DNA from: Tropicimonas marinistellae
GTDB taxonomy: Bacteria; Pseudomonadota; Alphaproteobacteria; Rhodobacterales; Rhodobacteraceae
Length of the DNA stretch: 64,000 bases
Reading direction: 5' to 3'
Assembly (NCBI RefSeq): GCF_001509585.1
Contig: NZ_LNCI01000008.1
Location: forward strand, 186,001-250,000
Position numbers and translations under genes: made by a program. The notes beneath the pieces are model-generated. The model searched no databases, had not been told where the DNA came from, and was given only the letters and a program-made list of their open reading frames with translations. Numbering within the stretch: the first letter of the stretch is position 1; each line of letters begins with the position of its first letter. Positions 1 to 64,000 of the stretch are shown here, one piece after another.

Positions 1-1992
1 GCGCGTTGCAGAGGGTCCGGGTTCAAGCGGCGCCGACGTTGATTGTGCCCCTGACGGTCGTGTCACTCCGGGCGATGGTTGTTCAGGAGCGGGTCCGGAC
101 CGGGTGGGCACGCGGCGGCGCGATGAAAAGGTGACCGCCGGCACTCCGGTTTCCATGGCTTGTTCGCTTGGCGGTGCTTCCGAGGTGTCTTCTTTGCACG
201 AAGGGATCGAAGCCTTCAGGGGTGCCGCAGGGTTGGTCGCGGTGGCAGCCAACGTCGAAAGCGTTCGGAACAACTGGCTGCGAAGGATGGGGCGGACCAG
301 CGTCGCGTCGACGGCTGCCTGCACCGCAGGCGCTGCAGCATTGTGTGGATCGGCGCACAAAAGGACCGTGGCCGTGTGCAAGCCCGCCCGGCGAAGTGCA
401 GCCGCGAGATCCGTGCCGGTCGTGTCGGGTAGGTGCTCATCGATCATGACGATCTGTGGCGGAGCCTCCGTCCGTAGGGCGGCGAGCGCATCGCTGCCAC
501 CGCCCGCCTGACGGACCTGCAACCCCAACTGCCGGAGTTGCTTTGTGAGGATCACCTGGTCCAAGTCGTCGCCGCTGCCGACCATCATGGCGCGCACCTG
601 TCCGGGTTCCAACCCGCGCGGAGCGGGACGCCGCGGCTCCGTCCCGGGAAGGGTTACGCCGAAGCCGAAGCAGGAGCCCTTGCCCTTCTCCGACTCAACC
701 CAGATATCTCCACCCATACGGGTTACAATCTCCCGGCTGATCGCCAGACCTAACCCCGTGCCCTCGAAGCTCCGGTTCTTGTCTTCCTCCACCTGGGCGA
801 AGGAGGCGAAGATGTGCTCCTGCATTTCCGGTTCGATACCGATCCCCGTGTCCTCCACGGTGACATGAATCTGCCAGGAGTTTTCCTCCGCCTCCATGCC
901 GACCAACCGAACGAGCACATAGCCTTTTTCCGTGAACTTCACGGCATTGCCGATGAGATTCGTCAGAACCTGCCGGATGCGGCCAGGGTCGCCGACCAGC
1001 GTCGTCGGCAAGAAGAGATCGTAGTCCACATGAAGGTCCAGCCCCTTGTCGCGCGCCATCGGAGCGACAAGGGTCAGGACTTCGTGCAGCATACGCTCCA
1101 TGTCGAACGGCTCCGGGCGCAGCGTCACGTGCTCTGCTTCCAGGCGCGAGAAATCCAGAACGTCGTTAATGATGGACAGAAGCGCTTCCCCGGAACTGCG
1201 GATCGTGCGCAGGTAGAGCCGTTGTTCTTCGTCCAACTCGCTTTCCAGCAGCAACTCGGTCATTGCCACAACCCCGTTCATTGGGGTTCGTAGTTCGTGG
1301 CTCATGTTGGCAAGGAAAGCCGACTTTGCCCGGCTCGCGGCCTCGGCGCGTGTTCTGGCCTCGCGCAGTTCCTCCTCGCGGGCAATCATCGATGTTATGT
1401 CCAGCGCCAGGCACACCATGTCGCCGTCTCGAGAGCGGCGATCCAGCATTCGGCAATACTGCCCGTTCCACAACCGGATGGTCACTTCCGGAATTTCCGG
1501 CCCATCCCATCTGTCCAGCATCTCACCGATCCAGTCGCTGGGGCTAGAATCGCCAGTATCGACAAATCCTTCATCGGTCGCGAGACGTAGGACCTCGAGG
1601 TAAGGAATTCCGGGCTGGATCGTTTCAGAGTAGTCAAAGAGTGCGAGCCAGGCAGAATTCGCGGCAATTAACCGGTCCTGCTGGTCGAATACCGCAAAAC
1701 CGTCGGCAATCGTCTCCACCGAATCCCACAATCTGCGCTCTGCCGTTTCAACCATTTCTTCGGCGCGCGCCAACTCCTCCTGGGTCTGCGCGGCGCGGTC
1801 CTTGAGTTGTTCTGCCTCGTTTCGGACAACACGCACTTCTTCCCTCTGTTCCACAATCTGATCGGAGAGTTTCAGGGCGTGTTTGGATAGTTTCCGGTTT
1901 GCCTCGAACAGTTCGCGGCTCTTGAGATCCAGAAGCCGTTCGGCTGCTAGTCGAGCCCGGCGCTCCGATGCCAGCTTGTCCGTCAGTTTCAT
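1..1992 (-). CDS. Hybrid sensor histidine kinase, 3' end cut off by window edge
   Basis: An uninterrupted frame runs leftward from an ATG at 1992 (GGAGA about 8 bases upstream) to base 1, giving 664 residues with no stop. Residues 1-105 are charged and look coiled-coil; about 110-215 form a PAS-like domain; the HisKA H-box SHELRTPMNG puts the phosphorylated His at residue 232; the ATPase domain shows NAVKFTEKG, DTGIGI near 381 and GTGLGLAI near 412. A receiver domain follows (about 467-583) with the likely phospho-acceptor Asp518 in MIDEHLPD. No membrane segment is visible, so it is probably cytoplasmic. The receiver lacks the acidic pair (VGSGD where VEDN is usual) and has Arg in place of the conserved Lys (LVRP). 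The last 80 residues are Pro/Ser-rich and look like a linker, so a further receiver or Hpt domain may lie outside the window. The signal is unknown. Confidence 0.9.
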   Translation of the reverse strand, partial: MKLTDKLASERRARLAAERLLDLKSRELFEANRKLSKHALKLSDQIVEQREEVRVVRNEAEQLKDRAAQTQEELARAEEMVETAERRLWDSVETIADGFAVFDQQDRLIAANSAWLALFDYSETIQPGIPYLEVLRLATDEGFVDTGDSSPSDWIGEMLDRWDGPEIPEVTIRLWNGQYCRMLDRRSRDGDMVCLALDITSMIAREEELREARTRAEAASRAKSAFLANMSHELRTPMNGVVAMTELLLESELDEEQRLYLRTIRSSGEALLSIINDVLDFSRLEAEHVTLRPEPFDMERMLHEVLTLVAPMARDKGLDLHVDYDLFLPTTLVGDPGRIRQVLTNLIGNAVKFTEKGYVLVRLVGMEAEENSWQIHVTVEDTGIGIEPEMQEHIFASFAQVEEDKNRSFEGTGLGLAISREIVTRMGGDIWVESEKGKGSCFGFGVTLPGTEPRRPAPRGLEPGQVRAMMVGSGDDLDQVILTKQLRQLGLQVRQAGGGSDALAALRTEAPPQIVMIDEHLPDTTGTDLAAALRRAGLHTATVLLCADPHNAAAPAVQAAVDATLVRPILRSQLFRTLSTLAATATNPAAPLKASIPSCKEDTSEAPPSEQAMETGVPAVTFSSRRRVPTRSGPAPEQPSPGVTRPSGAQSTSAPLEPGPSATR

Positions 1993-2163
1993 CGTCCGAA
2001 TCTCCAAGGGGGCGGCAACAGGGCCGGGGGCCTTGCGAAGATCCTGACGTGACTAGGTGAAAGGAGATTTAATCGGCGCGGGATACGTCGTGGGGAATCG
2101 TTGTCAAACGGGACCGCGCCGTGCGACCGTTAAAGCAAGATCATTTCAGGGAGCAGATTTCCC

Positions 2164-5100
2164 ATGCGCCGCATCCTGACGCCCGTTCTCATTCTCGCTG
2201 CCGCAATTATTCATCCGATCTCGACGGCTGCGCAACCGGCTGAGGATACCATTCCTCAGCGTCGGGTGATTGTGGAGCGGGACATGGATTATTACGGCGC
2301 GGACCTACGGGCGTTGTTTGACACGACCTATGAGGCATGTCGTAACGCCTGCCTGAATGACGCGGCCTGCACTGCATTCACGTTCAACGGGCGATCGAAC
2401 AGTTGTTTTCCCAAGCGGGAGATGATCCGGCGGGAGCCGTACGAAGGGGCGCTGTCCGCCATCGTGGTCAATAGGCCACCGGGGGTGATGGAACGGGCAC
2501 GGCTCCGAGCCGCCGAACTTCCGTTCATTCAATCCGGCGATCTCGAATTTGCCCGGGCTGAGGCTGAGGAACTGCCGCGCAGACATATCGTTGGTGGCTG
2601 GACGGTCGAGGCACTGGAGGCAGCTGTGCGCGAGGCACAGGACCGGGGCGATGCGGCCGCGGCAATGCGTTGGGCGGGCGGCGCCGTCGTCCTGACTGAT
2701 CGACCGGATCATTGGCTGGATTACGCGCGGCACGCACTTCAGGCAACGGGCGGTGACAGGTCGCAAACGCGGCGCCTTCGAGCGCGTGCCTTGCCGGCGA
2801 CGATAAACGCATACCTCCGTGCGGCCGCTCCCACCCTGCGCGGAGAAATCCTGCAGACAATGGCCGAAGCTCTTGAGGCGGCGAACCGGGGGCCTGCGGC
2901 CATACCGGCCCTTCGACTGGCAGAATCCGTCGCACCGAACCCGCGGGTATCCGCGGCCCTGGATCGGGCAATCGGGGCGTACGGATTCCGTATTGTCGAT
3001 CACGAGGTACACAGCGATATCGCCGCGCCCGAATTCTGCGTGACGTTCAGCGAAGCGCTGGACGAAGGTACGGATTATGCACCCTATCTCCGGGTTCCGG
3101 GCGAAAGCCTTTCGGTCGAGGCTGACGGGCGGCAGATCTGCGTTGGTGGTCTCGAACACGGTCGCCGATATTCGGCATCTTTCCGCGCGGGCCTGCCCTC
3201 CACATCGGGCGAGCGGATGCTGCGGGACGTTTCGCTCAATATCTACGTTCGCGATCGTGCACCGTCGGCGCGGTTTCCGGGCCGGGCCTTCGTTCTGCCG
3301 CGGGTACCAGACGCCGCCCTGCCGATCGTCACGGTCAACTTGTCGGAGGTTGAACTGACCCTTCGGCGGGTGAGTGACCGCAATCTGATCCAGATGATCC
3401 AGGATAACCTGTTCGGTCAGCCGCTATCAGAATGGGAGGACCGGCGCTTCGCGGACTCGCTGGCCGAGGAGGTCTGGTCCGGCACCGGAGAGGTGGCGTC
3501 TGCACTCAACAAGGATGTCACGACGCTTCTGCCGATGACCGATGCGGTCGACGGCCTTCCTCCCGGGCTCTATGTCCTCAGAGCGGCTGTTCCCGGCACG
3601 GAAGCCCATGAGTTGGCGCCAGCGACGCAGTGGTTCGTGATTTCCGATATTGGTCTGTCGAGCATGAGCGGTGTGGACGGGTTACACGTTTTCGCGCGCG
3701 GGCTTGGCAGCGCCGAACCGCTCGCCGGGGCGGAAGCCTCTCTCGTGTCGCGGTCCAACCGCGTGCTCGCGGTCGCCGAGATGGATGACCAGGGCTACGC
3801 GCATTTTGCGCCCGGCCTGATGACAGGGCACGGAGGGGCATCGCCGGCGCTCGTAGTCGTTCGCCGTGGTACCGAGGATATGGCCTTCCTGCCGTTGACG
3901 GACCCCGAGTTCGACCTTTCCGACCGGGGCGTGGAGGGCCGCCCGGCGGCAGGACCGATAGACGTTTTCCTCGCAACGGATCGCGGCGCCTATCGCGCGG
4001 GCGAGACCGTCCACGCCACAGTGCTTGCCCGTGACGGAAATGCGCGCGCTATCGACATGCTGCCGTTGACCGCCGTCCTGACACGTCCCGACGGTGTGGA
4101 ATACAGCCGCGTTGTGAGTGACGGAGGCCGTGTTGGCGGGCACGTCTTTTCGCTTTCGGTCGGGGCGACTGTGCCGCGTGGGACCTGGCGACTGGCAATC
4201 CACGCTGACCCGGAGATGCCGGCACTCGCCAGCCAGACGGTGCTGGTCGAGGATTTCCTGCCTGAACGGATCGACGTGAACTTGCAGTTGCCAGATACAG
4301 AGTTTGGCTTGATGGACAGCCCGCTGCTGCAGGTGTCCGCAACGTACCTTTTCGGTGCGCCGGGTGGCGACCTGCCAGTCGAAGGAGAGGTGCAACTGCG
4401 CGCTGCCGACGGCATTCGAGGCTTTCCCGGATTCCGGTTTGGTCTGCACGATGCGCCTTTCTCACCACACATGGCGGTGCTGGCCGCCGCTCGTACGAAT
4501 GACGTGGGCGAAGCAGAGTTCCCGGTCGAGTTTCCGCAAGTCGATGCGCCAAACGGCCCGTTGGAAGCACATGTCACAGTGCGAGTCGCCGAAGGCTCGG
4601 GCCGCCCTGTGGAACGTCGTCTGGTCCGTGCGCTGGCTCCGGCGGCTCCGCTTGTCGGAATCCGCCCGGCGTTCGATGGCGTTGTGCCGGAAGGAACCGA
4701 GGCGATCTTCGACCTGATCGCCGTGGGTACGAGTGGGGCTGCAATGCCCATGCGGGTTTCCTGGAAGCTGAACCGGATCGAAACCCGTTATCAGTGGTTC
4801 TCACAATACGGAAACTGGGACTGGGAACCCGTTACCCGGCGCAGCCCGGTTGCGTCCGGCGAAGCTATGCTCGGCGTTGATCCTGTTCGCGTCGCGGCTC
4901 CGGTCGACTGGGGGCGCTACGAGTTAGTCGTGGAACGCAGCGACGGCCCTTACGTGGCTTCGTCGGTCGACTTCCATGCGGGCTGGTTCGCGCCGGCAGA
5001 CGCTTCGTCGACGCCGGACATGCTCGAGGTATCGCTCGACAAACCCGCCTATCTACCGGGTGAAACGGCGTATCTTCGCGTTGTCCCTCGGCAGGCGGGA

Positions 5101-7623
5101 AAGGCCCTGGTGACAGTCGTTTCCAACCGGCTGATCGCAATGAAGACGCTGGAGCTCCCGGCGGGGGAGACCGTAGTCGACCTGCCCGTGACGGATGATT
5201 GGGGCGCTGGCGCCTACGTCACCGCGTCGTTTTTCCGCCCGCTCGACGGGGATGCCGACGTGCCGGCGGCGCGCGGGCCGGTAAGGGCGCTCGGTCTGGC
5301 GCATGCGGCAATCGACCCTGGCGCCGCGCGGCTCAACGCAACCTTTGATGTGCCGTCCACGGCGCCCCCGCGCGCGCCCCTTGACGTGGCGCTGAGGGTG
5401 GAGGGGATCGCACCCGGTACGGAAGCCTTCGCCACGATTGCTGCCGTCGATCAGGGGATCCTGAACCTCACCGGTCATCAGCCGCCCGACGCCTCTGGCT
5501 ACTACTTCGGTCAGCGAAAACTCGGAATGGGGCTGCGCGACCTCTACGGCCGGCTGATCGACGGACGGACCGGCGTGCGTGGGCGCATTCGATCCGGTGG
5601 CGACGCCATGGCAGAGATGCGCATGCAGAGTCCGCCGCCCACCGAGGACTTGGTGGCGTTTTTTTCCGGCCCTGTCGAGGTCGGGACAGACGGCTATGCG
5701 CGGGCACGGTTCAACCTTCCGGCCTTTAATGGGCAGGTAAAACTGATGGCTGTCGTGTGGAGCGCCGACGCGGTTGGCGAGGCATCGGCAGATGTCCTGG
5801 TGCGCGATCCGGTGGTGCTCACAGCGTCGCTGCCCCGGTTCCTGGCGCCGGGGGATGATAGCCGATTGCTGGTTGAGTTTACGCAGGCAGAGGGAGCAAC
5901 CGGGACTACGCACCTGTCACTCGCAGCCGATGGGATAGTACTCGACACAAGTGCCGTGCCCGCGGAGATTTCTCTGTCCGAAGGGGCGACAGAGCGGCTG
6001 GCAGTGCCGATGCAGGCGGAGGCATCGGGAGTTGCCACCATCGACATCGCGTTGGTGACACCCGGCGGCGATCGACTGGAGAAAAACCTGACACTTCCGA
6101 TCGTGGTCAACGATCCGGAAAGCGCGCGGACCTCCCGTTTCTCCCTCGCGCCGGGCGCGCGGTTCTCCCTGTCGACAGACGTCTTCGCCGGGTTTGTTCC
6201 CGGTACCGGGTCAGCCACGCTGGCGATTGGCCCGCTGGGGCGGTTCGATGCACCGGGTCTCTTGCGGGCGCTCGATCGGTATCCCTATGGATGTACCGAG
6301 CAGGTCACAAGCCAAGCGTTGCCTTTGCTCTACTTCGATCACGTTTCGCGCGCGATGGGACTCGGCAATGGCGAGACGGTTACAGAGCGGATTGGGCAGG
6401 CCGTCGACACCGTGCTTTCGAGGCAATCCACAAGCGGTGGGTTCGGCCTTTGGCACCCGGGCGAAGACGACTTCTGGCTGGATGCGTATGTTACGGATTT
6501 CCTGGCGCGTGTGCGAACGCATGGGCATACCGTCCCTGAGCGCGCCTTTTCCCAGGCGCTGGACAACCTGCGCAACAAGTTGAACTACGCGCCGGACTTC
6601 GAGACCGGAGGCGAGGACGTGGCTTATGCGTTGTTCGTGCTGGCTCGCGAAGGAGCGGTGCCCGTCGGCGATCTGAGGTACTATGCAGACGTGAAGGGTC
6701 GGGCGTTTGCAACGCCGCTGGCCATGGCGCAACTCGGCGCGGCGTTGGCGCTCTACGGTGACCAAACCCGTGCGGATCGCATGTTCGCCTTTGCTGCCGA
6801 CCAGCTCCTGTCCTCAATGCAGGACGAGGCGACGCCGCTTTGGCGGGCCGACTACGGTACCAACCTACGGGATCGTGCCGGTGTTCTCGCCCTGGCTTCG
6901 GAAGCTGGAACCATGGCAGTCGACCGCGAGCTGCTTTCGCAAACTGTCACGTCGATCGGCCGACCACGCTCAACACAAGAAGCTGCCTGGTCGCTGCTTG
7001 CGGCCCATGCTCTGATTGAGTCCGACAGTGCCGATTTCCTGATCGACGGCCAACCCGCGTCCGGACCTCTGGTGCGCATGTTGGAGGATAGCACCGCAGT
7101 CGCCCCCGTTGTCGTTACCAATGCGTCGAACAGGACAGCAGAACTCACATTGACGACGTTTGGCGTGCCGATCCAACCGGAACTCCGCGGCGGCAACGGC
7201 TATGCAATCGAGCGAGCGTATTTCACCATGGATGGCGTGCCGGCCTCTCCCGAGCAGGTGCCGCTGGGCACGCGCTTGGTGAGCGTGCTCACCGTCACGC
7301 CCTTCGATATGGTCGAGGCACGGCTCATGGTGGTGGACCCGTTACCGGCTGGGTTTGAGATCGACAATCCGAGCCTCGTACGCGGCGGCGACATCCGGCA
7401 GCTACCATGGCTGGAAACCGCAGATACGCGCACTGCCGAGTTTCGTGCGGATCGGTTTCTTGCTGCCGTCGACTGGCGGTCCGGCGAGCCGTTCCGCTTG
7501 GCCTACATCGTTCGGGCCATCACGCCGGGTAGCTACCACCACCCGGCGGCCAGCGTGGAGGACATGTACCGCCCGCAATTCCGCGGCCGGTCTGACAGCG
7601 GCCGGGTTATGGTGGTACCGTGA
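2164..7623 (+). CDS. Bacterial alpha-2-macroglobulin (YfhM-like) with N-terminal PAN/Apple domain
   Basis: 1819 residues, close to the usual length of bacterial YfhM-type macroglobulins. A signal peptide of about 23 residues ends near STAAQ. A Cys-rich PAN/Apple-like segment (about 36-90, CRNACLND) follows. An MG2-like macroglobulin segment starts near residue 599 (DVFLATDRGAYRAG), and the A2M core starts near 1158. The thioester bait motif is C1377-T-E-Q1380 in YGCTEQVTSQ, so the covalent protease-trapping chemistry should be intact. There is no clear lipobox, so it may be soluble in the periplasm. It is expected to trap proteases that breach the outer membrane. The next gene starts inside its stop codon (GTGA overlap) and encodes PBP1C, the classic partner for wall repair. 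The AGGGAG upstream of the ATG supports this start. Confidence 0.93.
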   Translation: MRRILTPVLILAAAIIHPISTAAQPAEDTIPQRRVIVERDMDYYGADLRALFDTTYEACRNACLNDAACTAFTFNGRSNSCFPKREMIRREPYEGALSAIVVNRPPGVMERARLRAAELPFIQSGDLEFARAEAEELPRRHIVGGWTVEALEAAVREAQDRGDAAAAMRWAGGAVVLTDRPDHWLDYARHALQATGGDRSQTRRLRARALPATINAYLRAAAPTLRGEILQTMAEALEAANRGPAAIPALRLAESVAPNPRVSAALDRAIGAYGFRIVDHEVHSDIAAPEFCVTFSEALDEGTDYAPYLRVPGESLSVEADGRQICVGGLEHGRRYSASFRAGLPSTSGERMLRDVSLNIYVRDRAPSARFPGRAFVLPRVPDAALPIVTVNLSEVELTLRRVSDRNLIQMIQDNLFGQPLSEWEDRRFADSLAEEVWSGTGEVASALNKDVTTLLPMTDAVDGLPPGLYVLRAAVPGTEAHELAPATQWFVISDIGLSSMSGVDGLHVFARGLGSAEPLAGAEASLVSRSNRVLAVAEMDDQGYAHFAPGLMTGHGGASPALVVVRRGTEDMAFLPLTDPEFDLSDRGVEGRPAAGPIDVFLATDRGAYRAGETVHATVLARDGNARAIDMLPLTAVLTRPDGVEYSRVVSDGGRVGGHVFSLSVGATVPRGTWRLAIHADPEMPALASQTVLVEDFLPERIDVNLQLPDTEFGLMDSPLLQVSATYLFGAPGGDLPVEGEVQLRAADGIRGFPGFRFGLHDAPFSPHMAVLAAARTNDVGEAEFPVEFPQVDAPNGPLEAHVTVRVAEGSGRPVERRLVRALAPAAPLVGIRPAFDGVVPEGTEAIFDLIAVGTSGAAMPMRVSWKLNRIETRYQWFSQYGNWDWEPVTRRSPVASGEAMLGVDPVRVAAPVDWGRYELVVERSDGPYVASSVDFHAGWFAPADASSTPDMLEVSLDKPAYLPGETAYLRVVPRQAGKALVTVVSNRLIAMKTLELPAGETVVDLPVTDDWGAGAYVTASFFRPLDGDADVPAARGPVRALGLAHAAIDPGAARLNATFDVPSTAPPRAPLDVALRVEGIAPGTEAFATIAAVDQGILNLTGHQPPDASGYYFGQRKLGMGLRDLYGRLIDGRTGVRGRIRSGGDAMAEMRMQSPPPTEDLVAFFSGPVEVGTDGYARARFNLPAFNGQVKLMAVVWSADAVGEASADVLVRDPVVLTASLPRFLAPGDDSRLLVEFTQAEGATGTTHLSLAADGIVLDTSAVPAEISLSEGATERLAVPMQAEASGVATIDIALVTPGGDRLEKNLTLPIVVNDPESARTSRFSLAPGARFSLSTDVFAGFVPGTGSATLAIGPLGRFDAPGLLRALDRYPYGCTEQVTSQALPLLYFDHVSRAMGLGNGETVTERIGQAVDTVLSRQSTSGGFGLWHPGEDDFWLDAYVTDFLARVRTHGHTVPERAFSQALDNLRNKLNYAPDFETGGEDVAYALFVLAREGAVPVGDLRYYADVKGRAFATPLAMAQLGAALALYGDQTRADRMFAFAADQLLSSMQDEATPLWRADYGTNLRDRAGVLALASEAGTMAVDRELLSQTVTSIGRPRSTQEAAWSLLAAHALIESDSADFLIDGQPASGPLVRMLEDSTAVAPVVVTNASNRTAELTLTTFGVPIQPELRGGNGYAIERAYFTMDGVPASPEQVPLGTRLVSVLTVTPFDMVEARLMVVDPLPAGFEIDNPSLVRGGDIRQLPWLETADTRTAEFRADRFLAAVDWRSGEPFRLAYIVRAITPGSYHHPAASVEDMYRPQFRGRSDSGRVMVVP

Positions 7624-9659
7624 GGCGCCACGGAGTGCTGCTGCTGGCGCTGCTGCTTTTTCTGACGGCGGCGCTGAGGGACGCAGTCGATCGCTGGATC
7701 GTTGCCACCGAATTGCCGGTGCTCGTGTCCGAGACCTCCGTCGAGGTTCTGGATCGCGAGGGCCGCCTGCTACGGGCTTTCACCGTGGAGGACGGTCGCT
7801 GGCGGCTCGCTACCCGCCCGGACCGGGTCGACCCGCTCTATTTCCAGATGCTTGTGACCTACGAGGACAAACGGTTTTACCGGCATCGGGGCGTGGATTG
7901 GCTGGCGATGGCTCGGGCGGCGGGCCAAGCGCTCCGGTATGGGGAGGTTGTGTCCGGTGGCTCAACACTGACCATGCAGGTGGCGCGGCTACTCGAAAAC
8001 GGAACGACCGGCGAGGTGAGGGGCAAGTTGCGGCAGATGCGGGTGGCGCTTGCATTGGAACGCGAGCTGTCGAAAGACCAGATTCTCGCACTCTATGTCG
8101 ACCGTGCGCCATTCGGGGGAAACCTCGAAGGACTACGCGCAGCAACGCTTGCGTATTTCGGCAAGGAACCAAGGCGGCTCACACCGGCACAGGTGGCGCT
8201 CCTGGTCGCGCTGCCGCAATCGCCAGGGACCCGGCGACCGGATCGCGGACACGCGCGCGCTACCGAAGCCCGCGACAGGGTATTGTCGCGAATGGTGCGC
8301 GCCGGCGTTCTCTCAGCGGAGGCGTCCCGGGCGGCACGTGGCACACCCGTACCGATGGTTCGGCGGCCATTTCCCGCACATGCCCCGCACCTTGCCGAGC
8401 GGTTGCGAGCGGAGCATCCGTTGCGGAGCATTCATGCCACCACGCTGGACCGAGACCTGCAGATCGCGCTGGAGTATCTGGCGGCCGAGGTCGCGGCGGG
8501 CGCTGGAGAACGTTTGTCAGCGGCAATCATGGTGGCCGATCATCGGACGGGCGCGGTGCTCGCCAGCGTTGGTTCGGCCGGGTACGTCGATGAAAGGCGT
8601 GGTGGCTGGGTCGACATGACCCGCGCCCTGAGGTCCCCAGGATCTACCCTGAAACCGCTTGTCTACGGCCTCGCCTTCGACCTTGGTCTCGCGCATCCCC
8701 AAACATTGATCGAGGATCGTCCGGTTGCATTCGGCGGTTACGCGCCAGGCAATTTCGACGGGCAGTTTCGTGGCACGGTACGGGTGTCACAAGCTCTTCA
8801 GCTTTCGCTCAACGTTCCTGTCGTGCAACTTGCGGAAGCGATCGGCCCGCCACGCCTGATGGCGCGGTTGCGGCGGGCTGGCGTGGCGCCGGTTCTGCCA
8901 AACGGCACGCCCGGGTTGGCCGTCGCACTCGGCGGAGTCGGCGTGACACTTGAAGATCTCTTGAGACTCTACGGATCACTGGCCCGCGGCGGCCGCGTGA
9001 TGCCTCTGCATACGAGTGTGACGGATGCGCCCCTGCCGTCGCCTCGGCTGGTGTTGTCACCCGAATCCGCTTGGCAAGTCGGGCACATCCTCTCTGGGGT
9101 CGCCCCGCCTCCACATGCCGCAAGGGTGAAACTCGCGTACAAGACCGGCACGAGCTACGGCCACCGCGATGCCTGGGCGTTGGGATATGACGGGCGGCAT
9201 GTCGTCGGCGTCTGGATCGGCCGACCGGATGGCACTTCCGTTCCCGGGGCATTCGGTGGCGCCTTGGCGGCGCCGGCGTTGTTTCAGGTTTTCGACATCG
9301 TTGGATCTCGCACTGTGCCACTGCCACCGCCGCCACCGAGTGTTCTGCTCGTACCCACGGCCGAACTACCGCGGCCACTGCAGCGGTTTCGTCTGCGCAA
9401 CGCGGCCTTCACCACACCCGCCGACGCGCCGAAACTGGCCTTTCCACCCGACGGTGCGGAGGTGCATGCGCCGGAGGGGCTGGTTCTCAAGGTCCGGGAT
9501 GGGACGCCGCCATTCACTTGGCTGGTCAACGGAGCGCCACTGGTGCGGCAGACGCGCGCACGTGAGAGCATTGTGGACGTCGAGGGTCCGGGCTCCGTCA
9601 CACTCTCGGTCATAGATTCCGCCGGGCGTGCGGCCCGCGGTTCCGTGACGCTCAGATAG
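7620..9659 (+). CDS. pbpC: Penicillin-binding protein 1C (bifunctional glycosyltransferase/transpeptidase)
   Basis: 679 residues starting at a GTG that overlaps the macroglobulin stop. There is an N-terminal membrane anchor (about 1-22). The GT51 glycosyltransferase has the catalytic Glu82 in YEDKRFYRHRG and the GGSTLTMQ motif. The transpeptidase has Ser342 and Lys345 (SPGSTLKP) and Lys508 in KTGTSYG. The C-terminal domain from about 590 to 679 resembles the BiPBP_C beta domain that marks PBP1C. It polymerises and may cross-link peptidoglycan in the periplasm. The coupled A2M-pbpC arrangement matches the known pair thought to repair the wall after protease attack. Confidence 0.95.
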   Translation: MRRHGVLLLALLLFLTAALRDAVDRWIVATELPVLVSETSVEVLDREGRLLRAFTVEDGRWRLATRPDRVDPLYFQMLVTYEDKRFYRHRGVDWLAMARAAGQALRYGEVVSGGSTLTMQVARLLENGTTGEVRGKLRQMRVALALERELSKDQILALYVDRAPFGGNLEGLRAATLAYFGKEPRRLTPAQVALLVALPQSPGTRRPDRGHARATEARDRVLSRMVRAGVLSAEASRAARGTPVPMVRRPFPAHAPHLAERLRAEHPLRSIHATTLDRDLQIALEYLAAEVAAGAGERLSAAIMVADHRTGAVLASVGSAGYVDERRGGWVDMTRALRSPGSTLKPLVYGLAFDLGLAHPQTLIEDRPVAFGGYAPGNFDGQFRGTVRVSQALQLSLNVPVVQLAEAIGPPRLMARLRRAGVAPVLPNGTPGLAVALGGVGVTLEDLLRLYGSLARGGRVMPLHTSVTDAPLPSPRLVLSPESAWQVGHILSGVAPPPHAARVKLAYKTGTSYGHRDAWALGYDGRHVVGVWIGRPDGTSVPGAFGGALAAPALFQVFDIVGSRTVPLPPPPPSVLLVPTAELPRPLQRFRLRNAAFTTPADAPKLAFPPDGAEVHAPEGLVLKVRDGTPPFTWLVNGAPLVRQTRARESIVDVEGPGSVTLSVIDSAGRAARGSVTLR

Positions 9660-9689
9660 ACATCGCGGTTGCCGGACGGTTCTGCGGTC

Positions 9690-10127
9690 TCAGTCGGTTT
9701 GGTCGGACTTCTGCGCCAGCCTCGCCATCCCGTCGGTAAGACCCTCTGCGGAGGGACCCAACCGTGCAAGGAGCTCCTCCTGATACGACCGCGCCATTTC
9801 ACTCAACTCCGTCATCATCTGGTGCCCGGCCTCAGTAAGAGTGAGAGTCACAAGCCGCCCATCGTCCGGGTTGGCTTCCTTGCGGATGTAGCCGGCCTCT
9901 TCCAACCGGGTTGCTGCGCGGGAAACCCGCGATTTGTCCATATCGACACGCCGGTGGATTTCCCGGACGCTGACCGGTCCGGAATGTGCCAGATGCGCCA
10001 CGACCCGCCACTCCGGGCGTGAAATCCCGTACCGCTCGTGGTAGCGGCGCGAAAACTCGCGGCTCACCCGACCGGTGAGAACGGCGAGGCGATAGGGCAG
10101 GAAGGTCTCGAGGTCGAATGCGCTCAC
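9690..10127 (-). CDS. MarR-family transcriptional regulator
   Basis: 145 residues from a GTG start preceded by a GAAGAGA ribosome site. The winged helix-turn-helix is clear: the recognition helix is near [15 protein letters not shown] and the wing near [13 protein letters not shown]. Helices flanking it would form the dimer interface. It is convergent with pbpC (30 bases between the stops) and divergent from kbl, with 127 bases between the two starts. That shared region holds two perfect inverted repeats at 10153-10168 and 10223-10232, so it is a reasonable candidate regulator of itself and of the kbl operon. The ligand is not evident. Confidence 0.88.
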
Positions 10128-10152
10128 GGGGGGTCTCTTCTACAAGGTGCCC

Positions 10153-10168
10153 CTTTGCTGCGGCAAAG
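10153..10168. promoter_or_regulatory. Inverted repeat in the marR/kbl divergent region
   Basis: Perfect 6-base arms CTTTGC (10153-10158) and GCAAAG (10163-10168) around TGCG, about 25 bases upstream of the marR start. This size and position would suit a MarR dimer operator, but no binding evidence exists. Confidence 0.35.
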
Positions 10169-10222
10169 CCGCGAATACGTCAAGCGGGCTCGCCATTTCG
10201 CGACATTCCGGCCACGATAGAA

Positions 10223-10232
10223 TGCGATCGCA
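10223..10232. promoter_or_regulatory. Perfect 10-base palindrome before kbl
   Basis: TGCGATCGCA is perfectly self-complementary and ends 22 bases before the kbl ATG. It could be a regulator site or part of the kbl leader. Short palindromes of this kind also occur by chance in GC-rich DNA. Confidence 0.25.
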
Positions 10233-10254
10233 CATGAGTCCCCGAGGAGGTCCA

Positions 10255-11448
10255 ATGACACCGGATTTCGCCCACAACCTCGCCGAGCGTCTCGCCGAGA
10301 TCGAGGCCCAGGGTCTGATGAAGTACGAACGACCCATCGCCTCGCCGCAGGCCGGCCGGATCTCGGTTGATGGGCGCGAGATGCTGAATCTGTGCGCCAA
10401 TAACTATCTTGGCCTTGCGGATGATCCTCGGCTCATCGCTGCCGCGAAAGCCTCGCTGGATCGCGACGGGTTTGGCATGGCCTCGGTGCGCTTCATCTGC
10501 GGAACCAAACCGATTCACAGGGAGCTTGAGCATGCGCTTGCGGACTTCCTGGGCAAGGATGACGCGATACTCTTCGCCGCCTGTTTCGACGCCAATGGAG
10601 GGCTGTTTGAGCCGCTGCTTGGGCCGGAGGATGCCATCATCTCCGACGCGCTGAACCACGCTTCGATCATCGACGGCATCCGTCTCTGCAAGGCGCGGCG
10701 CTATCGCTATTCCAACTCCGACATGGACGATCTGGAATCCCAACTTCGGACCGCGCGGGCAGAAGGTGCGCGGCACATCATGATCGCAACGGACGGCGTG
10801 TTTTCCATGGATGGGTACCTTGCGAGGCTGCCGGAGATCACCGCTCTGGCGGAACGCTATGAGGCGCTGGTCATGGTGGATGATTGCCATGCAACGGGAT
10901 TCATGGGTCCGCAGGGGCGCGGCACACCGCATCACCATGGCGTCGCGCAGAAGGTGGACGTTGTGACCGGCACGCTTGGTAAGGCTTTGGGCGGCGCCAT
11001 TGGGGGCTACATTGCCGGGCCGCAGGGCATGGTTGATCTCCTGCGGCAGCGAGCCAGACCCTATCTCTTCTCCAATTCGCTGCCCCCCTCCGTGGTGGCG
11101 GCCGGGATTGAGGCCTTGAAGATCGTCGAGGCGGGAGACGACATGCGCGCGAGGCTCTTCGACAACGCCGCCTATTGGCGAATGGGGTTGGAGCGGCTCG
11201 GTTTCGACCTGCTACCCGGCGAACATCCGATCATCCCCGTGATGCTGGGGGATGCCCGGCTCAGTCAGCAGATGGCAGCAGCGCTCTATGACTTGGGCGT
11301 CTATGTTGCCGGGTTCTTCTTCCCGGTGGTGCCGAAGGGGACGGCACGCATCCGGACCCAGATGAATGCCGCTCTCACCCGGGATAACCTGGACCAAGCG
11401 CTCGAGGCCTTCGCGCAGGCAGGCAAGGACAGCGGGGTGCTCGCATGA
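10255..11448 (+). CDS. kbl: Glycine C-acetyltransferase (2-amino-3-ketobutyrate CoA ligase)
   Basis: 397 residues, essentially the length of the E. coli enzyme. It is a PLP enzyme of the alpha-oxoamine synthase family that splits 2-amino-3-oxobutyrate with CoA into glycine and acetyl-CoA. The PLP Lys243 lies in [13 protein letters not shown], with DDCHATGF earlier in the cofactor pocket and the N-terminal [10 protein letters not shown] motif. The ATG at 10255 is chosen because CGAGGAGG sits just upstream; an in-frame ATG at 10234 lacks such a site. It is the first gene of a tightly coupled trio with a methyltransferase and tdh, together forming the threonine dehydrogenase pathway. Confidence 0.96.
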
Positions 11449-12074
11449 CGACCACGTCAGGATCGGCCGCGGCCATCGCGCTCTACGAGGACCGTGCCGA
11501 CATGCTCGCGGCGCGCTACGACGCGGTGCCGAACGAGCGGTTCTACGCTCCTGTGCGGCATCTGATCCCAATGCGCCCCTCCCGTGTCGCAGACATTGGC
11601 ACCGCAACCGGTCGGGACGCGCGGTGGTTTGCCGACATGGGGCACAGCGTCGTCGCCGTCGATCCGGTCGCCGGGTTTCTAGACAGGGCGCGCCGGTCCG
11701 ATACCAGGATCGACTGGGTTCGGGATGCGCTTCCCGACCTGCCGCGCCTCGTGGAACGGGGAGAAACATTCGATTTCATCAACCTGTCGGGCGTCTGGCA
11801 GCATCTCGACCCCGAGGAATGCGCCCGTGCAGCACCCGTGCTTCGCCGCATCGCTGCACCAAGCGCACTGTTGAACCTCGCGCTCCGCATCGGCCCGTCG
11901 CCACAGGGTCTGCCTGTCTTCCCGATCGATCCGAACGCGACCGCCGGTCTGTTCACGCAAGCCGGATTTGAGGAAGTGCTGCGTGCCGAGGTTGAATCGA
12001 CCCAGGAGGCAAACAGGGCTGCCGGCGTCCGCTGGACTTGGCTCGTCCTGCGGGCCAAGGAGGGATGCAAATGA
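11445..12074 (+). CDS. Class I SAM-dependent methyltransferase, substrate unknown
   Basis: 209 residues, overlapping the kbl stop by ATGA at its start and the tdh ATG by ATGA at its end, so it is translationally coupled to both. The SAM-binding motif I is [12 protein letters not shown] (about 49-60), followed by an acidic VVAVDP strand end and NLSGVWQHL as the post-motif region. There are no membrane segments or extra domains. Its substrate cannot be read from sequence. Its position between the two enzymes of threonine degradation is unusual, because kbl and tdh are normally directly adjacent. Confidence 0.85.
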
Positions 12075-13108
12075 CCCATGACATGAAGGCCCTCGCAAAA
12101 ACGAAAGCCGCGCCCGGCCTCGACATGATCCGCGCCCCGATTCCCGAGATCGGGCCGGATGACGTGCTGATCAAGGTCCACAAGACCGGGATCTGCGGCA
12201 CCGACATCCACATCTGGAACTGGGACGAGTGGGCGCAGCGCACCGTGCCTGTGCCGCTGGTGACGGGTCACGAATTCGCTGGTGAGATCGTGGAGATTGG
12301 TCGGCGGGTGGATGACCTGACCATCGGTCAGCGCTGCTCGGGCGAGGGTCACCTGATCGGCCATCATTCGCGGCAGGTCCGGGCGGGCAAGTTCCATCTG
12401 GACCCGGAAACCCGTGGTGTCGGGGTCAACGTGCCGGGAGCCTTCGCGGAATTCCTCTGTCTGCCTGCCTTCAATGTCGTGCCGCTGCCCGACGAGATCG
12501 ATGACGAGATCGGCGCGATCCTCGATCCGCTGGGCAACGCGGTTCATACCGCGCTCTCCTTCGACCTCGTGGGTGAGGACGTGCTGATTACCGGTGCCGG
12601 CCCAATCGGGATCATGGCAGCCGCTGTCGCCCGGCACGTGGGGGCGCGTCATGTGGTGATTACCGATGTGAATCCGGACCGGCTGGCGCTGGCCGTGCAG
12701 GTCGCCGATGTGCGCCCGGTCAACGTGGCCGAGGAAGACCTACGGGATGTCATCGCCGAACTGGGTATGACGCAGGGGTTCGACATCGGGCTGGAGATGT
12801 CCGGCAATCAGGCGGCGCTGGATCAGATGGTGGAATCGCTCACCATGGGCGGGCGTATCGCCCTGCTCGGTATCCCTCCCGGCAAGTCGCCTGTCGATTG
12901 GTCGCGTATCGTCTTCAAGGCGATCACGATCAAGGGTGTCTATGGTCGCGAGATTTTCGAGACCTGGTACAAGATGATCGCCATGCTCCAGAACGGGCTG
13001 GAGGTTCGCAACGTGATCACGCACCGCTTCAGGGCGGCAGACTTTCGTGAAGGCTTCGAGACGATGCGCGGGGGATCTTCCGGCAAGGTGGTGCTCGATT
13101 GGACCTGA
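12071..13108 (+). CDS. tdh: L-threonine 3-dehydrogenase lacking the structural-zinc cysteines
   Basis: 345 residues from the ATG at 12071. Zinc-dependent medium-chain dehydrogenase oxidising L-threonine to 2-amino-3-oxobutyrate with NAD, which Kbl then cleaves. The catalytic zinc ligands are present: Cys42 (KTGICGTD), His67 and Glu68 (TGHEF). The Rossmann motif is [13 protein letters not shown]. The lobe that in E. coli carries four structural-zinc cysteines is here [10 protein letters not shown]... with Gly97, Ser100, Val103 and Asp111 at those positions, so the second zinc is probably absent. The overall match with E. coli Tdh is otherwise strong ([19 protein letters not shown]-like stretch, [12 protein letters not shown]). 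It ends 7 bases before the convergent nucleotidyltransferase gene. Confidence 0.95.
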
Positions 13109-13115
13109 GTGACGG

Positions 13116-14183
13116 TTACTCAGCCGCGTGGCGCCGGTGCCCAGACCCAGATCGGTAGAGCGCGAGCAGCGGGGTCGGGTCGAGCCGCATCCTTCGCATC
13201 ACGTTTTTCACGCGCCACAACATGTCCCATTCAAGCTTGGCCAGGGCGGGGTGGTGCGTCTTCCATATCCGTCGCCGGTGCAGCAGCCACCCGAGCCGCG
13301 ATCTGCGAGACGAGGGGACCGGTACGTCGCCGAGCATTTCGAGCAGCAGGCGAGACTGCAATTCAAGCGCGAGCTCGAACTTCCAATGTCGGCATTTGCG
13401 GGCGATCCAGACCTGATCGAACCGGTTGGCCCCGGCCCTCGCCAGATCGGCGAGTTCGAGAAGGTAGCGCAAGTTGATATCGCCTTTCGACATGCCTTCG
13501 TCGTGCAGCATGTCGTGGGCGACGTTCATCACGAGTTGCAGCGTCAAGTCAGGGACACGGATCCGCGCAGCGCCAAAGGGCACCTCGCGCGTGCGCTCTT
13601 CCAATTCGCGTGGCGAGATGACCTCTGCCATGCGGTCGCCGAGGCGGAAATGCAGATCGACCGCGCCGACATCCTGCACCCGGTAGTAGCTGCCTGTGGA
13701 ATGGCAATCGGCGCTGTCGGCAAAGACGTCATACCCAAGCCCGCGCAGAACGCGGTCCGCCACCTCGACCTCACCACGGTCAATAACGATGTCCAGGTCA
13801 GCCAGCATGCGCGCCACGTTTTCCACGGCCTCTGCCTCGGCAAGAACGGCGGCGCCTTTGATGGCAAGAGGCACGATTCCGGCCCGGTTCATCGCAACGG
13901 TGAGTTCTTCCAGCTGGGCCGCGAAGCGACTGTTGCGCTCCCCGTTGAGATGGAAGATCTCTTCAAGATAGGCAAGCGCCTCGGGCTCGACCGAACCGGC
14001 GACGGAGTCCCGACACAGTGAAAGATACAGGCGCGGTGTGATCAGATGCTCATTGGCCGTCGCAATACACTGCATCCAGTCGGTCTCGTCATTCACATCC
14101 CCGCGGATGCAAGCGGCGACCTGACCGAATGGAGATGTGCGTGGTAGATGACTTCCACGTGCCGTGGAGGGATCGTGAATCAT
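13116..14183 (-). CDS. Nucleotidyltransferase-fold protein (NTP_transf_5 / PF14907-like)
   Basis: 355 residues, last gene of a leftward cassette, with its ATG overlapping the stop of the kinase-like gene (ATGA). The family signature is visible: IVPLAIKGAAVLAEA (Lys109-Gly110), then ADLDIVID with Asp129 and Asp131 as the likely metal-binding pair of a pol-beta-type nucleotidyltransferase, and a later helical region with NVAHDMLHDEG. This family is often seen beside HPr-kinase-like and PqqD-like proteins in lasso-peptide and other peptide-modification loci (family knowledge). The substrate here is unknown; a peptide product of the same cassette is an inference. Confidence 0.82.
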   Translation of the reverse strand: MIHDPSTARGSHLPRTSPFGQVAACIRGDVNDETDWMQCIATANEHLITPRLYLSLCRDSVAGSVEPEALAYLEEIFHLNGERNSRFAAQLEELTVAMNRAGIVPLAIKGAAVLAEAEAVENVARMLADLDIVIDRGEVEVADRVLRGLGYDVFADSADCHSTGSYYRVQDVGAVDLHFRLGDRMAEVISPRELEERTREVPFGAARIRVPDLTLQLVMNVAHDMLHDEGMSKGDINLRYLLELADLARAGANRFDQVWIARKCRHWKFELALELQSRLLLEMLGDVPVPSSRRSRLGWLLHRRRIWKTHHPALAKLEWDMLWRVKNVMRRMRLDPTPLLALYRSGSGHRRHAAE

Positions 14184-15343
14184 ATCAGATCCTTCCGGTT
14201 CGGGCCGGTCTGTGCCCAGACCTCGTTGATTCGCGCTACCCCGTCATCAAGATCACTGTAGGTCAGCTTGACGAAGTCGAGACCATCGGCGCACGCGGCC
14301 AGCGCATCGAAATCCTCTGACGTCATGCGCAGGTCGTTCGACCATGCGCCTTCGACGATAGTTGCAATGAATGAATCCTCGCCAAGCGGTTCGAGCTGTG
14401 CCGGTGCGTTGGTCTCGCGGTTAAGAACAACGGCGCACCGAACGCGCAGCGGTTGCGGGTCCGCAGAGGAAACGAGCGGCAGGTATTGGACGCACATCTG
14501 ATCGTGCCGGACGAACCCAACATCTTCCTGAAGGTCCGGATGCAGGTGCGCCAGGATCGGCCATGCCCCGTCCTTCAAGGTGATGGGAAGCGGGATCGCT
14601 CGAACGGTTCCATCGGATTGCAAAGCCGCGAGATCGTCCCCCAACAAATCGAAACCGTGTGATGCAAGAGTTACGGAAAGCGTTGACTTGCCCGCACCGG
14701 GCGGGCCGACGATCAGCAAGGCTTCACCGTCCCGATGGAGCGTCGCCACGTGCAACGTGACACCCTCCGTCGCGCGCAAGGCAAGTTCGGTGATTGCCGA
14801 TTTCAACCCGGGCCCGGCTTCTGTCCAACTGAACTCGTGGCTGTCCTCGCCACTCCGCGCAATTCCCACACCGTTCTCATGTTCGGTTACGATGATGTGT
14901 TTCTGTGCCGGCACCTGCGTTTCCAAATGCGAGAAAAGACCCCGCAACATCCGGTGTGCGCGATCGCCGGTGAAATGGATGCCGAGCCCGACGCCACAGA
15001 TCGAAATGTTCGTGCGAGAGGTGATGCGGGCCGGGGATTTGCCAACCGAGATGAAATCGATTGCGCCAATCTCAGGGAGGTCATCGAGTATCGCCTGTGC
15101 ATCGTAACCAATTGCATCGGCTTCTTCGGCGAGTTCTTCGACGCCGATGCCCCGTTCGATCAATGGCCAGAGGCGTTCAACCTGCGGACCGACGCCAAAA
15201 AGGTTCTGGCGTTCCGGCACGAACAAGTAGGGCGTTCCCTTTATTCGTGCGAGTCGGACGCCTTTTGCAGGAACGATGACGTAGTCCGGATCGGAAAAAA
15301 ACGCACCAGACTTACTGGCTGGCTGTACGGCGGCACATAACAT
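14180..15343 (-). CDS. HPr kinase-like protein with N-terminal PqqD-like domain
   Basis: 387 residues from the ATG at 15343, chosen because GGAG lies 9 bases upstream; in-frame starts at 15352 and 15358 have poor spacing. Residues about 30-95 resemble PqqD, the RiPP recognition fold (VERLWPLIERGIGVEELAEEA then a helical tail ending in DDLPEIGAID). The C-terminal half is HPr-kinase-like: Walker A GPPGAGKST (213-221) and LLGDDLAAL with Asp236-Asp237 at the position of the HprK catalytic acidic pair. No HPr or PTS gene is nearby, so a role in sugar regulation is unlikely. Homologous kinases phosphorylate lasso peptides or belong to the HPr-rel-A type systems. Here the recognition-like and kinase-like parts are on one chain. 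Confidence 0.82.
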   Translation of the reverse strand: MLCAAVQPASKSGAFFSDPDYVIVPAKGVRLARIKGTPYLFVPERQNLFGVGPQVERLWPLIERGIGVEELAEEADAIGYDAQAILDDLPEIGAIDFISVGKSPARITSRTNISICGVGLGIHFTGDRAHRMLRGLFSHLETQVPAQKHIIVTEHENGVGIARSGEDSHEFSWTEAGPGLKSAITELALRATEGVTLHVATLHRDGEALLIVGPPGAGKSTLSVTLASHGFDLLGDDLAALQSDGTVRAIPLPITLKDGAWPILAHLHPDLQEDVGFVRHDQMCVQYLPLVSSADPQPLRVRCAVVLNRETNAPAQLEPLGEDSFIATIVEGAWSNDLRMTSEDFDALAACADGLDFVKLTYSDLDDGVARINEVWAQTGPNRKDLI

Positions 15344-15362
15344 TGAACTCATCTCCACATTG

Positions 15363-15396
15363 AAACGTGCCCAATCAAACTCGATGGGGCACGTTT
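15363..15396 (-). terminator. Strong hairpin between peptide gene and kinase gene
   Basis: Arms AAACGTGCCC (15363-15372) and GGGCACGTTT (15387-15396) pair perfectly; across one A-G mismatch the stem continues with ATC/GAT, leaving a 6-base loop. On the leftward transcript it lies 43 bases after the peptide stop and is followed by only a short T run. It would let the peptide be made in excess over its partner enzymes by partial termination or by protecting the 3' end of the message. It also sits close to the kinase ribosome site and could affect its translation. Confidence 0.7.
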
Positions 15397-15439
15397 GCTA
15401 GGGTCAGTCGGCTACTGGCCTTATCGAAGCATCAGCGCT

Positions 15440-15769
15440 CTAGATGCCGTCGAATCCGCCACCGCCGCGGCCACCACGACCGCCACCGCCGCCGAAACCG
15501 CCGCCGCCGCCACCGTGGCCGCCACGCCCGCCGCCACCGTAGCCGCCACCACCGTGACCGCCACGACCGCCGCCACCATGTCCGCGTCTGGGACCTTTAT
15601 CCCACCAGGATTCCGCACCGCCCGATTTCGCGACGTCCTGACCGGCCATTGCGGTCGAGAGCAGGAACGAGACTGTCGGAGGCGTCACAACTGCGTATTT
15701 GCCGGCTTTCGCGAGCATTTTACGGCGGGACGGCGACTGCAGCCCTTCGTCTTTTTCATGTTCGTTCAT
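15440..15769 (-). CDS. Small glycine-rich peptide with Tat-like leader, candidate cassette substrate
   Basis: 109 residues. The first 25 are charged and contain SRRKMLAKAG, close to the Tat consensus S-R-R-x-F-L-K. A hydrophobic stretch with TPPTVSFLLSTAMA follows, ending in a possible AxA-type cleavage site. Residues from about 62 to the end are almost only Gly with interspersed His, Arg, Tyr and Phe (GHGGGGRGGHGGGGYGGGG-like) and the chain ends in FDGI. A Trp-Trp pair precedes the tail. It is the first gene of the leftward cassette, 96 bases from the kinase ATG. The leader plus low-complexity core next to a PqqD-like domain suggests a modified or exported peptide. It could instead be a small structural, metal-binding (His) protein. 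The start has only a weak GGATAAAG site. Confidence 0.68.
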   Translation of the reverse strand: MNEHEKDEGLQSPSRRKMLAKAGKYAVVTPPTVSFLLSTAMAGQDVAKSGGAESWWDKGPRRGHGGGGRGGHGGGGYGGGGRGGHGGGGGGFGGGGGRGGRGGGGFDGI

Positions 15770-15839
15770 TGACTTTATCCATTCAAAAATTCATACCAAA
15801 ATCAAAGCCCCACCCTCGTGGACCAGGCGATGATTTCCG

Positions 15840-15868
15840 ATCGTTGCGAATTGAAGTGATTGGGTCAA
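15840..15868 (-). promoter_or_regulatory. Candidate promoter of the glycine-rich peptide cassette
   Basis: On the leftward strand TTGACC (15863-15868) is followed after 17 bases by AACGAT (15840-15845). The -35 box is a 5 of 6 match to consensus, the -10 box is weak. It would give a leader of about 60 bases before the peptide ATG. Confidence 0.35.
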
Positions 15869-16008
15869 GAATATTTGGAATTCCGCGTCATATTTTTAAC
15901 TTATTCGTCGGAAATTGATTGTTTCTTCCCGAAATTTCTGGATAAGTTGCTGAAAATTAACGATCATATTTTCGCCACTATTGTCTCTATTTTGTAAACT
16001 AGAGCTTC

Positions 16009-16045
16009 GATTGTTTCCCGATTTGATATCTCCTTAGAAACAATC
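16009..16045. repeat. Inverted repeat GATTGTTTC / GAAACAATC
   Basis: Perfect 9-base arms at 16009-16017 and 16037-16045 around a 19-base spacer, with a further direct copy of the same 9-mer at 15917-15925. It may be a regulator-binding array or an RNA stem. Nothing else in the window repeats this motif that I noticed. Confidence 0.45.
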
Positions 16046-16186
16046 CTCGATATATCTCCCAATAGGTTCCCAGCGGAAACAAATCCTCCAGTCGTTCTGA
16101 ATTACAATCGGCCATTTCGCTGCTGAGGCAAAAGGTCGGGTCATTGTGCGGGTTGCGATTCCGGACACCGCCGTGCGCGTTAGTCC

Positions 16187-16215
16187 TTGACATCGTTGCA
16201 AGTGCAACGATATGC
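16187..16215 (+). promoter_or_regulatory. hmgA promoter with embedded operator palindrome
   Basis: TTGACA at 16187-16192 is a perfect -35 box; after a 17-base spacer ATATGC (16210-16215) can serve as -10. The spacer is filled by a perfect inverted repeat: ATCGTTGCA (16192-16200), AG, TGCAACGAT (16203-16211). A dimeric regulator bound there would block RNA polymerase, so hmgA is probably under repression lifted by a tyrosine catabolite. The repressor is not adjacent; MarR-type regulators control hmg genes in other bacteria. Confidence 0.75.
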
Positions 16216-16260
16216 GGTGGCAGCAACATTCTGACGTGCAGGAACCGTGAGGAGAACCAA

Positions 16261-17622
16261 ATGACCCGCCACGATCTCCCCGAAGGCATGATCCGTGCCG
16301 CCTCGATCACCGGCCCGCATGAGGGATACATGCCGGGCTTTGGCAACGATTTCGAAACCGAGGCGCTCCCGGATGCGTTGCCCCAGGGGATGAACTCGCC
16401 GCAGAAGTGCAACTACGGCCTATATGGTGAGCAACTATCCGGAACCGCCTTTACCGCGCCGAGCCATCAGAACGAGCGCACGTGGTGCTACCGCATCCGC
16501 CCCTCGGTGAAACACTCCAGCCGCTATTCCAGGATCGACGTGCCCCATTGGCAGTCAGCGCCCAATGTCGTGCCGGACGTACAGTCGCTCGGCCAGTATC
16601 GGTGGGATCCGATACCGCACACTGATGTTCCGCTGACCTGGATCTCCGGAATGCGCACGATGACCACAGCGGGCGACGTGAACACCCAGGTTGGTATGGC
16701 GAGCCACATCTACCTCGTCACGGAGTCCATGACCGACGACTATTTCTTTTCGGCGGATTCCGAATTGCTTGTCGTGCCGCAGGAGGGCCGCCTGCGGTTT
16801 TCGACCGAACTCGGAATAATCGACCTGGAACCCAAAGAGATCGCCATCATCCCCCGGGGACTGCTGTACCGGGTGGAAGTGCTGGAAGGGCCTGCGCGCG
16901 GGTTCGTCTGCGAGAACTACGGGCAGAAGTTCGAATTGCCGGGGCGCGGACCAATCGGCGCGAATTGCATGGCGAACCGCCGTGACTTCAAGACGCCTGT
17001 TGCCGCGTTCGAAGACCGTGAAACTCCCTCGACAGTGACGATCAAGTGGTGCGGCCAGTTTCATCGCTGCGAGATCGGGCACAGCCCGCTCGACGTGGTC
17101 GCCTGGCATGGGAACTACGCACCCTGCAAATATGACCTCCGGACCTACTGCCCGGTTGGTGCAATCCTGTTCGACCACCCCGATCCCTCGATCTTCACAG
17201 TTCTGACGGCGCCGTCGGGCGTTCCGGGAACGGCCAATATCGACTTCGTTCTGTTCCGGGAGCGCTGGATGGTGATGGAGGATACCTTCCGCCCGCCGTG
17301 GTATCACAAGAACATCATGTCTGAGCTGATGGGCAACATCTATGGCCAGTACGACGCAAAGCCGAAGGGGTTCGTGCCGGGGGGCATGTCGTTGCACAAC
17401 ATGATGATCCCCCATGGGCCGGACAAGAACGCTTTCGAAGGGGCGTCGAATGTCGACCTGGGGCCGGAGAAGCTCGACAACACGATGTCGTTCATGTTCG
17501 AGACCCGCTTCCCGCAACATCTCACCGAGTTCGCGGGACAACAGGCGCCGTTGCAGGATGATTACATCGATTGCTGGAGCGATCTGGAAAAGAAGTTCGA
17601 CGGTACGCCTGGCCGGAAGTGA
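16261..17622 (+). CDS. hmgA: Homogentisate 1,2-dioxygenase
   Basis: 453 residues from the ATG at 16261, which follows GTGAGGAGAA. It opens the ring of homogentisate to maleylacetoacetate with O2 and Fe(II), the central step of phenylalanine and tyrosine breakdown. The iron ligands match those of human HGD (His335, Glu341, His371) at a constant offset of 14: His349 and Glu355 in YHKNIMSEL, and His385 in IPHGPD. The N-terminal [12 protein letters not shown] motif is typical. The usual partners (maleylacetoacetate isomerase, fumarylacetoacetase) are not next to it in this window. A strong terminator follows. Confidence 0.97.
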
Positions 17623-17629
17623 TCGGCCC

Positions 17630-17680
17630 AAGAAACGGCCGACGCTACCTGGGTTAAACCCGAGCGGCGTCGGTTTCTTT
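17630..17680. terminator. Bidirectional terminator between hmgA and the phosphatase gene
   Basis: AAGAAAC plus CCGACGC on the left (17630-17645) pairs with GCGTCGG plus TTTCTT on the right (17667-17679), with a two-base bulge and an internal GGGTTAAACCC palindrome in the loop. It lies between two convergent genes and has a T-rich end rightward and the matching A-rich side, so it can serve both. Confidence 0.8.
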
Positions 17681-17685
17681 GGGTG

Positions 17686-18426
17686 TCAGGCTTTGACCGG
17701 CAGGACTGGTTCTCTTCCGGTCTCGGTCAGGAGCCACACATCCCGCCCCTCGATTACAACGGCGGAGAGGGGTCGGCCGTATCCGGCCCCGGTGTCGAGG
17801 TTCAGCCGATTGCCGCAATGCATGACTTCTTCGACGGGCGTATGGCCATGAACGATGAGCGGGCCGTGGTCGCGCGTGTCGGACAGGAACGGTTCCCTGA
17901 TCCAGACCAGATCGTCACGTGACTGCTGGTCGAGCGGAATGCCCGGCCTGATCCCTGCATGGACGAACAGGCACGCGCCCTCCGAATATGGCGTTTCCAG
18001 ACTGTCGAGCAGGGCAAGGTGCCGGGCCGGAACGGCCCGTTGGGCGTCCTCGTGAATTGCCTCGGCTGGCCGCTTGTCCGAAACGTCTACTCCATAGGAC
18101 GCGAGTGTCTGCCGCCCGCCCAATGGAGGCGCGAGCCAGTCCAGATCGTCTCTGAGCTGGTCGCGGAGACGTTCGGGGTGCAGGAAACGTCGCATCATCC
18201 GGTCGTGGTTCCCAAGAAGGATGACATGTGGAGCGCCGGCTTCCCTGCAGTCCAGAAGGTAGTCTATGACTCCGCGCGTGTCTGGCCCACGGTCGGGCAG
18301 GTCTCCAAGGTGGACGACCGTGGCATCCGGATCGTTCACCGCGGACTTGTCCTCGGCAATTCGCCGATGCGCCAGCTTGAGCTTGTCGAGCTGACCGTGG
18401 ATGTCTCCGATTGCGTAGGTTCGCAT
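17686..18426 (-). CDS. Calcineurin-like metallophosphatase (PP2A-type Ser/Thr phosphatase fold)
   Basis: 246 residues. The metallophosphoesterase motifs are in order: GDIHGQ at about residue 7, GDLPDRG near 41, GNHDR near 72, a conserved FVHAG and HGHTP toward the end. These bind a di-metal centre. The second motif reads GDLPDRG where protein phosphatases usually have GDYVDRG. Related bacterial proteins remove phosphate from proteins or from dinucleotide polyphosphates; the substrate cannot be decided. It is convergent with hmgA and codirectional with serA, whose stop lies 85 bases upstream of its ATG. Confidence 0.88.
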   Translation of the reverse strand: MRTYAIGDIHGQLDKLKLAHRRIAEDKSAVNDPDATVVHLGDLPDRGPDTRGVIDYLLDCREAGAPHVILLGNHDRMMRRFLHPERLRDQLRDDLDWLAPPLGGRQTLASYGVDVSDKRPAEAIHEDAQRAVPARHLALLDSLETPYSEGACLFVHAGIRPGIPLDQQSRDDLVWIREPFLSDTRDHGPLIVHGHTPVEEVMHCGNRLNLDTGAGYGRPLSAVVIEGRDVWLLTETGREPVLPVKA

Positions 18427-18511
18427 GATCCGCGCTCACAAATGCGGGCGCTCCGGTAGGGAGCGCCCGGGTGTCGGCTTGCATCCGGTTTGGCGGCCAA
18501 GCGGCCATTCG

Positions 18512-20116
18512 TCAAGCGACGGCGAACTCCAGCGGGCTTACATTGCGGAACAAGCCAGTCGCCTTGAGCTTGCCGATAACTTCCGGTGCAACGGGCGCGT
18601 CGACATAGAGTAGCGCGATGGCGTCCTTTCCCGGTTCAGAACGGCCAAGGGTGAAGTTGGCGATATTGACGCCGTTTTCGCCCATCGTTTGACCCAGCGT
18701 ACCGATAATTCCCGGTACGTCTTCGTTGGTCGTGTAGAGCATGTGCGCGCCGATTTCCGCGTCGATGTTGATCCCCTTGATTTGGATGAAGCGCGGTTTT
18801 CCATCGGAAAAGACCGTGCCGGCGATGGAGCGTTCGCGCTGTTCGGTCACGACGGTCAGTTTAATGAAGGCATCGAAGACGCCCGACTTGCCCTGGGTTG
18901 TGCGCGAGACCTTCACACCGCGTTCGGCCGCCTGCAGCGGGGCGGAGACGAGGTTCACATCCGGATTGGACGCTTTCATCACCCCAGCGATGGCCGCGCA
19001 ACCGAGTGCGTCGAGGTTCATCTCTGCAACCTTGCCGTCGTAGAGAATGTTGATCGCCTTGATCGGCTCTTCCGTCATCTGGCCAATGAATGCCCCAAGG
19101 TGCTCGGCCAGTTTGAGCCACGGTCCCATTACCTTGGCCTCTTCGGCGGTGACCGAAGGCATGTTCAGCGCGTTTTCCACGGCACCGGTGTTCAAGTAGT
19201 TCGACATTTGCTGCGCCACTTGCAGCGCGACATTCTCCTGCGCTTCGGTCGTGGAGGCGCCGAGGTGCGGCGTAACAACTACATTCGGCAAATCGAATAG
19301 CGGGTTTTCCTTCGCCGGTTCCTCGGCGAAGACGTCAAAGGCCGCACCGGCAACATGTCCGGATTTCAGCATCTCCGCCAGCGCCGCTTCGTCCACGAGG
19401 CCCCCGCGGGCGCAGTTGACGATCCGGACGCCCTTCTTGGTTTTGGCGAGGTTCTCTGCACTCAGGATATTCCGGGTTTTCTCGGTCAGGGGTACGTGAA
19501 GCGTGATGAAGTCGGCGCGCTGCAAAAGCTCGTCCAACTCCACCTTGGTCACGCCGAGCTTTGCGGCACGCTCGTCGCTGAGGAATGGGTCGTAGGCAAC
19601 GACCTTCATGCGAAGGCCCACCGCGCGCTCGCAGACAATGCCGCCGATGTTGCCGGCGCCGATCACGCCCAGTGTCTTGCCGGTGAGTTCCACGCCCATG
19701 AACTTGGACTTCTCCCACTTGCCGGCGTGGGTCGACGCACTGGCTTCGGGGATCTGGCGCGCAACGGCGAACATCATCGCAATGGCGTGTTCGGCCGTGG
19801 TGATCATATTGCCATAGGGCGTGTTCATCACGATCACACCCTTCTTGGAGGCCGCCGTGATATCGACGTTGTCGACACCGATACCGGCGCGTCCGATCAC
19901 CTTGAGGTTCGTTGCACGCTCAAGGACCTTCTCGGTCACCTTGGTTGCGGACCGGATGGCGAGGCCGTCGTAGTTGTGGATAAGCTCCAGCAGCTTTTCC
20001 GGCTCCTTGCCGAGCGTCGGCAGGAAATCCACCTCAATGCCATTGTCGCGAAAGATCTGGACGGCGGTTTCGCTGAGCTTGTCGGAAACGAGAACTTTGG
20101 GGGCCATATCAGGCAC
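18512..20116 (-). CDS. serA: D-3-phosphoglycerate dehydrogenase, long form with ACT domain
   Basis: 534 residues, the long type with an extra substrate-binding-like domain between the catalytic core and the C-terminal ACT domain (from about residue 455). It oxidises 3-phosphoglycerate with NAD as the first step of serine synthesis. Visible motifs are the NAD site [10 protein letters not shown], the catalytic Arg in [10 protein letters not shown], the Glu in DVFAEEP, and the His in TPHLGAST. The ACT domain suggests feedback inhibition by serine. It is the second gene after serC on the same strand, 69 bases apart, with a G-run hairpin between. Confidence 0.97.
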
Positions 20117-20138
20117 TCCTGTCTGAATAGGGAGAGAC

Positions 20139-20162
20139 GGGGGGGGGGGCGGCGCCCCCCCC
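20139..20162. repeat. G11 / C8 homopolymer hairpin between serC and serA
   Basis: Eleven G (20139-20149), then CGGCG, then eight C (20155-20162). The two runs pair to a very stable GC-only stem with a 5-base loop. On the leftward transcript it lies 23 bases after the serC stop and 22 bases before the serA ATG. It could attenuate serA or process the message, and a run of 11 G is prone to length change. Confidence 0.7.
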
Positions 20163-20185
20163 GGTGCATGCAGTGCTCGACGGGA

Positions 20186-21340
20186 TCAGGCGTCGGCCAG
20201 TTGGGCGTTCATCTCGGTTTCGAAAGCCCAGACCAGCCATGGCACGAGTGCTTCGACGTCCGTGGTCTCGACCGTCGCGCCGCACCAGATGCGCAGGCCC
20301 GGAGGTGCATCGCGATAGGCGCCGAGGTCGTAGGCAACGCCTTCGGCATCCAGCCGCTTGGCCACGGCTTTCGCGAAGGCTGCGCCGTCCTTGATCCGGT
20401 CGTCGGTGAACTTGAGACAAACGCTTGTGTTGGACCGAACCGCGGGGTCGTCTGCAAGGAAATCGATCCAGTCGTTCTCGGCGACGAATTTCTCGATCAC
20501 GGCGGTATTGGCGTCGGCGCGGGCAATCAGGCCCGCCAGCCCGCCCACGGATTTCGCCCAGGCCAGTGCGACGAGGTAATCCTCAACCGCCAGCATCGAC
20601 GGGGTGTTGATCGTTTCGCCCCGGAAGATGCCCTCGATCAGCTTTCCACCCTTGGTCAGGCGGAAGATCTTCGGCAGCGGCCACGACGGCGTGTAGCTTT
20701 CGAGCCTTTCCACGGCGCGCGGGCTAAGGATCAGAACGCCATGCGCGGCTTCGCCGCCCAGCACTTTCTGCCAGGAGAACGTGGTCACATCGAGTTTGTC
20801 CCACGGAAGGTCCACCGCGAAGGCGGCAGAGGTTGCGTCGCAGATCGTCAGTCCCGACCGGTCTGCGGGGATCGCATCGCCGCTCGGCAGGCGCACACCT
20901 GACGTCGTGCCGTTCCAGGTAAAGACAACATCGCGGTCAAAATCCACCTCGGCCAGATCGACGATGTCGCCATACTCGGCGGTTCTCACCGTGGCATCGA
21001 GCTTCAGTTGCTTAACCACATCGGTCACCCACCCGGCGCCGAAGCTTTCCCAGGCCAGCATCTCCACCGGGCGCTCGCCCAGCAGCGACCACATCGCCAT
21101 TTCCATCGCTCCGGTGTCGGACGCAGGAACGATTCCGATGCGGTAATCGGCGGGAATGCCAAGAACCTCGCGTGTCGTCTCGATGGCATCCTTGAGCTTC
21201 GCCTTGCCGATGGCGGCGCGATGTGAGCGGCCGAGGGCAGCGTCCTTCAGGGCGTCGAGCGTGAACGTGGGGGGTTTGGCACAGGGGCCCGAGGAGAAAC
21301 GGGGGTTCGCCGGCCGCGCAGCCGGAGATTGAGTCGCCAT
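20186..21340 (-). CDS. serC: Phosphoserine aminotransferase
   Basis: 384 residues from the ATG at 21340, where GGAAGGAT lies 8 bases upstream; a longer frame to 21409 has no ribosome site. PLP-dependent transfer of an amino group from glutamate to 3-phosphohydroxypyruvate, step two of serine synthesis; the same enzyme can act in vitamin B6 synthesis. The PLP Lys is in [14 protein letters not shown], and the N-terminal [13 protein letters not shown] is typical of the alphaproteobacterial subtype. The candidate leader RNA upstream and serA downstream make this a serine operon. Confidence 0.96.
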
Positions 21341-21400
21341 TGGTGCTATCCTTCCAGATATATGCCCCTCGTTGGGGAGGGGTGTCCCGGGGCCGCTCAT
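21341..21400 (-). ncRNA. Candidate serC-motif leader RNA
   Basis: Directly before the serC ribosome site the leftward transcript contains GGCCCCGGGACACCCCTC, then a hairpin with arms CCCCTC and GAGGGG (21377-21382 and 21365-21370) around CCCAAC, followed by an AU-rich stretch and GGAAGGAU. A conserved RNA motif named serC has been described upstream of serC-serA operons in Alphaproteobacteria, and position and hairpin fit what I remember of it. I could not align it to the model, so identity is tentative. Confidence 0.5.
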
Positions 21401-21605
21401 ACGTCGCACGTGGTTGGTCTGGCAAGTCGCAATATCGGCGGGAACGGAGAGTTCGGCATCAAATGGCGACGGACGTGTTCACTATCGGAAACGTGCCCTG
21501 GCTGACTACAGGGATACCCGTGTCACCGCTCGGCAACGGCAAGGGGTGGCGAACGCCGCGCGTTCCTGCTTTATGCGCGTCGACTCGAACAAGCCGGAAC
21601 GCGCC

Positions 21606-22487
21606 ATGTATATCGTCACGTTGCTGACCGATCCCGCGACACCTCGTCTGGACCCTTCGTTCGTGTCCGCGCTTCGCACCGCCTGGGGCGGAGGCGCGGC
21701 ACGCGCGTTATCGCCAGGTGTCGCGGTCGAGTTTCCGGTGCCGGATCTGCCATCGAACCGCTGGCAGGTCTGGGACGACATGCAACGCCTCGGTATCGAC
21801 CTGGTGGTTCAACCGGCCGACAACCGCCGCAAACGGATGCTGTTGGCGGACATGGATAGCACGATGATTGGCCAGGAGTGCATCGACGAACTTGCCGATG
21901 AGGCCGGTGTGGGCGCCCGGGTCAAGGAGATCACCGCGCGGGCCATGAACGGTGAGCTGGATTTCGAGGGCGCGCTGCGCGAACGTGTCGGGTTGCTCAA
22001 GGGACTCCCCGAAACCGTGATCGGGAAGGTGCTGGCCGAACGCATCACGCTGACGCCGGGTGGGCGCGAACTGATCGCCACGATGAAGGCGTCCGGTGGC
22101 TATACAGCGCTGGTTTCCGGGGGATTCACGGCCTTCACGTCTCAGGTGGCGGCGGATCTTGGCTTTGACGAGAACCGGGCGAACCTGCTGCTCGTCGAGG
22201 ACGGCCGACTGACCGGCGAGCCAGCGGAACCGATCCTTGGCAAGGAGGCGAAGGTTGCCGCCCTGAAGGAAATCGCCGCGCGGCTCGGGATTTCTCCCGA
22301 CGACGTGCTCGCGGTGGGCGATGGGGCCAACGACCTCGGCATGCTGCATCTGGCAGGTACCGGTGTGGCGCTTCATGCAAAGCCCAGCGTTGCTGCCGAG
22401 TGCGATATCCGGATCAACCACGGAGACCTGACAGCGCTGCTCTTCATCCAAGGCTATGCGGCCGAGGATTTCGTCGCAGCACGCTAG
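21606..22487 (+). CDS. serB: Phosphoserine phosphatase
   Basis: 293 residues from the ATG at 21606, with GGAA six bases upstream; an in-frame ATG at 21573 has no such site. HAD-superfamily enzyme that removes phosphate from O-phosphoserine, the last step of serine synthesis. The catalytic DMDST motif gives nucleophile Asp82 and acid/base Asp84; SGGFTAF is motif II and GDGANDLGML motif IV, with Lys in GKEAK between them. The first 75 residues form the small ACT-like N-terminal part seen in longer SerB proteins. It is divergent from serC, so all three serine genes share one 265-base control region. Confidence 0.95.
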   Translation: MYIVTLLTDPATPRLDPSFVSALRTAWGGGAARALSPGVAVEFPVPDLPSNRWQVWDDMQRLGIDLVVQPADNRRKRMLLADMDSTMIGQECIDELADEAGVGARVKEITARAMNGELDFEGALRERVGLLKGLPETVIGKVLAERITLTPGGRELIATMKASGGYTALVSGGFTAFTSQVAADLGFDENRANLLLVEDGRLTGEPAEPILGKEAKVAALKEIAARLGISPDDVLAVGDGANDLGMLHLAGTGVALHAKPSVAAECDIRINHGDLTALLFIQGYAAEDFVAAR

Positions 22488-22530
22488 GTCCATGGCCGGC
22501 CGTTCCTCACGGAAATTTGTTTACAAAATT

Positions 22531-22540
22531 GTTAATTAAC
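22531..22540. promoter_or_regulatory. Palindrome GTTAATTAAC upstream of the ArsR gene
   Basis: A perfect 10-base palindrome in an AT-rich patch that also contains TTTACA (22520-22525), a possible -35 box. A palindrome overlapping its own promoter is the usual place for an ArsR-family repressor. Confidence 0.45.
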
Positions 22541-22559
22541 GGTTGTGCTAAATAAATGA

Positions 22560-22913
22560 ATGTCGCAGGTTGGGCGTATGACACGCCTGACTGACACATT
22601 TGCCGCCCTTGCCGACGAAACCCGCTTTGCCATCGTGGAGCGCTTGCTTGAGGCCGGGGCACGTTCCGCCGGCGAGCTTGCGGATGTCGCGCCCATATCC
22701 GCGCCCGCGATCTCTCGCCATCTCAAGGTGCTGCGCGAGGCCGGTGTCATCGACCAGCGCGTACAGGGCAGCCGGCGGATCTATTCGGCCAATCCGGCGG
22801 CGATCCGGGCGATTTCAGACTGGACCGTTTCGCATCGCACCTTCTGGGAAGGTGGTCTCGAACGGCTCGCAAAGGCATTGAAGGAAGAGGAGACAGACAA
22901 TGGAAACGCTTGA
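22560..22913 (+). CDS. ArsR-family winged-helix regulator
   Basis: 117 residues from ATG 22560; a second in-frame ATG at 22578 (giving MTRLTDTF) may be the true start, as neither has a strong ribosome site. The helix-turn-helix is clear: FAALADETRFAIVERLLE, then the recognition helix APAISRHLKVLREAG and a wing with QGSRRIYSAN. The metal-binding cysteines of classic ArsR proteins are absent, so it belongs to the non-metal SmtB/ArsR group often paired with SRPBCC (AHSA1) proteins. The next gene overlaps it by 14 bases and encodes exactly such a protein. Confidence 0.88.
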   Translation: MSQVGRMTRLTDTFAALADETRFAIVERLLEAGARSAGELADVAPISAPAISRHLKVLREAGVIDQRVQGSRRIYSANPAAIRAISDWTVSHRTFWEGGLERLAKALKEEETDNGNA

Positions 22914-23337
22914 AGATGTCCGGCTGGAACGGGTTTTTCCGGTCAGCGCGGAAGTTCTATTCCGCTTCATCAGCACGCCGGAAGGGCTGACAAGTTGGTG
23001 GGGCCCGGAAGGATTGTCAGTGCCGGAGCACGACCTCGATTTCTCCCGCAAGGGGCCGTGGTTCTCTGTCATGGTCAATGGCGAGGGGCAACGTTTCAAG
23101 GTCTCCGGCCACGTGACTCACGTGGACCCGCCGAAGTCGGTGGGATTCACGTGGGCCTGGCATGACGACGCGGACCGCCGCGGTTTCGAAAGCCACGTGA
23201 CCTTCACGGTGACGGAAACCGACCGCGGCGCGCATTTGGTCATCGACCACCGCGGCCTGCCGGACACGGAGGCCGCCGAGAACCACACGAAAGGCTGGAC
23301 CTCGTCGCTCGTCAAACTCGAGCGCCTGGCTGTTTGA
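22900..23337 (+). CDS. SRPBCC / AHSA1-domain protein
   Basis: 145 residues covering one START-like hydrophobic-pocket domain: RVFPVSAEVLFRFIS at the start, LTSWWGPEG typical of the AHSA1 family, and a C-terminal helix with KGWTSSLVKLERL. Proteins of this family bind small hydrophobic ligands; the ligand is unknown. It overlaps the ArsR gene and is followed after 41 bases by a YCII-related gene, an ArsR-SRPBCC-YCII arrangement seen in many proteobacteria. It is probably autoregulated by the ArsR protein. Confidence 0.88.
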   Translation: METLEDVRLERVFPVSAEVLFRFISTPEGLTSWWGPEGLSVPEHDLDFSRKGPWFSVMVNGEGQRFKVSGHVTHVDPPKSVGFTWAWHDDADRRGFESHVTFTVTETDRGAHLVIDHRGLPDTEAAENHTKGWTSSLVKLERLAV

Positions 23338-23378
23338 CATCGGATTTTCCACGCATCTCAACAGGAAAGGAAATCGGG

Positions 23379-23693
23379 ATGCCCAAGTATGTATTTGCCT
23401 ATCATGGCGGAAAGAAACCAGAGAGCGCCGAAGAGGGTGCGAAGGTCATGGCGGAGTGGCAGGCCTGGTACGAAGGGATGGGCGCGTCCGTCGTGGATGG
23501 CGGGAACCCGGTCGGGAAATCCTATACTGTTCACTCCGGCGGTGTGGACGAGAATGGCGGCGCGAACCCGCTTTCAGGCTACACCCTGATCAATGCCGAC
23601 GACTACGAATCCGCAATCGCCCACGCCAAGGGATGTCCAATGGTGAAGGACGGCAGCGGCTCGGTCGAAGTGGCTGAAGCGATCGACATGTAG
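23379..23693 (+). CDS. YCII-related (dimeric alpha/beta barrel) protein
   Basis: 104 residues from the ATG at 23379, preceded by AGGAAAGGAAA. The N-terminal strand MPKYVFAYHGG, the central MAEWQAWYEGMG and the C-terminal AIAHAKGCPMV place it in the YCII/DGPF group, whose members are small dimeric alpha/beta barrels, some linked to ECF sigma factors. No catalytic role is established. It completes the small operon started by the ArsR gene and ends one base before the convergent asparaginase gene. Confidence 0.85.
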   Translation: MPKYVFAYHGGKKPESAEEGAKVMAEWQAWYEGMGASVVDGGNPVGKSYTVHSGGVDENGGANPLSGYTLINADDYESAIAHAKGCPMVKDGSGSVEVAEAIDM

Positions 23694-23694
23694 A

Positions 23695-24690
23695 TCAATC
23701 GAAGACGCCGGGCACCGGCTGCATCTGGCCGGTGTCCAGCCCGCGCCGGCTGAGGACACGCGGGTCGAGAAATCTCGTAACCTCGGGGTGGTGGCGTTCC
23801 AGAACACCCAATGCCACAAGAATAGCCGCAATGGCGCATTCGCTGGCGCGCGTTGTCCCGTCTTCGATCTTGACTGCCACGCCGAGTTGCCGCTCGGGCA
23901 GGATCGCGACGAAGAACCCTTCTGCGCCGGTCTTCACTGCGCCGGCACCGCGCAGGGCCCGCATTAGTTCGGTGCAGGCGCGTCCTTCGCCAGCCACGAG
24001 ATCGGGGTGGGACATCATTGCAGCGACCAACCTTGCTTGCGCTGACTGCCGCGTCCCCATTCCCTCCCTTGCAGCGGCAAAACCGGCCATGGCGCGTGCG
24101 ACACCGGTGAGCGTGGCGGCGAAATTCGGCGCCGAGCAACCGTCGATCCCGAAGCCGGGGCTGGTTTCTCCCGTGACCTCTTCCCATGTCGCCCGCACGG
24201 CACTCTGAACGAGGTGGCCTGGGTCGATATACTCCGGCCCCGCACCCATGTACTTGGTGAGGGTCAGAAAGCCACTGTGCTTGCCGGAGCAGTTGTTGTG
24301 CAGTTGGCAGGGGCGTTCGTCGGCGCATAGCAAGTGCTTCAATGCCGCCCGATCCTCCGGTTCCTGTGGGCCGCAGCGCAGATCGGCGTCCGAAAGACCG
24401 AGGTCCGCAAGCCAGCGGGCCACGCGAGATGTGTGGATCGCCGCGCCGCTGTGGCTGGCGCAAGCCAATGCGAGGTGTTCGGTACCGAGGCCCGCCGCGT
24501 CTGCCGCGCCGCTTTCCACCAACGGCAAGGCCTGGACCATCTTCGCAGAGGACCGCGGGAGGACGACCTTGTCGATATCGCCCCAGGCGCGAACGACCTC
24601 GCCACGGGCATTGCAGACAACCGCATTCCCCCGATGCACGGATTCGCGGAACCCGCCACGCCAGAATTCCACCATTTCCACCGCTGGCAT
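23695..24690 (-). CDS. L-asparaginase, rhizobial type II (AnsA-like, PF06089)
   Basis: 331 residues from the ATG at 24690, with GAGGAG eight bases upstream. It hydrolyses asparagine to aspartate and ammonia. Family motifs are visible: RSSAKMVQALPLVESG near residues 46-61 with the Ser and Lys of the catalytic SxxK, SHSG, NNCSGKHSGFL and GIDGCSAPNFA. This family is related to class A beta-lactamase-like folds, not to the E. coli asparaginases. No signal peptide, so it is cytoplasmic. It is single and has no obvious operon partner. Confidence 0.9.
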   Translation of the reverse strand: MPAVEMVEFWRGGFRESVHRGNAVVCNARGEVVRAWGDIDKVVLPRSSAKMVQALPLVESGAADAAGLGTEHLALACASHSGAAIHTSRVARWLADLGLSDADLRCGPQEPEDRAALKHLLCADERPCQLHNNCSGKHSGFLTLTKYMGAGPEYIDPGHLVQSAVRATWEEVTGETSPGFGIDGCSAPNFAATLTGVARAMAGFAAAREGMGTRQSAQARLVAAMMSHPDLVAGEGRACTELMRALRGAGAVKTGAEGFFVAILPERQLGVAVKIEDGTTRASECAIAAILVALGVLERHHPEVTRFLDPRVLSRRGLDTGQMQPVPGVFD

Positions 24691-24858
24691 TGGGCCGCTC
24701 CTCACGCAAAATTCCGCCGGGAGGGCTTCACCCGCCCGGCAAATCTGCGTTACCATGCGAGACAGCAGGTTGAAATTCCTTCCGCGATCCGAAGAGTCCC
24801 CAGCCAGGGACCGTACGCGGTAGATGTGAGGCAGAGACAGCTGGAGGCTGTGAACGAC

Positions 24859-25377
24859 ATGATTTCCCGGATTACGACCGGCGTACTGGCCGGTACCATG
24901 CTCTTTGCGGGCGCGGCGATGGCGCAGGAATCCACCAATCGCGTTGCCGCAAAGACGGATTGGAGCGTCTTCGTGGAGTCCGACCCCACGGAATGCTGGG
25001 GCGTTTCCTCGCCCAAGACAACGGTCAACACCAAGGACGGCAAGCCCGTGTCGGTGAATCGCGGTGACATTCTGCTCTTCGTAACCTACCGGCCCAACGT
25101 GTCCGGCGAGGTTTCGTTCACGGGTGGATATCCTTTCGCCGGTGGTTCGACCGTGACGGTAGAGGTCGGTGGTTCAAGCTATGAGTTGTTCACCGACGGC
25201 GAATGGGCCTGGCCGGCCTCGCCCGAAGATGACGCCAAGCTTGTGACGGCGCTGAAACGCGGCTCTGAAGCGGTGCTCACCGGGCGTTCGTCGCGCGGGA
25301 CGACGACAAAGGATACGTTCTCCCTGATGGGTTTCACGGCGGCGATGGAAGAGGCGGAGAAGCGCTGCGCAGAGTGA
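24859..25377 (+). CDS. Invasion-associated locus B (IalB)-like periplasmic protein
   Basis: 172 residues from the ATG at 24859 with GGAGG 11 bases upstream (a GTG at 24850 is too close). The signal peptide ends at AAMAQES. The mature part starts KTDWSVFVESDPTECWGVSSP, the usual IalB-family opening, with a conserved Cys pair (ECWG and the C-terminal KRCAE). The family name comes from Bartonella invasion, but most members are in free-living alphaproteobacteria and their role is unknown. It stands alone between the divergent asparaginase gene and the convergent oxidoreductase gene. Confidence 0.82.
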   Translation: MISRITTGVLAGTMLFAGAAMAQESTNRVAAKTDWSVFVESDPTECWGVSSPKTTVNTKDGKPVSVNRGDILLFVTYRPNVSGEVSFTGGYPFAGGSTVTVEVGGSSYELFTDGEWAWPASPEDDAKLVTALKRGSEAVLTGRSSRGTTTKDTFSLMGFTAAMEEAEKRCAE

Positions 25378-25476
25378 CGCTGGAAGCATCTGCCACGCGT
25401 TGCCTTGCCAAGACAGCCGACCCCGTCCTTACCGGGCGTTGCGATTGACGGTGCGCACGTCCCGGACCCACCTCGC

Positions 25477-26520
25477 TCAGAGATTGTCTTCGACGCGGAG
25501 CCCATGCGGAATTGCGTCGCGACCGTCCAGTATCAGATCGGCCACGACCTGAGACACCTTCGGCGCCATTCCGAAACCGATCTTGAAGCCCCCGTTCGCA
25601 ACAAAATGCCCCGGGCGCTTTGGCCAATAGCCCAGCATCGGCGCACGGCTGCGCGCACGCGGACGCAGACCGGCCCATGTGCCGATGACCGGCGCAGTCG
25701 CGAGCGCCGGGCAGGCGGCCCGTGCACGTTCAACAACGGCGTCGATCTGTGAATCCGTCGTGTCCGGCTCCGTGAACTCGCGTTCGGTGGTCGATCCTAT
25801 TGCAACCGTACCATCCATGTGCGGGATCGCATGGACCGAATCGGCGAGGTACTGTGGCGCATGTGGGCGGTCGAGTTGCAGCAGGGCTGCTTGCCCCTTG
25901 ATCGGAACGCCGACCGTCTTCCCGAGATCCGCGCTCAGATCGGCCAAGCCCCAGTGCCCCGTCGCCCAGCGAACCGCTCCCTCGTCGTCGCCGTCGCCAA
26001 AAACGATCTCTCCCCCCAAGGCGGAAATCCCCGCCGCCAATGCCTTCGCGGCGTTGCGCGGGTGAAGCCGTGCGCTCAGCGTATCATGGATGAGCCAGCC
26101 GGTCGGACTGTGCGGCGCCCAGTCTCCGAATGTCTCTGACCGCACCACGGACCAACGCGCCTTGCCTTGCCAGAGCGTTTCGGCCTCTGTTCCGCGCGCG
26201 CGCGCCCGTTCCAACGCTGCGTCGTCGAGGATTGGCTGCAAACGCCCGCTGCGCAGGTAGCCCGGATCTTCGCCCGAGGTCGCGGCGACGTCGGCCCAGA
26301 ATTTCTCGGCCATGACCAGGCTTTCGAACTGAAACGCCTTCTTCGGATTCCACAGTTCCGGCACATGCGGCGCCAGCGCACCGACCAGCCCGCCGGACGC
26401 GCCGGCCCCCAGTTTTTCCCGCTCTATCAACCGTATTTTCGCGCCACGACGGCACATCTCCCAGGCGCAGGCCAGGCCGAAAATGCCGCCGCCGCGCACG
26501 GTCACGTCGATCCTTGCCAA
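25477..26520 (-). CDS. FAD-dependent oxidoreductase (DAO family), likely MnmC oxidase half
   Basis: 347 residues. N-terminal dinucleotide motif VRGGGIFGLACAWEM, followed by LIEREKLGAGASGGLVGALAPH, and a C-terminal GFKIGFGMAP FAD-binding loop. This is the D-amino-acid-oxidase fold. In E. coli such a domain is fused to a MnmD-like methyltransferase in MnmC, which finishes the mnm5s2U34 modification of tRNA. Here the methyltransferase is a separate, divergent gene 57 bases away, so the pair probably represents a split MnmC. A plain glycine or amino-acid oxidase cannot be excluded. Confidence 0.75.
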   Translation of the reverse strand: MARIDVTVRGGGIFGLACAWEMCRRGAKIRLIEREKLGAGASGGLVGALAPHVPELWNPKKAFQFESLVMAEKFWADVAATSGEDPGYLRSGRLQPILDDAALERARARGTEAETLWQGKARWSVVRSETFGDWAPHSPTGWLIHDTLSARLHPRNAAKALAAGISALGGEIVFGDGDDEGAVRWATGHWGLADLSADLGKTVGVPIKGQAALLQLDRPHAPQYLADSVHAIPHMDGTVAIGSTTEREFTEPDTTDSQIDAVVERARAACPALATAPVIGTWAGLRPRARSRAPMLGYWPKRPGHFVANGGFKIGFGMAPKVSQVVADLILDGRDAIPHGLRVEDNL

Positions 26521-26577
26521 GACCTTTCCTCTCGCCCATGCTCCGCGCGTTTCAAGAGAGGTCTAGACCACGTGCAG

Positions 26578-27249
26578 ATGAGTGACCAGATCGACCGACC
26601 GACCTGGCGGGCGGGCGACGTGCCGGTTTCGGCGCGGTTCGATGATCCCTACTACTCGCTGGAGGACGGTCTCGCGGAGACACGGCATGTTTTCCTTGCA
26701 GGAAACGACCTTCCAACGCGCCTTCGACCGGGTTTTTTCGTCGCGGAACTGGGTTTCGGCACTGGCCTGAACCTCCTCGCATTGGCCGAGTGCGCGTCTT
26801 CGGCCGGTGTGAGCGGCGTCCGGTATTGTGGCTTCGAGGCCTATCCGCTGCCACGAGAAGATCTGACCCGTGCGCTCGCAGCGTTCCAGACGCTTTCGCC
26901 ATGGCGCGACGCGCTCCTGGACGTGTGGAACCCGGATGGCTTTGAGGCGGTGGTCGGGCCAGTGGAGGTTCGGATGATCCGCGGCGATGCCCGTGCCACC
27001 TTGGCCACATGGGACGGCGCGGCGGACGCGTGGTTCCTCGATGGCTTTGCCCCGGCGCGGAATCCGGAGCTCTGGGAAGCAGGCTTGATGGCAGAGGTCG
27101 GCCGCCACACGCGGCCGGGTGGCAGTTTCGCCACCTACACGGCTGCCGGTGCCGTCCGCCGCGCGCTGGCCGCGGCCGGATTTGCCGTGGAACGACGCCC
27201 GGGGTTCGGCCGGAAGCGTCACATGAGCGTCGGGCGTCTCGAAGGATGA
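26578..27249 (+). CDS. mnmD: tRNA (mnm5s2U34)-methyltransferase
   Basis: 223 residues from the ATG at 26578. SAM-binding motif AELGFGTGLNLLAL and the diagnostic DAWFLDGFAPARNPELW identify the MnmD/MnmC methyltransferase domain, which converts nm5s2U to mnm5s2U at the wobble position of tRNAs. Residues before it (PVSARFDDPYYSLEDG) are also family-typical. The gene is divergent from an MnmC(o)-like oxidase and overlaps the next transporter gene by ATGA. Confidence 0.9.
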   Translation: MSDQIDRPTWRAGDVPVSARFDDPYYSLEDGLAETRHVFLAGNDLPTRLRPGFFVAELGFGTGLNLLALAECASSAGVSGVRYCGFEAYPLPREDLTRALAAFQTLSPWRDALLDVWNPDGFEAVVGPVEVRMIRGDARATLATWDGAADAWFLDGFAPARNPELWEAGLMAEVGRHTRPGGSFATYTAAGAVRRALAAAGFAVERRPGFGRKRHMSVGRLEG

Positions 27250-28118
27250 CGACGCAGACCGCCAACCCGCGTCTTGGCGTGCTGCTGATGGTGGTGACGA
27301 CCTTCGTCTTCGCCGTGCAGGACGGTATCTCGCGTCATCTGGCGGGAGAGTACAACGTCCTCATGGTGGTGATGATCCGCTACTGGTTCTTCGCGGCATT
27401 CGTTCTCACGGTCACGTCGCGGCGGGCCGGCAGTCTGCGGGCCGCGGCCGCCACACGGCAACCGCTGCTGCAGATCGGGCGCGGCGTCCTGCTGGCGCTG
27501 GAAATCGTCGTTACGGTGCAGGCGTTCGTATTGCTGGGTCTGGTTGAGGCGCACGCGATTTTTGCTTGCTATCCGCTGATCATCGCGGCGTTGTCGGGGC
27601 CGTTCCTGGGGGAGCGCGTCGGGTGGCGGCGATGGCTGGCCATCGCGGCGGGGTTCGTCGGCATTCTCGTCATTTTGCAGCCGGGACGCGCAGTGTTTTC
27701 CCCCAATGCCCTCTACGCCCTCGTGGCGGCGCTCATGTTCGCGCTCTACGGCCTTTTGACCCGTTTCGCGGCACGTCTGGACAAATCGGCGACAAGTTTC
27801 TTTTGGACGGGTGTCGCGGGGGCTGTCGTCATGACCATCGCGGGAGCCGCCCATTGGGAGCCGATGAGCGGTGCCGACTGGGGGTGGATGGCAACGCTGT
27901 GTCTGACCGGTGCGCTCGGACACTACATGCTCATTCGCTGCTACGAAGTTGCCGAGGCGAGTGCGGTGCAGCCCTTCGCGTACCTTCAGCTCGTCTTCGC
28001 GAGCACGATCGGCTTTGCCGTGTTTGGCGACCGTGTGGAACCGAATGTCGTCCTTGGAGCGGTGATTGTCATCGGTGCGGGGCTGTTTACGCTCTGGCGC
28101 GAGCGTGTGAAGCGCTGA
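27246..28118 (+). CDS. EamA/DMT-family transporter
   Basis: 290 residues with about ten hydrophobic segments in two EamA repeats (roughly 8-140 and 150-285), the standard drug/metabolite transporter layout. It is a cytoplasmic-membrane permease; the substrate is not predictable. Start from the ATG that overlaps the mnmD stop, so the two are translationally coupled, though no functional link to tRNA modification is apparent. It ends with a basic tail (WRERVKR). Confidence 0.9.
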   Translation: MTTQTANPRLGVLLMVVTTFVFAVQDGISRHLAGEYNVLMVVMIRYWFFAAFVLTVTSRRAGSLRAAAATRQPLLQIGRGVLLALEIVVTVQAFVLLGLVEAHAIFACYPLIIAALSGPFLGERVGWRRWLAIAAGFVGILVILQPGRAVFSPNALYALVAALMFALYGLLTRFAARLDKSATSFFWTGVAGAVVMTIAGAAHWEPMSGADWGWMATLCLTGALGHYMLIRCYEVAEASAVQPFAYLQLVFASTIGFAVFGDRVEPNVVLGAVIVIGAGLFTLWRERVKR

Positions 28119-28261
28119 CTGCGCTCGCGGCGTGCCGCACCAGACGATCCTTGTCAGTTCGGAAATGGCGCCGCCGGCGGTCTCCCGCCCCCGGGTCAGC
28201 GCCGCATGCGGCTTGACCGGTGTTGGGCCGGGCTGCGCCATGGGCGCAGATGCACTTGGGC

Positions 28262-28277
28262 GACCGTCGCGACGGTC
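28262..28277. terminator. 16-base perfect palindrome between convergent genes
   Basis: GACCGTCG and CGACGGTC abut without spacer, followed by a second overlapping palindrome CTCCGGAG (28277-28284). It lies between the convergent DMT transporter and slt genes and could act as a terminator or a binding site. There is no T-run. Confidence 0.35.
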
Positions 28278-28296
28278 TCCGGAGCTTTCGACGGGC

Positions 28297-30243
28297 TCAG
28301 CCCTTGCGGAGAAACTCTGTTATTTCCACCGGGCCGGGGTCTGTCTTGTTCGACAGCCGCGCGCGGTAAACGATGATGCTCTCTGCAACTCGCATCACGT
28401 AGTTTCTCGTCTCTCGGAACGGGATCATCTCAACCCAGTCGACCACGTCCACTTTCTCAGTGCGCGGATCGCCAAACCGCGCAACCCAATCCACGGATCT
28501 GCCCGGCCCTGCGTTATATCCGGCCGAAACCAGGACCGGCGCGTCGCCGAACACCTCCAGCAGTCCCGCCAAGTAGGCGGTTCCGAGGGTGACATTGTAA
28601 GCGGGATCCCGCGTCAGCCCGTCGCGGTCATACGGAACGCGCAATTCCGCCGACACATCACGGGCAGTGCCGGGCATGATCTGCATCAATCCGCGAGCGC
28701 CGGCCGGGCTCACGACGACCGGGTCGAATTCGCTTTCCCGGCGGGCGATGGCGAGCGCGAATTCGGTTGGCACTGGCAGCTCGTGTTGCAGCAATGGGCT
28801 GAGCGGGAAATAGGCGTCAGGAAGGATGACGCCGCTGCTTGCGGCGCGCTTGCCAACCATCAATGCGATATGGGTTTCACCCTTGTCTAGCAGGAGCCTT
28901 GCAAGTGCGCCGACGTCCTGCCGAGGCAGGCCCTCTGCGAGATGCGTGAAGAAGCGTTCGGCCAACACGGCATCACCGGCTTCCAAAAGCAGGAGCCCCG
29001 CCGTCAGCACCGAATTCTGGTGCAGATTGCTGGCCTCGATGTCCGGGAACTCTTCCCCGCCTGCGAGACCCGGATCAAGCGGCAGGCCGGCCGCTTCCGC
29101 CGCCAGAAGTCCATAGTAGCTCGTTTGATATTTCGCGCCCTCGGCGAAAGCAGCGGTGGCGCCCTCTGAGTTGCCGAGGTCGGCCAATGCCCGCCCGCGC
29201 CAGTATCCCGCACGTCCCAAGCTGATCGGGGTACGCACTGCGGCCGCAAACCGATCGAAATGCAGCAGGGCCAGTTCGGGGTCGTCGAGAAACCGCAACG
29301 CAATGAATCCCGCCAGCCACTCAAGATCGGCGAAATGGGATCCTTCCACGAGGAAGTGCTGGCTGGCCAGCGAATACGCTTCTGCCGGCTTTTTTTCCCG
29401 CAGGAGGCGCCGTGAATAGATCCGGCGCCAGTTCGCCCACTTCTCCGGGCGGCCAAGCGCGTCCGGTGTCGTTGATCGCGCCGCCATCAATGCGATGGCA
29501 TCCTCGCTGCGTCCTTTTCGGACGCGCCAGTTAAACCGCTCGTATGCGAGTCCCGCGTCCCCCGACAGCGCCTCGGGCACGGCTTCTATTCGTGAATCCA
29601 CGCCTGGGGCTTGTGCGGCGAGAGCCAGGCGCGCCTCCGCCAGTTTCTGCCAGCCTTCGGGCACGCGAGGCAACATCCGACGCGCGGCATTGATCTCGCC
29701 CTGCCACAACAGATCGTCGAGACGCGCGGTGTGGTGCTGTCGAAGCAAGTCCCGGAACAGACCAAGTAGCACGTCTTCCGTTTCGGGTGACAGCGTGCGT
29801 GTGCGCCAGGCCAAAACGGCAACCGCCTCGGCGTCTCCCTGATGACCCATGGCCAGATGCGCCTGCACCAACCTGACAACGCCGGTGCCTGTCTGCGGCA
29901 ATCTCTCCTCGAAATACGCAAGAACCTCCTTCGGTTCCGCGTCTTCCGGGATCGATCCCTCGCCACGGGTGTGCATCAGCGGCAGGCCCGGCCAATCCGG
30001 TCGCCTGGCAAGGAAATCGCGATACGCATCGAATGGTGCCTGTCCGCCCTGCCGCAATCGGTGCCATTCAACGAGATCACGCCCGATCTCGCCGGCCGGA
30101 CGGGCCGCCAGGGAAGCCCCACGCCAATTCTGCGCGGGTATCTGCGCGAGTGCTGCGGCCAGAGCTTCGCCCTGCGTCGATTGGGCCGCCGCGCCCTGCA
30201 GCGGAAGCCAGAGGGTCAGAAATGCGAGGAGGAGACGTCCCAA
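28297..30243 (-). CDS. slt: Soluble lytic murein transglycosylase
   Basis: 648 residues. Signal peptide of about 20 residues (ends GAAAQS), then a long alpha-helical superhelix of TPR-like repeats, then the C-terminal SLT lysozyme-like domain. The catalytic Glu is in IARRESEFDP; GLMQIMPGTA and AGYNAGPGR are the conserved substrate-cleft motifs. It cleaves glycan strands to 1,6-anhydro-muropeptides in the periplasm during wall turnover. It is divergent from dapA, with 187 bases between the starts. Confidence 0.94.
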   Translation of the reverse strand: MGRLLLAFLTLWLPLQGAAAQSTQGEALAAALAQIPAQNWRGASLAARPAGEIGRDLVEWHRLRQGGQAPFDAYRDFLARRPDWPGLPLMHTRGEGSIPEDAEPKEVLAYFEERLPQTGTGVVRLVQAHLAMGHQGDAEAVAVLAWRTRTLSPETEDVLLGLFRDLLRQHHTARLDDLLWQGEINAARRMLPRVPEGWQKLAEARLALAAQAPGVDSRIEAVPEALSGDAGLAYERFNWRVRKGRSEDAIALMAARSTTPDALGRPEKWANWRRIYSRRLLREKKPAEAYSLASQHFLVEGSHFADLEWLAGFIALRFLDDPELALLHFDRFAAAVRTPISLGRAGYWRGRALADLGNSEGATAAFAEGAKYQTSYYGLLAAEAAGLPLDPGLAGGEEFPDIEASNLHQNSVLTAGLLLLEAGDAVLAERFFTHLAEGLPRQDVGALARLLLDKGETHIALMVGKRAASSGVILPDAYFPLSPLLQHELPVPTEFALAIARRESEFDPVVVSPAGARGLMQIMPGTARDVSAELRVPYDRDGLTRDPAYNVTLGTAYLAGLLEVFGDAPVLVSAGYNAGPGRSVDWVARFGDPRTEKVDVVDWVEMIPFRETRNYVMRVAESIIVYRARLSNKTDPGPVEITEFLRKG

Positions 30244-30430
30244 GTGCGCGATCCGGGTTCGGGAAGGGTAAAGCGGGTCCGAAAGACCCTAGCCATCACA
30301 CCGGCGTGCGCAACTCACAAACTTGGCAAGTTCGACAGGTACCTATAGGGTCCGCCGCGTTTTGTACGAAGCGACTCGGCCATCCCGGCCGCCACGGACG
30401 CGCGGAATCGCGCGGGAAACGGAGGAAATC

Positions 30431-31306
30431 ATGTTCAAAGGCTCAATTCCCGCTCTGGTCACGCCGTTCAAGGACGAGAAACTGGACCTTGGCGCAATCG
30501 ATGCGCTGGTGGAATGGCAAATAGGGCAGGGCAGCAACGGATTCGTGCCCGTCGGAACAACCGGCGAGAGCCCGACGCTCAGTCACGCCGAGCACGGCGA
30601 GGTTGTGGCGCGCGTGGTCAAGGCGGCCGCTGGGCGGGTGCCGGTCATCGCTGGCGCGGGGTCGAACAACACTGCCGAAGGCGTCGAACTGATCCGGCAT
30701 GCCGAATCCGTCGGGGCCGATGCCGCTCTGGTTGTCACACCCTACTACAACAAGCCGACGCAAGAGGGGCTCTACGCGCATTTCAAGGCGATGCACGACG
30801 CCTGCGGTTTGCCGATCATCATCTACAATATTCCGGGCCGGTCGGTGATCGACATGTCCCCCGCCACGATGGGTCGCCTGGCAGAACTCCCGCGCATCGT
30901 CGGCGTGAAGGATGCGACCGGCGACGTCACGCGGGTGAGCAAGCAGCGGCAGACCTGCGGAGCGGATTTCGTCCAACTCTCCGGTGAGGATGCCTCGGCG
31001 CTTGGTTTCAATGCCCACGGCGGTCAGGGATGTATCTCGGTCACTGCGAATGTTGCGCCGAAGCTATGCGCCGAATTCCAGGCCGCGACTCTCGCTGGTG
31101 ACTACGCCACGGCGCTCGAATACCAGGATCGCTTGATGCCGCTGCACACCGCGGTGTTCCTGGAGCCGGGTCTTGCCGGCGCCAAGTATGGGCTGTCGCT
31201 GCTCGGCAAGTGCTCCGAAGAGGTTCGGTTGCCGTTGGTCGGCCTGTCGGAAGCCACCAAGACCGCCATCAATGACGCCATGGTCTTTGCGGGTCTGATC
31301 GACTGA
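30431..31306 (+). CDS. dapA: 4-hydroxy-tetrahydrodipicolinate synthase
   Basis: 291 residues from the ATG at 30431 after GGAGG. TIM-barrel aldolase that condenses pyruvate and aspartate semialdehyde, the first committed step to lysine and diaminopimelate. The Schiff-base Lys160 lies in VGVKDATGD, Tyr132 in IIYNIPGRS, and GTTGESPTL is the substrate loop. Length and motifs match the family throughout. A strong hairpin terminator follows. DAP supply fits with the neighbouring wall gene slt, but they are divergent. Confidence 0.97.
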
Positions 31307-31326
31307 ATCGCCGCAGAGCTACTGCA

Positions 31327-31354
31327 CGCGCCGTGAAAGGTATTTCGCGGCGCG
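31327..31354 (+). terminator. dapA terminator hairpin
   Basis: CGCGCCGTGAAA (31327-31338) pairs with TTTCGCGGCGCG (31343-31354) over 12 positions with a single T-G wobble and a GGTA loop. It lies 20 bases after the dapA stop. The downstream run is mixed CT rather than a clean T tract. Confidence 0.65.
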
Positions 31355-31378
31355 CGTTCCCTTTCAAGGAGACGGTCG

Positions 31379-31768
31379 ATGGAGGTTGTAGCCGGGGGGG
31401 GCCTCTGCGGTGATATCCGGTTTGAAGCGTTGGGGCAGCCGCTTCGCGTCGGTATCTACCACTGTCTCGAATGCCGCAAACACCACGGTGCAGTGATTTA
31501 TGCGGCAGCGGTGTTCCGGGCTGTGAATGTCACGGTCCGGGGTGAAACCCGGAGCTTCAACGGCCGGCATTTCTGCCCACGGTGCGGTTCATCCGTCTTT
31601 GCGCGGAGTGGCGAAGACATCGAAGTTCACCTAGGCAGCTTTGACGAAACCGACCGGTTCATACCGACCTACGAGCTTTGGGCGACCCGCCGCGAAAGCT
31701 GGTTGCCCGCGTTCCCCGTCCGCTCCTACGAGAGGGATCGCGACGAGAATCGTCCGTCCGAGACGTAA
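31379..31768 (+). CDS. GFA-family zinc-binding protein
   Basis: 129 residues starting at an ATG with AAGGAG eight bases upstream. Glutathione-dependent formaldehyde-activating (GFA/CENP-V) fold: LCGDIRFE, YHCLECRKHHG and FCPRCGSSVF give the Cys sets that hold zinc. Many members are annotated as aldehyde-activating enzymes, but most have no proven activity. One Cys-poor feature: the first motif has a single Cys (GGGLCGD). It stands alone between dapA and smpB. Confidence 0.88.
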   Translation: MEVVAGGGLCGDIRFEALGQPLRVGIYHCLECRKHHGAVIYAAAVFRAVNVTVRGETRSFNGRHFCPRCGSSVFARSGEDIEVHLGSFDETDRFIPTYELWATRRESWLPAFPVRSYERDRDENRPSET

Positions 31769-31873
31769 CCGGCGGTACGGGACCGCCAGGATTCCTGTTG
31801 TTTTGCGTCGTCACGGTCGACCGGGTTCAATCGCGCTTGGAACTTGCCCGGCGAACGCCTATATCCGGCGCCG

Positions 31874-32347
31874 ATGGCCAAACCGAAGGACAATCCGAAC
31901 TACAAGGTGATCGCCGAGAACAGGCGGGCACGCTACGACTACGCGATCGAGGACGATCTTGAGTGCGGTATCGCGCTGACGGGATCCGAGGTGAAGAGCC
32001 TGCGCACCGTATCGGCCAATATCGCGGAGAGCTATGCGGCCGTCGAGGAAGGCGAATTGTGGTTGGTCAACAGCTACATCGCGCCTTACGAGCGCGCCAT
32101 GTTCGGTCACGAAGAGCGCCGTCGGCGCAAGCTACTCGTTTCGCGCAAGGAACTCTCCCGGTTGTGGAACGAAACGCAGCGGAAAGGCATGACCCTTGTT
32201 CCACTGGTGCTCTATTTCAACCACAAGGGCATCGCGAAGCTGAAGATCGGTATCGCCAAGGGCAAGAAGACGCAGGACAAACGCGCGACAGAGGCAAAGC
32301 GGGACTGGAACCGTCAGAAGCAGAGGTTGTTGCGGCACGGCGAATGA
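31874..32347 (+). CDS. smpB: SsrA-binding protein
   Basis: 157 residues from the ATG at 31874. It binds tmRNA and guides it to stalled ribosomes for trans-translation. Family motifs are [22 protein letters not shown]-like in the N-terminal barrel (given here in part), [15 protein letters not shown] and the C-terminal basic tail KGKKTQDKR...DWNRQK that folds on the ribosome. The tmRNA gene itself is not in the window. Length is normal. Confidence 0.96.
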
Positions 32348-32492
32348 CGCCGTTGCGCAGTACCAGCTTTCTGCGTGCACTGGATTGGCCAAACATCGTT
32401 GGGAGTTGTGGGATTTTTGCGCTAGGATCGGATTGTACCGATCCCATAAATTCGTGCGTTCTTCACAAAAATCCTTTCGGAAGTGGACTCCC

Positions 32493-32783
32493 ATGGAACT
32501 CCTTATCTCTCTGCTTTCCGGTGCGGCCGGTGGCAATATCGCAGGCGCTCTGCTCAAGAACCAAAGCCTCGGAACCCTCGGCAATTCGATCGCCGGTATA
32601 CTCGGCGGTGGAATCGGTGGTCAGATCCTGTCCATGCTCGGCGCCACGGGGGCCGCGGCAGACGCGGCCGGTGGTGGTCTCGACCTCGGCAGCATCCTCG
32701 GCTCGGTGGCCTCGGGTGGGGTCGGTGGTGGCGTGCTCATGGTAATTGTCGGCATCATCAAGCAGATGATGGCCAAGTCGTAG
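32493..32783 (+). CDS. Small hydrophobic glycine-zipper protein, unknown function
   Basis: 96 residues from the ATG at 32493, with GGAAGTGGA seven bases upstream. Nearly the whole protein is small and hydrophobic residues: repeated GxxxG-like spacing (LLSGAAGGNIAGALL, GILGGGIGGQIL, GGVGGGVLMVIVGII) and a short KQMMAKS tail. The C-terminal third could span a membrane. I do not recognise a family. It could be a conserved alphaproteobacterial membrane or pore-like peptide; nothing around it points to toxin immunity or phage origin. Confidence 0.6.
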   Translation: MELLISLLSGAAGGNIAGALLKNQSLGTLGNSIAGILGGGIGGQILSMLGATGAAADAAGGGLDLGSILGSVASGGVGGGVLMVIVGIIKQMMAKS

Positions 32784-32901
32784 CAACACGCGTGTGGCCG
32801 GCCCTGCAAAACTGGCATGGCCGGGCCGCCCCGGGTTTGGCTTGCGTCCCGGCGCTGCCGAAGGTAGCCCTTTCTGACGACATGCGCGTATGGAGGGGCG
32901 G

Positions 32902-33753
32902 ATGTACAAGGACGATCCCAGGACGCTCGTCAGCACCGCGTGGCTGGCAGCACATCTGAACGATCCGGATCTCAGGGTTCTGGACGCATCCTGGTACCTG
33001 TCCGCCATGAACCGGGATGCGCGAGCGGAGTACGAGGCGAGCCACATCCCCGGCGCCCGTTTCTTCGATATCGACGAGATCAGCGACAACAGGTCGGAAC
33101 TTCCGCATATGGTTCCACCGGCGGAAAAGTTCATCAGCCGGATGCGAAAGCTCGGCGTTGGCGATGGGCACCAGGTTGTCGTTTATGACGGGTTGGGCCT
33201 TTTTTCGGCGGCTCGTGTGTGGTGGCTTTTCCGCCTGATGGGGCATTCCGACATTGCGGTGCTCGATGGTGGATTCCCGAAATGGTCGGCCGAAGGGCGA
33301 CCGGTTGAGGATGTGCCGCCAGTCATTCGAGACAGGCACATTACGGTCCGGCGACAAGCGCATATGGTTAAGGACGTCACGCAGGTTGCCCGGGCCGTCA
33401 AGCTCCGGGACTGGCAGATCGTCGACGCCCGCAGCCCCGAGCGTTTCCGAGGAGAGGAGCCGGAGCCGCGTCCTGGCCTGCGGTCAGGGCATATCCCGGG
33501 ATCTTTCAACGTTTATTGGGCCGACCTTGTGAACGACGACGGTACGGTAAGGCCGCCGGCGGAGCTGCGTCAGCTGTTCACGGCGGCCGGCATGGACATT
33601 GAGCGCCCGGTGATAACGACCTGTGGTTCCGGCGTGACGGCCGCGGCGCTCAGCCTCGCGCTCGCCCTGTTGGGGAATTCGCAAACGGCGGTCTACGACG
33701 GATCGTGGTCGGAGTGGGGCATGTATCCCGATCTGAAAGTGGAAACCGGATGA
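32902..33753 (+). CDS. sseA: 3-mercaptopyruvate sulfurtransferase
   Basis: 283 residues from the ATG at 32902, with GGAGG five bases upstream (an in-frame ATG at 32890 is less well placed). Two rhodanese domains: residues about 5-130 inactive, about 155-280 active with Cys241 in TTCGSGVTA, the loop typical of mercaptopyruvate rather than thiosulfate sulfurtransferases. It moves sulfur from 3-mercaptopyruvate to thiol acceptors or cyanide. Its stop overlaps the next GNAT gene (ATGA), and an aminotransferase follows. Confidence 0.93.
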   Translation: MYKDDPRTLVSTAWLAAHLNDPDLRVLDASWYLSAMNRDARAEYEASHIPGARFFDIDEISDNRSELPHMVPPAEKFISRMRKLGVGDGHQVVVYDGLGLFSAARVWWLFRLMGHSDIAVLDGGFPKWSAEGRPVEDVPPVIRDRHITVRRQAHMVKDVTQVARAVKLRDWQIVDARSPERFRGEEPEPRPGLRSGHIPGSFNVYWADLVNDDGTVRPPAELRQLFTAAGMDIERPVITTCGSGVTAAALSLALALLGNSQTAVYDGSWSEWGMYPDLKVETG

Positions 33754-34316
33754 GCGTGACACCGGCCGGAACGGAGCTTCGATATACGGTCACGTGGCTG
33801 GAGATGGCAGAGCCGCCGACCTACGCTTGGCCGGTCCAGCCCGCGGGCGCACCGGCCTCCCTGCTCAAGGCGGAAGAACCTCCTGTCTGGTTCTTTCTCG
33901 GTCTCTACGATGCGGTCGGTCGAGATTACGCTTGGGAGGACATGCATGATCGCAGCGAGGACGACCTCGCGCGCTGGCTGTCGCACCCGGATACGGCACT
34001 CTACACGCTCATGCACAAGGGATGGCCGCACGGGTTCTTCATGCTCGATCATCGCAAGCCCGATGTTTGCGATTTGGCCTATTTCGGGCTCGTTCCGCAG
34101 GCGATTGGCCGTGGTCTGGGCCGGTTTTTGCTGCAGAGTGCGGTTCTCACGGGGTGGTCCCGAGAGGGCGTCAGCAAGATGACGCTGAATACCAACACGC
34201 TCGATCACCCCCGTGCGCTCGGCCTCTACCAGCGCTGCGGATTCGTGCCGGTGCGCCGAAGCGATCACTCGCGGGTACTGAAACGTCCGCTCGACAGCAG
34301 TCGCGTCCCCACCTGA
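33750..34316 (+). CDS. GNAT-family N-acetyltransferase
   Basis: 188 residues, ATG overlapping the sseA stop. The acetyl-CoA-binding segment is LVPQAIGRGLGRFLLQ (the Q/RxxGxG/A loop), followed by HPRALGLYQRCGFVPVRR, the usual last strand-helix of the fold. The first half (WPVQPAGAPAS) is not informative. The acceptor substrate is unknown. Sandwiched between sseA and an aminotransferase, it is likely in the same transcript. Confidence 0.87.
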   Translation: MSVTPAGTELRYTVTWLEMAEPPTYAWPVQPAGAPASLLKAEEPPVWFFLGLYDAVGRDYAWEDMHDRSEDDLARWLSHPDTALYTLMHKGWPHGFFMLDHRKPDVCDLAYFGLVPQAIGRGLGRFLLQSAVLTGWSREGVSKMTLNTNTLDHPRALGLYQRCGFVPVRRSDHSRVLKRPLDSSRVPT

Positions 34317-34324
34317 GCCCGGAC

Positions 34325-35509
34325 ATGTTCGAGAACCACGTCGCGCCGCCACCTGACCCGATCCTGCGGGTAATGAAGGAGTTCGCTGACGATCCGCGCC
34401 CGGAGAAGATCGACCTCGGTGTTGGCGTCTATCGGACTCCTGACGGACGAACGCCGGTCATGCGCGCGGTCAAACTTGCGGAACGACGGTTGCTGGAGAG
34501 CCAGACGAGCAAAGGCTACGTGGCGCTGGCGGGTGACTCAGGGTTTCACGACGCGCTGCGCAACCTGGTTCTGGGGGATTGTGTGCACGCCAGTCGGATC
34601 GCGGCGCTCGCCACGCCGGGCGGAACGGGTGCCGTCCGCCACGCATTCGAATTGGTGCGCAGCATTCGCCCGGAAGCCAGGGTCTGGGTTCCCGACCCCA
34701 CGTGGCCCAACCACGAGGCAATTCTCGAAACGTTGGGGATGCCCTGGCGGCGGTACAAGTACTATCGGCCTGAAACGGGCGCGCTCGACCGGAGCGGCTT
34801 GCTATCGGATCTTGCCACGGTTCGCGAGGGCGATATCGTTCTGCTCCACGGATGCTGTCATAATCCAACGGGTGCCGATCTGGTCCTGCCTGCGTGGGAA
34901 GATATTGCGTCGGTGCTGGCCAGCCGAGGCGCCGTTGCGATGGTCGACCTCGCCTACCAGGGTTTCGGCGAGGGTCTGACGGAGGACGTTGCCGGCCTGC
35001 GTCTGCTCTGCCGGCAGGTTCCGGAAGTCCTGATCACGGTTTCCGCGTCGAAGAATTTCGGCCTCTACCGGGATCGCGTGGGGCTGTTGCTTGTGCAATG
35101 TACGACGCCTGAGGCCGCTGAAGCGGTGCAAGGGAGCCTCGCGTGGCTCAATCGCCAGTCCTACGCCTTTCCTCCGGACCACGGTGCGCGGGTGGTCACC
35201 GAGATCCTGTCGGATCCGGACCTTCGCGCGGTCTGGGAGGGGGAGTTGACGGAAATGCGCACCGGCGTCATCGGGTTGCGCCGTGCGCTGGCCGATGCTT
35301 TGGCTGACGATTTCGGCTCCGACCGGTTTGGCTGGCTGCGTGCCCAAAATGGCCTGTTCTCCCGACTGCCGGCGACATCCGAGCACGTGGCCGCCCTTCG
35401 ACGCGACCATGCGCTCTACGTGGTTGGAGACGGACGCATCAACGTAGCGGGGTTGACGCCGGACACGATCGTACCGGTCGCGCGGGCGATCGCGTCAGTT
35501 CTGGGCTGA
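34325..35509 (+). CDS. Aromatic/aspartate aminotransferase (class I, PLP)
   Basis: 394 residues from the ATG at 34325, eight bases after the GNAT stop. TyrB/AspC subgroup I: the opening FENHVAPPPDPI, LGVGVYRTPDGRTP, HGCCHNPTGAD and SASKNFGLYRDRVG with PLP Lys243, and Arg near the end in the carboxylate pocket. It exchanges amino groups of aromatic amino acids or aspartate with 2-oxoglutarate. Such enzymes can also transaminate cysteine to 3-mercaptopyruvate, the substrate of the upstream sseA, which makes the cluster metabolically sensible. That link is inference. Confidence 0.92.
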   Translation: MFENHVAPPPDPILRVMKEFADDPRPEKIDLGVGVYRTPDGRTPVMRAVKLAERRLLESQTSKGYVALAGDSGFHDALRNLVLGDCVHASRIAALATPGGTGAVRHAFELVRSIRPEARVWVPDPTWPNHEAILETLGMPWRRYKYYRPETGALDRSGLLSDLATVREGDIVLLHGCCHNPTGADLVLPAWEDIASVLASRGAVAMVDLAYQGFGEGLTEDVAGLRLLCRQVPEVLITVSASKNFGLYRDRVGLLLVQCTTPEAAEAVQGSLAWLNRQSYAFPPDHGARVVTEILSDPDLRAVWEGELTEMRTGVIGLRRALADALADDFGSDRFGWLRAQNGLFSRLPATSEHVAALRRDHALYVVGDGRINVAGLTPDTIVPVARAIASVLG

Positions 35510-35672
35510 TCGCAGCGGATTGCGTTTCTTCCAATCGTGTCGCGAATTCCAATGGCACCACGCGCCGTGGCCGAAAAGGAATATTTGCCGCATACCTTAT
35601 GGATTGACCGGCAACGCGGCGTGACGCAACCCTCAATCGGCAATGCCTCCCAAACCCAACTGGAGATATCCG

Positions 35673-36059
35673 ATGGACATCGAAACGACTCCGACTGGCG
35701 ACTTGGAGACCTGGACGGTCGAGGAAGTGGCCAAGGCGTTCCGCGCTGGAGAAATCGTCCTGATCGACGTGCGTACGATTCAGGAATACGCCTTCGAGCA
35801 TATTCGTGGCGAACTGCTATTGCCGCTTCCCTTCCTGGAACCTGAGCGGTTGCCGTCTCAGGACGGCAAGAGGATCGTGTTCCACTGCGGGTCCGGTGTC
35901 CGTTCCGAGAAGGTCGCGCGAATGGCACTGGCTGCGGGAATCACGCCAGTGGCGCACATGCAGGGCGGTTTTGCGGCGTGGAAACAGGCGAACGAAGCCT
36001 ACATGGGCACTGACATAGCCACCGGGAATTCGGTGCGCGTACCTGGAAAGGACGGCTGA
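35673..36059 (+). CDS. Single-domain rhodanese
   Basis: 128 residues from the ATG at 35673 with GGAG eight bases upstream. Rhodanese fold with LIDVRTIQEYAFEHIRGE and the active loop HCGSGVRSEK, where the Cys carries the persulfide, then GGFAAWKQA. It probably transfers sulfane sulfur or detoxifies thiols in the cytoplasm. The gene is separate from the upstream aminotransferase by 163 bases, and a terminator shared with the convergent amtB follows. Confidence 0.9.
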   Translation: MDIETTPTGDLETWTVEEVAKAFRAGEIVLIDVRTIQEYAFEHIRGELLLPLPFLEPERLPSQDGKRIVFHCGSGVRSEKVARMALAAGITPVAHMQGGFAAWKQANEAYMGTDIATGNSVRVPGKDG

Positions 36060-36087
36060 CTACCACAGCATCATGCAGAATAGAAAA

Positions 36088-36114
36088 GGCCCCGGGCGCG
36101 ATGCGTCCGGGGCC
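36088..36114 (-). terminator. Intrinsic terminator of amtB, also facing the rhodanese gene
   Basis: GGCCCCGG (36088-36095) pairs with CCGGGGCC (36107-36114) around an 11-base loop. On the leftward strand the stem is followed by TTTTCTATTC, a classic intrinsic terminator 21 bases after the amtB stop. Confidence 0.85.
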
Positions 36115-36134
36115 GAGGCTGACAGGAAGGAGGA

Positions 36135-37487
36135 TCAGCCTTTTGCGAATTCGGGGTAGGCTTCCATCCCCAGTTCCGCCATGTCGAGGCCGGTGATCTC
36201 GTCTTCTTCCGGCACGCGGATACCCATGGTGGCTTTCAGGATGAACCAGACCACGGCCGAGACCACGAAGACGAAGACGCCGACAATGATGATCGAGATG
36301 ATCTGACCGAAGAACGAGGCGTCCGAGTTGGTCAGGCAGACCGCCAGGGTGCCCCAGATCCCGCAAACCAGGTGGACCGGGATGGCGCCGACGACGTCGT
36401 CGATCTTCATCTTGTCGAGCATCGGCACGGCGAAGACGATCAGTACGCCGCCCACGGCACCGATCAGCGTGGCAGCCCCGAGCGAGGGCGTCAGCGGCTC
36501 GGCGGTGATGGAAACCAGGCCGGCCAGAGCGCCGTTCAGCACCATGGTGAGGTCGACCTTGCCGTACATGACCTGGGTCATGATCAGAGCGGCAATGGCG
36601 CCACCGGCAGCCGCCGTGTTGGTGTTGGCGAAGATCCGCGACACGTCGGCAGCATCACCAACGGTGCCCATGGCGAGCTGCGAGCCGCCGTTGAAACCGA
36701 ACCAGCCGAGCCACAGGATGAACGTGCCAAGCGTGGCGAGCGACAGGTTCGAACCCGGATACGGATGCACGCGGCCATCCTTGTACTTGCCAATACGCGG
36801 GCCGAGGATCAGGGCACCTGCAAGAGCGGCCCAGCCACCCACGGAGTGCACAACGGTCGAACCGGCGAAGTCGAGGAAGCCGTACTGGCTGTCGAGGAAG
36901 CCGCCGCCCCACTTCCAGGAGGCCTGGATCGGGTAGATCAGCGCGGTCAGGACGATCGTGAAGATCAGGAAGGGCCACAGCTTGATGCGCTCGGCCAGCG
37001 TGCCCGAAACGATCGAGGCCGTGGTCGCACAGAACATCAACTGGAAGAAGAAGTCGGAGCCGGTCGAGGCGTAGCCATAGTCGTCGGCAGCGTCGCGGCC
37101 GATTCCAACGGCTTCAAGAACGGCAGGCCCGAATGCGCCCAGGTAGCCGCCGGTTTCGTCCGATCCGATGCTCCAGCTGCCGAGCGGGTACATCAGGTTG
37201 TAGCCGATCAGGTAGTAGAAGATCGCGGCCAGCGAGAACAGTGCAACGTTCTTGGTGAGCTGCATCGTCACGTTTTTCTGACGAACCAGACCGGCTTCAA
37301 GCATCGCGAAGCCCGCAGCCATCCACATCACCAGGAAGCCGCCGATCAGGAAAAGCAGAGTGTTAAGGATGAAGATGCTGTCCGTGGACGCATCCACGCC
37401 CGGAACCGCTTCTTCCTGCGCAAGAGCAATCGCTGGCAGCGCAATGGCGGCCCCGGCGATCGCAGGAATGAACTTGTTGAGTTTCAT
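36135..37487 (-). CDS. amtB: Ammonium transporter
   Basis: 450 residues. A cleaved signal peptide of about 23 residues (ends AIALAQEE) is followed by 11 or so membrane helices with the Amt-family motifs (FAGSTVVHSVGGWAAL with the conserved Ser/His region; HSVGG carries a pore His, and GAIPVHLVCGIWGTL the second). It conducts ammonia across the inner membrane when ammonium is scarce. It follows glnK by 30 bases on the same strand; GlnK binds and blocks the channel when nitrogen is plentiful. An intrinsic terminator follows. Confidence 0.96.
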   Translation of the reverse strand: MKLNKFIPAIAGAAIALPAIALAQEEAVPGVDASTDSIFILNTLLFLIGGFLVMWMAAGFAMLEAGLVRQKNVTMQLTKNVALFSLAAIFYYLIGYNLMYPLGSWSIGSDETGGYLGAFGPAVLEAVGIGRDAADDYGYASTGSDFFFQLMFCATTASIVSGTLAERIKLWPFLIFTIVLTALIYPIQASWKWGGGFLDSQYGFLDFAGSTVVHSVGGWAALAGALILGPRIGKYKDGRVHPYPGSNLSLATLGTFILWLGWFGFNGGSQLAMGTVGDAADVSRIFANTNTAAAGGAIAALIMTQVMYGKVDLTMVLNGALAGLVSITAEPLTPSLGAATLIGAVGGVLIVFAVPMLDKMKIDDVVGAIPVHLVCGIWGTLAVCLTNSDASFFGQIISIIIVGVFVFVVSAVVWFILKATMGIRVPEEDEITGLDMAELGMEAYPEFAKG

Positions 37488-37517
37488 GTCTCGTATGTAT
37501 CCCCTGTCCCGAACGCT

Positions 37518-37856
37518 TCAGAGCGCGTCGTCGTTGGTTTCGCCCGTCCGAACGCGCACCGCCTGGTTCACGTCGAGGACGAAGATCTTTCCGTCGCCGA
37601 TCTTGTCGGTCTTTGCTGTCTTTTGGATCGTTTCGACCACCTGGTCGGCCATCGCGGCGTTGACCACGATCTCCAGCTTGACCTTGGGCACGAAGTTCAC
37701 GGCATATTCCGCACCGCGATAGATCTCGGTGTGGCCGGACTGAGACCCGAAGCCCTTGATCTCTGTCACCATCATGCCGCGGACGCCGATAGCGGTGAGC
37801 GCCTCGCGCACCTCCTCGAGCTTGAACGGCTTGATTGCTGCAATGATGAGTTTCAC
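37518..37856 (-). CDS. glnK: Nitrogen regulatory PII protein GlnK
   Basis: 112 residues from a GTG after AGGAAGGGGAG. PII trimer subunit with the uridylylation site Tyr51 in the T-loop (YRGAEYAVNFVPK) and the two C-terminal signature stretches TGKIGDGKIFV-like (here KTDKIGDGKIFVLDV). It senses 2-oxoglutarate, ATP and ADP and controls AmtB and nitrogen regulators. Coupled to amtB, it is a textbook glnK-amtB operon. A CCGGGG/CCCCGG hairpin lies just upstream in the leader (37877-37895). Confidence 0.96.
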   Translation of the reverse strand: MKLIIAAIKPFKLEEVREALTAIGVRGMMVTEIKGFGSQSGHTEIYRGAEYAVNFVPKVKLEIVVNAAMADQVVETIQKTAKTDKIGDGKIFVLDVNQAVRVRTGETNDDAL

Positions 37857-37876
37857 TTTGCTCCCCTTCCTATTAG

Positions 37877-37895
37877 CCGGGGCGGAGGTCCCCGG
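37877..37895 (-). promoter_or_regulatory. Leader hairpin of glnK
   Basis: CCGGGG (37877-37882) and CCCCGG (37890-37895) pair around a 7-base loop, 20 bases upstream of the glnK GTG and close to its ribosome site. It could modulate glnK translation. Confidence 0.35.
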
Positions 37896-37977
37896 CGGGT
37901 GTACGCAGTGAGACAGCAGGCGGAAGGCCGGAGGTTCAAGGAATCGAAGGGTTCATTGGCAGGCAGAATCGACCCAA

Positions 37978-37997
37978 TTTGCACAATTTTTGCACAA
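37978..37997. promoter_or_regulatory. Two helically phased TTTGCACAA repeats upstream of glnK and the class A PBP
   Basis: TTTGCACAA occurs at 37978-37986 and 37989-37997, exactly 11 bases apart (one helical turn), in the region between divergent glnK-amtB and the penicillin-binding protein gene. This suits a pair of half-sites for a nitrogen regulator such as NtrC, but it does not match its usual inverted consensus. Confidence 0.4.
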
Positions 37998-38121
37998 ATG
38001 GCCCACGCAGCCTAATTTTTGAGCAGCAGTGAAACGGCCGTTGACGACCTCACCTCTCCCATTCATCCGGAATCCACGGTATCAAGTCGAAAACGAGCAG
38101 GCATCAAGCACAGAGGCGCCC

Positions 38122-40359
38122 ATGAGCACCAAAGGCGGAAAACGCCCGGTCCTTCGGGCCGACAAGCGCCCTACCAAGGCGAAATCGCGCGGCAAAACGA
38201 CGAAGCGCGCAGTCAAGACCGCGGATGCGACGAAACGGAAGCCGGCCGCGCGGAAGTCGCGCCGAAACGCAAGCTCGCGCCGTCGTCGGGGTCCGATCGG
38301 CTGGATTACAGGCTTGTTTGCGTTCGTTTTTGGCCTGATCTGGAGCCTGACCTGGCGGTCTGGCCTGGTATTTGCGCTGATTCTCGCCGGTGCGGTGCTG
38401 TATTTCTATGCACAGCTACCGCCCTTCACCGAATTGATCGACGGCCGCACGCGTGGTTCCGTCACGCTGATCGACCGCGAGGGGGATGTCTATGCGTGGC
38501 GCGGTGAGCAATTCGATTCGATCACCGATATTCACCAGGTGTCGGGACACTTGAAGAATGCCGTGGTCGCAACGGAAGACCGGCGATTCTATTGGCATCT
38601 TGGCGTCAGCCCCCGTGGCGTGGCATCGGCGATCAAGATCAACCTGAGCGAGGGCCGGGGCGCGCTGTCCGGGCACGGCGGCTCCACGCTCACCCAGCAA
38701 ACGGCAAAGCTCCTGTGTCTTGGAGTGCCCTATGATGCCCGCACGTGGGAGACGGAGGCGGCCTATGAGGCCGACTGCCGCCGCACGACAATCTGGCGCA
38801 AGGTGAAGGAAGCCATCTACGCCATGGCGCTGGAAGCGAAGTACACCAAGGACGAGATCCTGGTGATCTATTTCAACCGAGCCTATCTCGGAGCGTCTGC
38901 GCGCGGTTTCGAGGCAGCCTCGCAACGCTATTTTGGCGTTCCGGCTGCACAGCTTGACCCTGCCCAGGCGGCAATGCTTGCAGGGCTTCTGAAAGCGCCG
39001 ACACGCTACGCGCCGACCAACAACCTTCAACGCTCCCAGGACCGCGCCGACACGGTGGTTAAGCTGATGTACGATCAGGGCTATATCAGCGCGGCCGAAC
39101 GTGACGCTGCCTGGAACCATCCGGCGACACTGAGCGAGGCGGCAGAGGCCAACGCGGGCGGCTACTTCGCCGACTGGGTGATGGACACTGGCCCCAACTA
39201 CCTTACCCGCGATACGACAGAGGACGTCCTGCTCTTCACGACGCTCGACCAGCGTATTCAGGAAGCCGCAGAGGGCGCTATGCGCGACATCTTCGAGAGC
39301 AAGCTGAAGGAAGGCTCCGAAGCGCAGGCCGCAATCGTGGTGATGTCCGCCGACGGCGCGGTGCGTGCGATGGTCGGCGGGCGGGAGACACAGGTTTCGG
39401 GCGCGTTCAACAGGGCAACGATGGCCAAGCGCCAAACCGGATCGTCCTTCAAACCCTTTGTCTATGCTGCCGCAATGGATCTCGGCTTCACACCGTTGGC
39501 AACGGTTGTGGACGAGCCCTACTGCGTCGATGTTCCCGGCTCCGGACCGTATTGCCCGAAGAACTACAGCCGCGATTTCAAGGGGCGCGTGACGCTCACG
39601 GCGGCCCTGCAGGACAGTTTGAATATCCCGGCGGTGAAAGTCTCCGAGGCCGTCGGCCGGGAAAACGTGCGCAAGATCGCAAGCGACTTCGGGATCGACA
39701 ACGAACTGGCCGCAGGCCCGGCACTGGCGCTCGGCGTGTCCGAGTCGACGCTGCTGGAAATGACCGGCGCCTATGCCGGCATCTTGAACGGTGGCCGCGC
39801 CGTCACCCCCTATGGGCTCAACGAGCTGCGGATTCAGGGCGACGACGACCCGCTGATGGGGCAGGGCGGCGGCTTTGGCGAGCGTGTCGTAACCGATCAG
39901 GCCGCGCGGTATCTTGTCTATATGATGAGCCGCGTCGTTGATGCCGGCACCGGGCAACGCGCGAATCTGGGGGAACGCCCAGCGGCGGGCAAGACCGGCA
40001 CGACGCAGGCGGCGCGCGATGCGTGGTTCATCGGTTTCACTGCAGACTACGTCACGGGCGTCTGGATGGGGTATGACGACAACACGCCCCTGACCGGCGT
40101 AACCGGAGGCGGATTGCCGGCGGAGATCTGGAAGGAGGCGATGGTACGAATTCACGAAGGCATGCCAGTTACGCCGCTGCCCATGACCGTGCCGACCGCC
40201 GCCATGGCACAGGCCAGCACGCCGCCCCGCTACGAAGGCAGTTCGACTGCAGCGCGCAGCGGCGGCTCCGGTCAGGCCCGTCAGCAGCCGGCGCGGTCAG
40301 ACAACCTCGCAGAGCGCGTGTTGCAGGACGTTTTGGGGATATTCGGGCGCGGGAACTGA
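38122..40359 (+). CDS. Class A penicillin-binding protein (PBP1A family)
   Basis: 745 residues from the ATG at 38122, with GAGG six bases upstream; a longer frame to 38029 has no ribosome site. A basic N-terminal tail of about 50 residues rich in Lys and Arg precedes one membrane helix. The glycosyltransferase domain has the catalytic Glu in ATEDRRFYWHLGV and GGSTLTQQTAKLL. The transpeptidase has the active Ser in TGSSFKPF, SLN in QDSLNIPA and KTGTTQ. The C-terminal 60 residues are Ser/Ala/Gly-rich. It builds peptidoglycan at the inner membrane. The gene stands alone, divergent from glnK. Confidence 0.94.
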   Translation: MSTKGGKRPVLRADKRPTKAKSRGKTTKRAVKTADATKRKPAARKSRRNASSRRRRGPIGWITGLFAFVFGLIWSLTWRSGLVFALILAGAVLYFYAQLPPFTELIDGRTRGSVTLIDREGDVYAWRGEQFDSITDIHQVSGHLKNAVVATEDRRFYWHLGVSPRGVASAIKINLSEGRGALSGHGGSTLTQQTAKLLCLGVPYDARTWETEAAYEADCRRTTIWRKVKEAIYAMALEAKYTKDEILVIYFNRAYLGASARGFEAASQRYFGVPAAQLDPAQAAMLAGLLKAPTRYAPTNNLQRSQDRADTVVKLMYDQGYISAAERDAAWNHPATLSEAAEANAGGYFADWVMDTGPNYLTRDTTEDVLLFTTLDQRIQEAAEGAMRDIFESKLKEGSEAQAAIVVMSADGAVRAMVGGRETQVSGAFNRATMAKRQTGSSFKPFVYAAAMDLGFTPLATVVDEPYCVDVPGSGPYCPKNYSRDFKGRVTLTAALQDSLNIPAVKVSEAVGRENVRKIASDFGIDNELAAGPALALGVSESTLLEMTGAYAGILNGGRAVTPYGLNELRIQGDDDPLMGQGGGFGERVVTDQAARYLVYMMSRVVDAGTGQRANLGERPAAGKTGTTQAARDAWFIGFTADYVTGVWMGYDDNTPLTGVTGGGLPAEIWKEAMVRIHEGMPVTPLPMTVPTAAMAQASTPPRYEGSSTAARSGGSGQARQQPARSDNLAERVLQDVLGIFGRGN

Positions 40360-40387
40360 TTGCAGCAGGCGATCAGACCCAGTCACT

Positions 40388-40777
40388 TCATTGGTGGCCG
40401 GGCGCGGAAACGTGTTGGTCCAGGAAGACGGCGTTGCCGTCGGGGTCCCGCACCAGCAGGCTCGCCGGCCCCGTTGCATCCGGATCCGTTTCTGACTCGA
40501 TTGCGATTCCCTGCGCCAATAACCGCGTCTGAATCTCCCGGATGTCGGTGAAATCCGGGTCGGGAGTCTCCTCGTTCAGCCAGCCAGGGTTGAAGGTCAG
40601 CATATTGCCCTCGAACATTCCCTGGAACAGGCCGAGCGTGCAGCCGCCGTTGCGAAGGATGATCCACCCCTCCTCGGGGGCGCCTGCCACCTGTGCAAAG
40701 CCCAGGGCCTCGTAGAACGCACGTGAGGCCGGGAGATCGGCCACGCTCAAACTCATGGAAAATGCGCCCAGTTTCAT
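40388..40777 (-). CDS. VOC-superfamily (glyoxalase-like) protein
   Basis: 129 residues, one vicinal-oxygen-chelate domain: MSLSVADLPASRAFYEALGF at the start, NGGCTLGLFQG in the middle and LLVRDPDGNAVFLDQHV at the end. The conserved metal ligands of glyoxalase are not obviously complete, so it may be a binding protein or lyase of unknown substrate. It is convergent with the PBP gene and followed by the mlaC gene on the same strand 45 bases away from its start. Confidence 0.85.
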   Translation of the reverse strand: MKLGAFSMSLSVADLPASRAFYEALGFAQVAGAPEEGWIILRNGGCTLGLFQGMFEGNMLTFNPGWLNEETPDPDFTDIREIQTRLLAQGIAIESETDPDATGPASLLVRDPDGNAVFLDQHVSAPGHQ

Positions 40778-40822
40778 CTCTCGCTCCCGTGGGGACGGTC
40801 CGTCTTGCCCAACGCTCCGGGC

Positions 40823-41443
40823 CTAGCTGATCGATTGGAGATCCTTCGTGAGTGCGCCGAGGTTCCCGCCCCTGCGATCGAGCATCGCCCCGATTTCAGT
40901 ACGTTCGGTGAGCAGCATGTTTACGCCCTCAATGAACATGTTGAAGAACTTGCTCTTGCCCGAACGGTCCGAGACGAGGAACGTGACCTCGAAGGGATCT
41001 TCTCCGCGCAGATACGCAGTTGTGCTGACCTCGACGAAGCTCTTCACGGGTTTCGCACCGTTCACTTCCAATCGTCCGCCAATGAACTCGCGGAATCGTT
41101 TCCCATATTTCCGGGAGATGTAGCCCGTGAACGCCTTGGTGTAGGCATTGAGCTCTGCCGAACTGGCGGAACGTGCAGTCGCACCAAGCGAATACCGGGC
41201 AATGGTTGGAACATCGGCGTAGCGCAGAAAGATCTTCTCGAAATCGCGATACATCGCGCTCTCGGATTTGCCGGAGGCAATCACCTTGTTGATGTCGGCC
41301 ACCAGCGCATCTACCAGCTTCTGCGCGTTTCCGGTTGTCAGGGCAAATGCCGGAAAGGGAAGCGCGGCAACTGCGATGCCGCCAACGAGACCGCTCAGCG
41401 TTTTTCGCCGTGAGATGTCATTCCGCGTCAATGTCGTCACCAT
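40823..41443 (-). CDS. mlaC: MlaC-type periplasmic phospholipid-binding protein
   Basis: 206 residues from the ATG at 41443, with GAGGAA a few bases upstream. The N-terminus has a Tat-like SRRKTL motif and a hydrophobic stretch ending PAFALTTG. The mature domain belongs to the MlaC/Ttg2D family (NTF2-like): YRDFEKIFLRYADVPTIARYSLG near the middle and FRGED/YLRGEDPFEVTFLVSDRSGKSKFFNMF later. It carries phospholipids between MlaA at the outer membrane and the inner-membrane transporter. The mlaFEDB genes are not in the window. Its start overlaps the mlaA stop by 26 bases. Confidence 0.88.
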   Translation of the reverse strand: MVTTLTRNDISRRKTLSGLVGGIAVAALPFPAFALTTGNAQKLVDALVADINKVIASGKSESAMYRDFEKIFLRYADVPTIARYSLGATARSASSAELNAYTKAFTGYISRKYGKRFREFIGGRLEVNGAKPVKSFVEVSTTAYLRGEDPFEVTFLVSDRSGKSKFFNMFIEGVNMLLTERTEIGAMLDRRGGNLGALTKDLQSIS

Positions 41444-42308
41444 AAAGTTCCTCGTAGGGGTCAAAATAGTCTTCCTCGGCAACCTCGCCACGTGACATCT
41501 CGAATCGCCGGTTCTGCAGATAGACCAGCCGGGTTTGCGCGTAGCTATCGGCCGAGTCGTAGAGTAGTGAATCGACGGTCTCCGCGTATCGCACACGATC
41601 GGTGGCCTCGCCCGCCCAGGTGAATCCGTTGGCCGCGAGATTCTGTGGCCACGGGAAGATATACCACAGCGGATTTCCCACGAAGTCCACGGCCATTCCG
41701 ACCGTGTCACGCTGAGTTGACGGGCCAATGACCGGCAACTCCTGGTACGTGCCTTCAGGTACGCCCCAGACGTGCAGGGTTTCGCCGAAGTCGGTATCGA
41801 TCTCCGGCAAGCCGGCCGCGCGTGCGACGTCGATCAGTCCGAAAATCCCGATCGTGGAGTTGATTCCCAGCCGGAGCGTATTGTGTGCCGCGTCACCCGG
41901 GCGCACTTGCAACAAGCTGTTTGCGATGCGGCGCGGGTTGTCGAGATTTGCGCCGAAGTTCGCCAGGGCGATGAGTGCGGGACTTACCGGCGCCAAAGGT
42001 GCGTCGGCGACAGGCGCTGCCGGAGCCACCTCTGGTGCCAGTGCCTCAGGTTCCGTCTCGTCGATCTCGGGAAGGGCAGCGCCGCCACCCTCCGCTACGT
42101 CGCCACCACCGAGGATCTGTTCGTCCAGCCGCTTGTTGAACGCGTGAATCTCGCGGTTGCGCGCCTCGTTCGGGTCGTTGATTTCGGTTGGTATGGCCGC
42201 CGGTCCGCAAGCCGTCAGAGCGACCAGCGCCGACAACAAACCGATTGCACTGAATGGGCGCCGGCAATATCCCGTCTGTGAGACCAGTGGTGTTGTCAAA
42301 GACTTCAT
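41418..42308 (-). CDS. mlaA: MlaA (VacJ) outer-membrane lipoprotein with an internal acidic insert
   Basis: 296 residues from the ATG at 42308. Lipobox LTAC puts the lipidated Cys at residue 34. MlaA removes misplaced phospholipids from the outer leaflet with porins and passes them to MlaC. Family parts are NDPNEARNREIHAFNKRLD (45-62), then DNPRRIANSLLQV, GIFGLIDVARAAGL and the FGETLHVWGVPEGTY...LPVIGPST segment. Residues about 67-108 are an Ala/Pro/Glu-rich low-complexity insert where other MlaA proteins have a helical segment. It is coupled to mlaC. The gene is divergent from the type I secretion ATPase gene. Confidence 0.88.
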   Translation of the reverse strand: MKSLTTPLVSQTGYCRRPFSAIGLLSALVALTACGPAAIPTEINDPNEARNREIHAFNKRLDEQILGGGDVAEGGGAALPEIDETEPEALAPEVAPAAPVADAPLAPVSPALIALANFGANLDNPRRIANSLLQVRPGDAAHNTLRLGINSTIGIFGLIDVARAAGLPEIDTDFGETLHVWGVPEGTYQELPVIGPSTQRDTVGMAVDFVGNPLWYIFPWPQNLAANGFTWAGEATDRVRYAETVDSLLYDSADSYAQTRLVYLQNRRFEMSRGEVAEEDYFDPYEELYGDDIDAE

Positions 42309-42417
42309 CCTATTTTGCCATCCGAACCCTGCCCCGAATTCGCCGGCCCGATGTCGGTGCAACCTAGCGGCGGGCAGGATGGGTGACAACCGGCGGGAAC
42401 CGAGGAGAGCGGCAACA

Positions 42418-44154
42418 ATGCGCGCAGCGGAAACCAGAGCGGGGCGGATGGAACTTCAGGAGGCGCGGGCGAAGAGCCGCAACCTCTTCGGAGCGGCCTT
42501 TCTCTTCTCGATATTCGTAAACCTGTTGATGCTGACGGGTCCGCTTTACATGTTGCAGGTTTACGACAGAGTGTTGGGGTCACGCTCGGTCGAGACGCTG
42601 CTCGCGCTCACCGTGCTCGTTGCCTTTCTCTACATGATGATGGGTATTCTTGACTATGCCCGTGGCCGCGTGATGGCCCGTGCCGGTGCGCGTTTCCAGA
42701 CATTGCTCGACAGTCGCGTCTTTTCCGCGGTGCTGCGAAGCGAAACGGGTCGGCCGGGAGCAGAAGTCGCGCAGACGGGCCTGCGTGATCTGGAGATCGT
42801 GCAGCGGTTCCTCTCCTCGCCGGCGCTGTTGGCGTTCTTCGACATGCCCTGGACGCCGATATTCCTGCTGGCGATCTTTGTCTTCCACACGTGGTTGGGC
42901 GTGCTCGCCGTCGTGGGCGGCGCGACGCTCGTCTGCGTGACGCTTCTCAACCAGTGGTTGACGCGTCAGCCGGCGCTGGAAGCCGCTGGCATGAATCAGC
43001 GCGCCGAGCGGATGTCGGACCAGATGCGCGACGAGGCCGAGGCGATCGAGGCGCTCGGGATGCGTGGCGCCACGTTTGACCGTTGGCAGATGGCCCGTGG
43101 CCGGGCCGTCGATCAGCAACTCGCGGCCTCCGACCGGGCCGGGGCATTTACCGCAACGACGAAATCGCTGCGGCTCTTCCTGCAATCGGCGATGCTCGGT
43201 CTGGGTGCGTACCTCGTGTTGCAAGGGGAATTGTCCGCAGGCGCGATGATCGCCGGTTCGATCCTGCTCGGCCGGGCGCTGGCGCCGGTAGAACTTGCGA
43301 TTGGACAATGGGAACTGCTGCAGCGCGCCTCACGCGGCTGGCAGAACCTTGCTCAGCTACTGTCGGATATCCCGCCGGAGATCCAGCGCACGCCGCTTCC
43401 GAAACCGGCGGCACGGCTGGAAGGGCAGCAGGTCACCGTCGTCCCGCCGGGCGAACATCAGGCTTCGCTTCGGATGGTCAGCTTCACCCTGCCGCCGGGC
43501 AAGGCGCTCGGCGTGATTGGCCCATCCGGATCGGGCAAGACGACGCTGGCGCGGGCGATCATCGGAGTCTGGCGCTGCGCAGGCGGCAAGATCCGTCTCG
43601 ATGGCGCGGCGCTCGATCAGTACGACCCAGACGTTCTGGGGGAACACATCGGCTACCTGCCGCAGCGGATCAGCCTTTTCGACGGAACGATTGCCGAGAA
43701 TATCGCGCGGCTCTCCACGCAGCCCGATCCCAAGCTTGTCGTGGAAGCGGCACGCAAGGCAGACGCCCATGAGATGATCCTGCGACTGCCCAGGGGCTAT
43801 GATACGCCGCTCATCGCGGCATCCAGCCGGCTGTCGGGCGGGCAAATCCAGCGTATCGGCCTGGCGCGGGCGCTCTACGGCGATCCGGTGATCCTGGTGC
43901 TCGACGAGCCCAACTCGAACCTCGACAACGAGGGATCCGAGGCGCTCAACAGCGCAATCCGCCAAATGAAGGCTGAAGAGAAATCCGTGATCATCATGGC
44001 GCACCGGCCGGCGGCGATCCAGGAATGCGAATTGCTGCTGGTGCTTGATGGCGGTGTGCGCCGCGCCTTCGGTCCGCGGGACGAGGTGTTGCAGGAAGTT
44101 GTGCAGAACGCGGCCCAGATCCAGAGCTCCAAGGGGCACGGAGGTGTGACATGA
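42418..44154 (+). CDS. Type I secretion system ATPase/permease (PrtD/LipB-type ABC transporter)
   Basis: 578 residues from the ATG at 42418 (GAGGAG lies upstream at about 11 bases). There is no N-terminal C39 peptidase domain, so the substrate need not be a bacteriocin. About six membrane helices (residues 25-300) are followed by the nucleotide-binding domain: Walker A GPSGSGKTT, signature RLSGGQIQRIG, Walker B VILVLDEPNSNLD and the H-loop MAHRP. It is the PrtD-like exporter of C-terminally signalled proteins such as RTX toxins. The membrane fusion gene follows with an ATGA overlap. No substrate or outer-membrane TolC gene is adjacent. Confidence 0.92.
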   Translation: MRAAETRAGRMELQEARAKSRNLFGAAFLFSIFVNLLMLTGPLYMLQVYDRVLGSRSVETLLALTVLVAFLYMMMGILDYARGRVMARAGARFQTLLDSRVFSAVLRSETGRPGAEVAQTGLRDLEIVQRFLSSPALLAFFDMPWTPIFLLAIFVFHTWLGVLAVVGGATLVCVTLLNQWLTRQPALEAAGMNQRAERMSDQMRDEAEAIEALGMRGATFDRWQMARGRAVDQQLAASDRAGAFTATTKSLRLFLQSAMLGLGAYLVLQGELSAGAMIAGSILLGRALAPVELAIGQWELLQRASRGWQNLAQLLSDIPPEIQRTPLPKPAARLEGQQVTVVPPGEHQASLRMVSFTLPPGKALGVIGPSGSGKTTLARAIIGVWRCAGGKIRLDGAALDQYDPDVLGEHIGYLPQRISLFDGTIAENIARLSTQPDPKLVVEAARKADAHEMILRLPRGYDTPLIAASSRLSGGQIQRIGLARALYGDPVILVLDEPNSNLDNEGSEALNSAIRQMKAEEKSVIIMAHRPAAIQECELLLVLDGGVRRAFGPRDEVLQEVVQNAAQIQSSKGHGGVT

Positions 44155-45452
44155 GCGAACGCAAGATCCCATCGGCACGGTTTCCGCTCGTGCTCGGTTT
44201 CATCGGCCTCCTGATCCTTGTGGGCGGATTCGGAACGTGGTCTGTCGGCACGACAATTGCCGGTGCGATCATCGCGCACGGGCAACTCGAGGTGGAGCAG
44301 AACCGGCAGGTCGTGCAGCATCTCGACGGCGGCATCGTCGCCGAGGTGATGGTTCAGGAAGGCGATCAGGTTGACGCGGGAAGCGTGCTCATCCGGCTCG
44401 ACCCGACCGACCTGAATTCCGAATTGGCAATCGTAGAGGGTCAGCTTCACGAGTTGATGGCCCGCGCAAGTCGTCTGGTTGCCGAGCGTGACGGGCTGGA
44501 GGAGGTTGCATTCCCGGAGGACCTGCAACAGGCCGCGGCCGATAGTGCGGAGGTGTCCGAACTGCTCGATGGGCAGACCCGACTCTTTGAAGCGCGCCGC
44601 GTATCGCTGGACAAGGAATCCGAGCAATTGGCGCGCCGGCGGGAGCAGATCGAGTCCCAGATCACCGGCATCGACGCGCAAAGCAACGCGCTGCAACAAC
44701 AGCTGGACCTGATCGACGAGGAATTGCGTGACCAGCAGTCGCTGCTCGACCGTGGGCTTGCACAGGCGGCGCGGGTTCTGGCGCTTCAGCGCGAACGTGC
44801 CAGCCTCTCGGGCACCATCGGGGAGTTGACCGCGAGTCGAGCCGAAGCGCTCGGGCGGATGACCGAGATAGATATCGAGATCCTCAAGCTGGAAACCTCC
44901 CGGCGGGAAGAATCGATCAGCCGCCTGCGGGACTTGCAGTACAACCTGTTGGAACTCGCGGAGCGGCGGCACAGCCTGAGGGCCCGCCTTGCCCGGATGG
45001 AGATCACCGCGCCGGTCTCAGGCGTCGTTTACGGGATGACTGTCAACACGCCGCGTTCGGTCGTGCGGGCAGCCGAGGCCGTGGCCTACATCGTGCCGCA
45101 AGACCGCCCTCTGGTCATCGCGGCCAAGATCGAACCGATTCACGTGGACGAGGTCCACGTGGGGCAGGACGTGATCCTGCGATTCTCCGCCTTTTCCTCG
45201 CGCACCACGCCGGAAATGAATGGCCATGTCGCGAAGATGTCGGCCGACGCCTTCACCGACGAACGCACCATGCAATCCTTCTACCGCGCCGAAATCGAGT
45301 TGAACGACGGGGAGATCGAGAAACTGGAAGGACAGGAGATCATTCCGGGCATGCCGGTGGAGGCCTATATCCGGACCGTCGACCGAACCCCGATGGCCTA
45401 TCTGCTAAAACCGTTCACGGATTACTTCAACAAGGCGTTCCGGGAAACCTAA
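44151..45452 (+). CDS. HlyD-family membrane fusion protein of type I secretion
   Basis: 433 residues, start overlapping the ATPase stop. One N-terminal membrane helix (about 12-35) leads into GQLEVEQNRQVVQHLDGGIVAEVMVQEGDQV, given in part (EVEQNRQVVQHLDGG), the lipoyl half-motif; then a long coiled-coil hairpin (about 100-290) and the C-terminal barrel with QDRPLVIAAKIEP and EAYIRT. It bridges the inner-membrane exporter to a TolC-type channel. Length and layout are normal for this family. Confidence 0.92.
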   Translation: MSERKIPSARFPLVLGFIGLLILVGGFGTWSVGTTIAGAIIAHGQLEVEQNRQVVQHLDGGIVAEVMVQEGDQVDAGSVLIRLDPTDLNSELAIVEGQLHELMARASRLVAERDGLEEVAFPEDLQQAAADSAEVSELLDGQTRLFEARRVSLDKESEQLARRREQIESQITGIDAQSNALQQQLDLIDEELRDQQSLLDRGLAQAARVLALQRERASLSGTIGELTASRAEALGRMTEIDIEILKLETSRREESISRLRDLQYNLLELAERRHSLRARLARMEITAPVSGVVYGMTVNTPRSVVRAAEAVAYIVPQDRPLVIAAKIEPIHVDEVHVGQDVILRFSAFSSRTTPEMNGHVAKMSADAFTDERTMQSFYRAEIELNDGEIEKLEGQEIIPGMPVEAYIRTVDRTPMAYLLKPFTDYFNKAFRET

Positions 45453-45491
45453 CAGATCCGGGAGCCGACCTTTGCAACAGGAGCCAGGCCA

Positions 45492-45956
45492 ATGTCCGGT
45501 GTCATCGAATCCCGTCTTGCGGAACTGGGCGTAACGCTTCCGGATGCCCCGGCGCCAGCGGCCAACTACGTGCCCTATGTGCAGGTGGGCGATCTCCTCC
45601 ATGTTTCGGGCCAGGTCAGCAGCGGCCCCGATGGTTTCATCACGGGCAAGCTGGGCGCGGATATGGATGTTGAGGCCGGTGCATCCGCGGCACGAAGCTG
45701 CGCAATCTCGCTCCTTGCCCAGTGCAAAGCCGCCTGTGGCGGCGATTTGGACAGGCTTAAGCGCGTGGTGAAGCTGACCGGCTTCGTCAATTCCACTGCC
45801 GATTTCACCGATCAGCCGAAGGTGGTGAACGGTGCTTCGGACTTCCTCGTGGCCGCGCTCGGTGATGCCGGGCGGCACGCGCGCTCGGCCGTGTCCGCCG
45901 CGTCTCTTCCGCTCGGCGTTGCGGTGGAAATCGAGGCAATTTTCGAGATCGACTGA
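45492..45956 (+). CDS. RidA-family protein (YjgF type)
   Basis: 154 residues from the ATG at 45492. RidA trimers hydrolyse reactive enamine/imine intermediates from PLP enzymes. The typical core GDLLHVSGQVSSGPDG and the C-terminal ARSAVSAASLPLGVAVEIEAIFEID are visible; Arg in GRHARSAV matches the catalytic Arg position. An N-terminal stretch of about 20 residues places it in the longer RidA subgroup (Rid2-like). It starts a run of small metabolic genes. Confidence 0.88.
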   Translation: MSGVIESRLAELGVTLPDAPAPAANYVPYVQVGDLLHVSGQVSSGPDGFITGKLGADMDVEAGASAARSCAISLLAQCKAACGGDLDRLKRVVKLTGFVNSTADFTDQPKVVNGASDFLVAALGDAGRHARSAVSAASLPLGVAVEIEAIFEID

Positions 45957-45970
45957 CCGGACCGCCGCCA

Positions 45971-46726
45971 ATGCGCTTGCCCGCGTCCTTCCTTGCCCGA
46001 CCGATTGCCCACCGGGCCCTGCACGATTTGGCGGCGGGCCGCCCGGAGAACTCCCGTGCCGCGGTCGAGGCCGCGATTGCGGCCGGATATGGCATCGAAA
46101 TTGACCTGCAAATGTCAGCCGACGAACAGGCATTGGTCTTCCACGACCGTGATTTGAACCGGTTGACAGGCGTGCGGGGCCCCATCCGTCGGCGCACGGC
46201 AGAGGAGCTCTCTGGCATTCGCCTCCTGGGTAGCAGCGAAACGATTCCGACATTCGGGGAAGTGCTTGCGCTCGTGGGGGGGCGTGTGCCGCTACTCGTT
46301 GAGATCAAGGATCAGGATGGAGCGCTCGGCCCCGGCGTCGGTGCACTTGAACGTGCGGCAGCATCGGCGGCGGCGGACTACACCGGCCCGCTGGCGTTCA
46401 TGTCGTTCAACCCCAACGCGATGATTGAACTCGGACGGATATTCCCGGATTCCGTGCGCGGGCTGACCACGTCCGGGTTTTCCCGGAAGGATTGGCCGAT
46501 GGTGCCGGCGGCGGTGCGAAAACGGCTGGCCACGATCCCCGATCTGGAAGCGGCTGGCGCCTGCTTCGTCAGCCACGACGCAAAGGATCTGGACAGAGAC
46601 GACCTTCTGAAGCTTCGTGCGAAGGGTCTTCCCGTCTTGTGCTGGACAATCCGCTCGCCCGCGGCCGAGGCTGCTGCACGGCGCTTCGCCGACAATGTGA
46701 CCTTCGAAGGCTATTTGGCGGCTTGA
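45971..46726 (+). CDS. ugpQ: Glycerophosphodiester phosphodiesterase
   Basis: 251 residues from the ATG at 45971, 14 bases after the ridA-like stop. GDPD TIM-barrel: IAHRALHDLAAGRPENS with the catalytic His-Arg, GIEIDLQMSADEQALVFHDRDLNRLTG, given in short (EIDLQMS, VFHDRD), and VEIKDQD. It splits glycerophosphodiesters to glycerol 3-phosphate and alcohol in the cytoplasm. UgpQ is the general name of this family; the specific substrate is not fixed. Probably cotranscribed with the ridA-like gene. Confidence 0.9.
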   Translation: MRLPASFLARPIAHRALHDLAAGRPENSRAAVEAAIAAGYGIEIDLQMSADEQALVFHDRDLNRLTGVRGPIRRRTAEELSGIRLLGSSETIPTFGEVLALVGGRVPLLVEIKDQDGALGPGVGALERAAASAAADYTGPLAFMSFNPNAMIELGRIFPDSVRGLTTSGFSRKDWPMVPAAVRKRLATIPDLEAAGACFVSHDAKDLDRDDLLKLRAKGLPVLCWTIRSPAAEAAARRFADNVTFEGYLAA

Positions 46727-46769
46727 AGCACGGCGCGGCTGCGCCAAGTGTAGGCGTGACTGGATAAGC

Positions 46770-47975
46770 ATGGCAAAGGCGCAAATGACCGTGGCGCAAA
46801 CGGCAATCGAGATTCAGGTCCTGCCGAGCATCGACGCGATTGCCGCTGCCGAATGGGATGCCTGTGCCTGTCCGGAAGCCGCCGATGGGTTCCGGCCGCT
46901 CGACCCATTCACAACGCACCGGTTTCTGAAGGCATTGGAGGACAGCGGGTCCGTCGGGCCGGGCACGGGCTGGCAGCCGTCCTATCTGGTTGCGCGCCAG
47001 GAGCGCGACCTCATTGCCTGCGCCCCGCTCTATGCCAAGCAGCACAGCCAGGGCGAATATGTATTCGACCACTCCTGGGCCCATGCGTTTGAAAATGCCG
47101 GCGGCGCCTACTACCCGAAATTGCAGGTTGCCGTCCCCTTCACCCCGGCCACCGGCCGGCGTTTCTTGGTGAAACCGGGGTTCGAGCAGATCGGGATGGG
47201 TGCGCTTGTTCAGGGTGCGGTGAAACTAGCGGCCGACAACGATGTGTCATCTATGCACGCGACCTTCTGCACCGCCGATGAAGCCGACGCTGGCCGGCAA
47301 ATGGGGTTGATGCACCGGATCGGACAGCAGTTTCACTGGGAGAACGCCGGGTACGAATCCTTCGCTGGTTTCCTCGATGCCTTGTCGTCACGCAAGCGCA
47401 AGAACATCCGCAAGGAGCGCGCCACGGCGCAGGGCTTTGGCGGGCAGATCCGGGCATTGACCGGCGAAGAAATCGAGCCGCACCATTGGGACGATTTCTG
47501 GGCCTTCTACCAGGACACCGGCAGTCGCAAGTGGGGCAGCCCCTACCTGACCCGCACCTTCTTCGAAATTGCTCACGAAACGATGCGGGACGACATGCTC
47601 CTCGTGATGGCGGAGCGCGAGGGGTTCAACGTCGCCGGCGCGCTGAATTTCATCGGGCGGAGCGCACTCTATGGCAGGTACTGGGGCGCGCTTGAGCGCC
47701 ACCCGTGCCTGCATTTCGAATTGTGCTACTATCAGGCAATGGATTTTGCCATTGAACACGGTTTAGCAACAGTTGAGGCCGGGGCGCAAGGTGAGCACAA
47801 GCTTGCGCGCGGTTACCTACCGGTTGCGACCCATTCGTTGCACTGGATCGCGAATCCCGGCTTTGCCCGGGCGGTGCGGGAGTTTCTGGAAGCCGAGACC
47901 CGGGCGGTGGACGAGGAGATGGAGATCCTCACCAGCTACGGGCCTTTCAAGCGATCGGGGGAGGATCACGATTGA
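46770..47975 (+). CDS. FemAB-related / GNAT-fold protein (PF04339-like)
   Basis: 401 residues. The family is the FemAB_like peptidogalycan biosynthesis group, annotated as GNAT transferases of unknown substrate. Characteristic parts are [18 protein letters not shown] near 70-88, the [16 protein letters not shown] stretch near 110-126, [29 protein letters not shown], given in part ([12 protein letters not shown]), and [16 protein letters not shown] near the end. It probably adds an amino-acyl or acyl group, possibly to a cell-envelope component. The next gene starts inside its stop codon (TTGA). Confidence 0.8.
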
Positions 47976-48271
47976 ACGGGAATGACATGGAACCGTCTGT
48001 TGACGCCGCTGCGCTCGAGCGGTGCGTGGCCAGTGGCTGGACGCTGGAGGAGGGTGGCAAGGCGCTCACCAAGACCTTCCAGTTCGCGAACTTCGTGGAG
48101 GCCTTCGGTTGGATGACGCGCGTCGCGATCCATGCCGAGAAAGCGAACCACCATCCGGAGTGGAGCAACGTGTACCGAACCGTCTCCGTGCGACTCACGA
48201 CGCATGACACAGGCGGTCTGAGCGACCGTGACATGGCGCTTGCCAAAACCATGGACGCGCTGGCGGGATGA
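47972..48271 (+). CDS. phhB: Pterin-4a-carbinolamine dehydratase
   Basis: 99 residues from a TTG that overlaps the previous stop; GGAGG sits seven bases upstream, supporting this start over the ATG at 47987. The family motif [12 protein letters not shown] contains the two catalytic His residues. It recycles the 4a-hydroxytetrahydrobiopterin formed by aromatic amino acid hydroxylases. No phenylalanine hydroxylase is next to it, but hmgA in the same window shows that aromatic amino acids are catabolised. Confidence 0.92.
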
Positions 48272-48307
48272 GCGGCCGCGAAGGTCCGGCGACACCGCGA
48301 CCGTGAA

Positions 48308-48796
48308 TCACACCAGATCGAGCAGTGCCTCGCCACTGGTGAGTTCGCATGTGCCGCGCGCGGCTTCGACCTGAAGCGCGGTTACGATCCCGTCCTCCGC
48401 CACGAGAGCGTACCGTTTCGACCGGGCGATAAGCCCGGCCGGGGGGGCGTCGAAACGCATCCCGATGGCTTCCGTGAATTCGCACGCCGCATCGGCCAGA
48501 AGGGAGATCCCGGCTGCCTTTGCGCCCGTCTGTTCACCCCAGACGCGCATCACATGCGGGTCGTTCACGGAGATGCAGATGATCTCGTCGATACCCTTCG
48601 CCGCCAGTTCCACGGCCTTGCGCACGAAACTCGGCATATGGGCGGAGTCGCAGGTCGGCGTGAAGGCACCGGGCAGGCCGAAGATAATTACACGCCGCCC
48701 GCGCAGCCTCTCGGAGAGCTCGACCGGCTCCGGCCCGTTTGCACCGATCACCGTGAACTGAGCCTCGGGAAGTCTGTCTCCCACCGCAATGGTCAT
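48308..48796 (-). CDS. Peroxiredoxin (Prx5 / hybrid-Prx type)
   Basis: 162 residues from the ATG at 48796 with GGAGG five bases upstream. The peroxidatic Cys49 lies in PGAFTPTCDSAHMPSF, the Prx5-family signature; LPGAFTPTC replaces the TxxC of 2-Cys Prx. A second Cys in EIICISVND and one near GTCELTSGEAL may act as resolving partners. It reduces hydrogen peroxide and alkyl hydroperoxides using thioredoxin or glutaredoxin. It is divergent from a ferredoxin reductase 76 bases away. Confidence 0.92.
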   Translation of the reverse strand: MTIAVGDRLPEAQFTVIGANGPEPVELSERLRGRRVIIFGLPGAFTPTCDSAHMPSFVRKAVELAAKGIDEIICISVNDPHVMRVWGEQTGAKAAGISLLADAACEFTEAIGMRFDAPPAGLIARSKRYALVAEDGIVTALQVEAARGTCELTSGEALLDLV

Positions 48797-48872
48797 GCGC
48801 GCCTCCGATTGCCATTCGCCACCGCCGGGATATAGGGTTTGCCCGATGAATGCCCAGCCTTGGGAGGGAAAA

Positions 48873-50081
48873 ATGTCAGGCATCGTTGTTGTCGGGGCAG
48901 GGCAGGCCGGTGCGTCGCTTGCCGCGCGGCTCCGGGCAGATGGGTACGACGGAAAACTGACGCTGATCGGCGAGGAACACGCACCGCCCTACCAGCGGCC
49001 GCCACTGTCAAAGAAGTACCTGCTCGGAGAGATGCCGCTGGAGCGGCTCTACCTTCGGCCGGAGAGCTTCTATGAAGACAACGGGATCGACTTGCGAACC
49101 GATTGCCGGGTGGACGCGGTCGACACCCGCGAGCGTGTGGCGATTCTCGGATCTGAAGCATTGCGATATGAAAAGCTCGCGTTCACCACCGGTGCCGTAC
49201 CAAGGCGCCTCCCGCCAGCCATTGGCGGCCTTTTGGGTGGTGTCCACGTTGTCCGCAATCTGCGTGACGTCGACCGCATCGCCGCCGAGGTACGGGAAGG
49301 CGGACGGGTACTAATCGTCGGCGGCGGCTATATCGGGCTAGAGGCTGCCGCGGTGGCACGCGGTCTCGGAATGGAAGTCACGCTGGTGGAAATGGCCGAA
49401 AGGGTGCTGCAGAGGGTCGCCGCGCCGGAAACCTCGGAGTATTTCCGCGCGCTGCACCGGGAGCATGGCGTGGACTTGCGCGAAGGCGTTGGCCTTGAGT
49501 GCCTCACCGGCGAGACGCGGGTCTCCGGGGCGCGGTTGACGGACGGGACCGAGTTGGAGCTCGACCTGGTGATTGTCGGGATCGGCGTCGCGCCGGCGAC
49601 GGAGCTGGCGGAGGCCACGGGGCTGGTGCTCGACAATGGGATCGCCGTGGATACCTTCGGACGCACGTTTGACCCGCATATCTGGGCCGCCGGCGATTGC
49701 GCGTCATTCCCATGGCGCGGCGGACGAATTCGCCTCGAAAGCGTGCAGAACGCCATCGACCAAGCGGAACTCGTCGCCCGCAACATGCTCGGCGCAGAGG
49801 CGCCTTACGATCCCAAGATCTGGTTCTGGTCCGACCAATACGACACGAAGCTGCAAATCGCCGGCTTGAACACTGGGTATGATCGGATCGTGGTCCGGCC
49901 GGGCGAGTCCGCGGGATCGGTATCGCACTGGTACTATGCCGGCGACCGGTTGCTGGCTGTGGATGCGATGAATGACGCGCGCGCCTATATGGTCGGGAAA
50001 CGCCTCATCGACGGGGGCCGATCTGCCGATCCGGCGGCAATTGCCGACCCGGCGACGGTATTGAAGGGCTTGCTTCGCTGA
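48873..50081 (+). CDS. Ferredoxin/rubredoxin-type NAD(P)H reductase (FAD)
   Basis: 402 residues from the ATG at 48873 (GGGAGGG upstream). Two nucleotide-binding motifs: FAD at VVVGAGQAGASLAA near residue 5 and NAD(P)H at VLIVGGGYIGLEAAAVA near 146, the latter with GGGYIGLE; IWAAGDCASFP closes the FAD site. C-terminal domain with PKIWFWSDQYDTKLQIAG is typical of reductases for ferredoxins of P450 and dioxygenase systems. The electron partner is unknown. Its stop overlaps the rsmD ATG by one base. Confidence 0.92.
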   Translation: MSGIVVVGAGQAGASLAARLRADGYDGKLTLIGEEHAPPYQRPPLSKKYLLGEMPLERLYLRPESFYEDNGIDLRTDCRVDAVDTRERVAILGSEALRYEKLAFTTGAVPRRLPPAIGGLLGGVHVVRNLRDVDRIAAEVREGGRVLIVGGGYIGLEAAAVARGLGMEVTLVEMAERVLQRVAAPETSEYFRALHREHGVDLREGVGLECLTGETRVSGARLTDGTELELDLVIVGIGVAPATELAEATGLVLDNGIAVDTFGRTFDPHIWAAGDCASFPWRGGRIRLESVQNAIDQAELVARNMLGAEAPYDPKIWFWSDQYDTKLQIAGLNTGYDRIVVRPGESAGSVSHWYYAGDRLLAVDAMNDARAYMVGKRLIDGGRSADPAAIADPATVLKGLLR

Positions 50082-50644
50082 TGCGGATCATATCCGGAAC
50101 TCACCGCGGTTTGGCCCTCGCGTCTGTCGGGCGCGGCGACCCGGCGGCGCATCTGCGGCCGACCTCCGACCGGGTGCGTGAAAGCCTGTTCAACCTGCTG
50201 GCGCATAGCCAGGGCGACCCGGTGACCGGCGCGCGTGTTCTGGACCTCTTTTCCGGCACCGGCGCACTCGGGTTGGAGGCACTGTCGCGCGGCGCGGTCC
50301 AGGTGACCTTTGTCGACGAGGGCGCCAAGGCGCGCGCGCTGTGCCGGGAGAACATCGAAAAGATGCGTGCCTACGGGACGACGAAGCTCTATCGGCGCGA
50401 TGCGACGCGCATGGGCGAGAACCGTGGTGAACCATTCGACCTGATTTTTCTCGATCCGCCCTACGGAAAGGGCCTGGGTGAGCGCGCGCTTGCATCGGCC
50501 CGCGCGGGCAACTGGATCGCCCCCGGTGCGCTTGTCATATGGGAGGAAAACGCGCCACAAGAGCCGCCCGATGGCTTCGAATTGTTGGACAGGCGCGCGT
50601 ATGGCGACACGCATGTTACCGTGCTCCGAGCGCCGGATTCGTAA
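50081..50644 (+). CDS. rsmD: 16S rRNA (guanine966-N2)-methyltransferase
   Basis: 187 residues. Family start MRIISGTHRGLALA, then RPTSDRVRESLFNLL, motif I VLDLFSGTGALGLEALSRGA and the catalytic LDPPYGKGL (an NPPY-type motif of amino-methyltransferases). It methylates G966 of 16S rRNA during assembly. The start shares its A with the previous stop. Confidence 0.95.
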   Translation: MRIISGTHRGLALASVGRGDPAAHLRPTSDRVRESLFNLLAHSQGDPVTGARVLDLFSGTGALGLEALSRGAVQVTFVDEGAKARALCRENIEKMRAYGTTKLYRRDATRMGENRGEPFDLIFLDPPYGKGLGERALASARAGNWIAPGALVIWEENAPQEPPDGFELLDRRAYGDTHVTVLRAPDS

Positions 50645-50677
50645 TCCAAAGGAGGCGCGTTCCGCGCCACACGGTCT

Positions 50678-50704
50678 GCCTCGCGCCCTTTCGGGCGCTC
50701 AGGC
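50678..50704 (+). terminator. Hairpin downstream of rsmD
   Basis: GCGCCC (50683-50688), loop TTTC, GGGCGC (50693-50698), extended by GCCT and AGGC across a small bulge. It is 33 bases after the rsmD stop. There is no T-run, so it is a terminator-like structure only. Confidence 0.45.
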
Positions 50705-50738
50705 GACGCAAGTTCCCACGTGACGCAAGTTCCCACGT
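50705..50738. repeat. Exact tandem duplication of a 17-base unit
   Basis: GACGCAAGTTCCCACGT occurs at 50705-50721 and again immediately at 50722-50738. It is the only exact tandem repeat of this length I noticed. It lies between the rsmD hairpin and the map gene. Confidence 0.85.
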
Positions 50739-50840
50739 GAAGCACTAAGGCGGGCGGTTGTTTCCTGTTCACTTACGGGGTGGCCTCGCAGGCCGCTTCC
50801 GGCATCGGCGGCGCAAGCAATCAGACTACGATAGCAGCGT

Positions 50841-51659
50841 TCACGCCCAGGTCGGATGGAACTTGCCCGCTGGCGACAAGGTGAAGATCTCGCAACCGTC
50901 CGCCGTGACGCCGATCGAATGCTCGAATTGCGCCGACAGCGACTTGTCGCGCGTCACGGCTGTCCAGTCATCGGCCAGCACCTTGGTTTCCGGCCGCCCG
51001 AGGTTCACCATTGGTTCAATGGTGAAGAACATGCCCTCTTCCAACACCGGACCGGTGCCGGGCCGGCCATAGTGCAGGACGTTCGGCGGGGCATGGAACA
51101 CACGACCCAGACCATGTCCGCAGAAGTCACGCACCACGCTCATCCGTTGCGCCTCGACGAAACTCTGAATCGCGTGGCCGATGTCGCCGAAGGTATTGCC
51201 GGGGCGCACTGCCTCGATCCCTCGGAACAGCGCGTCATGGGTGACGTCGATCAGCCGTTCTGCCTTGCGGGTACGTTTCCCGGCCACATACATGCGGCTG
51301 GTGTCGCCGAACCAGCCATCGACGATAACGGTCACGTCGACATTCAGGATGTCGCCATCGTGAAGCTTCTTCTCGCCCGGGATACCGTGGCAGACAACGT
51401 GGTTCACGCTGATGCAGGTGGCGTGCTGGTAGCCCTTGTAGCCAATGGTTGCCGAGGTCGCGCCGGCGGCGTTCACCATGTCTTCCACGGCCTTGTCGAT
51501 GGCAGCGGTTGTCTGGCCCGGTTCCACCAGTGGGGCCACCCGGTCGAGGATTTCGGCGGCCAGGCGGCCAGCCTCGTGCATCCCGGCGAAATCTGCCGGA
51601 TCGTAAAGCCGAATGCCGTCTTTTGTCAGCCGCGTGCGGGTATCGTCCACGTTATTCAC
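50841..51659 (-). CDS. map: Methionine aminopeptidase, type I
   Basis: 272 residues from a GTG at 51659, the earliest sensible start after the upstream sfsA gene; an internal GTG at 51650 is an alternative. It removes the initiator Met. The five metal ligands are in order: Asp in NVDVTVIVDGW, Asp in FGDTSRM, His in GHGLGRVFH, Glu in FTIEPM and Glu in QFEHS. His near IPGEK supports the substrate pocket. It is a housekeeping gene transcribed leftward with sfsA. Confidence 0.95.
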   Translation of the reverse strand: MNNVDDTRTRLTKDGIRLYDPADFAGMHEAGRLAAEILDRVAPLVEPGQTTAAIDKAVEDMVNAAGATSATIGYKGYQHATCISVNHVVCHGIPGEKKLHDGDILNVDVTVIVDGWFGDTSRMYVAGKRTRKAERLIDVTHDALFRGIEAVRPGNTFGDIGHAIQSFVEAQRMSVVRDFCGHGLGRVFHAPPNVLHYGRPGTGPVLEEGMFFTIEPMVNLGRPETKVLADDWTAVTRDKSLSAQFEHSIGVTADGCEIFTLSPAGKFHPTWA

Positions 51660-51724
51660 TTTGACTCGCTTCGTGATCTCCGGGCGAACATAGGGATGTC
51701 CTCCGGGAATTGCCAGATCGGCCC

Positions 51725-52444
51725 TTACCCCTGCAAACCGGAGTCGACGGGAAGCGCCGGGCCGACCCGCACGCCGGTGCGGTCGATTTCCGTACCGTGG
51801 CAGAGCATTTCCACGCCTGCCGCCCGTGCTGCGTCGAAGGCTGTCGCATAGGCCGGGTCCAAATCGCTGGCCATACGCAGCCGCCCGCAGTCGGTCCGCT
51901 GAACGAGGTAGAGCATAACCGCACGGTCGCCCTGGCCTACCATGCGCGCAAGTTCCGCCAGGTGCCGTGCGCCCCGTTTCGTCACACAATCGGGAAACTC
52001 GGCCCAGTCCTCTTGCCGTCGCAAGTGAACGTTCTTCACCTCCGCCCAGAGGTTCGGGAGCCCCGGTTCGCACAGCAGGAAGTCGACCCGGCTGGCGTCG
52101 CCGTAGCGAACTTCGGGCCGGACTACCGAATAGCCCGCGAGCGCCGGAATCGCCCTCGCATGCAGCGCCTCCTTGACGACCCGATTTGGAATACCGGTGT
52201 CAATGCCAGCAAGGTGTCCGTCGGGCAGCTCGGCGAGACGCCAGCCGTATTTCAGTTTCTTTCTGGGGTCATCGTTGGGTTCGAGCCAGATCCTCATGCC
52301 CGGTTCCTGCAATCCGAGCATCGCGCCGGGGTTCGGGCAATGCGCAACGATCTCCGTGCCGGAATCTTCGAGAACGGCATCGGCCAGAAACCGCTTGTAG
52401 CGACGGATCAGCCGGGCAGGGACGAGCGGGGTTTGAAAGCGCAT
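51725..52444 (-). CDS. sfsA: Sugar fermentation stimulation protein SfsA
   Basis: 239 residues. SfsA family: MRFQTPLVPARLIRRYKRFL start, PNPGAM near residue 37, RVDFLL near 117 and the acidic AEVKNV segment near 134 (Glu and Lys of a nuclease-like site). The family is a predicted DNA-binding or nuclease-like protein; function in sugar metabolism is from an old genetic observation. It is followed on the same strand by map after 65 bases. Confidence 0.93.
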   Translation of the reverse strand: MRFQTPLVPARLIRRYKRFLADAVLEDSGTEIVAHCPNPGAMLGLQEPGMRIWLEPNDDPRKKLKYGWRLAELPDGHLAGIDTGIPNRVVKEALHARAIPALAGYSVVRPEVRYGDASRVDFLLCEPGLPNLWAEVKNVHLRRQEDWAEFPDCVTKRGARHLAELARMVGQGDRAVMLYLVQRTDCGRLRMASDLDPAYATAFDAARAAGVEMLCHGTEIDRTGVRVGPALPVDSGLQG

Positions 52445-52494
52445 GCTGCGGGCCTATACCGCTCATCGGGTCCCGACAAGCAGGAGGAAGCACG

Positions 52495-53226
52495 ATGACC
52501 AATCCCACAGCCGCAATGTTGGTGATCGGCGACGAGATCCTCTCGGGGCGTACCCGCGATACCAACACGCATTACCTCGCCGGTGAACTGACCAAGCACG
52601 GCATCCGCCTTGCAGAGGTGCGCGTGGTGCCGGATGATCGGCAGGCTGTTGTCGATGCGGTACGCGCGTTGTCTGCAGGGTACGATACGGTCTTCACCTC
52701 GGGCGGCATCGGGCCGACCCACGACGATATCACCGCCGAATGCATCGCTGCCGCCTTTGATACGCCCATTGACGTGCGCGCCGATGCGCGGGAGCGGTTG
52801 GCGGCGTTCAGCGAGGCACGTGGTACGGAGCTGAACGAGGCGCGTCTGCGCATGGCTCGGATCCCCGAAGGCGCTACCCTCATCGACAATCCGATCAGCG
52901 CGGCGCCCGGGTTCACCCTCCGCAACGTGCACGTAATGGCCGGCGTTCCGACGATCTTCGAAGCGATGGTCTCCGCGGTATTGCCCACGCTTTCCGGTGG
53001 TGCGCCGCTGCTTTCCCAATCGCTGACAGTGCACCGGCCTGAAGGGGAGATCGCGGGGCCACTGGGGGAGCTGGCCGCAGCGTTTCCCGATCTTTCCATA
53101 GGTTCCTATCCATTCGTGCGTGACGGCGCATATGGCTCGAATATCGTTGTTCGTGGCACCGATGCAGCGCAGATCGATACCGCGATGACGCAATTGGCCG
53201 CGCGTTTTCCCGAGGCGACCGCGTGA
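52495..53226 (+). CDS. Molybdopterin-binding (CinA-type MoCF_biosynth) domain protein
   Basis: 243 residues from the ATG at 52495 (AGGAGG upstream), divergent from sfsA. The CinA/MoeA-like domain shows VIGDEILSGRTRDTNTHYLA at the N-terminus and TSGGIGPTHDDITAECIA near 67-84. It covers only the N-terminal domain of CinA; the C-terminal amidase (PncC) part is missing, as in the COG1058-only subfamily. It likely acts on pyridine nucleotides (ADP-ribose pyrophosphatase in CinA) or a cofactor. The next gene overlaps its stop (GTGA). Confidence 0.9.
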   Translation: MTNPTAAMLVIGDEILSGRTRDTNTHYLAGELTKHGIRLAEVRVVPDDRQAVVDAVRALSAGYDTVFTSGGIGPTHDDITAECIAAAFDTPIDVRADARERLAAFSEARGTELNEARLRMARIPEGATLIDNPISAAPGFTLRNVHVMAGVPTIFEAMVSAVLPTLSGGAPLLSQSLTVHRPEGEIAGPLGELAAAFPDLSIGSYPFVRDGAYGSNIVVRGTDAAQIDTAMTQLAARFPEATA

Positions 53227-53936
53227 CACGGCCCGCACGTGCGGCGCTGTTCGCCGCCATCGACGCAACATGGCCCGCGGCAAGTATCGAGTCGGTGCCG
53301 GGCTGGACGATTCGTAGAGGCGACGGTGGCGGCAACCGCGTTTCCGCGGCCACGGCGGCCGATACCTCCGCCGATATCAAGACCATGGAGGCGGTCCAGA
53401 CGGCGCTCGGGCAACGCCCTTTGGTGATGGTGCGTCCGGGCGAGACAGGGTTGGATGCGCGGTTGGAAGCCGCCGGCTATCGTGTGAAGGATCCGGTGGT
53501 GCTTCTCGTCGCGCCGGCAGCCATGCTCGCGCAAGCGCCACCGCCGGTTTCAACCTTTCACGTCGCCTGGCCACCGGTGCAGATCCAGTACGAGATCTGG
53601 CAGGAGGGCGGTATTGGGCCTGCGCGTTGGGCCGTGATGGACCGCGTCGCCAACCCGCGAACTGCGCTTCTCGGCCGGGTGAATGACCGTCCAGCCGGGA
53701 CCGCCTTCGCGGCGATTCACGACGGAATCGCCATGGTTCATGCGGTGGAGGTATGTCCCGACCTGCGTCGACTAGGGACAGCCCGTCACATGATGCAAGC
53801 GGCCGCGATCTGGGCAGTGGCGCAGCGCGCGCCCTGGCTGGCCGTTCTGGTTACGCGGGCGAATGCCCCGGCCCGCGCGCTTTACGCTTCGCTGGGGCTC
53901 GAACCTGTGGAAGAGTACCACTACCGCGAGAAGTGA
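53223..53936 (+). CDS. GNAT-family N-acetyltransferase
   Basis: 237 residues from a GTG overlapping the previous stop. The acetyl-CoA loop is VCPDLRRLGTARHMMQAAA and the C-terminal ANAPARALYASLGLEPVEEYHYR is a classic GNAT ending. The first half is a degenerate second GNAT-like lobe (ESVPGWTIRRGDGGGNRVSA resembles the N-terminal lobe of a duplicated acetyltransferase). Substrate unknown. It is probably cotranscribed with the CinA-like gene and the next peroxidase-like gene. Confidence 0.88.
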   Translation: MTRPARAALFAAIDATWPAASIESVPGWTIRRGDGGGNRVSAATAADTSADIKTMEAVQTALGQRPLVMVRPGETGLDARLEAAGYRVKDPVVLLVAPAAMLAQAPPPVSTFHVAWPPVQIQYEIWQEGGIGPARWAVMDRVANPRTALLGRVNDRPAGTAFAAIHDGIAMVHAVEVCPDLRRLGTARHMMQAAAIWAVAQRAPWLAVLVTRANAPARALYASLGLEPVEEYHYREK

Positions 53937-53969
53937 CACCGGGACGGACGTGGTGAGGGAGGGACGGAA

Positions 53970-54536
53970 ATGACTGACGGCCTGATGGCGCTTGACTTGC
54001 CACCGCTGGAGCCGTTGCCGGACGAGACGCAGGCCTACTTCGACCTTTGCGTCGAGAAACTGGGGATTCTTCCGAATGTCCTGCGGGCCTACGCCTTCGA
54101 CATTGCCAAGCTCGAAGCGTTCACGACCATGTACAACGAAGTGATGCTGGGCGAGAGCGGGTTGAGCAAGCTGGAGCGGGAGATGATCGCCGTCGTCGTT
54201 TCCGCCGAGAATCGATGCTATTACTGCCAGGTGGCACATGGGCAGGCGGTTCGTCAGATCTCGGGCGACCCCGAGCTTGGCGAACGGTTGGTCATGAACT
54301 ACCGAACCGCGGATCTCGACGCCAGGCAGCGTGCAATGCTGGATTTCGCGATTCTTCTGACCCGCGCAAGCGCGGAGGTGCGCGAAAATGATCGGCAGAC
54401 GTTGCGCGATGCTGGATTCACGGACCGGGACATATGGGACATTGCCGCGGTTGCCGGCTTCTTCAACATGAGCAATCGGATGTCATCTGCGGTCGATATG
54501 CAGCCCAACCGGGAGTACCACGCGCGGAATCGATGA
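53970..54536 (+). CDS. AhpD-like / carboxymuconolactone decarboxylase-family peroxidase-related protein
   Basis: 188 residues from the ATG at 53970. The CXXC motif of AhpD-like proteins is seen in ENRCYYCQVAHGQ with His three residues on, the redox and proton-relay centre of the alkylhydroperoxidase D fold. It belongs to the peroxidase-related group (TIGR01926-like) with LSKLEREMIAVVVSAEN before it. It may help reduce peroxides; the electron donor is unknown. Its stop overlaps the next OmpA-like gene (ATGA). Confidence 0.88.
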   Translation: MTDGLMALDLPPLEPLPDETQAYFDLCVEKLGILPNVLRAYAFDIAKLEAFTTMYNEVMLGESGLSKLEREMIAVVVSAENRCYYCQVAHGQAVRQISGDPELGERLVMNYRTADLDARQRAMLDFAILLTRASAEVRENDRQTLRDAGFTDRDIWDIAAVAGFFNMSNRMSSAVDMQPNREYHARNR

Positions 54537-55501
54537 GACCTGGAGTGTATCGTTTGCTGATCGCTCTCGCCGGGTGTCTCGGCGCGACAGGGGGTCTGGC
54601 CTTCGAGCCGGACCTGCCGACCAGTGCACGCCCGACGGCGGAGGAATTGGACGCTTTGGGCAGTGTCGACATTGCGCTCTCGGGGTGGCGCGATGGGAAC
54701 ATGGTTTTTCGGCAGGTCGAAGGAACGGTCCGGCACCGCAGCTGGCAGATCACCACATCCGACCTGACGACGCTACAGATCCTGGAGCCGCTGCGGCGGC
54801 AGTTTCTGGAGACGGGCTACGAAGAGCTTTTTTCCTGCGAGGCACGTGCTTGTGGCGGGTTTGACTTCCGCTACGCGATCGACGTGGTGGCGGAACCGGC
54901 GATGCATGTGGATCTGGGCGATTTTCGCTATCTCTCGCTCCGACGCTCGGAGGGGGAGCAGGACGAGTATGCAGCCCTCCTGGTGAGCCGGTCGAGCGGG
55001 CGGGGGTTCGTGCAACTGACGCAGATCAGCCAAAGCAATACGCCCGCGGCGAGCATCGCGGAAGGCCAGGTTGCAGAAGCGGAGACGCCTGTACCATCGC
55101 CGGCCAGTCCCTCGCCGTCGCTTCGGGGTATCGCCGCCACGCTCGTTGCGACGGGCCACGCGGTACTGCCCGACCTCACATTTCCGACCGGGTCCTCCCA
55201 ACTGGCAGAGGGGCCATTTGGGTCTCTCGACGAACTTGCCCAGTATTTGGCGGACAATCCGCAAGCGCGCGTGGTGCTTGTGGGGCATACCGATGCCGAA
55301 GGGACGCTTCCCGCCAATATCTCGCTGTCAAGAAAGCGCGCGCTCGCCGTGCGCGACCGCCTTTTGCGTGACTACGACCTGCCTCAGGATCGTGTCGTGG
55401 CCGAAGGAGTTGGCTACCTCTCACCCCTTACGAGCAATGCGACGGAGGCGGGGCGGAACACCAACCGGCGCGTCGAGGTTGTGCTGTCGAACGTGGAGTA
55501 G
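54533..55501 (+). CDS. OmpA-family envelope protein
   Basis: 322 residues from an ATG that overlaps the previous stop. Signal peptide of about 23 residues (GGLAFEP). Residues 30-200 show no known domain; then a Pro/Ser/Ala linker (about 185-200) and the C-terminal OmpA peptidoglycan-binding domain (about 215-322): LTFPTGSSQLAEG, VVLVGHTDAEGTLPANISLS, RVVAEGVGYLSP and NTNRRVEVVLSNVE. The Asp and Arg that contact diaminopimelate are in HTDAEG and NRRVEV. It anchors the outer envelope to the wall. Confidence 0.9.
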   Translation: MRPGVYRLLIALAGCLGATGGLAFEPDLPTSARPTAEELDALGSVDIALSGWRDGNMVFRQVEGTVRHRSWQITTSDLTTLQILEPLRRQFLETGYEELFSCEARACGGFDFRYAIDVVAEPAMHVDLGDFRYLSLRRSEGEQDEYAALLVSRSSGRGFVQLTQISQSNTPAASIAEGQVAEAETPVPSPASPSPSLRGIAATLVATGHAVLPDLTFPTGSSQLAEGPFGSLDELAQYLADNPQARVVLVGHTDAEGTLPANISLSRKRALAVRDRLLRDYDLPQDRVVAEGVGYLSPLTSNATEAGRNTNRRVEVVLSNVE

Positions 55502-55557
55502 GCACCGCGCCGATGGAACGCAAGGACGGTGGGTCGACAGCGCGCAACCATGCCGCG

Positions 55558-55589
55558 AAAAAAAAGGGCCGGAGCACCCGGCTCCGGCC
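55558..55589 (-). terminator. Intrinsic terminator of the LysR gene
   Basis: GGCCGGAGC (55567-55575) and GCTCCGGCC (55581-55589) form a 9-pair stem with a 5-base loop. Read leftward it is followed by C and eight T residues, the ideal intrinsic terminator, 27 bases past the LysR stop. Confidence 0.92.
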
Positions 55590-55615
55590 TGTGAGGTACA
55601 CGGGGGAATTCGTTG

Positions 55616-56518
55616 TCAGAAATCCGGGCCTTTCTCGGCAAAGCTCCGGACCAGGAAGTCGATGAAGGCGCGCACCTTTGGCTGCGTGAATCGTCCCGGG
55701 GGGTAGACCGCGTAGATGCCGAGCGGGTCGATCGGCAAATCGGGAATGGCCTCTTGTACGAGACCCTGTTTCATCGCTTCGGCGTAGAGGAAGCTCGGCA
55801 GGTAGGCGATGCCGAGGCCGGAAATCGCGGCGTTGAGCAGCGACTGCCCGTCATTGACCGTTAGCCACCCGGCGGTGCGCACCTGGCGCTTCTCGCCAGA
55901 CGGGGCGGTGAGTTTCCAGACATTGCCAGACGATTGGTTCGAATAGTGCAGCAGCTTGTGCTCATTCAGGTCGTCGATCTTTTGCGGCCGGCCATATTTC
56001 TCAAAGTACTCCGGGCTCGCGATCATGCGCTTGGCCGTTTCGGTCAGCTTGCGTGCACGCAGCGTGCTGTCTTCCAACTCGCCGATACGGATCGCCATGT
56101 CGAAGCCTTCGCTGATCAACTCCACGTAGCGGTTGTTCAGCACCATGTTCACCGTGATATCGGGGTATTCCTGAAGGAACCCGCCGAGAATGGGCGATAG
56201 GTGGTTCACCCCGAAATCGGTCGCAACGGAGATCCGTAACAGCCCCGACGGCGCCGATTGCATCGAGGTAACGAGCGCATCGGCTTCACCGGCATCGTTC
56301 AACACCCTTCGGGCGCGGTCGTAGTACGCCAGCCCGATCTCGGTCGGCGAGACACGGCGGGTGGTGCGGTTCAGAAGGCGCGCGCCGAGCCGCGCCTCCA
56401 GCGACGAAACATGTTTGGAGACAGCGGACTTCGATATCCCCATTTTTTTGGCAGCATCGGTGAATCCGCCCTGGTCCACAACGGTGGCAAACGCTTCCAT
56501 TTCGGTCAGTCGATCCAT
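55616..56518 (-). CDS. LysR-type transcriptional regulator
   Basis: 300 residues from the ATG at 56518 with AGGA in the expected place. Helix-turn-helix near residues 1-65: AFATVVDQGGFTDAAKKMGISKSAVSKHVSSLEARLGARLLNRTTRR (short parts: TDAAKKMGISKSAVSKHV). The periplasmic-binding-protein-like effector domain spans about 90-295 (GLLRISVATDFGVNHLSPIL). Close to the CrgA/AaeR-like branch by its MDRLTEMEAFATVV start. It is tandem with fadH upstream on the same strand and has a 13-base palindrome 72 bases before its ATG. Confidence 0.92.
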   Translation of the reverse strand: MDRLTEMEAFATVVDQGGFTDAAKKMGISKSAVSKHVSSLEARLGARLLNRTTRRVSPTEIGLAYYDRARRVLNDAGEADALVTSMQSAPSGLLRISVATDFGVNHLSPILGGFLQEYPDITVNMVLNNRYVELISEGFDMAIRIGELEDSTLRARKLTETAKRMIASPEYFEKYGRPQKIDDLNEHKLLHYSNQSSGNVWKLTAPSGEKRQVRTAGWLTVNDGQSLLNAAISGLGIAYLPSFLYAEAMKQGLVQEAIPDLPIDPLGIYAVYPPGRFTQPKVRAFIDFLVRSFAEKGPDF

Positions 56519-56589
56519 GGCATCCTCACGAACTCTTTGACTTACGCCAAGTCTATCGAGGGAAATTCCGGCAAGACTGGGGCGATCAG

Positions 56590-56602
56590 CCGACAATGTC
56601 GG
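56590..56602. promoter_or_regulatory. 13-base palindrome upstream of the LysR gene
   Basis: CCGACA (56590-56595), A, TGTCGG (56597-56602). It lies in the 260-base region between the LysR start and the fadH stop, where I see no gene. LysR sites are usually looser; this could be its operator. Confidence 0.35.
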
Positions 56603-56778
56603 GAATTTGTCCGGCATCGTTGTGACGGTGGAAACACTTTACACATATCGCCGCAGGCAAGGTGTTAATAACTGGCGATAATTCCGGAAACAGACCTGCC
56701 CAAATCATGAAATTGGAGTCCGAATGGGAATCGCTCGGTTCCAATCCGGAAACGCACCGGAACCCGAATGTTGCCGTT

Positions 56779-59593
<2,815 letters not shown>

Positions 59594-59759
59594 CGGTCCG
59601 GTTCCCTTGGGCTGACCCGGACCGTCATAGGCGAAAACCGGGGGCGCGTGCAAACCGGAGTCCTGCGGCACGTCGCTTTTGTGCTGTCGGAATCACGGAG
59701 GCCGATTGGCGGCCTGCAATCCCGCTCAAAGCGGCGGAATATCCGAGGTGTGAGCGCAC

Positions 59760-60404
59760 CTATTGCGGGCTCGCCCGGCGTATGTCTCGGGCAAATCGCT
59801 CGATGGTTCGGAAGCCCTCTCCGACCGAAATCGGAGACTCGACCATTTCCCGCAGAGTGGCGGTGACGAGTCTCTCATTGACCTCGAATACAGCGCGCCA
59901 GCTTTGGCTACCCATCACCGGGTCATCGGTGCGTTCCCGAACGTGGAGCATGTAAGCGCCATCGCGGAAGCGTCTCTCCCCTATGTCAACCGCGTCCGGG
60001 TCGCCTTTGCGGGAGAGAGCCGACCGGCCGATGGGAGAGGCAAAGAAGGTGTCGAGATCCTGTTGCGGGGGCATTGTCCCGGTGCCGGCACCATCGACGC
60101 TTGCCGTCAGGAGTCCGGCGGCGGCCGGTACCGGTGCATCGGTGTCTCCGGTGACAGACTGGCACGAGGCCAGGAGTACGAATGCATCCTGACGCTCGGA
60201 ACGACTGGCCGGAATGTCGATGCAGTATCCCGGCGGCGCCGCGATCACCACGGCGCTGTCGAGAACCGGCAACCAGCGAAGCGCATCCGGCACGCTCGCC
60301 GCGCGACTGGCGGGCGATTGCGATGTGCAGGCGGTCATGAGCAGAAACGCGGCGCCAAAAAGCGCCGCAGAGAAGAGTGCTGGATTAGAGATCCATGTAG
60401 ACAT
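59760..60404 (-). CDS. Small lipoprotein, unknown function
   Basis: 214 residues from the ATG at 60404; a GTG at 60422 is possible. The signal peptide ends in LLMTAC, a clear lipobox with the lipidated Cys at about residue 26. The mature part has no known domain: a dipeptide-rich start, [23 protein letters not shown] with a Cys pair, and a C-terminal region with [15 protein letters not shown]. Its start lies inside the end of ilvD (20 base overlap), so translation may be coupled. No function can be given. Confidence 0.72.
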
Positions 60405-62118
60405 GCCGCTCGTCTTTACCACCCGGATGGGTCACGGCGCCGAGTTTGGCTCCACCCACCAGCTGCGCGTATTTCCACAGCGCACCGGAGGCGTAGATCG
60501 TTTCTCGGGGGCCAGCCCAATTCTTCTTGCGTTCGGCAAGCTCGTCCTCGCTGAGCGCGACGGATATCTCGCCGTTGATGGCATCGATGGTAATCTGGTC
60601 GCCGTTCTCGAGCAATGCGATCGGGCCTCCGTGGGCGGCTTCTGGCCCAACATGGCCGACGCAGAATCCGCGGGTTGCACCGGAGAAGCGGCCGTCGGTG
60701 ATCAGTGCCACTTTTTTGCCCATGCCCTGTCCGGAAAGCGCGGCCGTGGTGGCCAGCATTTCGCGCATGCCGGGGCCGCCGGCAGGGCCTTCGTTGCGGA
60801 TGACGATGACCTCGCCTTCCTTATACTGGCGCGCCTTGACGGCTTCGAACGCGTCCTCCTCGCATTCGAACACGCGGGCCGGGCCGGAGAAGACCTGCTG
60901 GTCGCGCTCCATGCCGGCGACCTTCACGATCGCCCCGTCCGGCGCGAGGTTCCCTTTCAACCCGACAACCCCGCCGGTGGGCGTGATCGGGGTCTCGATG
61001 GGGTAGATCACCTTGCCATCGGCCTCTCCCTCGATCCTGTCCAATGCCTCGCCCATGGTCTCGCCGGAAGCGGTCATGCAATCCTCGTGGATGAGACCCG
61101 CCTTGCGCAGCTCTTTCATGACGACCGGCACGCCGCCGGCCTCGTAGAGGTCCTTGGCCACGTATTGCCCGCCGGGCTTGAGGTCGACGAAATACGGCGT
61201 GTCATGGAAGATCTCACAGACGTCGAAGAGATCGAAATCGATGCCGGCTTCGTGGGCAATCGCAGGAAGGTGCAGCCCTGCGTTGGTCGACCCACCGGTG
61301 CAGGCCACGACGCGGGCGGCGTTTTCGAGCGATTTGCGCGTGACCACGTCGCGGGCGCGGATGTTCTTCTCCAAGAGGTTCATAACCGCCTCGCCGGAGG
61401 CCGTCGCGTATTGGTCGCGGCTCTCGTAGGGTGCGGGCGCGCCGGAGGAGTTGAGCAACGCGAGCCCGATCGCCTCCGAGACACAGGCCATGGTATTGGC
61501 GGTGAACTGGCCGCCGCAGGCGCCCGCCGACGGGCAGGCGACCTTTTCCAGTGCGCGCAGTTCTTCGTCGGAATTGGCGCCGGCCTGGTGCTTGCCCACC
61601 GCCTCGAACACGTCCTGCACGGTCACGTCCCGGCCTTCGAACCGGCCCGGCATGATCGAGCCGCCGTAGATGAAGACCGAGGGCGTGTTGAGCCGTACCA
61701 TCGCCATCATCATTCCCGGCAGGGACTTGTCGCAACCGGCAAGGCCGACGATGGCGTCGTAGCCATGACCGCGCATGGTCAGTTCCACCGTGTCCGCAAT
61801 CGCTTCCCGCGAGGCAAGCGAGGAACGCATCCCCTCGTGCCCCATGGCGATCCCGTCGGTGACGGTGATCGTGGTGAACTCCCGCGGCGTGCCGTCTGCG
61901 GCCTTCACCCCGAGCTTCACTGCCTGGGCCTGGCGGTTGAGCGCGATATTGCACGGCGCAGCCTCGTTCCAGCACGTCGCCACGCCGACGAAGGGCTGCG
62001 CGATTTCTTCCTCGCTCAGGCCCATCGCATAATAGTACGAGCGGTGCGGTGCCCGTGCAGGCCCCTCCGTCACATGGCGGCTGGGCAATCTGGATTTGTC
62101 GAACGGACGCTTGAGCAT
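60385..62118 (-). CDS. ilvD: Dihydroxy-acid dehydratase
   Basis: 577 residues from the ATG at 62118 after GGGGAGAGCC. It dehydrates 2,3-dihydroxy-3-methylbutanoate and the pentanoate analogue in branched-chain amino acid synthesis, using a 2Fe-2S or 4Fe-4S cluster. The cluster cysteines are in [21 protein letters not shown] and [32 protein letters not shown] near the end is family-specific. Length is normal. A lipoprotein gene starts within its last bases. Confidence 0.97.
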
Positions 62119-62267
62119 GGCTCTCCCCTCTCTGGCTTGTCAGATGGAATAGACGCGGCGAAAGGGGGGAGCAAGCGGCTTTGACCCGTCGCACCGGTCC
62201 TCAACGCATCGAGGCGATTGCGTTAACCCCTCGCGCGTCCTACCTCTTCGACCGAAAGGGGCGCGCG

Positions 62268-63158
62268 ATGAGGTATCAGGCACATCAGGAGTTCATCGCG
62301 GCAGCGCGCCGCGCGCCGGATCTTTGGCGCACGGTGGCCGGCGCTGGTCTGACCCTTGTCGCCGGTTTCGCATTGTTTCAACTCGTCTTCGCGATCGTGT
62401 CAAACGTGATTGGCCCGGACGCAACGCAAGCGTTGGCGGATGCGACCACTTTCGACCGTGACAGCGCGTTGGCAACGCTCTACGGCCTGTTCACTTTCGG
62501 GTTCTTCGTGGCAGGGCTCGCAATGGCGTTGCAGGGGCTCCACGGGCGGAGCCTCGCCACGCTCTTTGGTCCGTGGGAAGCGGTCGTATCTGACTTCATC
62601 CGCGTCTTCCTGGGCGTTGGGGCGTTGATGCTCTTTCTCATGGTCGTGCTTCCGCAAGACGTGGAAACGGTGCGAAACCCGGAAATGTCGCGCCGGACGT
62701 GGCTCCTGCTGCTGCCGCTCTCGATGTCAGCCGTCCTCGTTCAGGCAACCACCGAGGAGCTGTTTTTTCGGGGATATCTTCAACAGCAACTCGCGGTGCG
62801 GTTTCCGGAGCTTCCGGTGTGGCTCATCCTGCCATCGTTTCTGTTCGGACTCGCGCATTTCTCGCCGGGTCTCGCGGGGGCCAACGCTACGCTCTTCGCC
62901 GCCTGGGCGATCCTCTTCGGCCTTGCCGCCGCCGACCTTACCGCGCGTACGGGTTCCATCGGGGCGGCGCTCGCGTTCCATGCGGTCAACAACGTTGCGG
63001 CGGTGCTTCTGGTCTCGCTCGACGGTCCGGGGTCTGGTCTCGCGCTCTACCACCTGCCGATGGCGATGGACGATCCGAGGATCGCGGCGATGATCCTCCC
63101 GGAATGTGCGATTACGCTTTGTGGCTGGCTCGTCGCACGGCTGGCGCTCAAGGTCTGA
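62268..63158 (+). CDS. CPBP-family intramembrane protease (Abi-like)
   Basis: 296 residues from the ATG at 62268 with GGGG upstream. Six to seven membrane segments. The CAAX-protease/bacteriocin-processing motifs are TTEELFFRGYLQQQ (catalytic Glu-Glu and Arg), FGLAHFS with its His, and FHAVNN with His and Asn. It cleaves inside the membrane; substrate unknown. The next gene is a paralogue, 54 bases downstream. Confidence 0.88.
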   Translation: MRYQAHQEFIAAARRAPDLWRTVAGAGLTLVAGFALFQLVFAIVSNVIGPDATQALADATTFDRDSALATLYGLFTFGFFVAGLAMALQGLHGRSLATLFGPWEAVVSDFIRVFLGVGALMLFLMVVLPQDVETVRNPEMSRRTWLLLLPLSMSAVLVQATTEELFFRGYLQQQLAVRFPELPVWLILPSFLFGLAHFSPGLAGANATLFAAWAILFGLAAADLTARTGSIGAALAFHAVNNVAAVLLVSLDGPGSGLALYHLPMAMDDPRIAAMILPECAITLCGWLVARLALKV

Positions 63159-63212
63159 TTGGCCTAACTCTTGGCGCAGCGCCGGAAGCTGACGACAGGA
63201 GACCAACGAAAG

Positions 63213-64000
63213 ATGCGCACCGAGGCCTTCGAGTTATCGTTGGACGAAGCCAGGGATTATCCGCAGATCTGGCGACTTCTGCTTGGCTGTCTGCTGATTA
63301 TCTTCATCTACCTTTCCGGGGCGGCTTTTCTGATTGGCGTCACGATTGGAGCGGCGGGCGCGATCGACCCAGCCTACACGACGAATGTGACGGCCGCGCT
63401 CATGCGGATCACATCGTCGGCCCAGGGCTATGGCGGGATCGACACGCCGCTGGCAACGCTGATCGTGCTGGGAACATTCCTGGGGTTTTTCATCGGGCCA
63501 CTCCTCGCGGCGGCCGCATTACATTTTCGCGGGCCGGGTTCGCTTTTTGGTGAATGGGAGGACTGGCTGGAGGGTTTCACAACGGCACTGGTCGTGCTCG
63601 TGCCGGTCTATGCCGTCGTGGTCGGGCTCGCGTTCTGGCTCGATCCGCCCAATCCGGGGCTGCCCTTCAATCGATGGCTGTTGCTGCTGCCGCTGGCGGT
63701 GCCACTCATCTTCGTGCAGACGGCCGCCGAGGAATTGGTGTTCCGTGGCTACCTGCAACAACAGCTCGCCGCGCGATTCCGCGCCCGGTGGATCTGGATG
63801 GGTCTGCCGGCCTTGATTTTTGCGGCGCTCCATTGGATGCCCTCGGCAGAAGCCAACCTGCCGCTGGTGCTGCTTGGCGCGCTGGTATTCGGCCTGCTTG
63901 CCGCCGATCTGACGGCACAGACCGGCAATCTTGGCGCCGCAATGGGGCTGCACTTCGGCAACAATCTCGTGGCGCTGCTCGGTGTTGCCACCGCCGACAC
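63213..64000 (+). CDS. Second CPBP-family intramembrane protease, cut off by window end
   Basis: 262 complete codons are visible from the ATG at 63213; the frame continues past the right edge. It has the same layout as its neighbour and shares motifs: AAEELVFRGYLQQQL, AALHWMP and LHFGNN. The pair are tandem paralogues, likely from duplication. An AGGAGA sits upstream of the start. Substrate unknown. Confidence 0.86.
   Translation, partial: MRTEAFELSLDEARDYPQIWRLLLGCLLIIFIYLSGAAFLIGVTIGAAGAIDPAYTTNVTAALMRITSSAQGYGGIDTPLATLIVLGTFLGFFIGPLLAAAALHFRGPGSLFGEWEDWLEGFTTALVVLVPVYAVVVGLAFWLDPPNPGLPFNRWLLLLPLAVPLIFVQTAAEELVFRGYLQQQLAARFRARWIWMGLPALIFAALHWMPSAEANLPLVLLGALVFGLLAADLTAQTGNLGAAMGLHFGNNLVALLGVATAD

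Follow-up and report, generated by a model that had tools for sequence, protein, structure and literature searches.

The locus examined here raises the question of why a small peptide gene should stand beside a kinase and a nucleotidyltransferase, and what the two enzymes might do to its product. It lies in a 64,000-nucleotide stretch of contig NZ_LNCI01000008.1 of Tropicimonas marinistellae, referred to below as the window, in which the first-pass annotation had read a leftward three-gene cassette with the ingredients of a RiPP-type system.

Gene layout and the two enzymes

Three ORFs were confirmed at the positions named beforehand, all on the minus strand: a precursor-like peptide of 109 amino acids (15440..15769), with a leader (residues 1 to about 47) that has homologues in relatives and a core rich in Gly, His and Arg; a 387-residue fusion of an RRE (PqqD) domain with an HPr-kinase-like domain (14180..15343), recognized by profile matches; and a 355-residue nucleotidyltransferase (13116..14183), recognized by its match to PF14907. 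As claimed, the last two genes overlap, the kinase stop and the nucleotidyltransferase start sharing ATGA at 14180-14183. The kinase ATG start has GGAG nine bases upstream, and an alternative GTG start at 15358 is likewise open. A possible stem-loop (AAACGTGCCC...GGGCACGTTT) lies between peptide and kinase (15363..15396, minus strand); because the 96-nt stretch holding it surpasses shuffles in folding by only 1.44 sd, which is weak evidence, no attenuator is claimed. No promoter came out of a scan of the locus, and its terminator-like sites barely outnumbered those in shuffles (4 vs 3.3).

The eight neighbours scanned encode a penicillin-binding protein, MarR, an aminotransferase, a methyltransferase, a zinc dehydrogenase, homogentisate dioxygenase, a phosphoesterase and phosphoglycerate dehydrogenase. 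Among them was no dedicated leader peptidase or exporter, no radical SAM gene, and no lasso gene, the asparagine-synthetase-like C cyclase included. The lasso B2 protease model PF13471, which matched 2 of 14 control genomes, had no match in the whole genome of the organism itself.

The reading of the second protein as a single-chain fusion of PqqD-like and HPr-kinase-like parts is borne out by profiles. One built from 15 kinases, the window's included, matched the lasso RRE protein TbiB1 over profile positions 9-89 (E 5e-9) and the HPr kinase 1ko7 over positions 169-234 (E 8.9e-7), and PF05402 matched 9 of the other kinases in that alignment at E up to 1 (best 2.4e-10). For the window's own kinase the PqqD part was not found by Pfam, and the scores against PF07475 (HPr kinase/phosphorylase; 19.2 bits, gathering score 33.3) and TIGR04352 (HprK_rel_A; 82 bits, cut-off 200) fell below threshold. 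By profile and model, the RRE domain (residues about 25-95; 15059..15271, minus strand) consists of strands followed by three helices; in a low-confidence model of it (pLDDT 54.8) the first six Foldseek matches were lasso B1 chains, the best at E 0.018. Modelling the entire kinase from its sequence alone gave a poor result (pLDDT 37.9), which was set aside. The HPr-kinase-like domain (residues 187-374; 14222..14785, minus strand) carries H198, G213, G216, G218, K219, S220, D236 and D237, which correspond at a constant shift of 50 to H148, G163, G166, G168, K169, S170, D186 and D187, the eight-residue motif given for the lasso peptide kinase BsfK in the accessible text of PMC10368454. Among the 15 kinases the His and Lys are present in all, Asp236 in 14 and Asp237 in 12.

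The third protein was rightly assigned to PF14907, which it matches at 112.2 bits (gathering score 31.2) over positions 1-248 of 249. Its Asp129-x-Asp131 (13791..13799, minus strand) is present in 6/6 aligned proteins, and Asp176 is Asp in five of the six. A nucleotidyltransferase profile had no match among solved structures at E 0.1.

Leader, core and border residue of the peptide

Across relatives the leader keeps the consensus RRxFLxxxGKFAxxTPPxVxLLLS, and the core varies in composition from Gly/His-rich to poly-Arg/Lys and poly-Asp/Glu; identity over 16 loci is 0.40 in the leader vs 0.24 in the core. The twin arginine, Arg15-Arg16 in the window (15722..15727, minus strand), is invariant in 36/36 leader peptides, a set itself chosen with the RR pattern. 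This set omits frames cut at contig ends (the second of L127, L130, L158), near copies (the second of L123, the third of L126, L185-L190), a doubtful 107-residue frame in L116 and the peptides found later in a search of another class; a leader-like frame of 170 residues in L129 was judged unrelated by eye.

The description of the peptide as Tat-like has partial support: TIGR01409 matches 8/28 peptides, the window's own not among them. Searched with the window peptide, NCBIfam gave nothing at E up to 10, and Pfam gave only a keratin match ascribed to chance (E 2.8). Ala is found at +30 in 28 and at +32 in 23 of the 36 leader peptides; in the window's own peptide the -3 position is Asp, not Ala. 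Most relatives have an A-x-A close to the border, which points to cleavage by signal peptidase instead of a dedicated peptidase.

At the border of leader and core stands Ser49 (15623..15625, minus strand), the candidate modified residue. Its column is conserved as Ser (19) or Tyr (7) in all 26 aligned rows, two of the 28 aligned peptides having a gap there and being left out. Counted on the ungapped sequences, a Ser or Tyr falls exactly 34 residues after the first Arg in 28/36 peptides and within -4 to +2 of that place in the remaining eight. When a crude AxA rule is applied, Ser or Tyr is at mature position +2 in 22/33 family peptides vs 2/10 other Tat-like proteins, a small control. In one relative, G101, the border Ser is followed by no Ser, Thr or Tyr, and one Thr stands two residues before it. 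Retention of the border Ser/Tyr amid free variation elsewhere in the peptide suggests a family of chemically modified peptides not described before.

Co-occurrence of peptide and enzymes

Conservation of the small gene beside homologous kinases had been named as a point on which the first-pass reading would turn, and it was found, also in loci reached without the peptide as bait. With the enzyme as bait in 295 genomes of the family, a leader peptide adjoins 3/3 long kinase relatives (matches over 287 residues or more: the window, G101 and G089), the counterparts in G101 and G089 being recognized by phmmer (E 6e-9, and 6e-7 and 3e-4 for two peptides). A leader profile that included these peptides gave no other strong small-frame match in 290 family genomes (Fisher p 2.5e-7). 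In the class (385 genomes), where all 26 listed kinase places were counted, a leader ORF stands beside 8/10 of the strongest vs 3/16 of the weaker (p 0.0034), one of the eight being weak (E 0.0047). The two strong places without a neighbouring peptide, L157 and L159, are in genomes that hold peptides elsewhere. Per genome, a leader at E <= 1e-6 occurs in 6/9 strong-kinase genomes vs 3/376 others. On plasmids the peptide accompanies the enzymes in 15/15 loci fetched among the matches listed (from overlapping record lists of 17 and 27); these include three Leisingera and two S. meliloti loci, several near-identical pairs, and L189, which was scored as leader-bearing despite its broken frames.

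With the leader as bait, a kinase and a nucleotidyltransferase were found beside the peptide in three further order-level genomes and in two genomes of another class. The enzymes are beside the match in only 4/8 other class genomes with E <= 1e-6 (G850, G885, G690, G592), and leaders stand without enzymes in the stretch examined at twelve loci of one set and six of another; G619 has no nucleotidyltransferase at E 1e-8. The second leader profile was trained on peptides including the window's and those of several class loci; the plasmid loci (without L185, which is L066 again) and the loci of the other-class search are independent of this training.

When the kinase loci are split into 38 and a control group of 14, a leader lies alongside in 36 and 1, respectively; this split was made after the peptides had been seen, the 26-place class count before. 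Leader distances track kinase and nucleotidyltransferase distances (Mantel r 0.57 and 0.71, 0/5000 shuffles; 16 of 17 loci; L117 was left out because its nucleotidyltransferase had been read in a wrong frame). Core distances also track the kinase weakly (r 0.34, 14/5000 shuffles), so that common ancestry accounts for some of the correlation. Two contig scans, one from the kinase and one from a two-row alignment, found no relative, the back-translated patterns probably being too strict. Judged from these sequence comparisons, the small gene does not stand beside the enzymes by chance.

Proposed function, alternatives and related systems

Two features of RRE-dependent RiPP systems, an RRE (PqqD-like) domain in the modifying enzyme and a short precursor beside that enzyme, are present. 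Together with the shared leader, the variable core, the tailoring enzymes and a candidate residue that can be named, they support the earlier RiPP-type interpretation. The locus is probably a stand-alone RiPP-type modification cassette. In the cytosol, the RRE domain of the kinase would bind the conserved leader, and the HPr-kinase-like domain would phosphorylate the border residue some 34 positions past the first twin Arg, Ser49 here and Tyr in certain lineages; the nucleotidyltransferase would then elaborate the phosphate by adding a hexose or a nucleotide. The peptide would leave by a Tat-like signal and be cut near the A-x-A site, placing the modified residue close to the new N-terminus. 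A bolder extension, which we consider plausible while stopping somewhat short of calling it probable, is a new proteobacterial RiPP class: Tat-exported peptides to which an RRE-kinase fusion and a nucleotidyltransferase attach one phosphate-linked adduct (phospho-hexose or phospho-nucleotide), on a Ser or Tyr close to the new N-terminus. The core would be free to become poly-Gly, poly-cation or poly-anion, one enzyme pair could serve several scattered precursors, and Tyr lineages would have their own kinase variant, a candidate being the form with Thr at 220 and Glu at 237 seen in G089 and G584. As the Ser to Tyr change in the BsfK substrate abolished phosphorylation, according to the accessible text of PMC10368454, Tyr peptides would need another specificity.

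The peptide could instead be an unmodified structural or surface peptide exported by Tat, with the kinase and nucleotidyltransferase acting on surface polysaccharide and a common envelope function explaining the clustering. Low-complexity cores rich in Gly, Lys or Asp would fit a matrix role, and some cassettes lie near envelope genes: on Leisingera plasmids a polysaccharide export gene and the gene of a very large protein of Ig-like or cadherin-like type are close by, and the cassette lies in Parasedimentitalea psychrophila, on a plasmid of 58,037 bases, near a lipopolysaccharide biosynthesis gene. However, neither the window's eight neighbours nor those in S. meliloti form an envelope set, and the fusion of the RRE to the kinase and the border-fixed Ser/Tyr would be left unexplained; we regard this explanation as unlikely. 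Similarly unlikely is a RiPP-type system modified elsewhere, at several core residues, the C-terminus or the leader. PadeK and PsmK do act on the C-terminal Ser of lasso peptides (PMC9266682, accessible text), and a D-x-x-R ending is seen in several peptides from outside the window's family, but C-termini differ across the family, the window's being GFDGI, and the G101 peptide offers no hydroxyl residue behind its border Ser, though it has the Thr just before. Nucleotidyltransferases also occur as MNT antitoxins, and the patchy distribution of the cassette, which is absent from the corresponding site in a congener, would suit a module that is regulatory or toxin-antitoxin-like, or one for phage defence in which the small peptide acts as sensor. 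PADLOC returned no more than two P-loop matches for the kinase, both weak, and nothing for the peptide or the nucleotidyltransferase, and the peptide has an export-like leader and a variable core, which makes such a module very improbable.

The closest parallel to the proposed modification cassette is bsf, a Bradymonadales lasso cluster of precursor BsfA, kinase BsfK and RRE protein BsfB1, in which BsfK phosphorylates core Ser3, strongly aided by the separate RRE protein (PMC10368454, accessible text). The two kinases share the eight motif residues at equal spacing, and the site in bsf is a Ser close behind the leader. Unlike in bsf, the window's RRE and kinase are one chain with no lasso gene among the scanned neighbours, the leader has a twin Arg and a long hydrophobic stretch rather than YxxPxL, the cores are of low complexity, and Tyr replaces Ser in some lineages. 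A lasso-type reading of the leader was also considered, as its Leu-to-Thr spacing (offsets 4 and 14) is identical to that from the YxxPxL Leu (-12) to Thr -2 (PMC10368454, accessible text). It was rejected since the Thr is present in only 25/36 peptides and the Tyr and Pro are missing; the spacing is kept as a lead on RRE binding, not as a sign of lasso membership. PadeK of paeninodin and PsmK of pseudomycoidin likewise act on a peptide hydroxyl, and PsmK is joined by PsmN, an annotated nucleotidyltransferase that leads to a hexose on the phospho-Ser; their target, however, is the C-terminal Ser of a lasso peptide (PMC9266682, accessible text), and the present genome lacks a B2 gene.

Other cassettes also combine HprK-like and PqqD-like parts. 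The HPr-rel-A models TIGR04352 and TIGR04353 match 15/15 and 2/15 of the kinases, but the window kinase stays below the cut-off as given above, its PqqD part is fused, and leader-like peptides stand beside only 1/14 of the other (control) kinase loci. SynChlorMet cassettes have radical SAM enzymes. Their models TIGR04249 (ScmC) and TIGR04248 (ScmD) match 12/15 and 4/15 kinases weakly, whereas the window kinase is far below cut-off (21 of 125 bits) and no radical SAM enzyme is among its scanned neighbours. The leader recalls TIGR04117, the Cys-Xaa-Xaa-Xaa repeat radical SAM target peptides, which matches 6/28 peptides (best E 5.1e-5), but not the window's own, which lacks Cys and has no radical SAM gene among its scanned neighbours.

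No paper was found on HprK-related kinases, SynChlorMet or PF14907, and a term search of the accessible main text of two RRE surveys returned no word beginning with "kinase". In the literature found, as far as its accessible text goes, pairs of an HPr-kinase-like peptide kinase and a nucleotidyltransferase appear only as lasso tailoring enzymes; the pair described here stands alone, with a built-in recognition domain and a small substrate in which the likely target residue is identifiable. The cassette is scattered through proteobacteria, and public records give it only general gene names: serine kinase, nucleotidyltransferase and hypothetical protein on S. meliloti pSymB, and two hypothetical proteins and a nucleotidyltransferase in Leisingera.

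Gene layout and identity of the enzymes

The first-pass annotation had placed three leftward genes in this part of the window, the last two sharing ATGA, and the open reading frames confirm it. The minus strand carries a peptide gene (15440-15769, 109 aa), a kinase gene (14180-15343, 387 aa), and a nucleotidyltransferase gene (13116-14183, 355 aa); the start of the last and the stop of the kinase gene overlap in the four bases ATGA. A candidate stem-loop at 15363-15396 separates the peptide and kinase genes, possibly allowing uneven expression; the stretch containing it folds little better than shuffles.

The nucleotidyltransferase is a clear member of PF14907 (112 bits in Pfam), bearing out the earlier assignment, with Asp-x-Asp in 6 of 6 aligned proteins, five of which also have a third Asp. 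The kinase scores 82 bits against HprK_rel_A, below the cut-off of 200, and also fails the cut-off of Hpr_kinase_C, while its N-terminal part is unmatched by Pfam in the window's own protein. In an alignment of 15 kinases, 9 are recognised by PF05402 at E values up to 1. Against the PDB, the profile of these 15 matches RRE proteins over positions 9-89 (TbiB1, 5e-9; TfuB1, 3.2e-5) and HPr kinases over positions 169-240 (1ko7, 8.9e-7). Modelled from its sequence alone with low to modest confidence (pLDDT 54.8), the N-terminal part has strands followed by three helices, and the first six Foldseek matches of this model are lasso B1 chains, none with an E value as low as 0.001. Given the PF05402, profile and Foldseek matches, the suspected fusion of a PqqD-like part to an HPr-kinase-like part is real.

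The eight neighbours scanned are all ordinary (penicillin-binding protein, MarR, aminotransferase, methyltransferase, zinc dehydrogenase, homogentisate dioxygenase, phosphoesterase and phosphoglycerate dehydrogenase), with no lasso cyclase among them. The lasso B2 family had no match in the organism's own genome, and defence systems gave no match of note for the cassette. In the single other genome of the genus sampled, about 1 kb separates the dehydrogenase and homogentisate genes; this interval lacks the cassette and holds a different gene, whose 279-aa product looks amino-acid-binding-like on inspection. The presence of the cassette at this site therefore varies.

Association of the peptide with the enzymes

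Co-occurrence was assessed with the enzymes as query first, the peptide then being looked for alongside. The first-pass annotation would have given up its reading had the small gene not been conserved beside homologous kinases; it is conserved in 3 of 3 family loci, 8 of the 10 strongest class loci and 15 of 15 fetched plasmid loci. Among 295 family genomes, three kinase relatives aligned over at least 287 residues, the window's and those of genomes G101 and G089, and counterparts of the window peptide adjoin the latter two at distances of up to 249 and 301 bases. A profile of the leader, built from the peptides of the window, G101 and G089 plus four more, gave strong small-frame matches in these three genomes alone (290 family genomes). 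The remaining family matches, at E 6.9e-7 or worse, lie in frames above 300 aa. The one exception, a 93-aa frame of the congener, is part of a divergent module copy (L035). Across the class (385 genomes, 26 kinase places), the eight of the ten strongest places with a leader ORF include locus L033, where the leader match is weak; the sixteen weaker places, used as a control and mostly consisting of shorter kinases plus a nucleotidyltransferase without leader, have a leader ORF in 3. The plasmid loci, one with broken frames, were drawn from Leisingera, Parasedimentitalea, Ensifer, Sinorhizobium, Rhizobium and Novosphingobium. Genomes G863 and G584 encode the enzymes without an adjoining peptide, yet have peptides elsewhere.

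With the leader as query, the trio was found in three further genomes of 292, and 8 of 329 genomes across the phylum had a leader match. Two genomes of another class hold the trio in the window's order; among loci generally the peptide comes first, last or convergent. In the eight other class genomes with leader matches at E <= 1e-6, the enzymes adjoin a match in four. Twelve loci of one set and six of another have a leader but no enzymes within the sequence retrieved. G089 (L113, L114, L032) encodes four leader peptides with unlike cores (one Arg-rich, one Asp/Glu-rich, two mixed), two of them without enzymes in the stretch fetched.

The RiPP-type interpretation, formerly a guess, is strengthened to a testable proposal. 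We rate the cassette as a probable case of peptide modification that depends on an RRE and employs tailoring enzymes of the lasso type, although no lasso context was seen around it. In the available text of the open-licence PMC papers searched, we came across no account of an RRE-kinase and a nucleotidyltransferase forming a cassette on their own.

The border residue and a proposed route

In 36 peptides chosen with the twin-Arg pattern, the leader keeps Leu at +4 from the first Arg (33/36), Gly at +8 (34/36), Ala at +11 (32/36) and Pro at +15 (31/36). Core composition swings from 62% Gly in the window to net charges of +17 in Leisingera and -17 in one G089 peptide. At the leader-core border, the aligned column is Ser or Tyr in 26 of 26 rows, and in 28 of 36 peptides this residue lies exactly 34 positions past the first Arg, with a shift of -4 to +2 in the others; Ser49 of the window peptide occupies it. 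Ala at +30 (28/36) and +32 (23/36) looks like a signal-peptidase site directly ahead of the border residue; the window peptide has Asp at +30. Ser or Tyr stands two residues past the first A-x-A in 22 of 33 peptides of the family versus 2 of 10 other Tat-like proteins from the same loci, a small control. The G101 peptide has no Ser, Thr or Tyr beyond its border Ser, and a Thr two residues before it.

According to the review PMC9266682, lasso kinases have a common His-Lys-Asp-Asp motif, and PsmN, an annotated nucleotidyltransferase, leads to the presence of hexoses on the Ser phosphorylated by the pseudomycoidin kinase PsmK. PMC10368454 reports that BsfK, a lasso-precursor kinase of Bradymonadales, phosphorylates Ser3 of its own core, greatly accelerated by its RRE protein. 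Each of the eight motif residues named there is present in the window kinase at identical spacing, the numbering offset by 50 throughout. From this match and these accounts, we propose that the built-in RRE would bind the leader, the kinase would phosphorylate Ser49, and the nucleotidyltransferase would elaborate the phosphate ahead of export.

The border residue is Tyr in all four G089 peptides and, among the uncut frames assessed in G584, in three L126 peptides, with Ser in the L127 peptide. The kinases of both genomes share Thr 220 and Glu 237; of the 13 further kinases in the alignment, 12 carry Ser and Asp at these sites. A pairing of Tyr borders with this kinase variant, in two lineages, is a lead only; it fits the statement in PMC10368454 that BsfK did not accept Tyr.

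Related modules and plasmid loci

The organism's own genome may hold a second and a third module. At L033:4556-7458 (contig C39), a 101-aa twin-Arg peptide (border ...ASAYSDF; leader match E 0.0047) precedes a 782-aa chain matching both kinase and nucleotidyltransferase profiles. At L034:6112-7659 (contig C3), a 118-aa twin-Arg peptide (E 0.0008) stands before a 376-aa kinase, with no nucleotidyltransferase in the 13 kb fetched. Elsewhere, L174:8062-9762 has a shorter kinase (286 aa) and, close by, two twin-Arg peptides whose tails are rich in Arg and Lys (...SARSSGG...); this may be a remote variant of the cassette. Outside the window's family, peptides at L115, L117, L119-L122, L124 and L125 have the core motif NNGxGNGxxDG and mostly D-x-x-R at the extreme C-terminus.

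Ensifer adhaerens Casida A (L189:3295-5508) has a split peptide frame and a short kinase frame (228 aa), unlike the related strain (L183). On Leisingera plasmids (L176, L177, L190), polysaccharide genes and a gene for a very large protein, Ig-like or cadherin-like, are found close to the cassette. Sinorhizobium meliloti pSymB holds the trio (L180, L187); strain USDA1021 has no annotated feature at its position, and strain Ak57 is annotated there with a serine kinase, a nucleotidyltransferase and a hypothetical protein.
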